IMG/VR virus record: IMGVR_UViG_3300021425_000065
Coordinates: 1 to 42,377 of that record
From: a virus
Length of the DNA: 42,377 nucleotides
Direction: 5' to 3' (one strand)
A program made the position numbers and the translations under genes. Under the pieces are notes generated by a model. The model saw only the letters and a list, made by a program, of their open reading frames with translations. It was not told the DNA's origin and made no database searches. Shown here piece by piece: positions 1 to 42,377 of the stretch (position 1 is its first letter; each line of letters begins with the position of its first letter).

Positions 1-243
1 ATGATGGCAGGCAAGGCAGCATTGCAGCACCTTGGCTTCAGCAAAGGCGAAGACATTAAGGACGCCTCAATCTTGGCAGACGTGGTGACCACCATGGTCA
101 GTCAATGGCTCAGTAAGGAAGGTATTGCCACCAGCAAAGACGAAATGAAGGAAGCCATTGGCAAACTTCGTTCCATCTGCGAAGAAGGCACTGCTGAGCA
201 AGTGGTGCGTGGCATTACTGCCTTTGTAGAAGCAAAAAAGTGA
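1..243 (+). CDS. Small hypothetical protein, possibly 5'-truncated
   Basis: The frame opens at the first base of the window and ends at TGA 241-243, giving 80 residues if the first ATG is the true start. A second Met follows directly, and the start could also lie outside the window. The protein is mostly charged and predicted helical, with no signal peptide, membrane segment or metal-binding pattern that I recognise. A GC-rich hairpin with a short T run follows the stop, so this looks like the last gene of a transcript entering from the left. I do not recognise the family. The coding call rests on the long open frame, the codon pattern and the hairpin directly after the stop. Confidence 0.6.
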   Translation: MMAGKAALQHLGFSKGEDIKDASILADVVTTMVSQWLSKEGIATSKDEMKEAIGKLRSICEEGTAEQVVRGITAFVEAKK

Positions 244-253
244 TCATCGCGGC

Positions 254-275
254 GGCCCGTTTCGCACGGGCCTTT
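254..275 (+). terminator. Rho-independent terminator-like hairpin
   Basis: GGCCCGT (254-260) pairs perfectly with ACGGGCC (266-272) around a 5-base TTCGC loop and is followed by only TTT. It lies 11 bases after the first gene's stop. The stem is strong but the T tract is short, so termination may be partial. Confidence 0.6.
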
Positions 276-318
276 GCCGGCTCCATTGTTGATGACAGCC
301 CTTCATTCTATCCTGACG

Positions 319-597
319 ATGCCCCTTCCTCTTGACCATCGCCCTGTTGATTTCTCGCTGCTTAGCGCATGTCCAGCTTGCGAAGCAGGGTGGCAAGCTG
401 GTCCTATTCCTAAGGAAAGCCAATGGCTCTATGGCGATGCAAAGTTCTTTTCTCGCGTGATGGGCATTTATGACAGAGACAAGGACTGTACTGTTGCCTG
501 GCAATGCCCTGATTGTTGCGCAAGGTGGGATAGGGAAACTGGTAAGAGGATTGGCAATGGGGAAAAGATAGTGTTGCGGCCTAAGGAATGGAGATGA
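319..597 (+). CDS. Small zinc-ribbon-like protein
   Basis: A 92-residue protein with two CxxC knuckles: C18-P-A-C21 and C63-P-D-C66, the latter followed directly by C67. They are about 40 residues apart, which fits a zinc ribbon or treble clef. The partner and function are unknown. The frame stays open upstream to a TTG at 274, but that lies inside the terminator hairpin. ATG 292 is possible, and ATG 319 gives a compact N-terminus just ahead of the first knuckle. No convincing ribosome binding site supports either, so the start is uncertain. The gene sits at the head of the run of small plus-strand genes and may bind DNA or act as a small regulator; that is inference only. Confidence 0.6.
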   Translation: MPLPLDHRPVDFSLLSACPACEAGWQAGPIPKESQWLYGDAKFFSRVMGIYDRDKDCTVAWQCPDCCARWDRETGKRIGNGEKIVLRPKEWR

Positions 598-625
598 ATA
601 CTACCAACCGCTGCACACAATAGCC

Positions 626-1129
626 ATGAAAGTCATTGGAAATCTGCGCCCAGGGCAGCTCTCTGGGTATAAAAAAGCATCGTCGCTATCCGTGAGTCTC
701 GCAACTATGGACATTGGACAAGTTGAAAGCGGGGATATTGCTACAAGTAAGTGCAAACGCTTGTACGAGTTTCTTGCATCACAAGGGTATGGCATCAGAG
801 AGAGTCTACTGTCTTGGGATGAGCCTGCCCTAGTTGCGGCGAAAGGAAATGTCCCGCCACACGATGACAGAGGGCTAGGATTGATTGCCTTTTGGTTGCT
901 ACACAAGCAGCCGCTCAGCACGAGAAGAGAAAGTAAAGAGGCCCAACTTTTTGTAAATAATCCGTGGCTGTTCACTAATCAGCGTCATACATCCATGAAG
1001 GTGGGGGATGTTGTGGTATTCAACGCCAACGCAACTCATGCGTGGATGTGTGATGGCGGCATTTATGCCATTAGTCAAACAATTTCTCGTTCCCAAAAAG
1101 CATCTGGCCTGTTTCGACCTTTCTCTTGA
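626..1129 (+). CDS. Possible double-stranded beta-helix (2OG-Fe(II) oxygenase or cupin-like) protein
   Basis: A 167-residue protein starting at ATG 626. H79-D80-D81 could be the HxD half of a metal facial triad and H138 (in 'NATHAW') the distal His. The preceding 'VGDVVVFNA' (about 126-134) resembles the strand-turn-strand before the distal His in 2OG-Fe(II) dioxygenases and cupins, and an Arg near residue 155 could bind 2-oxoglutarate. These residues are visible; the family assignment is inference, because the spacing is short and overall similarity cannot be tested here. The gene ends 7 bases before the RecB-like nuclease start, so the two are probably co-transcribed. If it is an oxygenase, candidate substrates are proteins or modified nucleotides. 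Confidence 0.6.
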   Translation: MKVIGNLRPGQLSGYKKASSLSVSLATMDIGQVESGDIATSKCKRLYEFLASQGYGIRESLLSWDEPALVAAKGNVPPHDDRGLGLIAFWLLHKQPLSTRRESKEAQLFVNNPWLFTNQRHTSMKVGDVVVFNANATHAWMCDGGIYAISQTISRSQKASGLFRPFS

Positions 1130-1136
1130 AGCAACG

Positions 1137-1904
1137 ATGACACGCACCTTCCATCACATTGCTCCGCAACGGATTCGCCTCAATGGCCGCAGACACTATG
1201 TCATGGAGGCTTGCCCAGGCGTGCCTGATGGAAAGGTGCTGCCAAGCGTCACTACCGTGCTTTCGTCTATGGCACCAGTCAGCAAGACTATGGCCATCAT
1301 TAACTGGCGAAAGAAAGTAGGCGACGAAGAGGCCAATCGTCGCACAAGGCTTGCTGCTAATCGTGGCACTTGGCTCCACGCCATCATGGAAGATTGGTTT
1401 GGCGACGAAGACATAGAGCACCATCTTGATAAGGCGCCCGACTGGAAGCCCTATTTTGAAAGCGTGGTGCCATTCCTTGAGACCATTCAATCACCATTGC
1501 TCTTGGAAAGTGCAGTGGGATGGTATGACGAAGACAAGGCGATTGGTTATAGCGGCACTCTTGATATGGTCGCGCAAATGACAGACGGTTCTATTGCTCT
1601 GGTCGATTGGAAAACCAGTTACAAAGAGAAGCCTGATTATCAGCTTGCTGACTATAAGAAACAACTTGGAGCCTATTCCATGGCAGTGGAGGCCATGTAC
1701 GGACAGCCCATTGACAATGCTTGGTGCGTCATTGCCTGCTTTGATCCTGAAGCCAAGGACAGCGAGCCCATCATGCAGCTTGTCCACTTGAACGAGGCTG
1801 AGCTGGTCTGCGAGCAGGCAGTGTTCACCAGCACCGTGCAGAGGTTTTTCGCCGCTCACTACCCCGGAGGGCGAGCGTTTGACATTCTGGCGGACAAGGG
1901 CTAA
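1137..1904 (+). CDS. RecB/Cas4-like PD-(D/E)XK exonuclease
   Basis: A 255-residue protein with the ordered residues of RecB-family nucleases: 'RGTWLHAIMEDW' carrying H81, then E124, 'GTLD' with D143, 'LVDWKTS' with D157 and K159, and 'QLGAY' with Q176 and Y180. These match the H...E...D...DxK...QxxxY signature of metal-dependent exonucleases such as Cas4, AddB C-terminal and PDDEXK_1 phage nucleases. The likely role is 5'-3' or end-processing DNA degradation during phage replication or recombination. The frame runs open back to 1008, overlapping the previous gene. ATG 1137 removes that overlap and starts 7 bases after it, so I prefer it. The next gene encodes a small protein with an SSB-like tip, which fits a recombination pair. 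Confidence 0.87.
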   Translation: MTRTFHHIAPQRIRLNGRRHYVMEACPGVPDGKVLPSVTTVLSSMAPVSKTMAIINWRKKVGDEEANRRTRLAANRGTWLHAIMEDWFGDEDIEHHLDKAPDWKPYFESVVPFLETIQSPLLLESAVGWYDEDKAIGYSGTLDMVAQMTDGSIALVDWKTSYKEKPDYQLADYKKQLGAYSMAVEAMYGQPIDNAWCVIACFDPEAKDSEPIMQLVHLNEAELVCEQAVFTSTVQRFFAAHYPGGRAFDILADKG

Positions 1905-1954
1905 GCTAACGAAGCCCTGAGCAAGGGCAACCATCCCTCCTACGGAGAAACACC

Positions 1955-2221
1955 ATGGCCAATCGGCCTCCTATCACTGCTGCTCTGGATCTGACGCCTG
2001 AGCTGATGAACAAGCTCAAGGCCGCCGGTCCTAACGATCGCGGCAACTACTCCCTCGACCTTGCAGTCTGGGAAAACACCAAACGGTCTTCCGACAAGGC
2101 GCCTGGCTTCACTGGCAGCGTCAAGGTGAAAGGCGACAAGGACGGGCCGAAAGGCTATGCCTCGGTTTGGGTGAATGGCGATCTTGGCGGAGGCAGCGGC
2201 GGCGACTCTGACTTGTTCTGA
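1955..2221 (+). CDS. Small protein with SSB-like acidic C-terminal tip
   Basis: An 88-residue protein. ATG 1955 is preceded by GGAG about 10 bases upstream. The body (residues 10-75) is predicted beta-rich with basic patches ('KVKGDKDGPK'). A Gly/Ser linker then leads to 'GGDSDLF' at the very C-terminus. An acidic tip ending in a hydrophobic residue plus Phe is the hallmark of single-strand DNA-binding proteins (bacterial SSB 'DDDIPF'), which use it to recruit partners. The tip is visible; an OB-fold is only inferred, and 88 residues is short for one. It follows the RecB-like nuclease by 50 bases and is followed by a strong terminator. Confidence 0.7.
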   Translation: MANRPPITAALDLTPELMNKLKAAGPNDRGNYSLDLAVWENTKRSSDKAPGFTGSVKVKGDKDGPKGYASVWVNGDLGGGSGGDSDLF

Positions 2222-2262
2222 GCACCTCTTGTTCTGAACACTCCCCAATCTTCTTCTGTTCT

Positions 2263-2290
2263 GGGCGCTTTGGCGCCCTTTCTTTTCTCT
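2263..2290 (+). terminator. Rho-independent terminator
   Basis: GGGCGC (2263-2268) and GCGCCC (2273-2278) form a perfect 6-bp stem with a TTTG loop, followed by TTTCTTTTCT. It lies 42 bases after the stop of the small acidic-tip gene and just before the dCTP-deaminase-family gene, so it probably separates transcripts. Confidence 0.75.
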
Positions 2291-2294
2291 AACG

Positions 2295-2885
2295 ATGACC
2301 TTCCTCAACGACCGCCAAATTAGCCGCCTTGCTGATCTCGACATCTTTCAGCCGTATGTTGGCGAAAAGCGCCGCACACTGGACGATGGCACCAAAGCAA
2401 TCAGCTATGGCTTGTCGCAAGCGGGCTACGACATTCGCCTCTCGCCTAAACAGTTCCTCGTTTTTGATGCAGATTGCGACCAGGCCTGCCCTGTGCTTGA
2501 CCCTAAGCTTTCCGACCCAACCATTCCTTACGAAGCCGCTCTTGTCCATGGAGAAAATGGCAGTTTCTTTGAGCTTCCTCCCCATAGCTTTGGCCTTGGC
2601 GTGAGCCTTGAACTGATCTCCATGCCGCCGAGCATCCTTGGCATTTGCGATGGGAAAAGCACTTATGCTCGCTGTGGCATCATCATCAACGTGACGCCCA
2701 TCGAACCTGGCTGGTCTGGTCACTTGACCATGCACATCGCCAATCCTACGCCTTTCCCGGCTCGCATCTATGCCAATGAAGGCATCGTGCAAGTAGGGCT
2801 AGTGCAACTGGCAAGCAATGTGGCGCAGGCTTACACGGGCCACTACCAAGACCAAGGCGCTAAGGTGCAGCTAGCAGCCGTGTGA
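2295..2885 (+). CDS. dcd: dCTP deaminase / dUTPase-superfamily protein with altered active site
   Basis: A 196-residue protein of normal dCTP-deaminase length. Family motifs are clear: 'SYGLSQAGYDIRLS' (37-50), 'GKSTYARCGI' (120-129) and 'IEPGWSGHLT' (136-145), followed by 'ARIYANEGIVQV'. Family enzymes convert dCTP to dUTP, feeding thymidylate synthesis, which fits the ThyX gene 1.1 kb downstream. R126 aligns with the conserved Arg of E. coli Dcd (R115). The catalytic base of E. coli Dcd is Glu138 in 'WSGCIVLEF'. Here the equivalent stretch is 'WSGHLTMHI', placing His147 where Glu is expected. It may be inactive, regulatory, or act on another pyrimidine nucleotide. The start ATG 2295 comes right after the terminator. 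Confidence 0.88.
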   Translation: MTFLNDRQISRLADLDIFQPYVGEKRRTLDDGTKAISYGLSQAGYDIRLSPKQFLVFDADCDQACPVLDPKLSDPTIPYEAALVHGENGSFFELPPHSFGLGVSLELISMPPSILGICDGKSTYARCGIIINVTPIEPGWSGHLTMHIANPTPFPARIYANEGIVQVGLVQLASNVAQAYTGHYQDQGAKVQLAAV

Positions 2886-2889
2886 TGCC

Positions 2890-3267
2890 TTGAGCGCTCT
2901 TGAAGATCAGTTCCTTGGCCTTTGGCAAGCCCACTATCCTCAGCTCAAGCTAGAGCGAGAATACAGCTCCATCGAAGCCTGGGAAAAAGATTTCCAAGAG
3001 CGCTATTCACGCTCCAAACGTTCCAAACGCTATCGTCTCGATTTTGCTCACCCCAACAGTCGCACCGGCATTGAAATCCAAGGTGGCGTTTACAATCGTG
3101 GTCGTCACGTTACTGGCTCGGGCTATGAAAGAGACTGTAGAAAATACAATCTTGCTTATACCAGCGGCTGGACGATCTTCCTTCTCACCGCCCAAATGGC
3201 CAAGGAAACTTCCTGGCTTTCGCTAATTGCTTCTCATATCGCTGCATCGCCTCACCGGCCTGAGTGA
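2890..3267 (+). CDS. Vsr/DUF559-like endonuclease-fold protein
   Basis: A 125-residue protein starting with TTG at 2890, because the ATG at 2885 meets a stop after two codons. The core reads 'RYRLDFAHP' (D51), then 'GIEIQGGVY' with E62 and Q64, then 'GRH' (71-73), and 'GYERDCRKYNLAYTSGW' (78-94). This is the D...E-x-Q/K, RH...D..K...GW layout of very-short-patch-repair-like and DUF559 nucleases, where Gln can stand for the usual Lys. The likely role is DNA nicking or junction cleavage during phage replication; the specific substrate is unknown. Its last 83 bases overlap the antisense gene ending at 3185. Confidence 0.75.
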   Translation: MSALEDQFLGLWQAHYPQLKLEREYSSIEAWEKDFQERYSRSKRSKRYRLDFAHPNSRTGIEIQGGVYNRGRHVTGSGYERDCRKYNLAYTSGWTIFLLTAQMAKETSWLSLIASHIAASPHRPE

Positions 3268-3553
3268 GCATTTCGTCTGCCGCAACTAACGAACTTTCTT
3301 GCACTGCCATGGCCTGACGAAGCTGGATGTTTTCCAGCATCAAGCTTTGCACAGCCGTGCCTTGTGCAATGTGGCTTTCCCAGAGCTGAATGGCTACGGT
3401 GCGGAGCTTTTCCTTGTCGTCGCAATTTTGCAGAAGGCGACGCTGGGAATCCAGCAGGAACTCACGCTCCGTTGAATGCTCAAACGGACCCATCCAGGCC
3501 ACTCCATCACGACCATCCAATACTAGCCTTACTGGCAGGGCAAACTTCGCCAT
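3185..3553 (-). CDS. Antisense coiled-coil hypothetical protein
   Basis: A 122-residue protein on the minus strand inside a plus-strand cluster. It opens 'MAKFALPVRLVLDGRDG', followed by a long charged, Gln/Glu/Leu-rich helical region (about 25-115) that looks like coiled coil, and ends in a basic 'KARKFPWPFGR'. No plus-strand frame of comparable quality covers 3268-3553, and a purine-rich GAGAG lies upstream of the ATG, which supports coding. Its 3' end overlaps the Vsr-like nuclease gene tail-to-tail by 83 bases, so the two transcripts would be complementary there. I do not recognise a family. It could be an independently acquired cargo gene or be expressed at a different time from its neighbours. 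Confidence 0.6.
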   Translation of the reverse strand: MAKFALPVRLVLDGRDGVAWMGPFEHSTEREFLLDSQRRLLQNCDDKEKLRTVAIQLWESHIAQGTAVQSLMLENIQLRQAMAVQESSLVAADEMLTQAGEAMQRYEKQLAKARKFPWPFGR

Positions 3554-3737
3554 AGGACAACTAGCTCTCTCATAAGGCTAACGCCAAGTCAGGAGGAGGC
3601 GATGGGGAGGGCCGAAATGATTGGTGGTGCTTGCCGAAAAGGCAGTGGCAGACTACGATGGGCAGGTCCCCTGCTGACCCGTCACGGCCCGCCGGGAGCC
3701 TATCTCGGCCTCCACCACCTACCACCCATCTCGTCCC
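3554..3737 (+). other. Unassigned stretch with a strong ribosome-binding site and competing short frames
   Basis: This 184-base gap lies between the divergent antisense gene and the GTG at 3738. A near-perfect AGGAGGAGG (3591-3599) sits 2 bases upstream of ATG 3602, whose frame runs to 3922 and overlaps the next gene by 185 bases. A different frame is open from 3565 to TGA 3739-3741 (about 58 codons, Pro-rich at the end: 'SRPPPPTTHLVP') and ends in a GTGA overlap with the next gene. That arrangement is typical of real neighbours in this window, but the only candidate starts are TTG 3631 or ATG 3658. I cannot decide which frame, if either, is translated. Promoters for the divergent gene may also lie here. 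Confidence 0.35.
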
Positions 3738-3986
3738 GTGACACCTTCCATCCGCGCCACTGTTCGCTTCATCCGAGAAAAGGGCGGAACGGTCGAACGC
3801 CTCTTGCCTATCCGAGTCACCGATGTTCCACGCCCTTACACCCTGAATCAGTACCGGGTCACCCTGCCGGGCATTCCCTCGGTGGTCATCGACGAAGTGC
3901 TGATGCGGATGCTCTCGTCTAACGAAGGTCGCGACATCTTCTGCATTGTCAAACAAGCCGCCCGCCTCACCACCTGCCACGCATGA
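3738..3986 (+). CDS. Small hypothetical protein upstream of thyX
   Basis: An 82-residue protein beginning with GTG at 3738; a stop in the same frame at 3675 and the absence of any ATG between fix the start. It opens 'MTPSIRATVRFIREKGG', with regular alternation suggesting mixed alpha/beta structure and a hydrophobic middle ('YRVTLPGIPSVVIDEVLM'). The stop overlaps the ATG of thyX as ATGA at 3983-3986, so the two are probably translationally coupled. No recognised domain. The position suggests a role near nucleotide metabolism, but this is context only. Confidence 0.65.
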   Translation: MTPSIRATVRFIREKGGTVERLLPIRVTDVPRPYTLNQYRVTLPGIPSVVIDEVLMRMLSSNEGRDIFCIVKQAARLTTCHA

Positions 3987-4693
3987 ACTCCCCTTCCATT
4001 GATCCCCTTGGTGACGGCCTGAGTCGCGTGGTGTTGCTCGACTCCCTAGGATCCAGCCTGTCTGTCGTGAACGATGCCAGGCAGAGCTTTGATAGCCATT
4101 CTGACGAATGGTCTGAGCGTGATACAAAGCTCATCAACTATCTCGCAAAGCACCATCACACTTCTCCATTTCGCGGAGTGGTGTTTAAGTGGTGGGTGAA
4201 GGCGCCACTGTTTATTGCTAGGCAGTGGTGGAAGCACGTAGTTGCCTCCACTTATGTTGATGATCAACTGGGCTGGAATGAGAAAAGTTTTCGTTACTGT
4301 TCTGCCGAAGACGTAGACTTCTATGTGCCTTTGCAATTTATGAAGCAAAGCGCAAGCAATCGTCAAGCGTCAGACGGCCCTGCTGGCGACCGAGAGGCTA
4401 CGATCGCCTTCAGTGCCTACGCAGACGCCATCCAGGCGGCGCGTGAGGCCTATTCGGCAATGTTGCTGGCAGGCATCAGCAAAGAGCAAGCACGAGGCGT
4501 TCTGCCGGCTTGTATGTACTCCTCGTTCACTTGGACGTGCTCTTTGCAGGCGCTGTTCCATTTCGTTTCCCTGCGCATTGGAAAGGATGCTCAAGGGGAG
4601 ATTGCCGCCTATGCCAGTGCCTTGATGGAACTTGCTCGTCCAGTGGCGCCTGAAGCATTTGCTGCCTTTGAAACCAACAACTATTCCTTCTGA
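3983..4693 (+). CDS. thyX: Flavin-dependent thymidylate synthase ThyX
   Basis: A 236-residue protein of typical ThyX length. ThyX methylates dUMP to dTMP using methylene-tetrahydrofolate and FAD. Family features: 'HHTSPFRGVVFKWWVKAPLF' (58-77), 'ARQWWKH' (79-85), 'WNEKSFRY' (98-105), 'LPACMYSSFTWTCSL' (174-188) and 'LRIGKDAQGEIAAYA' (197-211). The canonical RHRx7S signature is altered: Lys84-His85-Val86 replaces Arg-His-Arg, and about eight extra residues precede the NE..S..RY part with Ser102. Such divergence occurs in some phage ThyX proteins, but activity cannot be assumed. It is coupled to the upstream gene by ATGA and followed 2 bases later by DUF3310. Confidence 0.93.
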   Translation: MNSPSIDPLGDGLSRVVLLDSLGSSLSVVNDARQSFDSHSDEWSERDTKLINYLAKHHHTSPFRGVVFKWWVKAPLFIARQWWKHVVASTYVDDQLGWNEKSFRYCSAEDVDFYVPLQFMKQSASNRQASDGPAGDREATIAFSAYADAIQAAREAYSAMLLAGISKEQARGVLPACMYSSFTWTCSLQALFHFVSLRIGKDAQGEIAAYASALMELARPVAPEAFAAFETNNYSF

Positions 4694-4695
4694 CC

Positions 4696-5073
4696 ATGAA
4701 TGATTCCGTCAATTCTCCCCAGCACTATACGCTTGGTGGAGTGGAATGTATTGAAGCCATTGAGGCATCAATGAGCCCCGAAGCCTTCAAAGGCTTTCTT
4801 AAAGGCAACATTCAAAAATACGTCTGGCGCTACGAGCAAAAAGGAGGCACAGAGTCTCTCAAGAAAGCCCAATGGTATCTGCAGTGTCTCATTGCATTTT
4901 GTGAAGCAGAAGAAACCAAAGCAGCCAAAATCTACGAAGCCGTGAAAGAACTCACGGACGAAGCTGCTTACGATCCCGACGACTACATGATCAGCGGCTG
5001 TCCTGATGGTTTCTGCCCCATGCCTAACATAAGGCAAGGACCGTCTCAGCCCATGTTCTCCCCTATTAGCTAA
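4696..5073 (+). CDS. DUF3310 family protein
   Basis: A 125-residue protein whose first 70 residues match the DUF3310 pattern: 'VNSPQHY...VECIEAIEA', then 'FKGFLKGNIQKYVWRYEQKGG' (with 'KYVWRY' at about 41-46), then 'KKAQWYLQCLI'. DUF3310 proteins occur in many dsDNA phages beside nucleotide-metabolism genes and are sometimes labelled nucleotide kinases, but no activity is firmly established. The C-terminal 50 residues are acidic then Pro-rich and look linker-like. The gene begins 2 bases after thyX and is followed by a strong terminator at 5096-5124, so it closes this operon. Confidence 0.85.
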   Translation: MNDSVNSPQHYTLGGVECIEAIEASMSPEAFKGFLKGNIQKYVWRYEQKGGTESLKKAQWYLQCLIAFCEAEETKAAKIYEAVKELTDEAAYDPDDYMISGCPDGFCPMPNIRQGPSQPMFSPIS

Positions 5074-5558
5074 CCAGCCAAAGCAAGTTGCAAAGAAGGC
5101 GGCCAAGTGGCCGCCTTTTCTTTTGGGCTTTCATGTACTGGCAGCACCCTTTGATTTTGTTCCATCCATTCCTCCCAGCTACCAATGTCAGTGTGGGCGC
5201 TTACGAAGCTATGGGCATGAATCCAAGCAAGCAAAGTTTCTTCCCTATGTTGGCTCCAATGCGCCAGTGGGCGCCACCATTCAAACAGCGGCAAGTTTGA
5301 CTTGGAAGAATTACAGGAAAGACAAGCCGGGACTGTGTTCCACTTCGCATAGTGAGGCCCTCCTTTGCTTTTGGGAACAATGTGATCAAGAGTCAGCCGT
5401 TCGTTCCACTTGCCACAGTAAGCACAAGCGCAATGGCCAAATGGTCCGCGCAGCAGGTAGTCCTCAAAGATGCTTTTCCTGAACCTACGTTTTGCTTCTG
5501 AAGGGCGTAGTTCAATGAGAGAATGGAGCAGTTCATTAGGCCCACTTCCCTTCGGCAT
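5070..5558 (-). CDS. HNH endonuclease
   Basis: A 162-residue protein on the minus strand. 'CAYCG' (C45, C48), 'LTLDHIVPKSKGG' (D58, H59), N74 and 'PACLSCNSSKSN' (C79, C82, N83) form a complete zinc-supported HNH (beta-beta-alpha metal) nuclease. The type is common in cyanobacteria and their phages, often free-standing and mobile. The body downstream (90-162) has Trp-rich segments and no recognised DNA-binding domain. It is oriented against the surrounding genes, its 3' end overlaps DUF3310 by 4 bases, and a bidirectional terminator lies within its last codons. Being antisense in an otherwise same-strand cluster suggests insertion as a homing or selfish element; alternatively it is a packaging-type HNH, which is less likely because no terminase is near. 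Confidence 0.88.
   Translation of the reverse strand: MPKGSGPNELLHSLIELRPSEAKRRFRKSIFEDYLLRGPFGHCACAYCGKWNERLTLDHIVPKSKGGPHYAKWNTVPACLSCNSSKSNLPLFEWWRPLAHWSQHREETLLAWIHAHSFVSAHTDIGSWEEWMEQNQRVLPVHESPKEKAATWPPSLQLALAG
5096..5124 (+). terminator. Strong terminator, probably bidirectional, inside the HNH 3' end
   Basis: AAGGCGGCC (5096-5104) pairs with GGCCGCCTT (5109-5117) around AAGT, followed by TTCTTTT. On the minus strand the same hairpin is followed by TTCTTTG. It terminates the thyX-DUF3310 transcript while lying inside the last coding residues of the antisense HNH gene. Confidence 0.8.
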
Positions 5559-5602
5559 GGAACTATTGCTTTTCCTTAAGCATAGTCAGGCGCTGAGAAT
5601 GA

Positions 5603-5854
5603 TTGGCAGTGCCTAGAATCAAAAGGAAGTATAAAAAGCTGATGACTCCTTGGCAGGAAAAACTTGCAAACATTGCTGCCACTGTCACGGCTGGAATGCT
5701 TCTCGCCACTGGTGGCATGATGATCACCATTGGCAATCAGCAGATTCGCATTACCACGCAAGTAGAAGGGCTCACCAAGGAACTGGGCCACCTCACGGAA
5801 AACATTAAGGAGCTTGAGACCCGTGTGCGTACGTTAGAAGTGCGGGAACCATAG
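5603..5854 (+). CDS. Single-pass membrane protein with C-terminal coiled coil, lysis-cassette candidate
   Basis: An 83-residue protein with TTG start at 5603 (GTG 5609 is an alternative). It has a strongly basic N-terminus ('PRIKRKYKK'), one hydrophobic segment at about 22-44 ('LANIAATVTAGMLLATGGMM') and a charged heptad-like helix at about 50-80. An N-terminal anchor followed by a periplasmic coiled coil resembles inner-membrane spanins, while the small size and position before the endolysin also allow a holin or holin-anchor role. No cysteine or lipobox is present. It is the first gene of the plus-strand lysis-like cluster. The assignment to lysis rests on topology and context, not on a recognised family. 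Confidence 0.65.
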   Translation: MAVPRIKRKYKKLMTPWQEKLANIAATVTAGMLLATGGMMITIGNQQIRITTQVEGLTKELGHLTENIKELETRVRTLEVREP

Positions 5855-5892
5855 GCTTGCTAGCATTATTGCAAACAATGGAGGCTATTCCC

Positions 5893-6036
5893 ATGGGCGC
5901 TGTCGAATGGTTCGTAATTGGCGGCATCATCGTCGCTGCTGTTGACCAAATCATCCAGCACACTCCCTACAAAAGCAATAACATCGTGCAGCTTGTGCTC
6001 ACTGGTCTCAAGGCAGTGTTCCGCACTAAGCCCTGA
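5893..6036 (+). CDS. 47-residue hydrophobic protein, holin-like candidate
   Basis: A very small protein starting at ATG 5893 with GGAGG (5880-5884) at good spacing. An in-frame ATG at 5878 would add five residues but lacks the site. It reads 'MGAVEWFVIGGIIVAAVDQ' and continues with a polar turn near 'HTPYKSNN' and a second hydrophobic helix ending in basic residues. Two short hydrophobic helices (5-20 and 31-43) suggest a membrane peptide such as a small holin. It ends 2 bases before the endolysin GTG, so the two are almost certainly co-translated. Holin function is inferred from position. Confidence 0.7.
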   Translation: MGAVEWFVIGGIIVAAVDQIIQHTPYKSNNIVQLVLTGLKAVFRTKP

Positions 6037-6038
6037 CT

Positions 6039-7127
6039 GTGACGGCAGTTGCCAATTCCTGGGAAGGCATTAGCTCCTATGCCAAGCGCGTGGGGGCTAA
6101 GTTTCCCGAGCTTGTGGCAGCACAATGGGCCATTGAGAGTGGCTTTGGTAAACGCTTTTCAGGAAAGAACAACGTATTTGGACTGAAAGGCGATGGCACT
6201 TCCGCCACCACGCAAGAGTTCTACGATGGGGAGTGGATCGTCATCAGCGCCAGCTTCATTGATTTTCCAAGCATTGCGGCTTGCGTAGAGTATCTAGTAA
6301 GCAAGTGGTATAAAGACTGGCGTGGCTATAAGGGCGTGAACAATGCGCCCACAAGGGAAGGTGCTGCAAGAATGCTTCAGAGTGAGGGCTATGCCACTGA
6401 TCCGGCCTACGCCGATAAGCTCATTTGCTTGATGAACCAACACGCTCCGCAAACCATGACTTCTCCCATCGTTCTTTCTGATGCTGCCAAGTTCTACAAG
6501 GAACTGCCTCACCAGGCGGAAGCATGGTCATGGCTACAGAAGCAGCTCACTGCTGCTGAGCTTGAGGAGTTTGCAAGACTTTATCGTCGTTCCCCATCGC
6601 CCTCCTTCCAGAATCCCCTGCCAGTGCCCTATTTTTCTCAACGGGACAATCTATCGGGACAAGGCTTTCGTGAGTGTTTCAGCAGCTCCTGTGCAATGGT
6701 GGCGGCGTTCTATGGGAAGGTGAAGGGAGACGATGAATACAACAACATTCGCGCTCGCTTTGGCGACTCTACCAATTCCACTGCACAGGTGAAGGCCCTG
6801 CAAAGCCTTGGCCTGAAAGTGGCATTCAGGCAAAATATGAAGCTCGCTGATCTTGAAGCTGAGATCAAAGCAGGCTTCCCCGTGGCAGTTGGCTGGCTAC
6901 ATCAAGGAAACTATCGTCGCCCATCTGGAGGAGGCCACTGGAGCGTCGTCGTTGGCTTGTCTAATGGTGGCGTGATCATGAACGACCCGAACGGCCTTGC
7001 TGATCTTGTGCATGGTGGTTATCAAAGTGCGACTGGCGGAAAGTTTGCCACCTACGCTAACCAGTATTGGCTTTCTCGCTGGGAAGTAAAAGGAGGCGAT
7101 GGGTGGGGGCTGATTGTACGACCATGA
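6039..7127 (+). CDS. Two-domain endolysin: glucosaminidase plus C39-like peptidase
   Basis: A 362-residue protein starting with GTG 6039, with no signal peptide. Residues about 10-135 match the FlgJ/glucosaminidase fold: 'AAQWAIESGFG' with catalytic Glu33, 'KNNVFGLKG', and a later 'YATDPAYADKL' motif. A helical linker (145-190) leads to a papain-like C39-type peptidase: 'PYFSQRDN' (Gln201), 'ECFSSSCAMVAAF' (Cys213 the likely nucleophile), 'GGHWSVVVG' (His300) and 'NDPNG' (Asp316). It would cut both the glycan and peptide parts of peptidoglycan at lysis. Without a signal peptide, release needs a holin, and membrane proteins flank it. Its last codon overlaps the next gene by ATGA (7124-7127). 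A tail-associated lysin is unlikely given its place outside the late operon. Confidence 0.9.
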   Translation: MTAVANSWEGISSYAKRVGAKFPELVAAQWAIESGFGKRFSGKNNVFGLKGDGTSATTQEFYDGEWIVISASFIDFPSIAACVEYLVSKWYKDWRGYKGVNNAPTREGAARMLQSEGYATDPAYADKLICLMNQHAPQTMTSPIVLSDAAKFYKELPHQAEAWSWLQKQLTAAELEEFARLYRRSPSPSFQNPLPVPYFSQRDNLSGQGFRECFSSSCAMVAAFYGKVKGDDEYNNIRARFGDSTNSTAQVKALQSLGLKVAFRQNMKLADLEAEIKAGFPVAVGWLHQGNYRRPSGGGHWSVVVGLSNGGVIMNDPNGLADLVHGGYQSATGGKFATYANQYWLSRWEVKGGDGWGLIVRP

Positions 7128-7516
7128 CTAACGAAACCATCTTCAACGCATTGGGTTATGAGCTTCTGCTATTCGCCATTCGCAAATGGCCTTGGCTTGC
7201 TGGCAATGCTGCCGTTAAGGCTCTCTTGGCCCATTGCGAACCATTCTGGGCAGAATGGAAAACCGATAGGACGCTCAAGAAAGTAGACGAGCAAGCAGCA
7301 AAGTTAGTAGCGCAATGGAATGAGGAAGATCGTCACCATCGCGCTCATGAACTCGCAGCAGTGGCAGAGGAGATGTTCCCTGATGCCACAGTTGTGCCAG
7401 TAGATGATGCTCCAGTGCCAAGTGTGATGATCATTAGACAGGCTCCCGCTGGCGCTTCTGATGCAATAAGGGCCTTGGGAGGTGAACTACGTATCACCTA
7501 CAAGCTGGAGCCATGA
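7124..7516 (+). CDS. Hypothetical protein between endolysin and small membrane protein
   Basis: A 130-residue protein. The frame is open from 7067, but ATG 7124 forms an ATGA overlap with the endolysin stop and is preferred. The N-terminus (1-35) is an amphipathic, Trp/Leu-rich helix ('GYELLLFAIRKWPWLAG'). The middle is a charged helix with 'KKVDEQAAKLVAQW', and the C-terminus is Val/Pro-rich. No metal motif and no full membrane span. It also ends in an ATGA overlap (7513-7516) with the next small gene, placing it firmly in the lysis-like cluster. I do not recognise the family. Confidence 0.7.
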   Translation: MTNETIFNALGYELLLFAIRKWPWLAGNAAVKALLAHCEPFWAEWKTDRTLKKVDEQAAKLVAQWNEEDRHHRAHELAAVAEEMFPDATVVPVDDAPVPSVMIIRQAPAGASDAIRALGGELRITYKLEP

Positions 7517-7638
7517 TTAGCTTTCTGGTGCTATGGGGCATTCTGTCTTGCAGTGTTGCAAGCCTTTCCATTTGCTGCGAATATGGCAGAGCCCATCGCA
7601 TCAGTGAGCAATCGCTTTTAAAAGAAAAGAAGCGCTGA
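7513..7638 (+). CDS. 41-residue membrane peptide
   Basis: Starts at ATG 7513 inside an ATGA overlap and ends at TGA 7636-7638. It has a hydrophobic helix at residues 2-22 ('ISFLVLWGILSCSVASLSI'), two adjacent cysteines (C21-C22) after it, and a basic tail ending 'KEKKR'. The Leu/Ser-Ile-Cys-Cys arrangement loosely recalls a lipobox, so a very small outer-membrane spanin lipoprotein is possible, but the tail is short. It is the last plus-strand gene before the convergent late operon. Confidence 0.6.
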   Translation: MISFLVLWGILSCSVASLSICCEYGRAHRISEQSLLKEKKR

Positions 7639-7667
7639 CAACTTAGACGTTGCTGGCAATACAAGCA

Positions 7668-8756
7668 TTATGCTGATACTGCACCCTCCACGATGTCCGC
7701 CACTTCTTGCGTGGTGGCGGCATTGGCCAGCCTGCTGAGCTGGGTGTCGAGGTTGGCACTGGCCAATCCCACGGCGCTGCGGATGTCGGCTGCGGCGATC
7801 GTGACGGTGCCGGTGGTGTTGTCAACGGGAACACCTAGCAGTACGCTGCCAGCAGCAGGAACGGCGCAGGTGCCGGTGAGTTCGCTGCTGGGGCCATAGA
7901 CAGTGCCGCTGCGAACATTGTTAGTAGCAGGGTTGCCGCCTACGGAGTCGGCTGTATAAAGGGGGCGAATGTCGGAGAGGGTATTATTACGGACTTGGTA
8001 ATAAGTATTGGTTGGCGTGGCTGTAGTCCATCTCCACTTGGGGGCGCATACGGCATGAGTGCCGTTGGTACTGCACAGCAATGGACCACTAAGATAAATA
8101 GTTGGATTGTAAGAAGTAACAAACAGGGCATTTATATCATCTTGCGGAGTAACTGTTCCAGTAATTGATACAGTCGCTAAAACTGAGGTAAGCTCTACAA
8201 TCGCGGGCTTGGTTACGCCAGCGGTAACATTTCCGACAACATTGACATTTACTCCGTAGTTGTTTGTTCTGATGGCCCCTTGGCTTGCGCCTCCAGAATC
8301 TACCGAGCCAGTTATGTTTAGAACGCCACCATTGGCGGCCAATGATCTTGCCACGATGGCATTTGCACCAGAAGTAACTGAAACGTTGCCGGTTATATTA
8401 AATGTTCCTGAGCCAATAAAAACAAGGCACGAATAGGATATAGCAGTTAGATTGCCAACATAGTTTACAACCGCCGGAGAGTTTAAGGTAAATGCTATTT
8501 CATCATTGTTGAAACTGTTTTGACACAGACCTGCTCCAGTACATGTAACAGTGATGCCATCGGTAAACCTGATTTGCCCGCCCGACGAGATGCCCGAGGC
8601 GCTTGTTGTTCTTATGCTCAGCACCGTAGGCGACGTATCAATGGTCACCGTATAGCCATTAGCATACACGTCATCAGTACTTGTCGGTAGCGCACCAGTG
8701 TTCCATACCGTCGTGTCCGACCAGTTGCCGCTTTTGACTGCGTAGACGTTGGCCAC
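7668..8756 (-). CDS. Tail-associated beta-rich adhesin (G8/beta-helix-like)
   Basis: A 362-residue protein with GTG start at 8756, the last gene of the late operon. The N-terminus 'SGNWSDTTVWNTGALP' followed by 'DVYANGYTVTID' matches the opening of phage and bacterial G8/beta-helix surface proteins. The middle has repeated short strands with 'NITG', 'NVTAG' and 'SITGTV', as expected of a parallel beta-helix. The C-terminus switches to a helical bundle ('IRSAVGLASANLDTQLSRLA') that could be a trimerisation or release tip. It probably forms part of the host-recognition apparatus. No catalytic residues are obvious. It ends 29 bases from the convergent plus-strand genes. Confidence 0.7.
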   Translation of the reverse strand: MANVYAVKSGNWSDTTVWNTGALPTSTDDVYANGYTVTIDTSPTVLSIRTTSASGISSGGQIRFTDGITVTCTGAGLCQNSFNNDEIAFTLNSPAVVNYVGNLTAISYSCLVFIGSGTFNITGNVSVTSGANAIVARSLAANGGVLNITGSVDSGGASQGAIRTNNYGVNVNVVGNVTAGVTKPAIVELTSVLATVSITGTVTPQDDINALFVTSYNPTIYLSGPLLCSTNGTHAVCAPKWRWTTATPTNTYYQVRNNTLSDIRPLYTADSVGGNPATNNVRSGTVYGPSSELTGTCAVPAAGSVLLGVPVDNTTGTVTIAAADIRSAVGLASANLDTQLSRLANAATTQEVADIVEGAVSA

Positions 8757-8759
8757 TTA

Positions 8760-9053
8760 TCACACCCCCTTGGCAGTTACAAAAGCCTGCAGCGCAGCTT
8801 CAATCGCCTGCACGCAAGCCGCCAGTGCAGGGTCATTCTGGGCTTGCTCAAACGCATCGCCGTAGACCACGGCACGGGCTTGGTCGTCCAGTTTCTCCAC
8901 CAGGCCATCGCGCACCCGAAACGGCGTCAGCCTCATGGCCACGCTGCATCCAATGCTGCTCTCGCGCCACAGCGGACTCACTGCCAGGTTGATGCCGAGC
9001 ATGTTGTAATCCCCCTCGGGGGACGACACTGGATTGTTCGTGATGATGGCCAT
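8760..9053 (-). CDS. Small hypothetical tail-region protein
   Basis: A 97-residue protein starting at ATG 9053, 3 bases after the upstream gene and 3 before the next. The N-terminal half is beta-like with 'NMLGINLAVSPLWRESS'; the C-terminal half is an Ala/Glu-rich helix. Similar short ORFs occur among tail-fibre genes of phages, but I cannot name the family. It may be a fibre-attached subunit or chaperone. Confidence 0.6.
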   Translation of the reverse strand: MAIITNNPVSSPEGDYNMLGINLAVSPLWRESSIGCSVAMRLTPFRVRDGLVEKLDDQARAVVYGDAFEQAQNDPALAACVQAIEAALQAFVTAKGV

Positions 9054-9056
9054 GGG

Positions 9057-9413
9057 TTAGGTGTAGGAATGAGACGCTCTACCAGTCCAAGTGACGTTGG
9101 TGGCAGTGCCTTTGCTGGTGCGGATGCCGGCAGTAGTGTAAGTGGTTTTGATGATAGTCCAAACACTAGCGTCAACGCTACTTCCGACAGGTGCAGTGCC
9201 CACGTAAATTGTACCGGCAGTTGACGCATCAATCAGCACTTCACCACCACTATCACCACCGCCTCCGCCGGCAATTTCTACCATTGTGCCATCATCAGCT
9301 TTAATGTAGAGCTTCTTATTCTGCTTGTCCCAAGCAGGCTCTCCCACTTCAAAACTGGCGCCACTAGGAACGGTGGTGCCTTGACGGAGAACAATCTTAT
9401 GGTTGCGAGCCAT
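9057..9413 (-). CDS. Tail fibre-like protein with 'tropism determinant' style N-terminus
   Basis: A 118-residue protein. 'HKIVLRQGTTVPSGASFEVGEPAWDKQNKKLYIKADDGTM' spans residues 4-43 and resembles the N-terminal attachment domain of phage fibre and Mtd-like proteins ('rg....p..l..GE...d.....l.ig...g'). A Gly-rich linker ('IAGGGGGDSGGE') precedes a short beta-rich C-terminal domain. The N-terminal domain typically docks onto a baseplate or another fibre. Its ATG at 9413 overlaps the upstream stop by one base. Confidence 0.65.
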   Translation of the reverse strand: MARNHKIVLRQGTTVPSGASFEVGEPAWDKQNKKLYIKADDGTMVEIAGGGGGDSGGEVLIDASTAGTIYVGTAPVGSSVDASVWTIIKTTYTTAGIRTSKGTATNVTWTGRASHSYT

Positions 9414-10597
9414 TAGTAGGTGCCGCCGTCAATGTCAAAGCCAGAGACGGTGCCATCTTCAAGAAAAGTCACTAGATCGCTTAATGCCACTTGCACCATG
9501 GTTCCGGCATCATTGACCACCATCGTATCAGTGGCTGCCAATGTGGTCGCAGTGGCACTCGTGCTACCGTCAATAATGTTTAGCTCAGTGGTCGTTACTG
9601 TGGCGCCATCAAGGATGGCTACTTCCCCTGATGTCAGCAGGGCCAGTGCTGAAGCAGCGCCGGTTTGCATACCAGCCAACGTGGCCAGGTCATCATCAAG
9701 ATCCAGCTCAGTGCTTGTAATCTGTAGGCCGCGCCCACTGCGAATGTCAAGACTAAACTCAGTGCCTGTCAGATCTAAGCCGTCACCAGCCGTGTAGGTG
9801 GTGTTTGTATCAGTAGCAGCAATGGAAATAGTGCCGTTGCCATTAGTGATGGTTACATTGGCGCCAGCAGTGAGCGTGGCCTTGGCTAAACCACCAGTGG
9901 CTGTATTACCAATCAGCAGTTGACCATCCGTGTAACTAACCTGTCCCGTTCCCCCTTTGTCTACGGCAATCGTTGAAGCGTTCCAAACACCACTTGTCAG
10001 TGTGCCGACGCTGGTGAGACTGGAGGTGGTAATGCCGGAGCCTAAGGTGGTACTGCTTAAAACGTTGGTGCCATCAATGTAGTAGCTCTTCCCGCTAGCG
10101 AGATTGATATGCTCGCTGGATGTCCACGCATCAGTGGCATCCACCCAATTCCACGTTTTGTCAGTGGTGCCTTTCAGCGTGATGCCGCCGCCATCAGCTC
10201 CTGCATCCGTTGGGCTACTGGTGCTACCCAGTTCAATGTTTTTATCGTCCACCGTGATGGTAGTGCTGTTGACGGTTGTAGTGGTGCCGTTGACGGTAAG
10301 ATCGCCGCCGACAGTGACATTACCAGTGGTGCTAAAGCCATCAATGGTGGCACCAGTTAGATTCAGGGTGCCAGTAAAAGTTTTGACGCCGCTAATGGTT
10401 TGCGTGCCGTTTAACGAAACAAACGCACCATCGCCTGCGATGGCCGGAATCGTAGTGGCATCACCATTACCGTCCGCTCCTTTTCCATAGTAAAGAATGC
10501 CATCAACTTCGTTGAAAGCAAGCTCGGCATTTTTTAGCCCTGACGGCGCTCCTGCAGCACCGCTGACACGCCGCTTAATACGAAGAATGTTGGCCAT
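9413..10597 (-). CDS. Repeat-rich tail fibre protein
   Basis: A 394-residue protein, beta-rich and low in Cys. It opens with an attachment-like stretch ('AELAFNEVDGILYYGKG', about 24-40) and contains 'NGTQTISGVKTFTG' and 'VNGTTTTVNSTTITVDDKNIE', both widespread in cyanophage and other marine phage fibres. Repeated 'TLTSGVWNAS', 'IAVDKGGTGQ' and 'ITSTEL' units suggest a trimeric beta-helical shaft. The end is short and may be a tip or an attachment point for other fibre parts. Starts at ATG 10597, with TAATG overlap of the upstream stop. Confidence 0.8.
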   Translation of the reverse strand: MANILRIKRRVSGAAGAPSGLKNAELAFNEVDGILYYGKGADGNGDATTIPAIAGDGAFVSLNGTQTISGVKTFTGTLNLTGATIDGFSTTGNVTVGGDLTVNGTTTTVNSTTITVDDKNIELGSTSSPTDAGADGGGITLKGTTDKTWNWVDATDAWTSSEHINLASGKSYYIDGTNVLSSTTLGSGITTSSLTSVGTLTSGVWNASTIAVDKGGTGQVSYTDGQLLIGNTATGGLAKATLTAGANVTITNGNGTISIAATDTNTTYTAGDGLDLTGTEFSLDIRSGRGLQITSTELDLDDDLATLAGMQTGAASALALLTSGEVAILDGATVTTTELNIIDGSTSATATTLAATDTMVVNDAGTMVQVALSDLVTFLEDGTVSGFDIDGGTY

Positions 10598-10869
10598 TAG
10601 AAGTTTGCTCCATCAACGATTGTAGCGATGGTCCATGTCGAGTCGGCCTTGAATGTTGCAGACCCAGCGTCGTAGTACACAATGCTTTTGTCTACTTTAG
10701 CGCTTTCGTCCACGACTATTCCTCCCGCACCAGGCGGCCCCAGCGGTCCTTGTGGGCCTTGAGCAACAATGGTCGCCAACTTTGTGATTGGCGCATGAAC
10801 TTCCGCTGTGCAACCACGTTCCGTAATTGCAATGATTGCCTGTTCGTGCCTGATTTCTACTGTATTCAT
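10597..10869 (-). CDS. Short collagen-like fibre protein
   Basis: A 90-residue protein with 'GPQGPLGPPGAGG' at about 38-50, a short Gly-X-Y segment that can form a collagen-type triple helix, between a beta-rich N-terminus and a short C-terminal segment. It is overlapped by ATGA with the gene upstream and by one base with the fibre gene downstream. Probably a connector or minor fibre component. Confidence 0.65.
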   Translation of the reverse strand: MNTVEIRHEQAIIAITERGCTAEVHAPITKLATIVAQGPQGPLGPPGAGGIVVDESAKVDKSIVYYDAGSATFKADSTWTIATIVDGANF

Positions 10870-11207
10870 GGCCTATAGCTCAAGCCAGGATTCCAGAATG
10901 CCGTGCCTTCTAGCATATAGAACTGATCGCCTCCAGGCTCCGTCACAAGGAAATCATAAGTGCCCTGTTCCGTGATGCCGCTTGTCACGGACGAAGGAAT
11001 CTTCATGCTGAACATGCCGCTTGCCTGTACAGTCCAAGCAAAAACAAAGTCAGCGAGCTTTGCTGATGCAGTGCGGTTCCATAGCTGCCCTTCTACGGTG
11101 TAGCCGCTCATATTTACTGGCACGCCATCGCCATCCTTGTATTGCACATCCAAGGAGAACGTAGCCCCTTGATGAATGGTTATGTCGTACTTAGCAGGCT
11201 CTTGCAT
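10866..11207 (-). CDS. BppU-like N-terminal beta-sandwich protein (paralog 1)
   Basis: A 113-residue protein with 'YDITIHQGATFSLDVQYKD', 'VNMSGYTVEGQLWN' and 'GTYDFLVTEPGGDQFYMLEG'. It aligns by eye with the product of 13508-13846 across its whole length and with the start of 23654-24334. Such Ig-like domains are found at the N-termini of baseplate/receptor-binding proteins, where they anchor adhesins to the tail tip. AAGGGAG lies about 10 bases upstream of the ATG. Here the domain stands alone as a complete gene. Confidence 0.7.
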   Translation of the reverse strand: MQEPAKYDITIHQGATFSLDVQYKDGDGVPVNMSGYTVEGQLWNRTASAKLADFVFAWTVQASGMFSMKIPSSVTSGITEQGTYDFLVTEPGGDQFYMLEGTAFWNPGLSYRP

Positions 11208-11259
11208 GGCACCATCTCCCTTTGTCCACTATAGACAAGCGGCACCAGCAAGCTGGCTA

Positions 11260-11565
11260 TTAGTCGCCAGTAGTCGTTCCTAAAAACACCCGCACTGGCT
11301 GCTCAGGTGTGACGAGATAGTCGTCCCAACCATCGGGCAGGTCGCCGACGTAGTTGACGTGCCAGCCTTCAAGCAGGGTGGGCTCCACCAGCACCTCGCC
11401 GGTTTCGGGGTCCCACTCGCCACCGATGTGGATTAGGCCCACCACGTCGATCGCCCAGTCGTGGCTGGCGGTGATGACCTCGGCGTCGTCGTTGAGGAAT
11501 CCCGCAGTCTCCAGGGCGGCCATGCCGGTGGGCTCGTCGGGGAAGCGCAGGTAGTGAACATTCAT
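11260..11565 (-). CDS. Conserved phage tail-region hypothetical protein
   Basis: A 101-residue protein: 'VHYLRFPDEPTGMAALETAGF' at 3-23, 'IGGEWDPETGEV' mid-protein and 'GWHVNYVGDLPDGWDDYLV' near the end. This architecture recurs in prophages beside fibre genes, probably as a fibre accessory or chaperone; no activity is established. The gene's GC content seems higher than its neighbours, consistent with exchange between phages. ATG 11565, 3 bases after the upstream gene. Confidence 0.7.
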   Translation of the reverse strand: MNVHYLRFPDEPTGMAALETAGFLNDDAEVITASHDWAIDVVGLIHIGGEWDPETGEVLVEPTLLEGWHVNYVGDLPDGWDDYLVTPEQPVRVFLGTTTGD

Positions 11566-11568
11566 GGG

Positions 11569-12882
11569 CTAGGCGGTGATGGACTGCAGGGTGGCGTTAC
11601 TGAGGCGCTGGGGCCAATAGGCGAGGCGGCGGATGGTGCCATTAATACGATCAACGCCAAATTGCGATCCAATATCAAGCACGTTGACAGTGCTTGGAAC
11701 ACTGCCACCGGTGTCAGATCCTACTGCCGACCCATTGCTAGACAGACCAAAGTCATCGGTTTTATAGCCAGCAGAGGCGGCAACAAGGCCAGTAGCAAAA
11801 ACAGAGCCTATAGACGGGGATGCGTATAACGTCCCCCCTGAGGCTACAAGTAGCTGAGGGTTATTGGAAGAGTTAAAGAGAATGCCGACACGGTTATTCC
11901 CGGTGCCGTCGCTGGCCGTTAAAACTCGCCTGTTACCTCCTGAGGGCTGAGGCGCTGCAGCAATGACAAGAAAAGATCCCTCATCCTGCCGATACCACGA
12001 ACTAAAGTTTGCGCCCGTAATACTCGCCACATCCGCACTACGGGTGGCGGCGGAGTCGGTGGTGGGGATGACGCTCGTAGCAAAGGCGCCCTGCTCTAGC
12101 TGGGGCATGCCGATGCGGAGGGTGAAGTCAATGGTGCCGCCGGTTGCAACTATAAAAGACAAGCGTGGACTTAATCCAGTAGTTGCAGCATCTGTAAGAG
12201 TTCTTGTATGCGCAAATCTTTGTTGAACAAGCGGGGCAGAACTAGCGGTGATATTTGTTGTTGAAGATACAAAGTTCGGCAACTCATACAAAATAAGCCT
12301 AGGGACCAGGACAAAGCCAGCACCTGTGATTGCTCCAGCCACAACTTTTGCATATAAGCTCTTTGTCCATACTTGCCCTTGAGCAGCGGTAATTGTTCCG
12401 CTATCAAAAGTTATGTCCATGTAAAAGTTACTGCCAAGCGTGTTGGTTCCAGAAAACTTGATGTCAACGTAAGCAATTCCATTTTCTGTTCCGGTGCCGA
12501 CAATCTCCCTGGTAATACCATTGGCAGGTGTTGTTGACGACCAATTCGTCGGCAACGTTCCCGGCGTACCAGCCACTGCACCCACCATTGTGTTGTTGCG
12601 GATGCTGTTGCTGCGTTGCTCCTCCACCAGCAACCCCAGGCACTCCCCCGTCACCGGGTTGTGGTCAAACCTCGGTACGTTCTCCGCAGCGGTCTTGACC
12701 AGCCCATCGCTGCCGACATACGTGCCCGCACTGGCGCGGGTGAAGGTGACGAGGTTCTGGCCGGTGATGGCATCCGCGAGGCTTTTGTTCTCAGCAAAGC
12801 GCAGGTCCAGCGACGCCTGCTTAAAAGTGCGCCGCAAAGGATCTTGCTGGATGGCGCCAATCGTAGAAGGAGTGAGAAGCAC
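11569..12882 (-). CDS. Laminin-G/concanavalin-like phage head/tail spike protein
   Basis: A 437-residue protein with GTG start at 12882. 'LDLRFAENKSLADAITGQNLVTFTRASAGTYVGSDG' begins near residue 26, and 'NVPRFDHNPVTGECLGLLVEEQRSN' follows. This is the well-known opening of phage 'head spike/fibre' carbohydrate-binding proteins. The middle (about 115-280) is a jelly-roll-like carbohydrate-binding module; the rest (285-437) reads like a LamG/concanavalin domain ending 'RLAYWPQRLSNATLQSIT', also a family hallmark. It probably binds surface glycans. It is followed by the small conserved protein at 11260, an association often seen in prophages. Confidence 0.8.
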   Translation of the reverse strand: MLLTPSTIGAIQQDPLRRTFKQASLDLRFAENKSLADAITGQNLVTFTRASAGTYVGSDGLVKTAAENVPRFDHNPVTGECLGLLVEEQRSNSIRNNTMVGAVAGTPGTLPTNWSSTTPANGITREIVGTGTENGIAYVDIKFSGTNTLGSNFYMDITFDSGTITAAQGQVWTKSLYAKVVAGAITGAGFVLVPRLILYELPNFVSSTTNITASSAPLVQQRFAHTRTLTDAATTGLSPRLSFIVATGGTIDFTLRIGMPQLEQGAFATSVIPTTDSAATRSADVASITGANFSSWYRQDEGSFLVIAAAPQPSGGNRRVLTASDGTGNNRVGILFNSSNNPQLLVASGGTLYASPSIGSVFATGLVAASAGYKTDDFGLSSNGSAVGSDTGGSVPSTVNVLDIGSQFGVDRINGTIRRLAYWPQRLSNATLQSITA

Positions 12883-12884
12883 GA

Positions 12885-13505
12885 TTAAACAGCCAGATCG
12901 CCAGTGATCACGTATTGATCCGCTTCAATAGCGAATACAGCCGCCACGGAATACTGTTTAGCAAGCCTAAACGTACTAGAGGAAGTGAATAGCTGCACGC
13001 CAGAAGCACCAGTCACTGTCACATTACCACTTCCCATTTGGACCAATGAGCAAGAAAAGTCGCTCGGCAACCCCGAAGCAACTGTCACTGTAATGCCGCT
13101 TGCATTATCAAGCTTAATCACTTTTCCATTGTCCGCTGCAGCCAACGATCGCGTGGTGCCAGATGTTGTGACAAGCTCTAAAGCCTGCGATGGGAGGGAA
13201 AAATAAAGCTGATAGTCCGACCCTCCGCTAATGGCCACTGCAGCCCCAGAGGAAGTGGTTACTGTTACGCCACCAATGGCAAACGTAGGCGTTACGCCAG
13301 ACGCGCCTGCAGGTCCTTGCGCTCCAGTGAGACCAGTGTCTCCGCGATCCCCTTTGGAACCACGAGGCCCTTCGGGACCAGCAGGCCCTTCGGGACCAGT
13401 TGCTCCTGATGGTCCGACAGGCCCCTGAATGCCTTGCACTCCAGGAATGCTAAGTCCCAGCTCAATAGTATCTCCTTCGGCAATCGTCAGCTCTACATTT
13501 GCCAT
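12885..13505 (-). CDS. Collagen-like fibre protein
   Basis: A 206-residue protein starting at ATG 13505; a TTG two codons upstream overlaps the preceding gene and is less likely. Gly-X-Y repeats fill about residues 22-70, beginning 'GIQGPVGPSGATGPEGP'. The C-terminal 130 residues form a beta-rich domain ('GGVTVTTSSGAAVAISGG'...). Collagen-like stems in phage tails form trimeric rods carrying adhesins. It lies between a BppU-like paralog and the spike protein. Confidence 0.8.
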   Translation of the reverse strand: MANVELTIAEGDTIELGLSIPGVQGIQGPVGPSGATGPEGPAGPEGPRGSKGDRGDTGLTGAQGPAGASGVTPTFAIGGVTVTTSSGAAVAISGGSDYQLYFSLPSQALELVTTSGTTRSLAAADNGKVIKLDNASGITVTVASGLPSDFSCSLVQMGSGNVTVTGASGVQLFTSSSTFRLAKQYSVAAVFAIEADQYVITGDLAV

Positions 13506-13507
13506 GG

Positions 13508-13846
13508 TCAATTCCTAGAGCAAGTGCCAGACACTGTTACCAAGCCCTTCAACCAATAATAACGCTCCCCACCAGGTGAAGTCAGGCTCACGTCATACTT
13601 ATATTGCCCTGTTGAAAAGTCGGCGGTTTGAGCAGGGGATAACGATAGGTCGAAAATGCCGCTGACAGTAGAAACAATGGAAGAAGAAAAGCTATCAATA
13701 ATGCTATGGGAGTCTGTATAGCAAATGTCTGCATCAATGGTATAGCCGCTGAGGTTGATGGGGCCACTTTCCCCGCTAGCAGTCAGCCTCATCGAAAAAG
13801 AGGCGTTCTGCAAAACAACAATATCGTAAGTGGCAGGGTAGATCAC
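13508..13846 (-). CDS. BppU-like N-terminal beta-sandwich protein (paralog 2)
   Basis: A 112-residue protein, start GTG 13846. 'YDIVVLQNASFSMRLTASG', 'INLSGYTIDADI' and 'GQYKYDVSLTSPGGERYYWLKG' match the 10866-11207 product position by position. It ends just before a collagen-like gene, as that paralog does. The GTG start overlaps the stop of the small gene 13843-13980 (GTGA), indicating coupling. Likely an anchor for the adhesins encoded next to it. Confidence 0.72.
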   Translation of the reverse strand: MIYPATYDIVVLQNASFSMRLTASGESGPINLSGYTIDADICYTDSHSIIDSFSSSIVSTVSGIFDLSLSPAQTADFSTGQYKYDVSLTSPGGERYYWLKGLVTVSGTCSRN

Positions 13847-13980
13847 AATTCAATCTCCAGCGGCATGGTCTGCTGATTACTGCCTGCTTGTTTTACCATC
13901 TTACATCGAATTGGCTGAGGATGACCTGCAAAGTCATGGCGCTGGCCACAAGCAGCCTCAATAAAGTTCTCGCCAGCCAA
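13843..13980 (-). CDS. Hidden 45-residue protein between two tail genes
   Basis: The frame opens with TTG at 13980 inside the last codons of the upstream adhesin gene and runs to TGA 13843-13845. The residues begin 'MLAGENFIEAACGQRHD' and continue with 'GHPQPIRCKMVKQAG', ending 'MPLEIEL'. The frame fills the otherwise empty gap between the two flanking genes, with no stop across it. Its stop overlaps the next gene's GTG as GTGA, the same coupling used across this operon. Two cysteines (C11, C27) and two histidines could bind metal, but that is speculative. It is shorter than usual gene-calling cut-offs and would be missed. The family is unknown. Confidence 0.55.
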   Translation of the reverse strand: MAGENFIEAACGQRHDFAGHPQPIRCKMVKQAGSNQQTMPLEIEL

Positions 13981-15178
13981 GCATTCCCGTGGCCTTTGCA
14001 TTGCCAGAACTTGCCACTGTCAAAAACAATTCTTCGCTGCTTCCGTCAGGCTTCACTCCCAATGACAACGAAAGCCCAGCAGGTGTGTTCACTTCCAACG
14101 AACCAGCAGACGAAAACAAGCCACTATCAATGACCGTGCCTCCAGAAATAATGCTCCCAGAGCTTGTCACTTCCACATTGCCTCTCCCATTGCTTGATGC
14201 CGCCCAGGTGAAGCCAGAAACTGTAGGATTGCGGCGGAGCTTCCATTCAATGGTGGTGGAGCTTTCCGTCACTAGATCGAGCTTTGCTGGAATGACAATG
14301 TTGTCAGTGCGTCCGCTAACCATGCGAATGCCTGCAACAATACGCTCTCCGCTTGTATTAGCAATGGCGTCAATGGAAGGGGCGATGGAATAGATGGGGC
14401 CAGATAAGTCATAGCCAGCTTCGCTCATCACCGACGAACACACTTGCTTCATCGTCGCACCACTGACCGTCGCCTGTGCCTCTATGCGATAGGACAGTGG
14501 GAGAGTGGCAGTGGTCATATACACGCTGCTGATGTTATTGGCATGTAGAAACTCATGGCAATAGCGATATTCGCCGTCAATAACAAAGCCCACTCTTACT
14601 CGTCCCACGCCAAGCCATTCCAAGTCGGTGGCGAAGATGTTGGCTTTAGAAAAGTCAAGCCATGGGGCAGTATCAATGTTCCATTCGTCTTGATCCACCA
14701 CTGTTTCTTCTACGCTGCCTGTAGCAAACGAACGAATGACAAACTGAAGCGTGGTGCCACTAGCTCTCAGAATGATGCCATTGCTGCTGCTGAAGTAGCC
14801 CACTTCCTGAACAAGACCTTCTTGCAGCGAAGCGCCAACAAAGCTTTGATAGATGAGCAGGCTTTTACCAGGAAGATAGGGAAAGCGCTTCACCGTACGC
14901 CTCAGCACGCTATCTCCAGAAACGGTGACGGTCATCGCCACTGAGCTTTCATTAGGCAGATGCACAGACGTGCCACTACCAACAATGGTTTCATTCCACT
15001 TGTCAGAAGCCTTGCTATAACGCAGCACGCTATCAAACAGCGTAAAGGGCTCACTCACGCGAGCCCTGCCAAACGCATCAATGGCACCACTATCAGGGCC
15101 GCTTTGCAAAATCTGCCCGCGATGATCAGCTTCGATGATGGTTTCAAACTGCTCACCACCAGCTCTTACTTGCCCCAT
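13958..15178 (-). CDS. Receptor-binding/structural protein, cyanophage type (paralog A)
   Basis: A 406-residue protein. 'GAIDAFGRARVSEPFTLFDS' (31-50) is a hallmark of a structural protein family widespread in marine cyanophages, followed by 'HLPNESSVAM' and 'KRFPYLPGKSLLIYQSF'. The middle and C-terminal parts are beta-rich. Overall order of motifs (HLP.ES, FPY..GKS, strand-rich core, WRELY end) matches the products of 20009-22090 and 22097-23647, so these three are likely paralogs from duplication. Ends 'GMLGWRELY' versus 'GSISWGER' in the 22097 product. The probable role is in tail-tip host recognition or as a virion decoration; location in the virion cannot be read from sequence. Confidence 0.75.
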   Translation of the reverse strand: MGQVRAGGEQFETIIEADHRGQILQSGPDSGAIDAFGRARVSEPFTLFDSVLRYSKASDKWNETIVGSGTSVHLPNESSVAMTVTVSGDSVLRRTVKRFPYLPGKSLLIYQSFVGASLQEGLVQEVGYFSSSNGIILRASGTTLQFVIRSFATGSVEETVVDQDEWNIDTAPWLDFSKANIFATDLEWLGVGRVRVGFVIDGEYRYCHEFLHANNISSVYMTTATLPLSYRIEAQATVSGATMKQVCSSVMSEAGYDLSGPIYSIAPSIDAIANTSGERIVAGIRMVSGRTDNIVIPAKLDLVTESSTTIEWKLRRNPTVSGFTWAASSNGRGNVEVTSSGSIISGGTVIDSGLFSSAGSLEVNTPAGLSLSLGVKPDGSSEELFLTVASSGNAKATGMLGWRELY

Positions 15179-15180
15179 TG

Positions 15181-15435
15181 TTAGTCCATCGTCTTCTCTT
15201 TAGTGTAGCCGCAATAGGCTGCACCGTATTCGTCGGCAAGGGCAAGGAAGGCATCGACAACACTACAAGGCGAAAAGCCAGTGCCCACTGCAAATTGAAA
15301 GAACTGTCTAGTTAATGCAGTGGCAGTGTCTGTTTCTTGGCATTGATGGATGATTTCTTGATAGCCAGCAGTGTCATTAGTGGCCTCTCCAGAGAAACGA
15401 TGGGAGAAAGTGTAGGAATTGACAAAAGCGCTCAT
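15181..15435 (-). CDS. Small hypothetical tail-region protein
   Basis: From ATG 15435 this is an 84-residue protein beginning 'MSAFVNSYTFSHRFSG'. The frame stays open upstream to a TTG at 15486 (with ATGs at 15474 and 15462 near a GGAAGGAGG), so the true start is uncertain. 'HQCQETDTATALTRQFFQFA' and 'SVVDAFLALADEYG' are helical. It sits between a small basic protein and the paralog A adhesin and ends 2 bases before that gene. Function unknown. Confidence 0.6.
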   Translation of the reverse strand: MSAFVNSYTFSHRFSGEATNDTAGYQEIIHQCQETDTATALTRQFFQFAVGTGFSPCSVVDAFLALADEYGAAYCGYTKEKTMD

Positions 15436-15486
15436 GGCATAAAAAGGAGGCAGCCGCAGCATACCTCCTTCCATTGCTCTCGTCAA

Positions 15487-15630
15487 TCAGCGGCCTTGCC
15501 CGCGCAAAGGCTTTTTGCCGCGCCTGCGAGGCCTTGAATGCTGGCCGAAGCCATCTCGCGTTGTCTTGGGAGGACCGGCCTGATGCTCGCGCTTAAGGGC
15601 GCTGTTGCCGCCTTTCGTTTTGACTGCCAA
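15487..15630 (-). CDS. 47-residue very basic protein
   Basis: A short frame from TTG 15630 to TGA 15487-15489: 'MAVKTKGGNSALKREHQAG' followed by 'HSRPRRRGKKPLRGQGR' at the end. About one third of residues are Lys or Arg and there is no hydrophobic core. It fills a gap that has no other minus-strand gene. Similar tiny, extremely basic proteins ending in 'RGQG(K/R)' are known to me from cyanophage structural regions, but I cannot assign a function. Possible roles are nucleic-acid neutralisation or interaction with an acidic adhesin. The start could be misplaced because only TTG is available. Confidence 0.55.
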   Translation of the reverse strand: MAVKTKGGNSALKREHQAGPPKTTRDGFGQHSRPRRRGKKPLRGQGR

Positions 15631-15667
15631 TGTTCCAAGGGAGAACGACTAGAGCATCATACGCTGC

Positions 15668-16123
15668 TCAAGGCTCTTGCGGCCAAACCACTTCCCAAGG
15701 GAATCCTTCCTGCTCGGGCACGTCTCGCAATGCCTGACGGTAGGCGGCCCATCCATCTTTGTCGCTAATCACATCTGGAAGCTGCGTCCAATCAGAAGCC
15801 GTCAATCGACGATTGCGCTCATTCCTTACTTCTTCCGCTTTTAAGGCATTGCGCTCAGCAGATTGTTCTGACGTTGTGTCAATAATCTGCCAAGCTTGAG
15901 ACCATTCCCCGTCAATCAACTCAGGATTGGTCTCAACAAGAGTTTGGCTTGATGGATCGTAAGACGGTGGAGTTTGCTCAACCACAGGAAAAACATTCCA
16001 TGCCGCCAGAGTCGCAAGAGAAGGACTGGCGGGAAAGCTTACATTAGGGAAGTCGCGCCTAAGAAGATCAATGGAGTAGGGATAGACTTGAACAATTTGA
16101 TTTGGAGCGAGAACGTAGGTCAT
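15668..16123 (-). CDS. Tail fibre assembly chaperone (phage_tail_APC-like)
   Basis: A 151-residue protein with a variable N-terminal domain (1-90) and a helical C-terminus: 'RNALKAEEVRNERNRRLTASDWTQLPDV', then 'WAAYRQALRDVPEQEGFPWE' and 'VVWPQEP'. The end is the hallmark of phage tail-assembly chaperone-like proteins encoded next to fibre genes, which help fold or attach the fibre tip. It is 5 bases downstream of the Lcl/DUF1566 adhesin, the probable client. Confidence 0.85.
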   Translation of the reverse strand: MTYVLAPNQIVQVYPYSIDLLRRDFPNVSFPASPSLATLAAWNVFPVVEQTPPSYDPSSQTLVETNPELIDGEWSQAWQIIDTTSEQSAERNALKAEEVRNERNRRLTASDWTQLPDVISDKDGWAAYRQALRDVPEQEGFPWEVVWPQEP

Positions 16124-16128
16124 GATGG

Positions 16129-16767
16129 TTAAACGGCGAACTTGCGGAATGCTCGCACCTGAAGAGCAAAGTTTTTGCCATTGCCAAAGCTGTGCGCTCC
16201 ATTGGAAAAATTAATTCTCCAAGCGTTGGACGTATCATCTACCACCTCTGTAGAGGAATAATGAAATCCAGCAATAAAGGCTTCCGAGTTGAGAACCTGA
16301 AAGCTCAAGGCGGAAGTGATAGTGGGAATGGAAGTTGTACGATTGGCAGCACGCTGAGGAACCGAATAAGGGTTGACTCCCGAAGAAGTGTCATTACTTT
16401 GAGTTGTTGGCTTAAGATTTTGATAGGCAATGTCTAGTTCGTATCGCGCAGGCAAATACCAATCATCGTAACCATTGATGGTGAGCCCAGCGCAATACTG
16501 AGCTGCGGGATGATTGGCGTCGTTCATGTTGGCGGTGTTAATTGCGCCATCGTATTCATTCTGAGTGCCAGCAGAAGCTGTTGCAGATGTCTTCCACTGA
16601 GTAAGGGTTTTGTCGTTGTAGCCAGAGGCAGCAGGGGCGACAATAAGGCCGTGAGTGGCCACACCGTCTGCATTATGACTAATGTAGCCCGCGAAATAGC
16701 CGCCTTGGTAAAAACTACCAATCCTTGGAAACCCGGCAGCAGCTCTCAGTCCATGCGCAAGTCTCAT
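16129..16767 (-). CDS. Lcl/DUF1566 C-type-lectin-like adhesin
   Basis: A 212-residue protein starting at ATG 16767, which overlaps the stop of the long fibre gene as ATGA; an upstream frame extension to 16872 is spurious. Key family segments: 'GYDDWYLPARYELDIAYQNL' near residue 105, 'YSSTEVVDDTSNAW' and the end 'LQVRAFRKFAV'. These are the DUF1566/Lcl C-type-lectin-like domain signatures (D-W-x-L-P; S-S-T-E; V-R-x-F). Such domains serve as adhesin tips on phage fibres and on collagen-like Legionella Lcl. It is the distal partner of the 808-residue fibre and probably uses the downstream chaperone for folding. Confidence 0.8.
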   Translation of the reverse strand: MRLAHGLRAAAGFPRIGSFYQGGYFAGYISHNADGVATHGLIVAPAASGYNDKTLTQWKTSATASAGTQNEYDGAINTANMNDANHPAAQYCAGLTINGYDDWYLPARYELDIAYQNLKPTTQSNDTSSGVNPYSVPQRAANRTTSIPTITSALSFQVLNSEAFIAGFHYSSTEVVDDTSNAWRINFSNGAHSFGNGKNFALQVRAFRKFAV

Positions 16768-19190
16768 GCTACGTCTCCTACGAGAACTCCATAAACTTGG
16801 GAGCTTACCTTCCAGAACTGAATAACAGTATATCCACTGGCCGCAAGCACGGGAGCACTTCCCCCCACCCATTTAACCCCTCCAGCGCCAAATGTGGCGT
16901 CCGTCCAAGTCAGTGAATAACTACTTCCATCTTCAACCATGAAAGTAACGGATTCTCCTGCCGCAAAATTGGTAGCTTTAGGCGTGCGATTGGCTCCGAG
17001 CGTAATGAGCTGGACACTGCCATTGCCCGGATCAATTTCAAAAGCAGCGCCATCTGTAATGGTAAAAACATCCTCAATAATTGTGCCAATAATAGTAGGG
17101 TCGGTAAGAGTTTTGTTGGTGAGTGTTTGCGTGCCAGAAGTGGTGACATTGCCTGAGCCCACTGTTGCCCAGCTCAAAACGCCACTTCCATTGGTGCTCA
17201 ACGCTTGACCGCTGCTGCCATCGGTTGCCGGGAGGGTCCATGTGACGTTGCTGGAGATAGTGGCAGCGCCTTGAAAGCCCACCCAATTACTACTATCGGC
17301 ATCTGCAAAACGCAGGTCAGACTGTGCATTGAGCGTTACGTCACCAGTTAGTGCTCCACCAGATTTTGGCAGTGCGGCGTTAGCAACGGACAAGCCGCTT
17401 GCCGCCACGCCACTGGCTGCCACTCCAATACCACTGGCCACTACTGCTGCATCAAAAGCAGTTTTCACGGCATTAGCGGTGGCCGCTACGGAAGCGCTTA
17501 CGCTGTCAACACCGTTGTAAAGCTGGACAATGCCAGAGGCGGCGGTTGTAGACCCTGGAAGAATGTTGCCGCTCAGTTTTGTCGTGCCGCTGTTCAGAAT
17601 ACCAATGGCATGATTAGGGCTCAAATCCTGAGGCACTCCACTTGTCACCGCGCCTTTGATTGACAGCGCCGGCATGTCAGCCAATTTTTCATTGCCAACA
17701 GAACCATTGGCAATGGTAGTGTCGTTCAGAATTGTATAGACAAGGGCCGTGGCGTCAAGCGTGGGAGTGGGGGAAGTCTGAACAAATTGCTTACCAGAAT
17801 TAGTGCTGCCACTTGCCACAAAGGTGAACGTACCGGCAACCACTTCTGCGTCACTATTGGAATCGGCGCGACGAGTGAAAATGGCACTCACACCAGACGA
17901 AGCAGGCGTGGTCAGTGTGTAGATGCCATTTTGTACGCCACTGGCTTGATTCTTAATTAGTACGCTTGTGCCAGAGTCCGTGATACTCAGTCCATCAATG
18001 TCAGGCACGCCAGTGCCAGTGACAGTAAGCGTGAAGTTGGGCGAACCAAGATAAGTGCCAGCAATACCGCTAACAGTTGCCGCAAGCACCGACTCCTTGA
18101 CAATGAGACCAGCGCTCACTTGATCGACATAGGCTCGCGTGGCAGCGTCTTGCGCACCTACGGGAGTGGCAAGATTGACAATACGGAAGCTCTGAAGATC
18201 AACGTTTTGCGTGGCGGCACTCAGCACGTCATCAGGATTCACGTCGATGGAAATGTCATTCCCATCGGTGCCAACAGTCACCTTACTGCTGCCTGCCTTG
18301 ACGCCTCGCAGTTCGCCCCTGTATTCATTACTGACAAGCGTGGTGTCATTAGCCACAAGGCTTTGACCTGCCACTGCTACGCTCGTGATGTACTTAAGGC
18401 CAGCAAGGTTCTTGAGGCCCTGTAAGGCAGTGTCAGCACCAATGCCGCCTTGGCTCACGGACAATGGCGTGGTGAGGCCGCTGAGTTCCGTGATGTCGCT
18501 ATTGGCGCCAGCCTTTGCCGCTCCAAGGCTTGCTCGCGCAGCAGAAGCAGTGGTTGCATTTGTGCCACCAAGAGCGATGGCAAGAGGCGAGCTTGTATTG
18601 AGGTCGTTGATATTGATGCCACTAGGCACCACGTCCACGGAAATGCTGTTGCCAGCATCGCCACTTGTCACGGCAATCTTACTGCTGCCCGCTTTGATGC
18701 CCCTGAAGTTGAGCTGCTTTGTGCCATCGCCAAGCGTGCTCACACTTTCCAGCGGGCTCACTGGATCGCCAGTGCCAGAAAGCGTGACGCCCGTGGCAAC
18801 AGTAGTAGTGTTGACCGTCAGATCAACGCGATTACTGCCACCATTGTCAACGCCAGAAAGCGTGATGCCAGCGCCAGGAATGACATTCAGTTCTTGACGG
18901 GTGCCGATGGCAGTGCCGCCACTACTATAGATGGTCTTCTGAACAGTGGTGTCAGCCACCACGCTAATCGTCAGAACATTGCCAAGATCGTTATAAGAAG
19001 CGCTAATGCCTGTGCCCTCTTGCACAAGCAAGTCAATCATGTCTTGCAGGCTCTCTATAAGACTGCTGTATTTGATCTTCTTCGTTACAGAAAGTGAGGG
19101 GTTGGTGGTGTTATCAACAACGACCAGCACGTCATTGTTGCTGGGAGTGACCAGCTCCACCAAGTCCGTGATCAGCCTGCTTTGAGCCAT
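16764..19190 (-). CDS. Large tail fibre protein
   Basis: An 808-residue fibre. The first 60 residues ('DLVELVTPSNNDVLVVVDNT') are an attachment domain. The shaft holds a repeated cassette 'RGIKAGSSKIAVTSGD..' and 'RGVKAGSSKVTVGTDGND', a module around 345-470 ('TRAYVDQVSAGLIVKESV' to 'IFTRRADSNSDAEVV') common to fibres in many marine phages, and 'TSGTQTLTNKTLTDPTI' near 690. The end ('DGSSYSLTWTDATFGAGG', 'VIQFWKVSSQVYGVLVGDVA') is a frequent fibre C-terminal fold. Highly repetitive Gly/Ser/Thr/Ala composition fits a trimeric beta shaft. Its stop overlaps the adhesin downstream, so a combined fibre/tip unit is likely. Confidence 0.85.
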   Translation of the reverse strand: MAQSRLITDLVELVTPSNNDVLVVVDNTTNPSLSVTKKIKYSSLIESLQDMIDLLVQEGTGISASYNDLGNVLTISVVADTTVQKTIYSSGGTAIGTRQELNVIPGAGITLSGVDNGGSNRVDLTVNTTTVATGVTLSGTGDPVSPLESVSTLGDGTKQLNFRGIKAGSSKIAVTSGDAGNSISVDVVPSGININDLNTSSPLAIALGGTNATTASAARASLGAAKAGANSDITELSGLTTPLSVSQGGIGADTALQGLKNLAGLKYITSVAVAGQSLVANDTTLVSNEYRGELRGVKAGSSKVTVGTDGNDISIDVNPDDVLSAATQNVDLQSFRIVNLATPVGAQDAATRAYVDQVSAGLIVKESVLAATVSGIAGTYLGSPNFTLTVTGTGVPDIDGLSITDSGTSVLIKNQASGVQNGIYTLTTPASSGVSAIFTRRADSNSDAEVVAGTFTFVASGSTNSGKQFVQTSPTPTLDATALVYTILNDTTIANGSVGNEKLADMPALSIKGAVTSGVPQDLSPNHAIGILNSGTTKLSGNILPGSTTAASGIVQLYNGVDSVSASVAATANAVKTAFDAAVVASGIGVAASGVAASGLSVANAALPKSGGALTGDVTLNAQSDLRFADADSSNWVGFQGAATISSNVTWTLPATDGSSGQALSTNGSGVLSWATVGSGNVTTSGTQTLTNKTLTDPTIIGTIIEDVFTITDGAAFEIDPGNGSVQLITLGANRTPKATNFAAGESVTFMVEDGSSYSLTWTDATFGAGGVKWVGGSAPVLAASGYTVIQFWKVSSQVYGVLVGDVA

Positions 19191-19193
19191 TGC

Positions 19194-20006
19194 TTACGAA
19201 GCCCCACTCACTTTAATTTGCTTGAATACTGGTAGTGTAGCGCTATTTGTGCTTTCTCTCGTCCAGAAGAAAGGTCGCAACGATTGCAAGGTGGTTGCAG
19301 CGTAGGTGTAGATGGTCGAACCATTACGACGAACCGTCACTTGTCCCGTGAGCCCATTGCGGCGAAGCTCCCAAATGTCGTCGCTTTCAAACAGCAATGG
19401 TCCGCCACTGACGGTAATGTCAATACCGCTCCCGGCGATTGCTTCGGCTCTTGACGCTGCAAGCTGGAACGCATTGGCCCCAGACGGAATGACATAGTAG
19501 GTGGTGCCAGAAGCCAGGGGCTGAGGCAGAAAACCACTCGCAACGATCACGGCATCGCCTGCGCTATAGCCATGGCTAGCGCTTTGGAAGCTATCAAAGC
19601 CAACACTTACGCCACTGCCAATTCGACTCTTGGCTACGGAAGCAATGGTCTGCCCTGCAGTGGTGACATTCACCAAGGTGCCATCATTGATGTTTTCGGC
19701 AAAGCTCAGCGGATAAATGCCAAACGATGCACCATTATCAGCAATCTCTCCCTGTGATGACCAAATGGAAAGCGTGGAGATGTTGGCGGAAGTCGAGAGG
19801 CCAATAGCAGTGGTGCCAACAGTGTTACCAGACACCCCCACGTCAAACAAATCAGGGCTCACCTTGAAAGTAAGGCTTCCGTCGCGAGGATCTGCAGTGG
19901 GAGTTTGCAGAAGCTGCGTGCCCACGCAAAATGCGTAAGCTCTATCCTCTAGCTCGTTCGGCAAACCACTGGCCGAAAGATTGATAATGTCACTGCCAAT
20001 GGCCAT
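19194..20006 (-). CDS. Tail fibre-associated protein with beta-sandwich ends
   Basis: A 270-residue protein; ATG 20006 follows the upstream stop, while a TTG at 20012 would overlap it. 'LSASGLPNELEDRAYAFCVG' at the start and 'IWELRRNGLTGQVTVRRNGSTIYTY' plus 'LRPFFWTRESTNSATLPVFKQIKVSG' near the end look like a concanavalin-type carbohydrate-binding fold seen in phage tails; 'FDSFQSASHGYSAGDAVIVASG' in the middle resembles a short insert common in fibres. No catalytic residues. Probably a baseplate/fibre adhesin. Confidence 0.65.
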   Translation of the reverse strand: MAIGSDIINLSASGLPNELEDRAYAFCVGTQLLQTPTADPRDGSLTFKVSPDLFDVGVSGNTVGTTAIGLSTSANISTLSIWSSQGEIADNGASFGIYPLSFAENINDGTLVNVTTAGQTIASVAKSRIGSGVSVGFDSFQSASHGYSAGDAVIVASGFLPQPLASGTTYYVIPSGANAFQLAASRAEAIAGSGIDITVSGGPLLFESDDIWELRRNGLTGQVTVRRNGSTIYTYAATTLQSLRPFFWTRESTNSATLPVFKQIKVSGAS

Positions 20007-20008
20007 TG

Positions 20009-22090
20009 TCAACGCAGCCCGTAGTTAAGGAATGCCCTCACTTCAGGAGCAGGGCTAAGTGTATTATACGTGGCACTGGTTGAACAATTATAGACTCTCA
20101 TCCATTCCGCATCTTTCTCGCCCAAGTTTTCGCGAATGAAGCTATCAGCAATGCGACGTGCAGCGAAAACAATCACACCTTGATCAATGGGGCGAGCACG
20201 AGAGGCCACTGCATTATCAAGCACGGTATCGTAGAAGCCGCGTCCGCTTGTAGCAGTGCTAATACCATCTGCCACATAATTGTTGTACAACGCGCCTCCA
20301 CGACTCGCGGAAAGCGTTAGAGAAGTGTTGCTTGGAACAGTGCGCACATACAGAGTTTTGGTGCCAATGGTAAAGCGGAAACCAACTTCCAAAGTGTGCT
20401 TCCTATCAAGCTCAACTGTTCCGCCACCACTGATGCTCACAATCCCATAGTCTTCATTGCTCACTGGAAAGTCAAACTTGCTGTCGTATTCCGTAGTAAT
20501 CGCTTCTCGTACCAAGTCGTAAATTGAAGTGAGTTCAACGCGCTGTGGTTGATCAGGGCCAGCGTAGACAGTAGTGAGCGCCTTGCCAGAAACAGTCTGT
20601 TTCACGACAAAGTTGCCTTCCAGCGTGCCCATGTCTGTAGCGACATAAGCATCTTGGAGTGTCAATGGCAGCTCATCAGGAGCTTCCGTGAGAATGTTGA
20701 TAATATCGCCGTTTTCGTCATAGCCTTGCAAAAAGGCTTCTGCCAGTCCATATCCTCCCGCATCATTAAATGGAAGCGTGCCGTTAATGTGACCAACATC
20801 CGCCAAGCTACTAAACTCAGCATCTCGCAGCACCACTAGCTCGGTGGCATAGTTTGAAAGAAAGTCCAGAGTCTTAGGCAAGCCCTGCAGCGTGTTCAGA
20901 ATGTTATTGTCAGCAAACGCCTTGGAACGAATGGCAAACAATGGGAAGTAATGAGCAGGCACGCTTCCGCCATACACCGGACCGATGTCCCTGCCAGCCG
21001 ACAAGTCTGCCCCATAGATTTCTGCCTTCTCGCTCTCCCCTCCATCAACTTGCAGACTCAGCCCATACTTAAGGACAAACTGCGGCTCCACCAAGTAGCC
21101 AGAATTGCTAATTTCAATGGTGAAAGGCAGCACAGGCGTGCCCAGGCTTGGTGCATCAAGCGTGTCGGGAATGAGCATTTCATGCATCAACACCCAACGA
21201 CCGCGAGGCGTGCGCTTAATCGTTTCAGGCAGTGTCGTCTGATCGTCTACGACAAACACATAGAAACGTGCTGAACTTGCGCCATACCATCCCCATTCAA
21301 TGAGGTACATGGCATTTTGCGTGAAGTCAAGCGTGGCATTGCTCGGGCCATTGCCATCCAACGTATCGTGATTGAACTGGCTGCGAGGCACCACCACTTC
21401 CTTCGGCAGGCCATCACCAGAAGAACGACGATGGATGAGGCGGAAGTCGTCGCCTTGTCCACCGGCCCTGATCTGGAAAAAGAAGCCGTCCAGACTATCA
21501 CCAAGGCCCCAGAGCTTTTCGCAAGCAGGCAGTTGCGCCTGGCTCATCTGCAGGCACACAGACGCCCGCATCACCCTGCCAGTTTGATAACGGAAACGTT
21601 TGCGCGTGGAAAGGCGTGCTCGCTGGAAGCCTCCTCCGGCCTTGGCAAGTTCAATCCTTACGCCACGACGATCTGCGTCGTGAGAGAAGGAACCAATGGG
21701 CAGAGGCGAATAGTTAATGCCAACATTCTCAAGCTGACTCCACTTCGCGCTTTCAATGTTGCCTGCGCCTGTTTCGTTTAGCCCCTGGATTTCCGTGATA
21801 TAAATGTCATCACGCAGTTCGTAGTCGTCAGTGTAGTTAAACAGGCTGAGACTTTTTTCGCCTTTGGAGTTGCCAAAGAGATCGCGCTTAACCTCCGAAT
21901 CTTTCTCCAAGTAGTTGGAGACTACCAGCGAGCCATCAAACAGTGGAAAGACAATGGGAATGCCGCTGGCAGTAGGAGCCTGTCCAGGCGGAAAAGGCCC
22001 TGCTTCCTGCAAGACTGTTCCAGCATTAGCACCGCTAGCTACGACAACTTCGCGGCGCCCCACCTCATGAGGAAGCGCATAATAAGTCAT
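20009..22090 (-). CDS. Receptor-binding/structural protein, cyanophage type (paralog B)
   Basis: A 693-residue protein starting at ATG 22090. After an N-terminal attachment segment ('REVVVASGANAGTV') it has 'LFGNSKGEKSLSLFNYTDDYE', 'FRYQTGRVMRASVCLQM', 'FRLIHRRSSGDGLPKEVVVP', 'MYLIEWGWYGASSARFYVFV' and 'PFTIEISNSGYLVEPQFVLK'. Each has a counterpart in the product of 22097-23647, showing duplication. An additional 200-residue C-terminal region is unique to this copy and may carry a distinct binding specificity. Likely a host-recognition or baseplate component. Confidence 0.75.
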   Translation of the reverse strand: MTYYALPHEVGRREVVVASGANAGTVLQEAGPFPPGQAPTASGIPIVFPLFDGSLVVSNYLEKDSEVKRDLFGNSKGEKSLSLFNYTDDYELRDDIYITEIQGLNETGAGNIESAKWSQLENVGINYSPLPIGSFSHDADRRGVRIELAKAGGGFQRARLSTRKRFRYQTGRVMRASVCLQMSQAQLPACEKLWGLGDSLDGFFFQIRAGGQGDDFRLIHRRSSGDGLPKEVVVPRSQFNHDTLDGNGPSNATLDFTQNAMYLIEWGWYGASSARFYVFVVDDQTTLPETIKRTPRGRWVLMHEMLIPDTLDAPSLGTPVLPFTIEISNSGYLVEPQFVLKYGLSLQVDGGESEKAEIYGADLSAGRDIGPVYGGSVPAHYFPLFAIRSKAFADNNILNTLQGLPKTLDFLSNYATELVVLRDAEFSSLADVGHINGTLPFNDAGGYGLAEAFLQGYDENGDIINILTEAPDELPLTLQDAYVATDMGTLEGNFVVKQTVSGKALTTVYAGPDQPQRVELTSIYDLVREAITTEYDSKFDFPVSNEDYGIVSISGGGTVELDRKHTLEVGFRFTIGTKTLYVRTVPSNTSLTLSASRGGALYNNYVADGISTATSGRGFYDTVLDNAVASRARPIDQGVIVFAARRIADSFIRENLGEKDAEWMRVYNCSTSATYNTLSPAPEVRAFLNYGLR

Positions 22091-22096
22091 GGTGGA

Positions 22097-23647
22097 TCAG
22101 CGTTCTCCCCAGCTAATGGAACCAGCGACAGTGTTGCCACTTGCGGCAATGCTTTCAGCAACAAGCACAAGGATGTCGCCAGATTCGCCAATGTCGTTAG
22201 AGATGGGACGCGTCAGAAACTCGCGGTTATAGCGGAACACTTCTTGAAGCTCAAGCGTTTGCCCATCGTCATCACCAGTGAAGAACGATGCAACAGTGCT
22301 GCCGCCTGCAAGGCCAGTGGCAGTGGTGTTGTATTCAATGGCAGAAAGCGGAGCAACGGAAGTGAAGATGCCAGAAGCCGTGGCAGGATCGTAAGACACG
22401 CCACTGATGGCCAATGCCGTAGGATTCTTCACCAGCGAAAACTTGGCACGACCACTGGAAGACAGGCCGGCCAGAAGCGGCACCACTCGCATGATATTGG
22501 TCTTGCTATTGCCGTCTTCGTTGGTGATGTTCTCCTTACAACGAATGGTCAGCAGCGGACGGGAAATGCCAGGATTGATTGAAGCAGGTGTGGCGGCACG
22601 AGAATAAATGTCATACTTGCTTGCATCGCCACCATCAATCTCTGCCTTGGTGCCATACACCTTCAGGAACACTGCCTGAGGCAGACTGCCAGTCTTGACA
22701 ATGCGGAAAGTAAGCGGCAGATTGGGGTTGCCGAGACTCGGGAATGGAATGCGGTCGCAAGTGTTGAGTTGGTGAATGGTCACCCAACGAGCATTCTTGG
22801 CAGTGGCACCGGCAGGCAGGTTTTCGTCAATGGGCACAAAGGCCATCAGCTTGGCCGCACTGCCGCCATACCACCCCATCTGAATGCGGAACATTGTCAC
22901 ATTCGACAGGCTCAGCGTATGCACGCTGCTACCAGCGCCATTCAGCTTGTCGCCAGTGAACACGCTGCGAGGAACGATCTCCTCCATCACGGAAGGATCT
23001 TCGGGAAGCAGGCGGTAACGATGGTTGAAATAGAGAGACGATGAATCGGTGATGGTAAAGTCAGTAGAACCTACTGGTGCTCCGTGATTCTGAGGGGTTT
23101 CGCCAGAATTAGTGCGCCGCACAAAATACAGCTCGTCGCCAATAATGCGAACGATGTAGCCATTCTTCGTATCGAAAATACCAAACTCATGCGTGGCATT
23201 TGTGTTGCGCAACATGCTAACGCCAGCACTTACATCCGTAATGCGGCCTGTCTGATAGGGGAAGACAAAGCGACTTTGCATCTGCGCGACAGTCGCATTG
23301 GGCGCGTTCGTGTTGATGAGAAGTTCTGCGCCGCTCTCTTGGGGGAGGTGGACGATGGAGGAATAATCAGGCGTGCCCGTATCATCAAACGTAAGTTGCC
23401 AGGACTTAGGGTCGATGGCAAGAATGTTGGTCGAGTCCCAGAGCTGCAGGCTTGTCTGAATGCGAGGATTGCCCAGCAGGTCGTCATGCACCTCACTAGG
23501 CGCACTGAGATTGTCGAGAATGGGAACAGGCGTTTGATCGCTGGCAATCGCCACTGGCAGCGAATTGGCCATCGTCGCCTGACCAGCAGGGATTGGCTCT
23601 GTGCGGCCAACTGTTACTACTTGTTTCCCTTCTTCAATGTCAGGCAT
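22097..23647 (-). CDS. Receptor-binding/structural protein, cyanophage type (paralog C)
   Basis: A 516-residue protein starting at ATG 23647. 'VHDDLLGNPRIQTSLQLWDS', 'VHLPQESGAELLINT', 'FVFPYQTGRITDVSAGVSML', 'GWYGGSAAKLMAFVP' and 'LGNPNLPLTFRIVKTG' are all shared, in the same order, with paralogs A and B. It ends 'AGSISWGER'. The repeated motif set suggests a common beta-rich scaffold with variable surfaces. It starts 6 bases after the upstream BppU-like gene. Confidence 0.78.
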   Translation of the reverse strand: MPDIEEGKQVVTVGRTEPIPAGQATMANSLPVAIASDQTPVPILDNLSAPSEVHDDLLGNPRIQTSLQLWDSTNILAIDPKSWQLTFDDTGTPDYSSIVHLPQESGAELLINTNAPNATVAQMQSRFVFPYQTGRITDVSAGVSMLRNTNATHEFGIFDTKNGYIVRIIGDELYFVRRTNSGETPQNHGAPVGSTDFTITDSSSLYFNHRYRLLPEDPSVMEEIVPRSVFTGDKLNGAGSSVHTLSLSNVTMFRIQMGWYGGSAAKLMAFVPIDENLPAGATAKNARWVTIHQLNTCDRIPFPSLGNPNLPLTFRIVKTGSLPQAVFLKVYGTKAEIDGGDASKYDIYSRAATPASINPGISRPLLTIRCKENITNEDGNSKTNIMRVVPLLAGLSSSGRAKFSLVKNPTALAISGVSYDPATASGIFTSVAPLSAIEYNTTATGLAGGSTVASFFTGDDDGQTLELQEVFRYNREFLTRPISNDIGESGDILVLVAESIAASGNTVAGSISWGER

Positions 23648-23653
23648 TAGTCC

Positions 23654-24334
23654 TTACAGCGATGTGATGCGGGGCTTCACTTGAAGCGTGCCTAATACAA
23701 TGGTATCCTCCTTTAGCACTTGCAGCGTGCCGCCAGTGGAAGATGTGCCGAAAGTGGGCGTACCACCAACAGGCACAATCTCAAAAACATTGCTGGAGAT
23801 AATGCTAAGCGAATTGGTGGAGTAGGTGGTGTTGTAATTGGCATTGCTGGTGCCGCTAATCCTCACTACATCCGTGGCGCCAAGGCCATGATCGCCCACA
23901 GTGGTGACGCGCAAACGATAAGTGCCAAGCAGCGCATCAATCAGGCTTCCTTGGGAGATAGAAGCAATACTCTCTGCGGCATCAACAAAAAACAGTTCCT
24001 TCAAGTCCCAAAGGTAGACGGCACTTGCATCCGGCGGATCTGCTGCTTGTCTGCCCACGTCATAAGTGAGGCTCCTGTCTGCATAGCCAAGGCTAATGTT
24101 CCTGGCTAGCGCTTCGGAGAGATTGGCAGTGAGGCCGAGCTTAAGGTGGCCAGTGGTGGCTAGCTTGATGACATTCCAAGTGTCAATAACTGTTTGCGAA
24201 CCAAATACTTCCTTGATCTGGGCAAGGAGCGTGGAAGAGCTGAAGTCACGAGGCGTGCCAAGGGGCTTTTGATAGGCAAGGTACAGCTCATCAAAGCTGT
24301 CGCCCTCCCTGACTGTCACATTGATGCTTTCCAT
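23654..24334 (-). CDS. BppU-like N-terminal protein, extended form (paralog 3)
   Basis: A 226-residue protein starting at ATG 24334, inside ATGA overlap with the upstream stop. The first about 75 residues ('INVTVREGDSFDELYLAYQK', 'TLLAQIKEVFGSQTVIDTW') show the same layout as the stand-alone paralogs at 10866 and 13508. The rest includes 'YRLRVTTVGDHGLGATDVVR', a beta-sandwich-like insertion, and 'FGTSSTGGTLQVLKEDTIVLG'. Probably anchors the paralog B and C adhesins encoded just downstream to the tail tip. Confidence 0.65.
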   Translation of the reverse strand: MESINVTVREGDSFDELYLAYQKPLGTPRDFSSSTLLAQIKEVFGSQTVIDTWNVIKLATTGHLKLGLTANLSEALARNISLGYADRSLTYDVGRQAADPPDASAVYLWDLKELFFVDAAESIASISQGSLIDALLGTYRLRVTTVGDHGLGATDVVRISGTSNANYNTTYSTNSLSIISSNVFEIVPVGGTPTFGTSSTGGTLQVLKEDTIVLGTLQVKPRITSL

Positions 24335-25158
24335 CAACTAGCCCCTGCAAGTTTATCAAGCTCGGCAATGGCTTCTGCTCGGAACGATGAAACAGTCCGT
24401 CGTGGCTGCTTCAATTCTTCAACCCGCATCAGAAGACGCTGCTTTTCACTTTTCAGTCTATCAATTTCGTCGTGCAGTGTTCCAAAGTGATTAGCAAGCG
24501 ACAGTCGTTCATCTAGCTGCTTCTGGAGGGCTTCATTTTGCTGCTGCAGCAGGATTTGCTTTTCCAACGCTTCTCCTAGTCTTTCTTTCCATTCGTCACC
24601 TCCCACTTCCACTCTGCGTTCAATTACTTCCTTAATTGGCTTTGCATTGCGCGGACGATGGGCGTTTGCCTTTTGTTGAAGCAATGCTGCTTGAGCACTT
24701 GCTGCTTGGCCAGTAGCTGCTGCTAGTTGAGCTTCAATGGAGGAAATACGACGCAGGGCATTTTCCTTTTCCCCATTGAGCCTTTCCACTTCCTGCGCAA
24801 GCTGTTCATTCTCTGCCTTAAGCGCCACAAGCTCCACTGCTGCGCCTTTATCTTGCGCCTGCCGCTTCCTCACTTCTGTCTTGTAACCACGAAGATGATC
24901 AAGCTCCACTTCTTCTACGGGAGGCACCTTCCATCGTTCGGGAAACGACAGCTTCCTTGTGTCGCCTACATTGCGCCAGTCCACGGCATAAGGAGCGCCT
25001 GCTGGACATGGCGGCAGTTCAATGTCCACTTCGCCGTCCTTAATGCGGAACACCAGTTCGCCCTCAGGAGCGCCGATGAACTGCACTGTGGGGGCAATGT
25101 ACAGCCTGCCATTCAAGGGGCCTTGTAGCCCCTCTAGGCGCCCTCTCACGCGGGTCAT
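24334..25158 (-). CDS. Coiled-coil tail-tip protein
   Basis: A 274-residue protein. The first 80 residues have 'LYIAPTVQFIGAPEGELVFRI' and 'CPAGAPYAVDWRN', a small beta domain; the rest (95-265) is a long charged coiled coil ('VELVALKAENEQLAQEVERL', 'EALEKQILLQQQNEALQKQL'). This resembles proteins that form a trimeric rod from the tail tip. ATG 25158 overlaps the upstream stop by ATGA; its own stop overlaps the next gene. Family unknown. Confidence 0.65.
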   Translation of the reverse strand: MTRVRGRLEGLQGPLNGRLYIAPTVQFIGAPEGELVFRIKDGEVDIELPPCPAGAPYAVDWRNVGDTRKLSFPERWKVPPVEEVELDHLRGYKTEVRKRQAQDKGAAVELVALKAENEQLAQEVERLNGEKENALRRISSIEAQLAAATGQAASAQAALLQQKANAHRPRNAKPIKEVIERRVEVGGDEWKERLGEALEKQILLQQQNEALQKQLDERLSLANHFGTLHDEIDRLKSEKQRLLMRVEELKQPRRTVSSFRAEAIAELDKLAGAS

Positions 25159-25565
25159 GCCGCCACCTCTCGATAGGTGATCAACACTTGATAACTGATG
25201 CCGCTGCTCACCACCGTATGCAAGCCTTCGCCGGCAGTGGTTTCAAACACTCCCATGGTGTTGCCAAACGACAGGCTGCCAGAAGATGCAATGGGAAAAG
25301 CAGGAGAAAGCGTGATGCCAGATGCGCCGCTTCTGAACTGTACGGTGCCTCCACTATCAGCAGTGACAGTGGCATTCAGCACACGCAGCTTCGTAGATGC
25401 CACGCCTGAAATGACCACTTCGCCGCTTGTGCTTGCAGCCCATGCGCTCTTAATGGACAATGGCAGCAGGTCATGCTGCAGCACATAAGGGGTGGTCAGC
25501 GTGCCGTCCCCAGCAGCCTGCACATAAGCCGTATTGCCACCAGCGTCAAGACCGAAGAGGGCCAT
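25155..25565 (-). CDS. Small beta-rich structural protein
   Basis: A 136-residue protein: 'MALFGLDAGGNTAYVQAAG', then a Ser/Gly/Val-rich beta body ('AASTSGEVVISGVASTKL', 'TTAGEGLHTVVSSGISY') ending 'VLITYREVAA'. The C-terminal pattern occurs in small phage minor structural proteins. It lies downstream of the FN3-like gene and upstream of the coiled-coil protein, all overlapping or nearly so, and is probably a tail-tip component. Confidence 0.65.
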   Translation of the reverse strand: MALFGLDAGGNTAYVQAAGDGTLTTPYVLQHDLLPLSIKSAWAASTSGEVVISGVASTKLRVLNATVTADSGGTVQFRSGASGITLSPAFPIASSGSLSFGNTMGVFETTAGEGLHTVVSSGISYQVLITYREVAA

Positions 25566-25567
25566 AG

Positions 25568-25963
25568 TTAAAACAGCAAGAACAGAAGGCGTTGATTCTG
25601 GACAGTCCGCCCATCAGGCAGTGTAATCACGCTATTCGTCGTGAAGTCAAAGCGCAATGGGGAAGAAATGAATCTTGTGCTGTAAACCCAGGGGGAACGG
25701 TCTCTGTTTATCCCGATTGTAGCAATGCGAATCTGATATGAGCTTGCTATGTCAAACTCATCCACTGGCACTGAAATGTAGTTCTTAGTCGTTTCCCCTA
25801 GCTTCACCCATCGGTCTTCCTCTTCTCGATACATCTCCACTTCAAAAGAGCGGAAAAATGGATGGATGTAGGGCTGATTCCAGCACACAGCAGGATTGAT
25901 TGCATTGAGAATGGAATAGCCGCTATACAGAAGCTGATTCCACGTCACGTCAACGGAAGCCAT
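25568..25963 (-). CDS. FN3-like tail-tip protein
   Basis: A 131-residue protein with an FN3-type layout: 'VCWNQPYIHPFFRSFEVEMY', 'KLGETTKNYISVPVDEF' and 'YQIRIATIGINRDRSPWV'. It ends hydrophobically ('LLFLLF'). FN3 domains follow the conserved core of lambda gpJ-type tail-tip proteins. Here the FN3-like domain is a separate gene starting 5 bases after the J homolog stop, which suggests the usual J C-terminal part is split into independent proteins. Confidence 0.7.
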   Translation of the reverse strand: MASVDVTWNQLLYSGYSILNAINPAVCWNQPYIHPFFRSFEVEMYREEEDRWVKLGETTKNYISVPVDEFDIASSYQIRIATIGINRDRSPWVYSTRFISSPLRFDFTTNSVITLPDGRTVQNQRLLFLLF

Positions 25964-25968
25964 CTTCC

Positions 25969-27906
25969 TTACCTCGTTTGCAGTTGAATGGAACCAGCAG
26001 ACACCACTGGCACAATTTTAGGTCTCGGCACTGACGTGCGCTGCTCATCAATGCGGGCTGCACTGTCCGCCAAGTCAAACTTGTCTTCGTAATAAGACGT
26101 GGCCAGCACTGTTGCAATGCCGTCCTCTTCCGTGAGCGCCACCACGCGATAAGGACGCGGCACCGCCACGCTTTCTCTCAAGATCCAAGGCAGAGGAGCC
26201 TCAAGGCCACTGGGAAGCAATGGGGAAACGTTGAGGATGGTGTATGAGCCAGGATCGTTCGTAACGTTTCTGGTGATGCTATTCCCATTGCCGTCGTTCA
26301 AGATGATTTGATAGCTAGTGCCAGTTTGCAGTGTCACGCTTCTGTCCAGCGTCACGCTACCTTCTGACACTGCTGGTGCAATGCCCGCCAAGATGCCAGT
26401 GTTCTTATCGGGGTCAGCAATTTCAATGACTTCTCCAGGCAGCAAGAAGAAGCCCTCGGCTCCCACCTTGAAAGTCACAGTTTCCGTTTCGTTAAGGTCG
26501 CTGAGAAGCGTCCACTTGCCAATGCGCTGAGCTAGTCCTTGTGACGTGCAGCCAAATCCGCGAATGTCCACTTCCCTGTAGCCATAGCGTTCAATACCCT
26601 GCCTATCCTCCACATATTCAATCTTGGGCTTGTAGCGATCACTTGGGTCGTTCCATGACACAAGTGCAACAGTCTTACGAGCCTTACGAGCAGTGCCTTC
26701 GTAAATGAAAGGTGGCGACGACACTTCCCCATTGTCATTCACCTCCACAACAACATTCGATGGGGAAAACAACTTGGTGGGCTGCTTCTTTACATCTTGC
26801 GTGGCAATAATCTGCCCTTGTGCGTAGTAAAGCATTCCGCGAAATGCTGCTGCCAAAGCATTCAACACTTCGAACGCTTCGCCTCTGGTGTTGATATAGG
26901 CATTGAAAGTGAAGCGCTTTTCCATGCCCCCAGAGCCATTGGGCACCATTTCGTCGCAATACTTAGCGATGGGCAGTAAGGCATAAATGTCAATGTCTTC
27001 TTCGTCAATGAACAGTCCTGCTCCATAGCGCTTATTGGTGAGCAAGTCGAAAAACACCCACACAGGATTGTTGTTGTATTCCACTCTCCAGCTTCCATTC
27101 CACACTCCTGAATAGCTGTTGGAGCCAGCGTTGTAAATAGTTGGCACCCTGATCTTCATGCCTTTCAGTAGGGCGGAAACAGTAGGCACCGCTTGGAAGT
27201 TCTCGGCAGACACTCTCACGCCAATCATGGCGGAGTTGGGGTAGCGGAGTGTTTCCGTGATGATGCCAACAATGGCACGGAAAAACAAATCATTATTACG
27301 CCTAGGACTGTCCGAATCTTCCGTAAGTCTTCGCACAGAAACCGTCCATGGGCCAACGTCTCGCAGTTGGAACGACCATTCCCTATCAAAAGGTCCGCGA
27401 GTTTTGCCTTCAATGAATGTTATCAAGCTAGCGATAAGTGCTCCACCAGCACCTCTCACTTCAATAAGGAACTCCACCTTGTCGCCTTTGATGTCGCCTT
27501 CATCTGTCACGCGGAACAATGATGCCACGCCCACTCTTACAACAACTTGATTTAACAAAGAGTTCGTAGTTGTTACAACAATCGGGCCGGTGTCCCTCTT
27601 TACTTGCAGGCCGACAGACTGTTCAATGCGAATGTCGTCAAAGCCAGGCAATGATGCCTGCCCTTGAGAGCCATTCCTGAACGACACCTCCACGCCGCTA
27701 TCAAACCGTCCAAGAGGCGTGTCGTCCAAAAACACACTACTATCTGGACCGCCTACAAGTCCTTCAATCTCCCCTTCAGAAAACACCGCCAGCAAACTTG
27801 CAGACGCCTTGCTTCGTAGCGTGTCGGGATCTTCGGACGGTCCTCCTCCACTCTTGCCGCCACTGCCGACAATTTTCCAATCGTTTTTGGCAAGATTATC
27901 TACCAT
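25969..27906 (-). CDS. J: Lambda J-like tail tip protein
   Basis: A 645-residue protein starting at ATG 27906 (ATGA overlap with I). It has the conserved J core: 'SKASASLLAVFSEGEIEGLVGG' near the start, 'IGVRVSAENFQAVPTVSALLKG', 'NPVWVFFDLLTNKRYGAG', then 'AFRGMLYYAQGQI' and 'VNDNGEVSSPPFIYEGTARKARKT', and 'GFFLLPGEVIEIADPD'. J plugs the tail end and, in lambda, carries the receptor-binding C-terminus. Lambda J has 1132 residues; this copy ends after the core, lacking FN3 and receptor-binding parts. Those jobs appear to be taken over by the next genes. Confidence 0.93.
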   Translation of the reverse strand: MVDNLAKNDWKIVGSGGKSGGGPSEDPDTLRSKASASLLAVFSEGEIEGLVGGPDSSVFLDDTPLGRFDSGVEVSFRNGSQGQASLPGFDDIRIEQSVGLQVKRDTGPIVVTTTNSLLNQVVVRVGVASLFRVTDEGDIKGDKVEFLIEVRGAGGALIASLITFIEGKTRGPFDREWSFQLRDVGPWTVSVRRLTEDSDSPRRNNDLFFRAIVGIITETLRYPNSAMIGVRVSAENFQAVPTVSALLKGMKIRVPTIYNAGSNSYSGVWNGSWRVEYNNNPVWVFFDLLTNKRYGAGLFIDEEDIDIYALLPIAKYCDEMVPNGSGGMEKRFTFNAYINTRGEAFEVLNALAAAFRGMLYYAQGQIIATQDVKKQPTKLFSPSNVVVEVNDNGEVSSPPFIYEGTARKARKTVALVSWNDPSDRYKPKIEYVEDRQGIERYGYREVDIRGFGCTSQGLAQRIGKWTLLSDLNETETVTFKVGAEGFFLLPGEVIEIADPDKNTGILAGIAPAVSEGSVTLDRSVTLQTGTSYQIILNDGNGNSITRNVTNDPGSYTILNVSPLLPSGLEAPLPWILRESVAVPRPYRVVALTEEDGIATVLATSYYEDKFDLADSAARIDEQRTSVPRPKIVPVVSAGSIQLQTR

Positions 27907-28526
27907 CACACTGGCGCTCCTTCAGTGGAGATGGCAGAAGAAACAATCAATGGTGATGCAGCAAGAAACTGCCCGTAAAGCAAAGGCACAGGAAAGCCTT
28001 GTGTGGTGAGTTCTGCTGCACGATCAAACAGGAAACTACGACTGCCGCCTTCGTCTGGCTCTTTAGGCGATGGCGTGAGCAGCTCTGCAATGCCACCAAA
28101 CACCAAGGCGCCACCAAGACTGAACAGAATAGAGCCGGCTGTAATTTTCCCTGCAGCACCAAGGCCAATGGCAAGTCCGCCAATGCCAGTGAAGGCCAAA
28201 CCAATCAATGCCACGCCTAACAGAATCCTGCCCAATGCACCGCCAAAGCCTCTTCCTCCAGCGCCAGTGACAATGGGAGCGATGATGAGCTGATCGCAGG
28301 GCATGAGACATTCTTCATAGCTCATCCCCTCTGCATCTTCAGAAACCAGCCGAAAGAATATGCCATTCTCATGGGCAGTAGACAAATAGCCCTTAAAACC
28401 ATCTAGTTGATTAGACAGCGCAGAAATGACTTCTCTAGGGCTAGATGCCATGAACTCATGGCACCTTCCAAACCGCCGCCCAAGCTCGCCAATGAGCTTG
28501 ATTTTGACAAGACGACGCCTGCTCAC
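27906..28526 (-). CDS. I: Lambda I-like tail assembly protein
   Basis: A 206-residue protein (lambda I: 223). 'VKIKLIGELGRRFGRCHEF' and 'SPREVISALSNQLDGF' open a ubiquitin-like domain; a Gly/Ala-rich hydrophobic stretch (about 92-155, 'GAGGRGFGGALGRILLGVAL') follows, then 'FDRAAELTTQGFPVPLLYG'. The last motif is typical of gpI. It starts with GTG 28526 overlapping K's stop as GTGA and is coupled to J. Needed to assemble the J-containing tip; it is not usually retained in large amount in virions. Confidence 0.9.
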   Translation of the reverse strand: MSRRRLVKIKLIGELGRRFGRCHEFMASSPREVISALSNQLDGFKGYLSTAHENGIFFRLVSEDAEGMSYEECLMPCDQLIIAPIVTGAGGRGFGGALGRILLGVALIGLAFTGIGGLAIGLGAAGKITAGSILFSLGGALVFGGIAELLTPSPKEPDEGGSRSFLFDRAAELTTQGFPVPLLYGQFLAASPLIVSSAISTEGAPV

Positions 28527-29233
28527 AATAGCTCCCTATGACGCAATACTTTTGTAGTGATCCTAGCCCAGTATCCGCCATAGACCGTCTTCTCGCTTCT
28601 CCTGTTCATAAGGTGGTGGTAAAACGTCCATCCTTCTTCTGACACCACGCCCGCATGATTAGGCGATGGGGCATTCAGTTGCATCAGTAGAAAGTCCCCT
28701 TTGCGCTCGGGCCGATCAATTTCAACGAAGCCCTGTGCTGCATAGTTATTGACAAACATGCGCCATTCATCGGCTTCCCATTCCCCTTCTGCACCACGTT
28801 CAAAGTCGTCAAGCACTATGCCAAACTCCCTTGCATAGAAGTCGCGCAGAATGGCATAGCAGTCGTGGATGCCATAAATCCATTGACGCCCTTCATACGG
28901 TGCATTACCAGTAGGGTCGGCATAGAAGAATCCGCCAGACGGCGCATCAAAGACAATCCACGGCACATTGCTTTGCTTGCAGGCTTTCACGTCGGCAAGT
29001 GAAAACCCTGCGGGACCATGCGGGTGGGAATGGTAGATGGCATCAATGCGACCTTGCTTTTCCGCCTTGGCAAAGTCAATGGCATCAATGGCAAAGTTTG
29101 ACGATGGGGAAGAATGATAATTGTCACAAGGCACCACTTGCCCATCAATAACGAAGCCGCACACCTCCTCGCCTGGCTTGCTTTGCGCATGGGCGACAAT
29201 ACTGCGCTTAACCCTGAGAGGAATGTCAATCAT
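28523..29233 (-). CDS. K: Lambda K-like tail protein: JAMM plus NlpC/P60 domains
   Basis: A 236-residue protein. N-terminal JAMM/Mov34 metalloprotease: 'PGEEVCGF' (Glu22/23), 'IYHSHPHGPAGFSLAD' with H68, H70, S78 and D81. C-terminal NlpC/P60: 'GIHDCYAILRDFY' (Cys125) and 'PNHAGVV' (His193). Both active sites appear complete. Lambda K has the same two domains; they are thought to process tail-tip proteins and cut peptidoglycan peptides during entry. The gene is overlapped by ATGA with L and by GTGA with I. Confidence 0.93.
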   Translation of the reverse strand: MIDIPLRVKRSIVAHAQSKPGEEVCGFVIDGQVVPCDNYHSSPSSNFAIDAIDFAKAEKQGRIDAIYHSHPHGPAGFSLADVKACKQSNVPWIVFDAPSGGFFYADPTGNAPYEGRQWIYGIHDCYAILRDFYAREFGIVLDDFERGAEGEWEADEWRMFVNNYAAQGFVEIDRPERKGDFLLMQLNAPSPNHAGVVSEEGWTFYHHLMNRRSEKTVYGGYWARITTKVLRHRELL

Positions 29234-30618
29234 CTCGTCAAGTTGGCTCCTGGGAATCCACCAAATGGTAGTTCACTAGCACCAAAGCGAATCTTGCAAC
29301 TATTTAGTCGCTTGCCACATACATCCTGTTGAAACACGACGCTGTTTGATGGTAGAGCCGCTGCAGCAGCGTTCAAAGCATTCGTGGCAGCCAGCAGCGC
29401 AGCATTGGCTTCCTCTAGGTCGTCTTCCGCCTCTTCGTATGCTGCCTGGGCAACTGCACACCGCGAATCGCTGGTGTCAATCAATGCAATGGCAGTCACT
29501 TGGGCGATGTTATTGTCTCGTCTAGCGCCAAGCCTATAGCCTTGCTCCCCTTCATTAACTAGAGCCACTGGTTCTCCGCTAACAATGGCAAAGAACGTAT
29601 TGTCAGAAGACTTCGGCCTAAAAGCAAATGACACTGGAGGCTCAATGGAAAAGATGGATTCCTGAAACTCAGGCTCCGTCCCCATGATGTCTTCAATTAG
29701 CCAATAGTCAAGCTCATGCACTGAGCCCGTTTCATTTTGCCCCGTACCAAAACCAGTGTTCACTGTGCGACTTGGCGCGTGCGTGGCTCCGCTACCAACT
29801 ACGTCTACGGCTTCGTCTTCTACCACGCCAAAGATTGGCTGTCCACTACTGACCAGCGCAAAGCTATAGGGCTCTTCCAGGCTTGAATAGGTGAAGAGAA
29901 AGGGACGCCTTGTTGGGTCGCAATCACTTGTCACTTGCGACAATGCTGCACTCAGTTGATACTGGGCATTGCGTTGCGCAGCCCTTGCATTGCTGAACGT
30001 CCTAATGGCATTGAGGTAGGTTTGGGAGGCTTGACTGCCATCACCAGTGAGAGGCTGATCGCGTTCGTCTGCCACTGGCGGGCCTGTATAGCCGCATTCA
30101 CTGCCGCGATACTTCCACACGCAATAGTTCTGCGTGACCACACGCCTTGGAAGCTGTAGTCCTTCTAGGTCTATTTTGCTTGCGAGCTGCCAGGTGATGG
30201 ACAAGTTGCTTTCGCTTGTTTTGCGCTCGATGTAGTAGATGTCCGGCGGAAACTCCTCTGAAGCGTTGGGGCTGGTGCCATTGTCAAGGTATTTGCCAAG
30301 CGTGCGACGACGAGTGACTTTGGCGCCCACGAGATCATCGAACGCTCCTAAGGCAGAAGCAAGCGTGCCGAGAACGTTGGCAGCAGTCAGTTCTGGCTGC
30401 GGAATGGAGCCTTTGGTCGTAGTCTCGAAGCCAGTAATTTCAATGGGGAACGGCTCATAAGTGTTGCCTTGCCATTGCAACTTGGTGCCATCAGGAAAGA
30501 TGTCTTTTGTGAAGTAGTAAACATCCAGGCTTTCGCCAGTGATGTCCGACAAGTCAAGCTCAAACAGCTCAACAATGGTGTCGTGCCAACTGTTCCTTAC
30601 TTCATTTTGAATACTCAT
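29230..30618 (-). CDS. L: Lambda L-like minor tail protein with large insertion
   Basis: A 462-residue protein, about twice lambda L (232). Residues 1-190 match the family, including 'TQNYCVWKYRGSECGYTGPP' (C166, C175). The other half of the cysteine cluster, 'DVCGKRLNSCKIRFG' (C434, C441), plus the family ending 'ELPFGGFPG', is only found at the very C-terminus. Lambda L uses four Cys for an iron-sulfur cluster and these normally lie about 25-30 residues apart. Here about 250 residues intervene, including two Ala/Gln-rich helices ('AAQRNAQYQLSAALSQVTSD', 'AAYEEAEDDLEEANAALL') and a beta-rich middle. The insertion is probably a domain projecting from the tail tip. Coupled to K by ATGA. Confidence 0.92.
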   Translation of the reverse strand: MSIQNEVRNSWHDTIVELFELDLSDITGESLDVYYFTKDIFPDGTKLQWQGNTYEPFPIEITGFETTTKGSIPQPELTAANVLGTLASALGAFDDLVGAKVTRRRTLGKYLDNGTSPNASEEFPPDIYYIERKTSESNLSITWQLASKIDLEGLQLPRRVVTQNYCVWKYRGSECGYTGPPVADERDQPLTGDGSQASQTYLNAIRTFSNARAAQRNAQYQLSAALSQVTSDCDPTRRPFLFTYSSLEEPYSFALVSSGQPIFGVVEDEAVDVVGSGATHAPSRTVNTGFGTGQNETGSVHELDYWLIEDIMGTEPEFQESIFSIEPPVSFAFRPKSSDNTFFAIVSGEPVALVNEGEQGYRLGARRDNNIAQVTAIALIDTSDSRCAVAQAAYEEAEDDLEEANAALLAATNALNAAAAALPSNSVVFQQDVCGKRLNSCKIRFGASELPFGGFPGANLTR

Positions 30619-30620
30619 CG

Positions 30621-30974
30621 TCAGTCCCTAAAGTCGTAGTGCCGCTTCACTGAAAAGGAAATCACATTGGAGCCAGGGCCAATGCATTCCCATGACCATT
30701 CATTTGGAAACAGGCGATACTTATACGGCTCTGGATCCTGCTTGAACTGTGCATAGAAGAAGTCGCCTTGTAGGTCGGACAAATCTTGATCTAGCGCTTC
30801 GGCTTGAGCATCAGTGAGCGGAATGGTGCGAATGTCATAAGCCCTCGTTTCGCTATTGAGCCCATCTGGCACCACTTGCTCATACCCATCGCCTAGTTGA
30901 ATGCGGCGAAGCCTTGTGCCTCGTCTTGCCGTGAGGCCATATTCCACTTCTAGCGTGAATGTTGGTTGGGCCAT
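30621..30974 (-). CDS. M: Lambda M-like minor tail protein
   Basis: A 117-residue protein (lambda M: 109). 'VEYGLTARRGTRLRRIQLGD', 'GYEQVVPDGLNSETRAYDI', 'LSDLQGDFFYAQF' and 'EWSWECIGPGSNVISFSVKR' match the family. M forms a ring joining the tail tube to the tip with L. Located directly after the tape measure and 2 bases before L, as in lambda. Confidence 0.9.
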   Translation of the reverse strand: MAQPTFTLEVEYGLTARRGTRLRRIQLGDGYEQVVPDGLNSETRAYDIRTIPLTDAQAEALDQDLSDLQGDFFYAQFKQDPEPYKYRLFPNEWSWECIGPGSNVISFSVKRHYDFRD

Positions 30975-30979
30975 GGGGA

Positions 30980-33900
30980 TCAGCGGTTGGTGGAATAAAT
31001 GATGCCACCGGGGCGGCTTTCCTTGAGGATCACTTGACGGACGGCGCCTTCAAGCTCGCGAGCTAGGGCTTGTCCGCCTTGACCAGTGGTTTGAGACTGT
31101 GCTTGGCCATTGTTGACGTTGACGACAATGTTAGTAGACACTTTACTACCGGCGCCACCACCAAGCTGCACGGGAATGCTTTTGCCATCAGGCAGAGGCA
31201 CTACGGCTTCGTTGTAGCGTCCTTCGCCTACGAGGCCCATAGTGGGACCAGTGACGATGCCTCCAGTGGCGAACGGTCGAACACTAGGCAAGCTTGGAAT
31301 GCCTTGAAGCATCGGAGATGCGTACACGCTTGGATCAAAACCACCGGGAACACCCTGCAACATTGGCGCCGTGTAAGGGCTAAAGCCGCTAGATGCAGCG
31401 GCTGCAGGTCCGCCCAAGAGGCCCAAGATGTTACCCCCGACCTTGAGGATGTTTGCGCGAACAGACTCCGTGATCATGCGGGCAACCATTTCTGCAAACG
31501 TGTCGCCAATGGTCTTGAAGAAGCCAGCCAACACTTCCTTGGCAGATGACGCACCTGAGATGATGCCACGGAACGCATCGCCAAAGGCAGTGCTCACGCC
31601 TTGTGCAATTTCAATGAGCTGGAAGGCAGGAGTGCCCAAATCCTTGATTGCATCCTTGGCTTCCCTAAGCGCAGTAATTAGCGCAAGTCGAGGACGCGCC
31701 GCTTCCGTTGCAAGAAACGCTCGTTCCATTTCGCTATTGTAAATCGATAGCTGAATATTGAGTTCCGCAATAGCGGCCTTGAGGCTTGCGATAGTTTTAC
31801 TGTTGGCATCTGTTGCTATAGCATGTTCCGCTTGTGTAAACTTCCCGTCTCGCAACAACTGGTCGAACGTTTTTTGCTGCTCCTCGGCTCGCTTGACGGA
31901 TTCTTGGAATCCAGCCTGCACTGCATTGGCGGCCATCGTGGCCTCCTTTTGCCTCATCAGCAGATTTACGCGATTATCAGACAACCCTTCTAATTGTGCT
32001 GCAAGTCGTGCTTCAGACAGCATGTTTTCAAGCCGCTGCTCTTCTACTGGCAAGGCTTTTTCCATTGCTTGGGCAATAATAGTCTTAGCTTCGGCTTCTA
32101 CTTTCAGAAGACTATTAAGGAGCTTTTGCTTGCTAAGTTCAAGTTCGGCTGCGGACTGAGCCTGCGTTGTCTGAAGTTCACGCCTTGCAGCTTCTTCTCT
32201 TTTTTCAATGGAAAATGCAGTGCCGGAAACGGGAGTCGCGCCAGACCGAGAGCGAGGATCTAAGTGCATTAACTGAGTGCCCCTTGGCAGCCCTCCTGTG
32301 TATCCAGCAGCTCCTCCAAGATTCTGCACGCCACTAAGCGGCATCGGCACTTTTGTGCCCTTAGGAACAAATACGTCTATAGCGCCAATACCACTAGCGT
32401 ACTTTTTGTGAGATGCGACACCTTGTCTAACTATTGCCTCAATTTCTGCACGTGACATTCCGGCTCGGAATTGACGACCACTACCGAGTTCCGTTGGAAC
32501 ACCTTGTTGAAGAAGAGCCGTAACAACATCGGCGGTATCTTGGATGAGCGCTTGGCGATTCATGTTTTGAAAATGACCATGCACCCATCCACGAGCATTG
32601 GAAGTACGTCCAGTGTCTCCGAAGATTGCGCCACCTCCCCCTGTAGTGCCTGCCGGCATAATGGCATCAGCTTGTGCGGCAGCGGCTGCTTTTGCTTGCG
32701 CAGCAACTGTTTGCACTTGAGTTTCGAGCACACTCATTTGATACCTATGCAAGGCATCTGTGACATTCTGCCGTTGCGCCGCCAAGCGCCTTTCAATGTC
32801 GGCTTGCATCTTGCTAAACCGATTGGCCCTAGCTTCCCGATAATCAAACTCGGCATCAATCATTTGCCGAGTAAAGTTTAATGTTTCCTCGGCCAAGGCC
32901 TTTCCTTTTTCAAAGTCAATTTCGTTGAGTTGATTGCGGAGTTCCGCCAATGCAAGAATGCGCTGTTGCTCTTGGCTGGCTAGCCTTTCTCTCCTGCGTC
33001 GCTCTTCCTCTGCCGCCCTGTCGGCATCGCCCTTGGCTTTTCCTGCATCCACTCCGGCGCTCGGCACGGCGCCTCCTTGCGGACCAAGACCAGTGCCAAA
33101 CGATCGCGGAACAAACTCGCCAAACAGGCTCCTATTCAGCTCGTTAATGCGCTGCTGTCTCGTCCTTGATCTTTGATTTGAGCCTTGATCACGCGCTCTT
33201 TCTACGGCAAGCGCTTCTTGATATGCGGCAGCGCCTACCAATGCGCGTTGAATCGGGTTTGGATAGAGAGTTTCTACAGCCCTTTGCGCACGTTGTTCAG
33301 GCGTGCCAGCCACTTGCGCCGATTCCTCGGCAAGTCTCGACAAGGCATTGATGCCTCTGGCAAAGTTGTCAAAGATATAAGAAAAGAAGCCGCTAAAAAG
33401 TGGAGTGACGGCCTTGATAAGCCTGTCAAAAATGTTGTAAAGATCTTGCGCAAATACCGTAAAACTAGAAATTGTATTCTTGATGCCTTTATCGTTAGCA
33501 AGCAGAAAGTTTGCAAGATCCGCTGCATATGCTTGGAAGCCCGCGCCCGTCCTCTGGAAGAATCCTCCATAGGACAGTGCAAGTGCGTTAAGTGCCACTT
33601 GCAGCCTCGGCCCAGCGTTCTCGGGAGCCTTGGCGAGAATGTCGGCAGTGGTTCCGTAGCGCTTATTTAGCTCCTCAAGAAACGTAATAAACTCTTGCAA
33701 GCCAACTTTACCTTCAGACAAAAGTTTGTCTACTTCTTGAGGAGTTTTGCCAAGGGATTGGGCAAAGATGGTAAAAGCGCCTGGCAATCTCTCGCCAATT
33801 TGTTGCCTCAATTCCTCCGCGCTCACTTTGCCCTTGCTGAACACCTGCGCCGTCGCCCTCAATGCTGAGTTCAAGTCTTCAGTGTTGCCGCCAGTGGCAA

Positions 33901-34783
33901 TGATTGCCGAAGAAATGCCATTGAATGCCTTGGCGGTGGTTGCCGTATCAAAGCCCGCGCCGCGAACGCTGGCCTGAAGACGAGCAAATTGCCTTACGGA
34001 ATCACTAAGCGGCAGTAAGTATTTTTGCCCAGCTTCGGTGGCGGCTTGTAGTGCAACTGTGTAATCTTGCTGGTCATTGCTAACACCAGCAAGCGCAATT
34101 TTGGCTTTATTGGTTTCAGAAACAACGGTGGCAATGGCGGCACCATATTGACCGAGATTATCTGTGAGCTGGCCAATAGCGGCGCCAGCAAATGCCCCAG
34201 GCACACCACCTGCCAATCCGCCCGCAATACCGCCCAACGCGCTGCCAACGCCACCACCAAGGCCTCCGCCATAAAGGAAAGCGCCACCAGCAGCACCAGC
34301 CCTTTGACTGATATTCAAAGGCTTTCGATTGATCTTCTCAATAGACAGTTCTACTTGTCTGATTTCCTTGTTAAGCGCTCGCCATTCTTGATTGTTTGGA
34401 GCAATGTCACGTGCTCTAGTCTTGAGCAGCGAAAGCTGCCCTTCAAGGCGCGACAAGCTCCCTGGAGCCATTGCACCGAGGCTTTCAGTGATTCTGATGC
34501 TCTTGGCAACACTTTGCGCTCTCTGCAAATCAGAGCTAACTCTTGCAACTTGCTGTTGAAGTTGAATCCATGCAGCAGTATTTGGAGCAATGTTTTTAGC
34601 TCGGTCTTCAAGTCTTCCTAGCTGGCGTTCCATTTGGGCAACAGTGCCCATGTTGGTCTGAGTGAGATTAACCCGCACTCGACTGCCAACATTAGCAACC
34701 CTTGCTATTTCCCGCTCAAGATTCCTAAGATCTTGCGTAACGCGAGATGCGTTAGTAGAAAAGTCAATCGTATATTGAGCCAT
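30980..34783 (-). CDS. Tape measure protein with degenerate M23-like segment
   Basis: A 1267-residue protein. The N-terminal coiled coil (1-150, with repeated 'NTAAWIQLQQQVARV' and 'NQEWRALNKEI' units) leads to a Gly/Ala-rich hydrophobic stretch (165-220). Residues about 225-385 match the TMP N-terminal domain ('SDSVRQFARLQASVRGAGFD', 'GKVSAEELRQQIGERLPGAF'). Charged helices fill 560-720. Around 725-850 'HGHFQN', 'IGAIDVFVPKGTKVPMPLSG' and 'QLMHLDP' resemble an M23 peptidase-like fold missing parts of its metal site. The end, 'FATGGIVTGPTMGLVGEGRY', is a typical TMP motif. At about 0.15 nm per residue the tail would be near 190 nm; this is a rule-of-thumb estimate. Confidence 0.93.
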   Translation of the reverse strand: MAQYTIDFSTNASRVTQDLRNLEREIARVANVGSRVRVNLTQTNMGTVAQMERQLGRLEDRAKNIAPNTAAWIQLQQQVARVSSDLQRAQSVAKSIRITESLGAMAPGSLSRLEGQLSLLKTRARDIAPNNQEWRALNKEIRQVELSIEKINRKPLNISQRAGAAGGAFLYGGGLGGGVGSALGGIAGGLAGGVPGAFAGAAIGQLTDNLGQYGAAIATVVSETNKAKIALAGVSNDQQDYTVALQAATEAGQKYLLPLSDSVRQFARLQASVRGAGFDTATTAKAFNGISSAIIATGGNTEDLNSALRATAQVFSKGKVSAEELRQQIGERLPGAFTIFAQSLGKTPQEVDKLLSEGKVGLQEFITFLEELNKRYGTTADILAKAPENAGPRLQVALNALALSYGGFFQRTGAGFQAYAADLANFLLANDKGIKNTISSFTVFAQDLYNIFDRLIKAVTPLFSGFFSYIFDNFARGINALSRLAEESAQVAGTPEQRAQRAVETLYPNPIQRALVGAAAYQEALAVERARDQGSNQRSRTRQQRINELNRSLFGEFVPRSFGTGLGPQGGAVPSAGVDAGKAKGDADRAAEEERRRRERLASQEQQRILALAELRNQLNEIDFEKGKALAEETLNFTRQMIDAEFDYREARANRFSKMQADIERRLAAQRQNVTDALHRYQMSVLETQVQTVAAQAKAAAAAQADAIMPAGTTGGGGAIFGDTGRTSNARGWVHGHFQNMNRQALIQDTADVVTALLQQGVPTELGSGRQFRAGMSRAEIEAIVRQGVASHKKYASGIGAIDVFVPKGTKVPMPLSGVQNLGGAAGYTGGLPRGTQLMHLDPRSRSGATPVSGTAFSIEKREEAARRELQTTQAQSAAELELSKQKLLNSLLKVEAEAKTIIAQAMEKALPVEEQRLENMLSEARLAAQLEGLSDNRVNLLMRQKEATMAANAVQAGFQESVKRAEEQQKTFDQLLRDGKFTQAEHAIATDANSKTIASLKAAIAELNIQLSIYNSEMERAFLATEAARPRLALITALREAKDAIKDLGTPAFQLIEIAQGVSTAFGDAFRGIISGASSAKEVLAGFFKTIGDTFAEMVARMITESVRANILKVGGNILGLLGGPAAAASSGFSPYTAPMLQGVPGGFDPSVYASPMLQGIPSLPSVRPFATGGIVTGPTMGLVGEGRYNEAVVPLPDGKSIPVQLGGGAGSKVSTNIVVNVNNGQAQSQTTGQGGQALARELEGAVRQVILKESRPGGIIYSTNR

Positions 34784-34786
34784 GTT

Positions 34787-35305
34787 TTACTTCCTCAGCG
34801 AAGCGCCAATGTCCTGAAGAGCATCATCAATGTCACGCAGCGTATTTTCTGTCCACGGTCGAGCAGGCATCGCTACGCCTCCTTTTGCCGTATAGCCATC
34901 ATGCACGCCTTGCGCATATTCTGCTGTCCAAGTGAACTCTTGCGATGATCTTCCCGTGACAGTACGCTGCTTACTTTGAAGCAAAGTGCCCATATCAACA
35001 ATGTCTCGCGGCTCTGTCACCACTTGTCCGTTCTTTCTGCGAGTGATGCCATCCGGCCCTTTCCATCCCCATTGCTCATCTGTCATCTGCTGGTCAAAAT
35101 CAGCATCTGCCCAATCCATCGCCGCTTCAAAAATGCGACCGTTGATACCATAGAGCTTCTTTAATGGAAGATCATCAGTGTTCCTAATTTTGATGCCAGC
35201 AAACTTTTGAAGCCTATTGTTGATTCCAGAAGCAAAGTCAAGCAGTTTTTGCATGGCACTATCCGCCGCAAAGGCATTGCTCTCAAAGCGAACCGTATAG
35301 GCCAT
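34787..35305 (-). CDS. HK97 gp10-like virion morphogenesis protein
   Basis: A 172-residue protein with 'VDMGTLLQSK', 'AEYAQGVHDGYTAKGG' and 'AMPARPWTENTLRDIDDAL', which match the 'D-x-G-x-L..S....YA..vh.G......ARPf' pattern of gp10-like phage proteins (minor head-tail/tail completion). These usually lie before the tail tube gene. Here it lies between the tail chaperone G-T and the tape measure, an unusual place. It may have moved, or act in tape measure/tube assembly instead. Confidence 0.72.
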   Translation of the reverse strand: MAYTVRFESNAFAADSAMQKLLDFASGINNRLQKFAGIKIRNTDDLPLKKLYGINGRIFEAAMDWADADFDQQMTDEQWGWKGPDGITRRKNGQVVTEPRDIVDMGTLLQSKQRTVTGRSSQEFTWTAEYAQGVHDGYTAKGGVAMPARPWTENTLRDIDDALQDIGASLRK

Positions 35306-35332
35306 GTGCTACCAATGTTCTCACTCTACAGT

Positions 35333-36273
35333 TTAGGCCAGTTCAGCGCCAATCATGCCTACAATCGCAGGCGGAAGCTTATGATGCTTTACTGCCCACT
35401 TAATGGCCGCCGCTGTCGATTCCTTAAGTCCTTCAGACTGAGCAGTTTTCTCAAACGGCAAGAACGATTCCAGCGTCACGGAAGCCTTCTTCCCTCCTAG
35501 TGCGCCATAAACTAGGCAAGCAAGCTTCGCTACTGCCACGCTATTAGCATTGGTGCTTTGCTGCCTTTGCTCCGCAAGCTCTTCACTAATTGCCCGCAGC
35601 AGCTTAATCGGCACCTTATGCAGCCGCTCAGCATGGAACAATGGGTCGGTGATGCCAAGGTGGATGAGCTGCGCATAAAGCACTGCCCAGTCCGTAGAGC
35701 TATTCAGTGCACGTTCGCATGATTCCTCCAAGCGCACCAGGGCACTTACTTTGGGCCGTCTTCCTCCTCCTCCCCTTCCTCTTCTTGCGCCTGATCTTCC
35801 ACACTGTCTTCCTTCGCCATAAACCGCTCCACCTCTGCAATCATTGCAGCAGTGAGCTTTTGCGTGTCTTCCTTCGACCAATCTTCAGTGGCGGTCCATT
35901 TCTTGCCATCCAGCACTTCCCCTCGGTTCTTAAAGAACAGCGTCATCAGTTCTTCCGTTTGTTCTTGAGACGATGGGGAAAGAGCCATTAGGCGGTCCAT
36001 TTCCTCGCTGAACTCAGCAAACAACTCCCCTCGTTCTTCATCGCCGCCTTGCAGCATGGCAAACGCATCGTCCTCGCTAATGTCCTTAGCTTTTGCAATC
36101 TTTCGTGCCAGCCGCACCACTTCCATCGTAAATTGAGCCCGCTTCTTGCTTTGCTTCTCCCTGCACCACACTTCCTCCGCAAGCCAGCTTCCATAATGCC
36201 GCAGACGCAGCTTGGCATTCAGCGGGAAGTATTCAGGGCTGCCAATCAGGAAAAAGTCGGAATACTTGCTCAT
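35333..36273 (-). CDS. Frameshifted tail assembly chaperone G-T (fusion product)
   Basis: A -1 slip at the slippery site 35749-35755 joins the 175-residue G frame to a second frame of 138 codons ending at 35333, giving a predicted 313-residue fusion. The T part begins 'PKVSALVRLEESCERALN', is helical and ends 'LPPAIVGMIGAELA'; its frame has no good start of its own, and the sequence upstream in that frame is Arg/Gly-rich noise. In lambda, G-T joins the tape measure to tail tube subunits and is made by -1 slipping on GGGAAAG. The order V-G-GT-H is preserved here, except for the gp10-like gene before H. Confidence 0.88.
35746..36273 (-). CDS. Tail assembly chaperone G (unshifted product)
   Basis: A 175-residue protein (lambda G: 140) ending in a strongly acidic 'EEEGEEEEDGPK'. 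Helical body: 'LRLRHYGSWLAEEVW', 'AQFTMEVVRLARKIAK', 'DDAFAMLQGGDEER'. The small protein at 36279 lies just upstream. G is thought to coat the tape measure together with G-T. Its stop codon immediately follows the slippery sequence, so most ribosomes make this product and a minor fraction make the fusion. Confidence 0.85.
   Translation of the reverse strand: MSKYSDFFLIGSPEYFPLNAKLRLRHYGSWLAEEVWCREKQSKKRAQFTMEVVRLARKIAKAKDISEDDAFAMLQGGDEERGELFAEFSEEMDRLMALSPSSQEQTEELMTLFFKNRGEVLDGKKWTATEDWSKEDTQKLTAAMIAEVERFMAKEDSVEDQAQEEEGEEEEDGPK
35749..35755 (-). promoter_or_regulatory. Programmed -1 frameshift site C CCA AAG
   Basis: Read on the minus strand, C CCA AAG matches X XXY YYZ and occupies the last codons of G, directly before TAA. 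The -1 reading (CCC AAA GTA AGT) enters the long T frame. A purine-rich GGGGAGGAGGAGG lies about 8 bases upstream and could act as an internal ribosome-stimulating site as in dnaX. I could not see a clear stem-loop downstream. Confidence 0.85.
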
Positions 36274-36278
36274 TGTTG

Positions 36279-36500
36279 CTAGTCAAGTAGGGGAAGTCTA
36301 GCGTTGACAATTCGTACTGCCCCAAGCTTGTCCACTGCCCTAGATGGCACTGCCGCATTGCATTGACGGTCGCCAATGGAAAACACCACTGAACCAGGAG
36401 ACGATGGGAGGAAGCAAGCAAGGCCAGCTTCCAACCATTCATCTCTCACCTTGCAATCAAAGAGCCATGCCTTTTCGCAATCGCTCTTGAGCATCTTCAT
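36279..36500 (-). CDS. Small Cys-containing hypothetical protein
   Basis: A 73-residue protein with ATG 36500 (ATGA overlap with the upstream tail gene). It contains four cysteines (C8, C16, C29, C47) and 'RDEWLEAGLACFLPSSPGS' in the middle. The pattern fits a compact beta-rich fold. It lies between the tail terminator candidate and chaperone G. Family not recognised; possibly a minor tail component. Confidence 0.6.
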   Translation of the reverse strand: MKMLKSDCEKAWLFDCKVRDEWLEAGLACFLPSSPGSVVFSIGDRQCNAAVPSRAVDKLGAVRIVNARLPLLD

Positions 36501-36919
36501 CGCAGCACCGTCTGGATTTCCACATCAGGAATGACGATTCTATATTGCCCATACACCACGTCACTTTCGGGCGTGAATGAAAGCCTTGCATCGGGAAAAC
36601 TACGACTAATGCGTTCTGCCGCAAGCAATAGCTTGTCCGATGATGGCAGATAGTCCACCATCGTCACTGCCCATTCCTTGCGTTGCTGCAATGTGCCCAC
36701 GCCAGCTCGTGGATTGAGGCGTGGAAACTCCTGAATGACCACTTCTAGCCCTTCCACCTTCCATTCTCCAGGAACGCCCTGTCTACCGGCCACATACACT
36801 GCAGGAATCTTGCTGCCATCAGGGAGCGTATAAGAGCCGATCAGGCTTGGCGTGCCATCCAGCAGATCAACAATAATGCTTCGCAACTGAGCGATGTTCA
36901 CAATAAAAAGCCCCTTCAT
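36497..36919 (-). CDS. Possible tail terminator/completion protein
   Basis: A 140-residue protein: 'IVNIAQLRSIIVDLLDGTPS', 'GEWKVEGLEVVIQEFP', 'KEWAVTMVDYL' and 'SDKLLLAAERISRSFPDARL'. The alpha/beta layout and position beside the tail tube gene fit a lambda U/gp9-like terminator, which caps the tube. In lambda U precedes V; here the gene follows the tube gene. The assignment is inference from size and context. Confidence 0.55.
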   Translation of the reverse strand: MKGLFIVNIAQLRSIIVDLLDGTPSLIGSYTLPDGSKIPAVYVAGRQGVPGEWKVEGLEVVIQEFPRLNPRAGVGTLQQRKEWAVTMVDYLPSSDKLLLAAERISRSFPDARLSFTPESDVVYGQYRIVIPDVEIQTVLR

Positions 36920-36950
36920 ACGAAGAGGCTAACAGAACCATGGGAAAGAA

Positions 36951-37526
36951 TCAGGAGTTAGGGTCGGTGGGCAGCTTGGAAGTGCCGCTAATCGTAATCT
37001 GACCAGCAGCCACAGGGCCACGGCTCATAAGATCAAACGTCACTTGCACCAGATTGTCCGCCGGATAGGCTTCACTGTAGTTCATCACGTTGGCAGCAAA
37101 GGCTGTCGTGTCATAAGTGAAGGAACCACCAATCAGCTTATACACTTGCACGAACACTTCATAGTTCTTGTCGTAGCGGCTCTTCAGAATCACGTCCATG
37201 GCTTCGTCAAAGCCAGTGGCCTGCACCGTATCGCCATCTACGTCACGCTGGAAGTAGGAGGTGATGGAAGCTTGGGCGCGAGTGGTGACAACCACGCTAT
37301 CGGCAAATCCGCCGTTGCCAAGCAGGTAGTATTCTTGCTCACCATCATTGATGGCCACCGTGGCGTCAGTGACGCCAGCAAGGAAATACATGGTCGGGGC
37401 GCCGGAAACCGTCACGTTGCCACCAGCGCTGCTAACGCGAGGACGAGCGGCACCAGAAACCGAGCCCACATAGATGATGGTGTCTTGGCTCTTGATGAGC
37501 TGAGTGGGATGCTGAATGTAGGACAT
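36951..37526 (-). CDS. Major tail tube protein
   Basis: A 191-residue protein: 'TIIYVGSVSGAARPRVSSAG', 'MYFLAGVTDATVAINDGEQE', 'ARAQASITSYFQRDVDGDT' style strand pairs and 'VQVTFDLMSRGPVAAG' near the end. The beta-rich fold, size and place between head-tail connectors and tail chaperones identify the tube subunit, which polymerises around the tape measure. Start ATG 37526 with GGAGA-like purines upstream. Confidence 0.85.
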   Translation of the reverse strand: MSYIQHPTQLIKSQDTIIYVGSVSGAARPRVSSAGGNVTVSGAPTMYFLAGVTDATVAINDGEQEYYLLGNGGFADSVVVTTRAQASITSYFQRDVDGDTVQATGFDEAMDVILKSRYDKNYEVFVQVYKLIGGSFTYDTTAFAANVMNYSEAYPADNLVQVTFDLMSRGPVAAGQITISGTSKLPTDPNS

Positions 37527-37552
37527 GGAGAAAACGATCGAAGGGGAGGTAG

Positions 37553-37942
37553 TTAAATGTTAAGAACACTGCCGGCCCCAACGGCTCGGAAATAGCCATG
37601 GATGGGAGTGCCTAGAAACTGACGGTAATGTGCCGTCATTTCAGTGGTAGGGAGTAGTTCAAAACGCCCCTCCTGGCCTTCAATCACTGCTTCCGCAGTT
37701 GCTCCAGGGGGCACTCCCGAAAACGCTAAAGGGCCAACCAGTTTGCCTTTCATATAGATGGCGGTTTCGTCAGCCCCTAGTCGTCTTTCGTAGAGCGGAT
37801 CCCGGCTTTGTCGTAATGCAGCGTAGTATTCTCCGCTGGTCGTTAATGCCACATGATTACCAGTGGTGGAATCAATGGCATAGCCGCTAGCCACTGCAAA
37901 CACCAAGCGGGCATTAGCAAGTGGCGGAGCGGGATTGTTCAT
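37553..37942 (-). CDS. Head-tail region hypothetical protein
   Basis: A 129-residue protein, coupled by ATGA to the DUF4054 gene upstream. 'LVFAVASGYAIDSTTGNHVAL' and 'SRDPLYERRLGADETAIYMKG', then 'LVGPLAFSGVPPGATAEAVI' suggest a beta-barrel of the stopper or neck type. Position between the connector and tube fits a head-closure or tail-neck component. No firm family. Confidence 0.6.
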   Translation of the reverse strand: MNNPAPPLANARLVFAVASGYAIDSTTGNHVALTTSGEYYAALRQSRDPLYERRLGADETAIYMKGKLVGPLAFSGVPPGATAEAVIEGQEGRFELLPTTEMTAHYRQFLGTPIHGYFRAVGAGSVLNI

Positions 37943-38256
37943 ACGACAAAACCAATGGTTGATCCTGCATTTCCTGCGACTTCCGTAAGTCGCTTGAACT
38001 CCTGTCCGTAAAGTGTGGCCTCAAGCCCTTTCCCATAGACCTTCCCATCAGTGGCACCAATCATGACGCCCATTTGAGCCAGTTGAATGGCGATGATGTG
38101 GGCAGCAAGGAAACGCACGGCACGATCAGTTTGATCTCCGAAAATCTCCTCTCCCACATCAGCGCTTGCACTTTCAATGGCCCCGTTCACAATGCCTGCT
38201 GGATGAGGCGTGAACTCAGGGAAGCGTTCAAGGAAGTTCGCATAGGTGACGGCCAT
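37939..38256 (-). CDS. DUF4054 head-tail connector
   Basis: A 105-residue protein with 'FLERFPEFTPHPAGIVNGAI' and 'DRAVRFLAAHIIAIQLAQ', matching DUF4054 (small helical connector under the portal). Its hydrophobic C-terminus ends 'GNAGSTIGFVV'. It begins 2 bases after the upstream gene and overlaps the next by ATGA. Likely links the portal ring to the neck. Confidence 0.8.
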   Translation of the reverse strand: MAVTYANFLERFPEFTPHPAGIVNGAIESASADVGEEIFGDQTDRAVRFLAAHIIAIQLAQMGVMIGATDGKVYGKGLEATLYGQEFKRLTEVAGNAGSTIGFVV

Positions 38257-38258
38257 AA

Positions 38259-38654
38259 TCAGACCTTCCCAGTGCGGATGGCTTCAACACGCTTATGGAT
38301 GGCATTCCTCACCCGGATGCGCCCTTCAATTTTCTTCCAATCATTGAGCTGCTCATCATCGTGCATAATCTCGATCATGCGCAGGGCTTCAGTAAGAGGA
38401 AGCTGAGAAAGCGTGTGGACACTCTGGGGAATGTCTTGAACAGTTGGCTGAGCCTTCAGTTCTTCAATGGCACCAATGGCCATCAAACGCTTTACAGTTA
38501 GGTTTTGTCGGGCGAGTGCCCACTTGGAATCGGGCACTTCTGGATTGACGCCAGGACTGAGTTGAATCAGACCGGAGTCGGTGATGATGCCAAACCCACC
38601 TTCACGGGGCGGATTTTCAAGCTCAGGGCGATAAGCAATCAGCATTGTGTTCAT
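38259..38654 (-). CDS. Hypothetical protein downstream of the major capsid
   Basis: A 131-residue protein: 'YRPELENPPREGGFGIITDS', 'LIQLSPGVNPEVPDSKWALA' and a helical C-terminal half ('LSQLPLTEALRMIEIMHDD', 'KIEGRIRVRNAIHKRVEA'). It sits between the capsid and connector genes, where many phages encode head-completion or short connector factors. Not recognised further. Confidence 0.65.
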   Translation of the reverse strand: MNTMLIAYRPELENPPREGGFGIITDSGLIQLSPGVNPEVPDSKWALARQNLTVKRLMAIGAIEELKAQPTVQDIPQSVHTLSQLPLTEALRMIEIMHDDEQLNDWKKIEGRIRVRNAIHKRVEAIRTGKV

Positions 38655-38695
38655 AAGAACTGTCCAATAGCTTAACGCCCTGGCTCAAACTAGCC

Positions 38696-39610
38696 TCAGG
38701 GGGCGTCAATATAGATGACGCTCTTGGGGTAGTAGAGAGATACGCCACCCACGCGAGCATGGGCCGGAACAATGAACTCCAGACCACGCTGTTGAGGCGG
38801 AAACAGTTCAAGCGGCTGCGGAATGTGCAGTTGCACCTTCTGCGGGTCACGCTTGTACACCACCATCCGATTGGAAGACAGGCTTCCGTTGCTGGAATCA
38901 AGTTGGTTGATGGGCTCGATGTTACGGATGAAGGGATTGGTGCGCAGGAAGTATTCAAGCACCGTCACGTCCGAAGAGTCGGAGTTGCGGGTGGTGCTCA
39001 CCTTGTTATAGTCCTCATAAGCCATGAGGATAGTGTCAGGCTGCTCCTTCATCTGCGAAGCGCTGATGATGGCACTAACGCCATAGTTCAGCAGCTCCAG
39101 CATGTCCTGAGCAGTGGTGCCAGTGGCAGTGGTGCCAGTGAACCACTTATCAGTGGCAACCACGTCAACCGTGGCATTGTTGAAGAAACCGGCCAGTGCG
39201 ACGCTGCTCTCACCGAACATCGCCACTTCTTCCACCTTCTCCTCATAGGCACGACGCACTGCAGCAGCACGACGCTGCTCCAGAGCGATGTTGGCCATTT
39301 GAGCAGCACGCAGTTCCTGAACGGTATAGCCGAAGCTACCACCGAAGGAACGAATGTTGATGCTCTTCTCGGTTTGGCTGATGTCGGCACGGGGCAGATC
39401 ATCAGCAGCGTCCGCAATCAGCTTGAACTCCCCAGTGGAGTCCATGATGCGGTAGGTGAAAGTTTGAGCGCCAGGACCAGCTTCGCTGGTAACAGGCAGA
39501 ATCGTCGGGTATTTGATGTCGGCATATTCGACTTCAAACACCTGAGGGCGGATGTACTCAAGCTGACGCTCAAGAAACAGGCCCGCCTCGTCCATGCGGA
39601 AATCAGACAT
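38696..39610 (-). CDS. Major capsid protein (DUF2184 family)
   Basis: A 304-residue protein. ATG 39610 is preceded by AGGAGG at good spacing; a TTG at 39628 lies in that site and is not the start. 'RQLEYIRPQVFEVEYADIKY', 'FTYRIMDSTGEFKLI', 'GSFGYTVQELRAAQMANIAL' and 'EEKVEEVAMFGESSVALAGF' are DUF2184 hallmarks. 'VPAHARVGGVSLYYPKSVIY' closes the chain. DUF2184 proteins adopt the HK97 capsid fold. The cement and protease-scaffold genes upstream agree. Confidence 0.93.
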   Translation of the reverse strand: MSDFRMDEAGLFLERQLEYIRPQVFEVEYADIKYPTILPVTSEAGPGAQTFTYRIMDSTGEFKLIADAADDLPRADISQTEKSINIRSFGGSFGYTVQELRAAQMANIALEQRRAAAVRRAYEEKVEEVAMFGESSVALAGFFNNATVDVVATDKWFTGTTATGTTAQDMLELLNYGVSAIISASQMKEQPDTILMAYEDYNKVSTTRNSDSSDVTVLEYFLRTNPFIRNIEPINQLDSSNGSLSSNRMVVYKRDPQKVQLHIPQPLELFPPQQRGLEFIVPAHARVGGVSLYYPKSVIYIDAP

Positions 39611-39624
39611 TGGTAAGCCTCCTA

Positions 39625-40182
39625 TCAAGAGTCAGCGGTGAGAGTGAACGACGGACCATTCAGCTCAAGCACAGCCAGGCCCGAACCAGTCACGGAAGTG
39701 AGGTAGCGAGCATTGGAAAGTTGAGCGGTATTGCCCGTGATGGCGATGTTGCTGAATTGGCCGGCATACTTCACACCAGTGGTAGCGTGAATGACGCGCA
39801 CGGCAGTGGCAGGGGTGACAGAACCATGCACGTAAACGGCAACAGCTCCTTCATTGGCCACATTCAGCACTTGCTCGTCCTTGACACCAGGACGGCTATT
39901 GGTGTCCAGAGCGGTTTCGTCAACATAGGTGAGAATGTTGACACCCACCACGGGATCACCAGTGCCGCTAATGGTCACGGCAGAATTGGCGACAGTGCCG
40001 CCAGAGTTATAGACAACGACGTTGCCAAAGGCAATCACGCCATTGCTCTCATTGACATAGGTGCCAATGGTATTGTCGCGAATGTCGGAAAGCTGGCCTT
40101 CCAGCAGGGGATCATGCTGCAGAGCATAAGCTTGCTGCACGCCACCCGCTGCGCCGGCAGTCCCAGAAAAAGTAACGGCCAT
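39625..40182 (-). CDS. Capsid cement/decoration-like protein
   Basis: A 185-residue protein, 'YALQHDPLLEGQLSDIRDNT' and 'ESNGVIAFGNVVVYNSGGT' near the N-terminus, then 'YVHGSVTPATAVRV' and an immunoglobulin-like beta-rich C-terminus. This matches structural cement proteins encoded next to capsid genes, which stabilise expanded heads. Its stop comes 14 bases before the capsid ATG, and 2 bases separate it from the protease. Confidence 0.8.
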   Translation of the reverse strand: MAVTFSGTAGAAGGVQQAYALQHDPLLEGQLSDIRDNTIGTYVNESNGVIAFGNVVVYNSGGTVANSAVTISGTGDPVVGVNILTYVDETALDTNSRPGVKDEQVLNVANEGAVAVYVHGSVTPATAVRVIHATTGVKYAGQFSNIAITGNTAQLSNARYLTSVTGSGLAVLELNGPSFTLTADS

Positions 40183-40184
40183 GT

Positions 40185-40802
40185 TCAGCGCTCCTTAGAG
40201 ACGGAGAGGGGAGTTTTCCAAGCGTTCTGCAGCTTCTCCATGTAGGACGAAGGAGCAGACACAGGGGTGGCAATGGAGGCCACAGCTTTGCGAAGCTCGT
40301 CAGTAGCAGCGGAATCGGTGCGACCGGCTTCGGAGAGGGTGTCGAACATCGCCTGCACGTAATCGTCGGAACGATCGGTGAGATCGATGGAGTCGCCACG
40401 CACTGCCTTAATGGCAGCTTCCATGATTTCACGGGCATCTTTGCCAGTGAAGACAAACTCGCTGTCCAGAGTGGCGCGAGCTTTGTCGATGAGAGCAAGA
40501 CGATCTTCCACAAGCGAATCAATGTTCACTTGCTTGGCAGCTTCCAGATCAGCTTTAACGCTGGTCAGTTCTTGCTCAAGGGCATCGGCGCGGCCTTCGG
40601 CAGCATCCATTTTGCCCTTCATCTCTTTCTCCATGGCGTCCATTTCTTCCTTCATCTTGGAAGCCTCGGACAGCATGGCATCGTACTTCTTCTTCATGTC
40701 CTCGTAGGACATTTTGGCGTCTTCCCGTTCTTTGGTAATCGCCAGAGCAACGCTCTCGCTCACCTCAAACTCGGCGCCATCAAAATTGACTTTTGCAGTC
40801 AT
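40185..40802 (-). CDS. Nested scaffold gene with internal start
   Basis: ATG 40802 is Met193 of the fusion, in frame, and is preceded by GAGGA with good spacing. It begins exactly where the protease domain ends ('EEPSMTAKVNFDG'), so it would give a 205-residue scaffold without the protease. This is the same solution as lambda C/Nu3 and P2-type protease-scaffold genes. Proof needs protein data. Confidence 0.55.
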   Translation of the reverse strand: MTAKVNFDGAEFEVSESVALAITKEREDAKMSYEDMKKKYDAMLSEASKMKEEMDAMEKEMKGKMDAAEGRADALEQELTSVKADLEAAKQVNIDSLVEDRLALIDKARATLDSEFVFTGKDAREIMEAAIKAVRGDSIDLTDRSDDYVQAMFDTLSEAGRTDSAATDELRKAVASIATPVSAPSSYMEKLQNAWKTPLSVSKER

Positions 40803-41378
40803 AGATGGTTCCTCAATGGGAGTTAAAAGGGATGGATCAGCGGCATCTAGTCGATCCAGATGCAGCTTCACTTGCGGGCCAGCGCGGCCACGCTTAACAA
40901 CAGCCACATGGTTCCCACTAATCTTGCGTTGAACGCCGTCATAGTGTTCCCCATTGCTTGTCACGCCAGGCGTCGAGTCGTATTCCACTCGATAGCCCGC
41001 GCTGACTTCCTGAACATCCTTACGAAGAATCTTCTCAATGGCATCCTTGTCAGTTACGGTCATGACGGCACGGACAAAGCCGTTGTCATAAACCACTTCC
41101 GTGCCAGTGAAGCCAATTTGATGCTCCTTGGTATTGGAGCTATCGAGAAGAACGCTTGGGTGCTCAAAAGTTACGGCCTTGCCCGCAAATGAAGCAAGAC
41201 TGTCTGGCGAACCAACCTCCTCATCGGGACGATATTCGCGACGAATGGAACCATCCGCATCGGTGTACATCTGCACACCAGTGCGAGCAATGGTTGCCCA
41301 AGCACGAAGATAGCCCTCAGGCGTCACTTCGTACTTGTCAATCGGCGCAATGTCGTAACGAAAAGAAGTTTCGCTCAT
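40185..41378 (-). CDS. DUF2213 prohead protease-scaffold fusion
   Basis: A 397-residue protein. Residues 1-175 match DUF2213: 'RREYRPDEEVGSPDSLASF', 'AVTFEHPSVLL' (H73), 'VQEVSAGYRVEYDS' (S126) and 'KISGNHVAVVKRGRAGPQV' (H157). H73, S126 and H157 could form a Ser-His-His triad like herpesvirus assemblins; that is inference. Residues 210-300 are a long acidic coiled coil ('SYEDMKKKYDAMLSEASKM') and the C-terminal 100 are typical of scaffold tails. The scaffold is removed by proteolysis during head maturation. First late head gene in the window; terminase and portal lie further right. Confidence 0.88.
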   Translation of the reverse strand: MSETSFRYDIAPIDKYEVTPEGYLRAWATIARTGVQMYTDADGSIRREYRPDEEVGSPDSLASFAGKAVTFEHPSVLLDSSNTKEHQIGFTGTEVVYDNGFVRAVMTVTDKDAIEKILRKDVQEVSAGYRVEYDSTPGVTSNGEHYDGVQRKISGNHVAVVKRGRAGPQVKLHLDRLDAADPSLLTPIEEPSMTAKVNFDGAEFEVSESVALAITKEREDAKMSYEDMKKKYDAMLSEASKMKEEMDAMEKEMKGKMDAAEGRADALEQELTSVKADLEAAKQVNIDSLVEDRLALIDKARATLDSEFVFTGKDAREIMEAAIKAVRGDSIDLTDRSDDYVQAMFDTLSEAGRTDSAATDELRKAVASIATPVSAPSSYMEKLQNAWKTPLSVSKER

Positions 41379-41444
41379 ACATTAAGCATAATTGACTGGG
41401 CCATCTTATGATCGTAGCTTGAGTCAGATTGGGTTATTGGCACT
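41379..41444. promoter_or_regulatory. Divergent promoter/operator region
   Basis: The 66-base gap is shared by the divergent XRE gene and the late operon gene. TTGACT (41392-41397) followed 17 bases later by TAGCTT (41415-41420) is a weak sigma-70-like pair toward the XRE gene. TGACT (41393) and AGTCA (41422-41426) form a short inverted repeat that might be an operator. Both are low-confidence calls from short matches. Confidence 0.35.
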
Positions 41445-41759
41445 ATGGTCGTGCGGAGATCTTCCAACTTGGTAACCATGTGCGGAGTGCCGCTTGTTTC
41501 ATACGGGGCCGCCAAGAGGGAAATTGCCTCTCGCATTAAAGAGGCCCGGATGCAGTCGGGTCTTAGCCAACGCGACGTTGCCACTGCTCTCAGTATTAGT
41601 CAAACCTCTTATTCACGAATGGAGCGAGGAGTGTTGGCGCCGGATGCAGCACAGCTTCGCGTGCTCAGTGGCCTGCATGGCGTGTCCATCCTTTGGCTGC
41701 TTGGAATGCCCAGCTACTTTGTTTTCGTGGATCAATCTTCATCATCATCTTCGTTTTGA
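41445..41759 (+). CDS. XRE/Cro-type transcriptional regulator
   Basis: A 104-residue protein. 'IASRIKEARMQSGLSQRDVA' plus 'SISQTSYSRMERGVLAPDAA' and 'LSGLHGVSILWLLGM' make a classic five-helix Cro/C1 DNA-binding domain (about 25-85). The Ser-rich tail is 'QSSSSSSF'. ATG 41478 is an alternative start. It is the only plus-strand gene in the right half, divergent from the late operon and convergent with 41732-42043, whose stop it overlaps by 28 bases. It could repress late genes; no partner repressor or integrase is visible. Confidence 0.85.
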   Translation: MVVRRSSNLVTMCGVPLVSYGAAKREIASRIKEARMQSGLSQRDVATALSISQTSYSRMERGVLAPDAAQLRVLSGLHGVSILWLLGMPSYFVFVDQSSSSSSF

Positions 41760-42043
41760 ACAGAAGCAATCTGCGCTTCGATGCCCTCCATTACGTATGC
41801 CTTAGCAATAGCCTCTGCCTCAAACACAAGCATCTTCACTGGCTGGAAGTATTCATCAGGCTTGTCGTAGTAGTTTTCAACAAAAATGTGAGTTTCGTCT
41901 AGGCGGCCATTCTTGAAATGCTGCTGCTCCACAAGGCGCCAATGGGCAGTATTGCGATGCTCGTGAGCAGACAAAATGGCAAGGGCTTTCATAATGCCAA
42001 TGCCATCTTCCTCTTCTTCAATGACGCGCACGTATTCGCTCAT
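41732..42043 (-). CDS. Acidic hypothetical protein
   Basis: A 103-residue protein ending 'SVQNEDDDED'. 'MKALAILSAHEHRNTAHWRL' and 'THIFVENYYDKPDEYFQP' could form a small alpha/beta domain; 'MLVFEAEAIAKAYVMEG' is helical. It is coupled to the upstream gene by ATGA and overlaps the XRE gene tail-to-tail by 28 bases. No recognised family; strongly acidic small phage proteins often bind host proteins, but this is speculation. Confidence 0.65.
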   Translation of the reverse strand: MSEYVRVIEEEEDGIGIMKALAILSAHEHRNTAHWRLVEQQHFKNGRLDETHIFVENYYDKPDEYFQPVKMLVFEAEAIAKAYVMEGIEAQIASVQNEDDDED

Positions 42044-42377
42044 TTGCCTTTCTTGCGGCTTTCCACCATCTTAATGATGCGACTAGCCCACGCCCTACCA
42101 GCATCCGATCCCCAGAGCAACCACGCAATTCGGCCTGCATCATCCTCTCCGCCGCTTTTGTTCTTTTCGTGGCGAGAGAAAAATGCTGCCATGCGTTTGA
42201 TGGTTTCGTAGCTCACGGCTTCGCCATTGGCCAAGCTCGTCGCCCGAGCCACGCCGCTGCCAATGCCTTGCTTTCCGGCTTCCTGAGTGGTCAATCCGCC
42301 TTTGCCATGCTTCTTGCGGAGTTCAAGGCCACGACGCGCTGCGGCCCGTACAGACGATGGAGGGGAAAATGATTCAG
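42040..42377 (-). CDS. 3' part of a head-region protein (cut by window edge)
   Basis: The frame is open to the window end, so at least 111 residues of the C-terminus are visible and the start is outside. The visible part reads 'SFSPPSSVRAAARRGLELRK' then 'GIGSGVARATSLANGEAVSY', 'ETIKRMAAFFSRHEKNKSGG' and 'AGRIAWLLWGSDAGRAWA'. This Arg/Trp-rich domain is common at the ends of phage or prophage head-region proteins near portal and protease genes, but its function is not established. A TTG at 42294 is inside the domain and is not the true start. Confidence 0.75.
   Translation of the reverse strand, partial: ESFSPPSSVRAAARRGLELRKKHGKGGLTTQEAGKQGIGSGVARATSLANGEAVSYETIKRMAAFFSRHEKNKSGGEDDAGRIAWLLWGSDAGRAWASRIIKMVESRKKGK

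Follow-up and report, generated by a model that had tools for sequence, protein, structure and literature searches.

From one gene, the virus analysed here in all probability produces a short and a longer form of a tail assembly chaperone by a programmed -1 ribosomal frameshift like that of lambda G/GT, as the sequence and its evolution indicate. The window, by which we mean the whole stretch of DNA that was analysed, spans the 42,377 bases of an IMG/VR virus record and may be a fragment. Two overlapping frames, a slippery heptamer and its conservation, selection upstream of this heptamer and an excess of RNA structure downstream of it can all be read from the sequence and from the evolution of its relatives.

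The window carries a siphovirus structural module (PHROGs and Pfam searches) with head protease, major capsid protein, major tail protein, the G/T pair, tape measure protein, minor tail proteins and the central tail fibre J. With 89% identity, the major capsid protein is close to its counterpart in Synechococcus phage S-CBS4; a cyanobacterial host is therefore likely, and the virus is a relative of phages of marine cyanobacteria. The window features given below by position lie on the minus strand. The G/T pair is placed as in lambda-type chaperones, between the gene for the major tail protein (gene V equivalent, 36951..37526; PHROG 1407, E 6e-4) and that for the tape measure protein (gene H equivalent, 30980..34783; PHROG 2335, E 8e-41; Pfam TMP_3, 1.5e-24).

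A further gene of 172 aa with weak likeness to a tail completion or neck protein (34787-35305) separates T from the tape measure gene. It occupies this interval in 87 of the 88 loci of the window's clade, whereas in the S-CBS4 clade no gene intervenes there and a homolog is found upstream of G in 42 loci. By these positions, the 172-aa gene has changed place within the tail module.

The slippery site and its conservation

The equivalent of gene G (35746..36273) encodes a predicted short tail assembly chaperone of 175 aa, whose acidic C-terminal tail ends with ..EEEEDGPK before the TAA stop (3' codons GAG GAG GAA GAC GGC CCA AAG TAA). Directly 5' of this stop lies the heptamer C_CCA_AAG (35749..35755) in a phase that fits a simultaneous -1 slip, exactly where the first-pass annotation had placed it. 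The slip would yield ..DGPK|VSALVR.. and enter the T frame (35333..35749), which reads VSALVRLEESCERALNSSTDW after the slip point and runs, again as annotated, through 138 codons to a TAA at 35335..35333; its product, a conserved protein, is proposed to be made only as a GT fusion. Among 22 minus-strand genes checked, this is the only efficient in-phase heptamer. CCCAAAG is not abundant in the window (2 seen versus 7.4 expected), and its scarcity on both strands perhaps reflects avoidance of a shift-prone heptamer.

Queries with G and T, with alignments of each and with the G of S-CBS4 retrieved 153 distinct loci that hold both halves; IMG/VR is their source, apart from a single MAG contig and an isolate, Synechococcus phage S-CBS4. 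Gene G is conserved in all of them, and at each of the 153 T lies in the -1 frame relative to G, overlaps its 3' end, lacks a conserved start and is preceded by an in-phase X_XXY_YYZ heptamer within the overlap; in the body of G of the relatives, such heptamers occur at 0.0031 per codon. Furthermore, the 360 nt after the G stop are open in the -1 frame in 151 of 151 loci, and in none of these are the other two frames open. The P values given below overstate independence, as the loci are related.

The heptamers fall into several types. The window's clade (88 loci) has CCCAAAG in 35, AAAAAAC in 40, CCCAAAA in 12 and AAAAAAA in a single locus, and the S-CBS4 clade (65 loci) has AAAAAAA in 58 and AAAAAAG in 7. 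S-CBS4 shares 40% identity with the window in G and 28% in T. Its record annotates the region as separate short and unrelated hypothetical proteins, and the relation between the frames was missed. One G/T pair of the family (L119, RGTE01000002.1) resides on a contig of 27.9 kb that was assigned to a Verrucomicrobia MAG, possibly a phage contig that was binned wrongly, possibly a hint of more diverse hosts.

Conservation of the heptamer extends to codon choice. In 35 representatives of the CCC type (<92% nucleotide identity), the codon holding the first C of the heptamer ends in C without exception, despite encoding different residues (GGC, GCC, GAC, GTC, TCC, AGC); measured against the group's own codon usage this gives a log10P of -18.4, a value inflated by the relatedness of the loci. 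Likewise, the proline of the heptamer is CCA in 35/35 (log10P -18.1, with the same inflation). All 32 representatives of the AAAAAAC type have AAC as the last codon, although AAT accounts for 70% of Asn codons.

Selection on the flanks of the heptamer

Upstream of the heptamer by 8-18 nt lies the GA-rich run GGAGGAGGAGG (35763..35773), a putative Shine-Dalgarno-like stimulator. Since an acidic tail alone could give GA-rich DNA, we compared the relatives with synonymous shuffles of their own codons, searching 6-17 nt upstream of the heptamer, a range taken from PMC4066793. The longest Shine-Dalgarno match had a mean length of 5.01 versus 3.95 +/- 0.18 in the shuffles, none of 200 reaching the observed value, and the S-CBS4 clade gave 5.94 versus 3.87 +/- 0.34 (0/200); at seven control positions in G the same test was flat or negative (z -2.7 to 0). 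The choice of glutamate codons is also specific to position: Glu at -14..-12 is written GAG in 36 of 47 cases (23/25 in the two CCC types) against a fraction of 0.37 in the gene body, the AAAAAAC type has its GAG codon at -11..-9 (24/26), and the two codons adjoining the heptamer are mostly GAA where they encode Glu. The codon-preserving shuffles together with the control sites rule out that the run is a mere by-product of a poly-Glu tail, and by these codon comparisons the upstream element is under selection at synonymous sites. A Shine-Dalgarno-like sequence upstream of the heptamer is thus conserved beyond the needs of the protein, which supports the likeness to the stimulator of E. coli dnaX that had been drawn from the sequence of the window.

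On the 3' side, the mRNA at 35660..35743 is a possible structural stimulator. Its predicted fold in the window (-27.9 kcal/mol) is unexceptional on its own, with a z of -0.87; across the relatives, RNA 3' of the slip site is significantly more stable than synonymous codon shuffles. The excess is largest in the AAAAAAC members (-14.0 versus -7.4 kcal/mol in shuffles, 18.8 sd of the shuffled means), where it comes from a hairpin, CGGCTTGC-nnn-GCAAGCCG, that starts 8 nt after the heptamer and is near-invariant among A_AAA_AAC loci (e.g. L025:3519-3578, L029 and L080). Covariation gave no support for this hairpin beyond its conservation, and the case for it therefore comes only from the energy tests of codon choice. 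The CCC members show less of an excess (at most -2.6 kcal/mol, 7.7 sd), and as other positions, mostly within about 3 sd, reach -6 sd at an offset of 40 codons, this weaker signal needs to be read with caution.

Other routes into the T frame

Could translation of T instead start anew, by reinitiation or by coupling to the G stop, so that T is a gene of its own and the heptamer incidental? In the window, the -1 frame stays open over 136 nt upstream of the G stop; a TTG at 35881 and, 12 nt beyond the slip point, a GTG could serve as starts, and a Shine-Dalgarno-like run shortly precedes the stop. The first-pass claim that the T frame lacks its own start is thus loosely put; in many relatives, however, T has no ATG, GTG or TTG for >80 nt, and in two of them (L015 and S-CBS4) none within the first 150 nt, so no T start is conserved and an independent start as a conserved mechanism is ruled out. 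Furthermore, in S-CBS4-clade loci the heptamer and the Shine-Dalgarno-like element lie 31-46 nt before the G stop, which means that the element tracks the heptamer and not the stop, and the codons of the heptamer are invariant against codon usage. We consider reinitiation very unlikely.

The change of frame might also be made by the polymerase rather than the ribosome, as A runs can promote polymerase slippage and the sites of the S-CBS4 clade are mostly A7. However, the longest run in the window's CCCAAAG is three, and members with C_CCA_AAR, A_AAA_AAC and A_AAA_AAG alike keep the X_XXY_YYZ phasing and a Shine-Dalgarno-like element at ribosomal spacing, which leaves transcriptional slippage the slimmest of chances. 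An apparent break in one truly continuous frame, owed to faulty sequencing or assembly or to decay into a pseudogene, has nothing in its favour and a negligible probability; it is refuted by the -1 relation common to 153 distinct loci, an isolate among them. Continuous-frame homologs, raised beforehand as an observation that would speak against a frameshift, were found at 0 of the 153.

Under a programmed ribosomal frameshift, most ribosomes would terminate at the TAA and release the 175-aa G, while a minority would arrive at C_CCA_AAG with their anti-Shine-Dalgarno paired to the GA-rich run that lies 8-18 nt before it. Both tRNAs, for Pro and for Lys, would then re-pair from CCA-AAG to CCC-AAA, and translation of 138 further codons would give GT, a minor product of about 313 aa. 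In the lambda-type class, G is abundant and GT minor, and the virion contains neither; the tape measure protein is bound by G and the tail tube by T. By analogy, a coat of many G and few GT would form on the tape measure protein and bring in the tail tube subunit, with the slip frequency setting their ratio. We infer the slippage and its frequency from the features above, and a chaperone role of G and GT is suggested by gene order and architecture, not by homology.

Known frameshift systems and the exchange of slippery sites

In lambda, the -1 frameshift of G/GT occurs at G_GGA_AAG (Levin 1993; Xu 2004 and 2013; reviewed in PMC5009743), and we confirmed GGGAAAG in the lambda sequence (L197). 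The window shares with lambda the overlapping frames between the tail tube and tape measure genes, a T in the -1 frame without a conserved start, and an X_XXY_YYZ heptamer at the 3' end of G. It differs in that the heptamer is CCCAAAG and directly adjoins the stop, whereas in lambda the stop follows 15 nt later; in that the window's family has a Shine-Dalgarno-like upstream element and probably also downstream structure under selection; and in that the additional 172-aa gene sets T apart from the tape measure gene. The lambda-type reading of the first-pass annotation is backed by the 153 relatives and the codon-level tests, though not by homology to lambda gene G: hhalign of G and T to their lambda counterparts detected no sequence or profile similarity, and neither protein matched a named chaperone family in Pfam or PHROGs. 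Known G/T families have little sequence in common, and these negative results therefore bear on homology and not on the mechanism.

An AlphaFold2 (AF2) model of G (pLDDT 78) had no match in the PDB, and the predicted structure of T was too poor for use. In BFVD, the predicted fold of G matched the unnamed viral proteins A0A346A5Z9 (E 3.9e-6) and F4YCJ6 (E 5.8e-4), matches that could link the G family to other chaperones.

E. coli dnaX slips at A_AAA_AAG with an upstream Shine-Dalgarno and a downstream hairpin (PMC5009743). Here too, a Shine-Dalgarno-like element stands shortly upstream of a heptamer ending in A_AAG, and the A_AAA_AAC subgroup has a hairpin just downstream; the proteins, however, are unrelated, and the slip gives a shorter product in dnaX, whereas here it would give a longer, minor one. 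In haloarchaeal viruses, A_AAA_AAC is recorded in g-t genes (PMC5009743), and Hardycor1 uses G_GGA_AAT (PMC7911831). These are likewise tail chaperone pairs in which bacterial-type and A_AAC-type heptamers are mixed among relatives, but their hosts are archaeal. The annotated -1 frameshift of HK97 gp13/14 does not use CCCAAAG.

The heptamer itself had at first been taken as undescribed, which is not the case: C_CC.A_AA.G was the most efficient of 64 heptamers measured in E. coli, with up to 54% frameshifting in combination with the IS3 pseudoknot (PMC4066793), and is reviewed as highly shift-prone (PMC5009743). We found no report of CCCAAAG in a phage tail chaperone in the literature searched, the tail frameshift survey of Xu et al. 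2004 being outside its scope. Frameshifted tail chaperones are a known and widespread class, and the CCCAAAG site is not a new kind. New are a protein family without recognised chaperone match, unannotated in S-CBS4, and the switching among C_CCA_AAR, A_AAA_AAC and A_AAA_AAR sites.

This switching was traced on a tree of G+T from 69 representatives with the slip-site columns removed, on which the placing of the distant S-CBS4 row is unsure. The tree requires 6 changes of heptamer type. C_CCA_AAR and A_AAA_AAC fall on opposite sides of one branch, with one AAAAAAA locus nested on the C side, and the seventh base switches several times between G and A. It is a tentative reading, to which we give slightly less than an even chance, that an orthologous gene pair swapped its site among the strong bacterial C_CCA_AAR, A_AAA_AAC, which is weak in E. 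coli, and A_AAA_AAR, and that the stimulators changed as well, the A_AAA_AAC group having a strong hairpin directly downstream and its Shine-Dalgarno-like codon 3 nt closer. The less expected part of it is that heptamer classes are exchanged within one gene pair together with the stimulators; if this is true, phages would offset the strength of the slippery site by that of the stimulators and so hold G:GT steady.

A known class of frameshifts thereby gains a putative tail chaperone pair that is unannotated and widespread in S-CBS4-like cyanophages and their relatives. Moreover, these relatives constitute a natural series, in which the same gene is found with several slippery sites and matching changes of the stimulators. 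On such a series it can be tested by what means phages hold a protein ratio steady, and how A_AAA_AAC is read in bacterial hosts besides E. coli.
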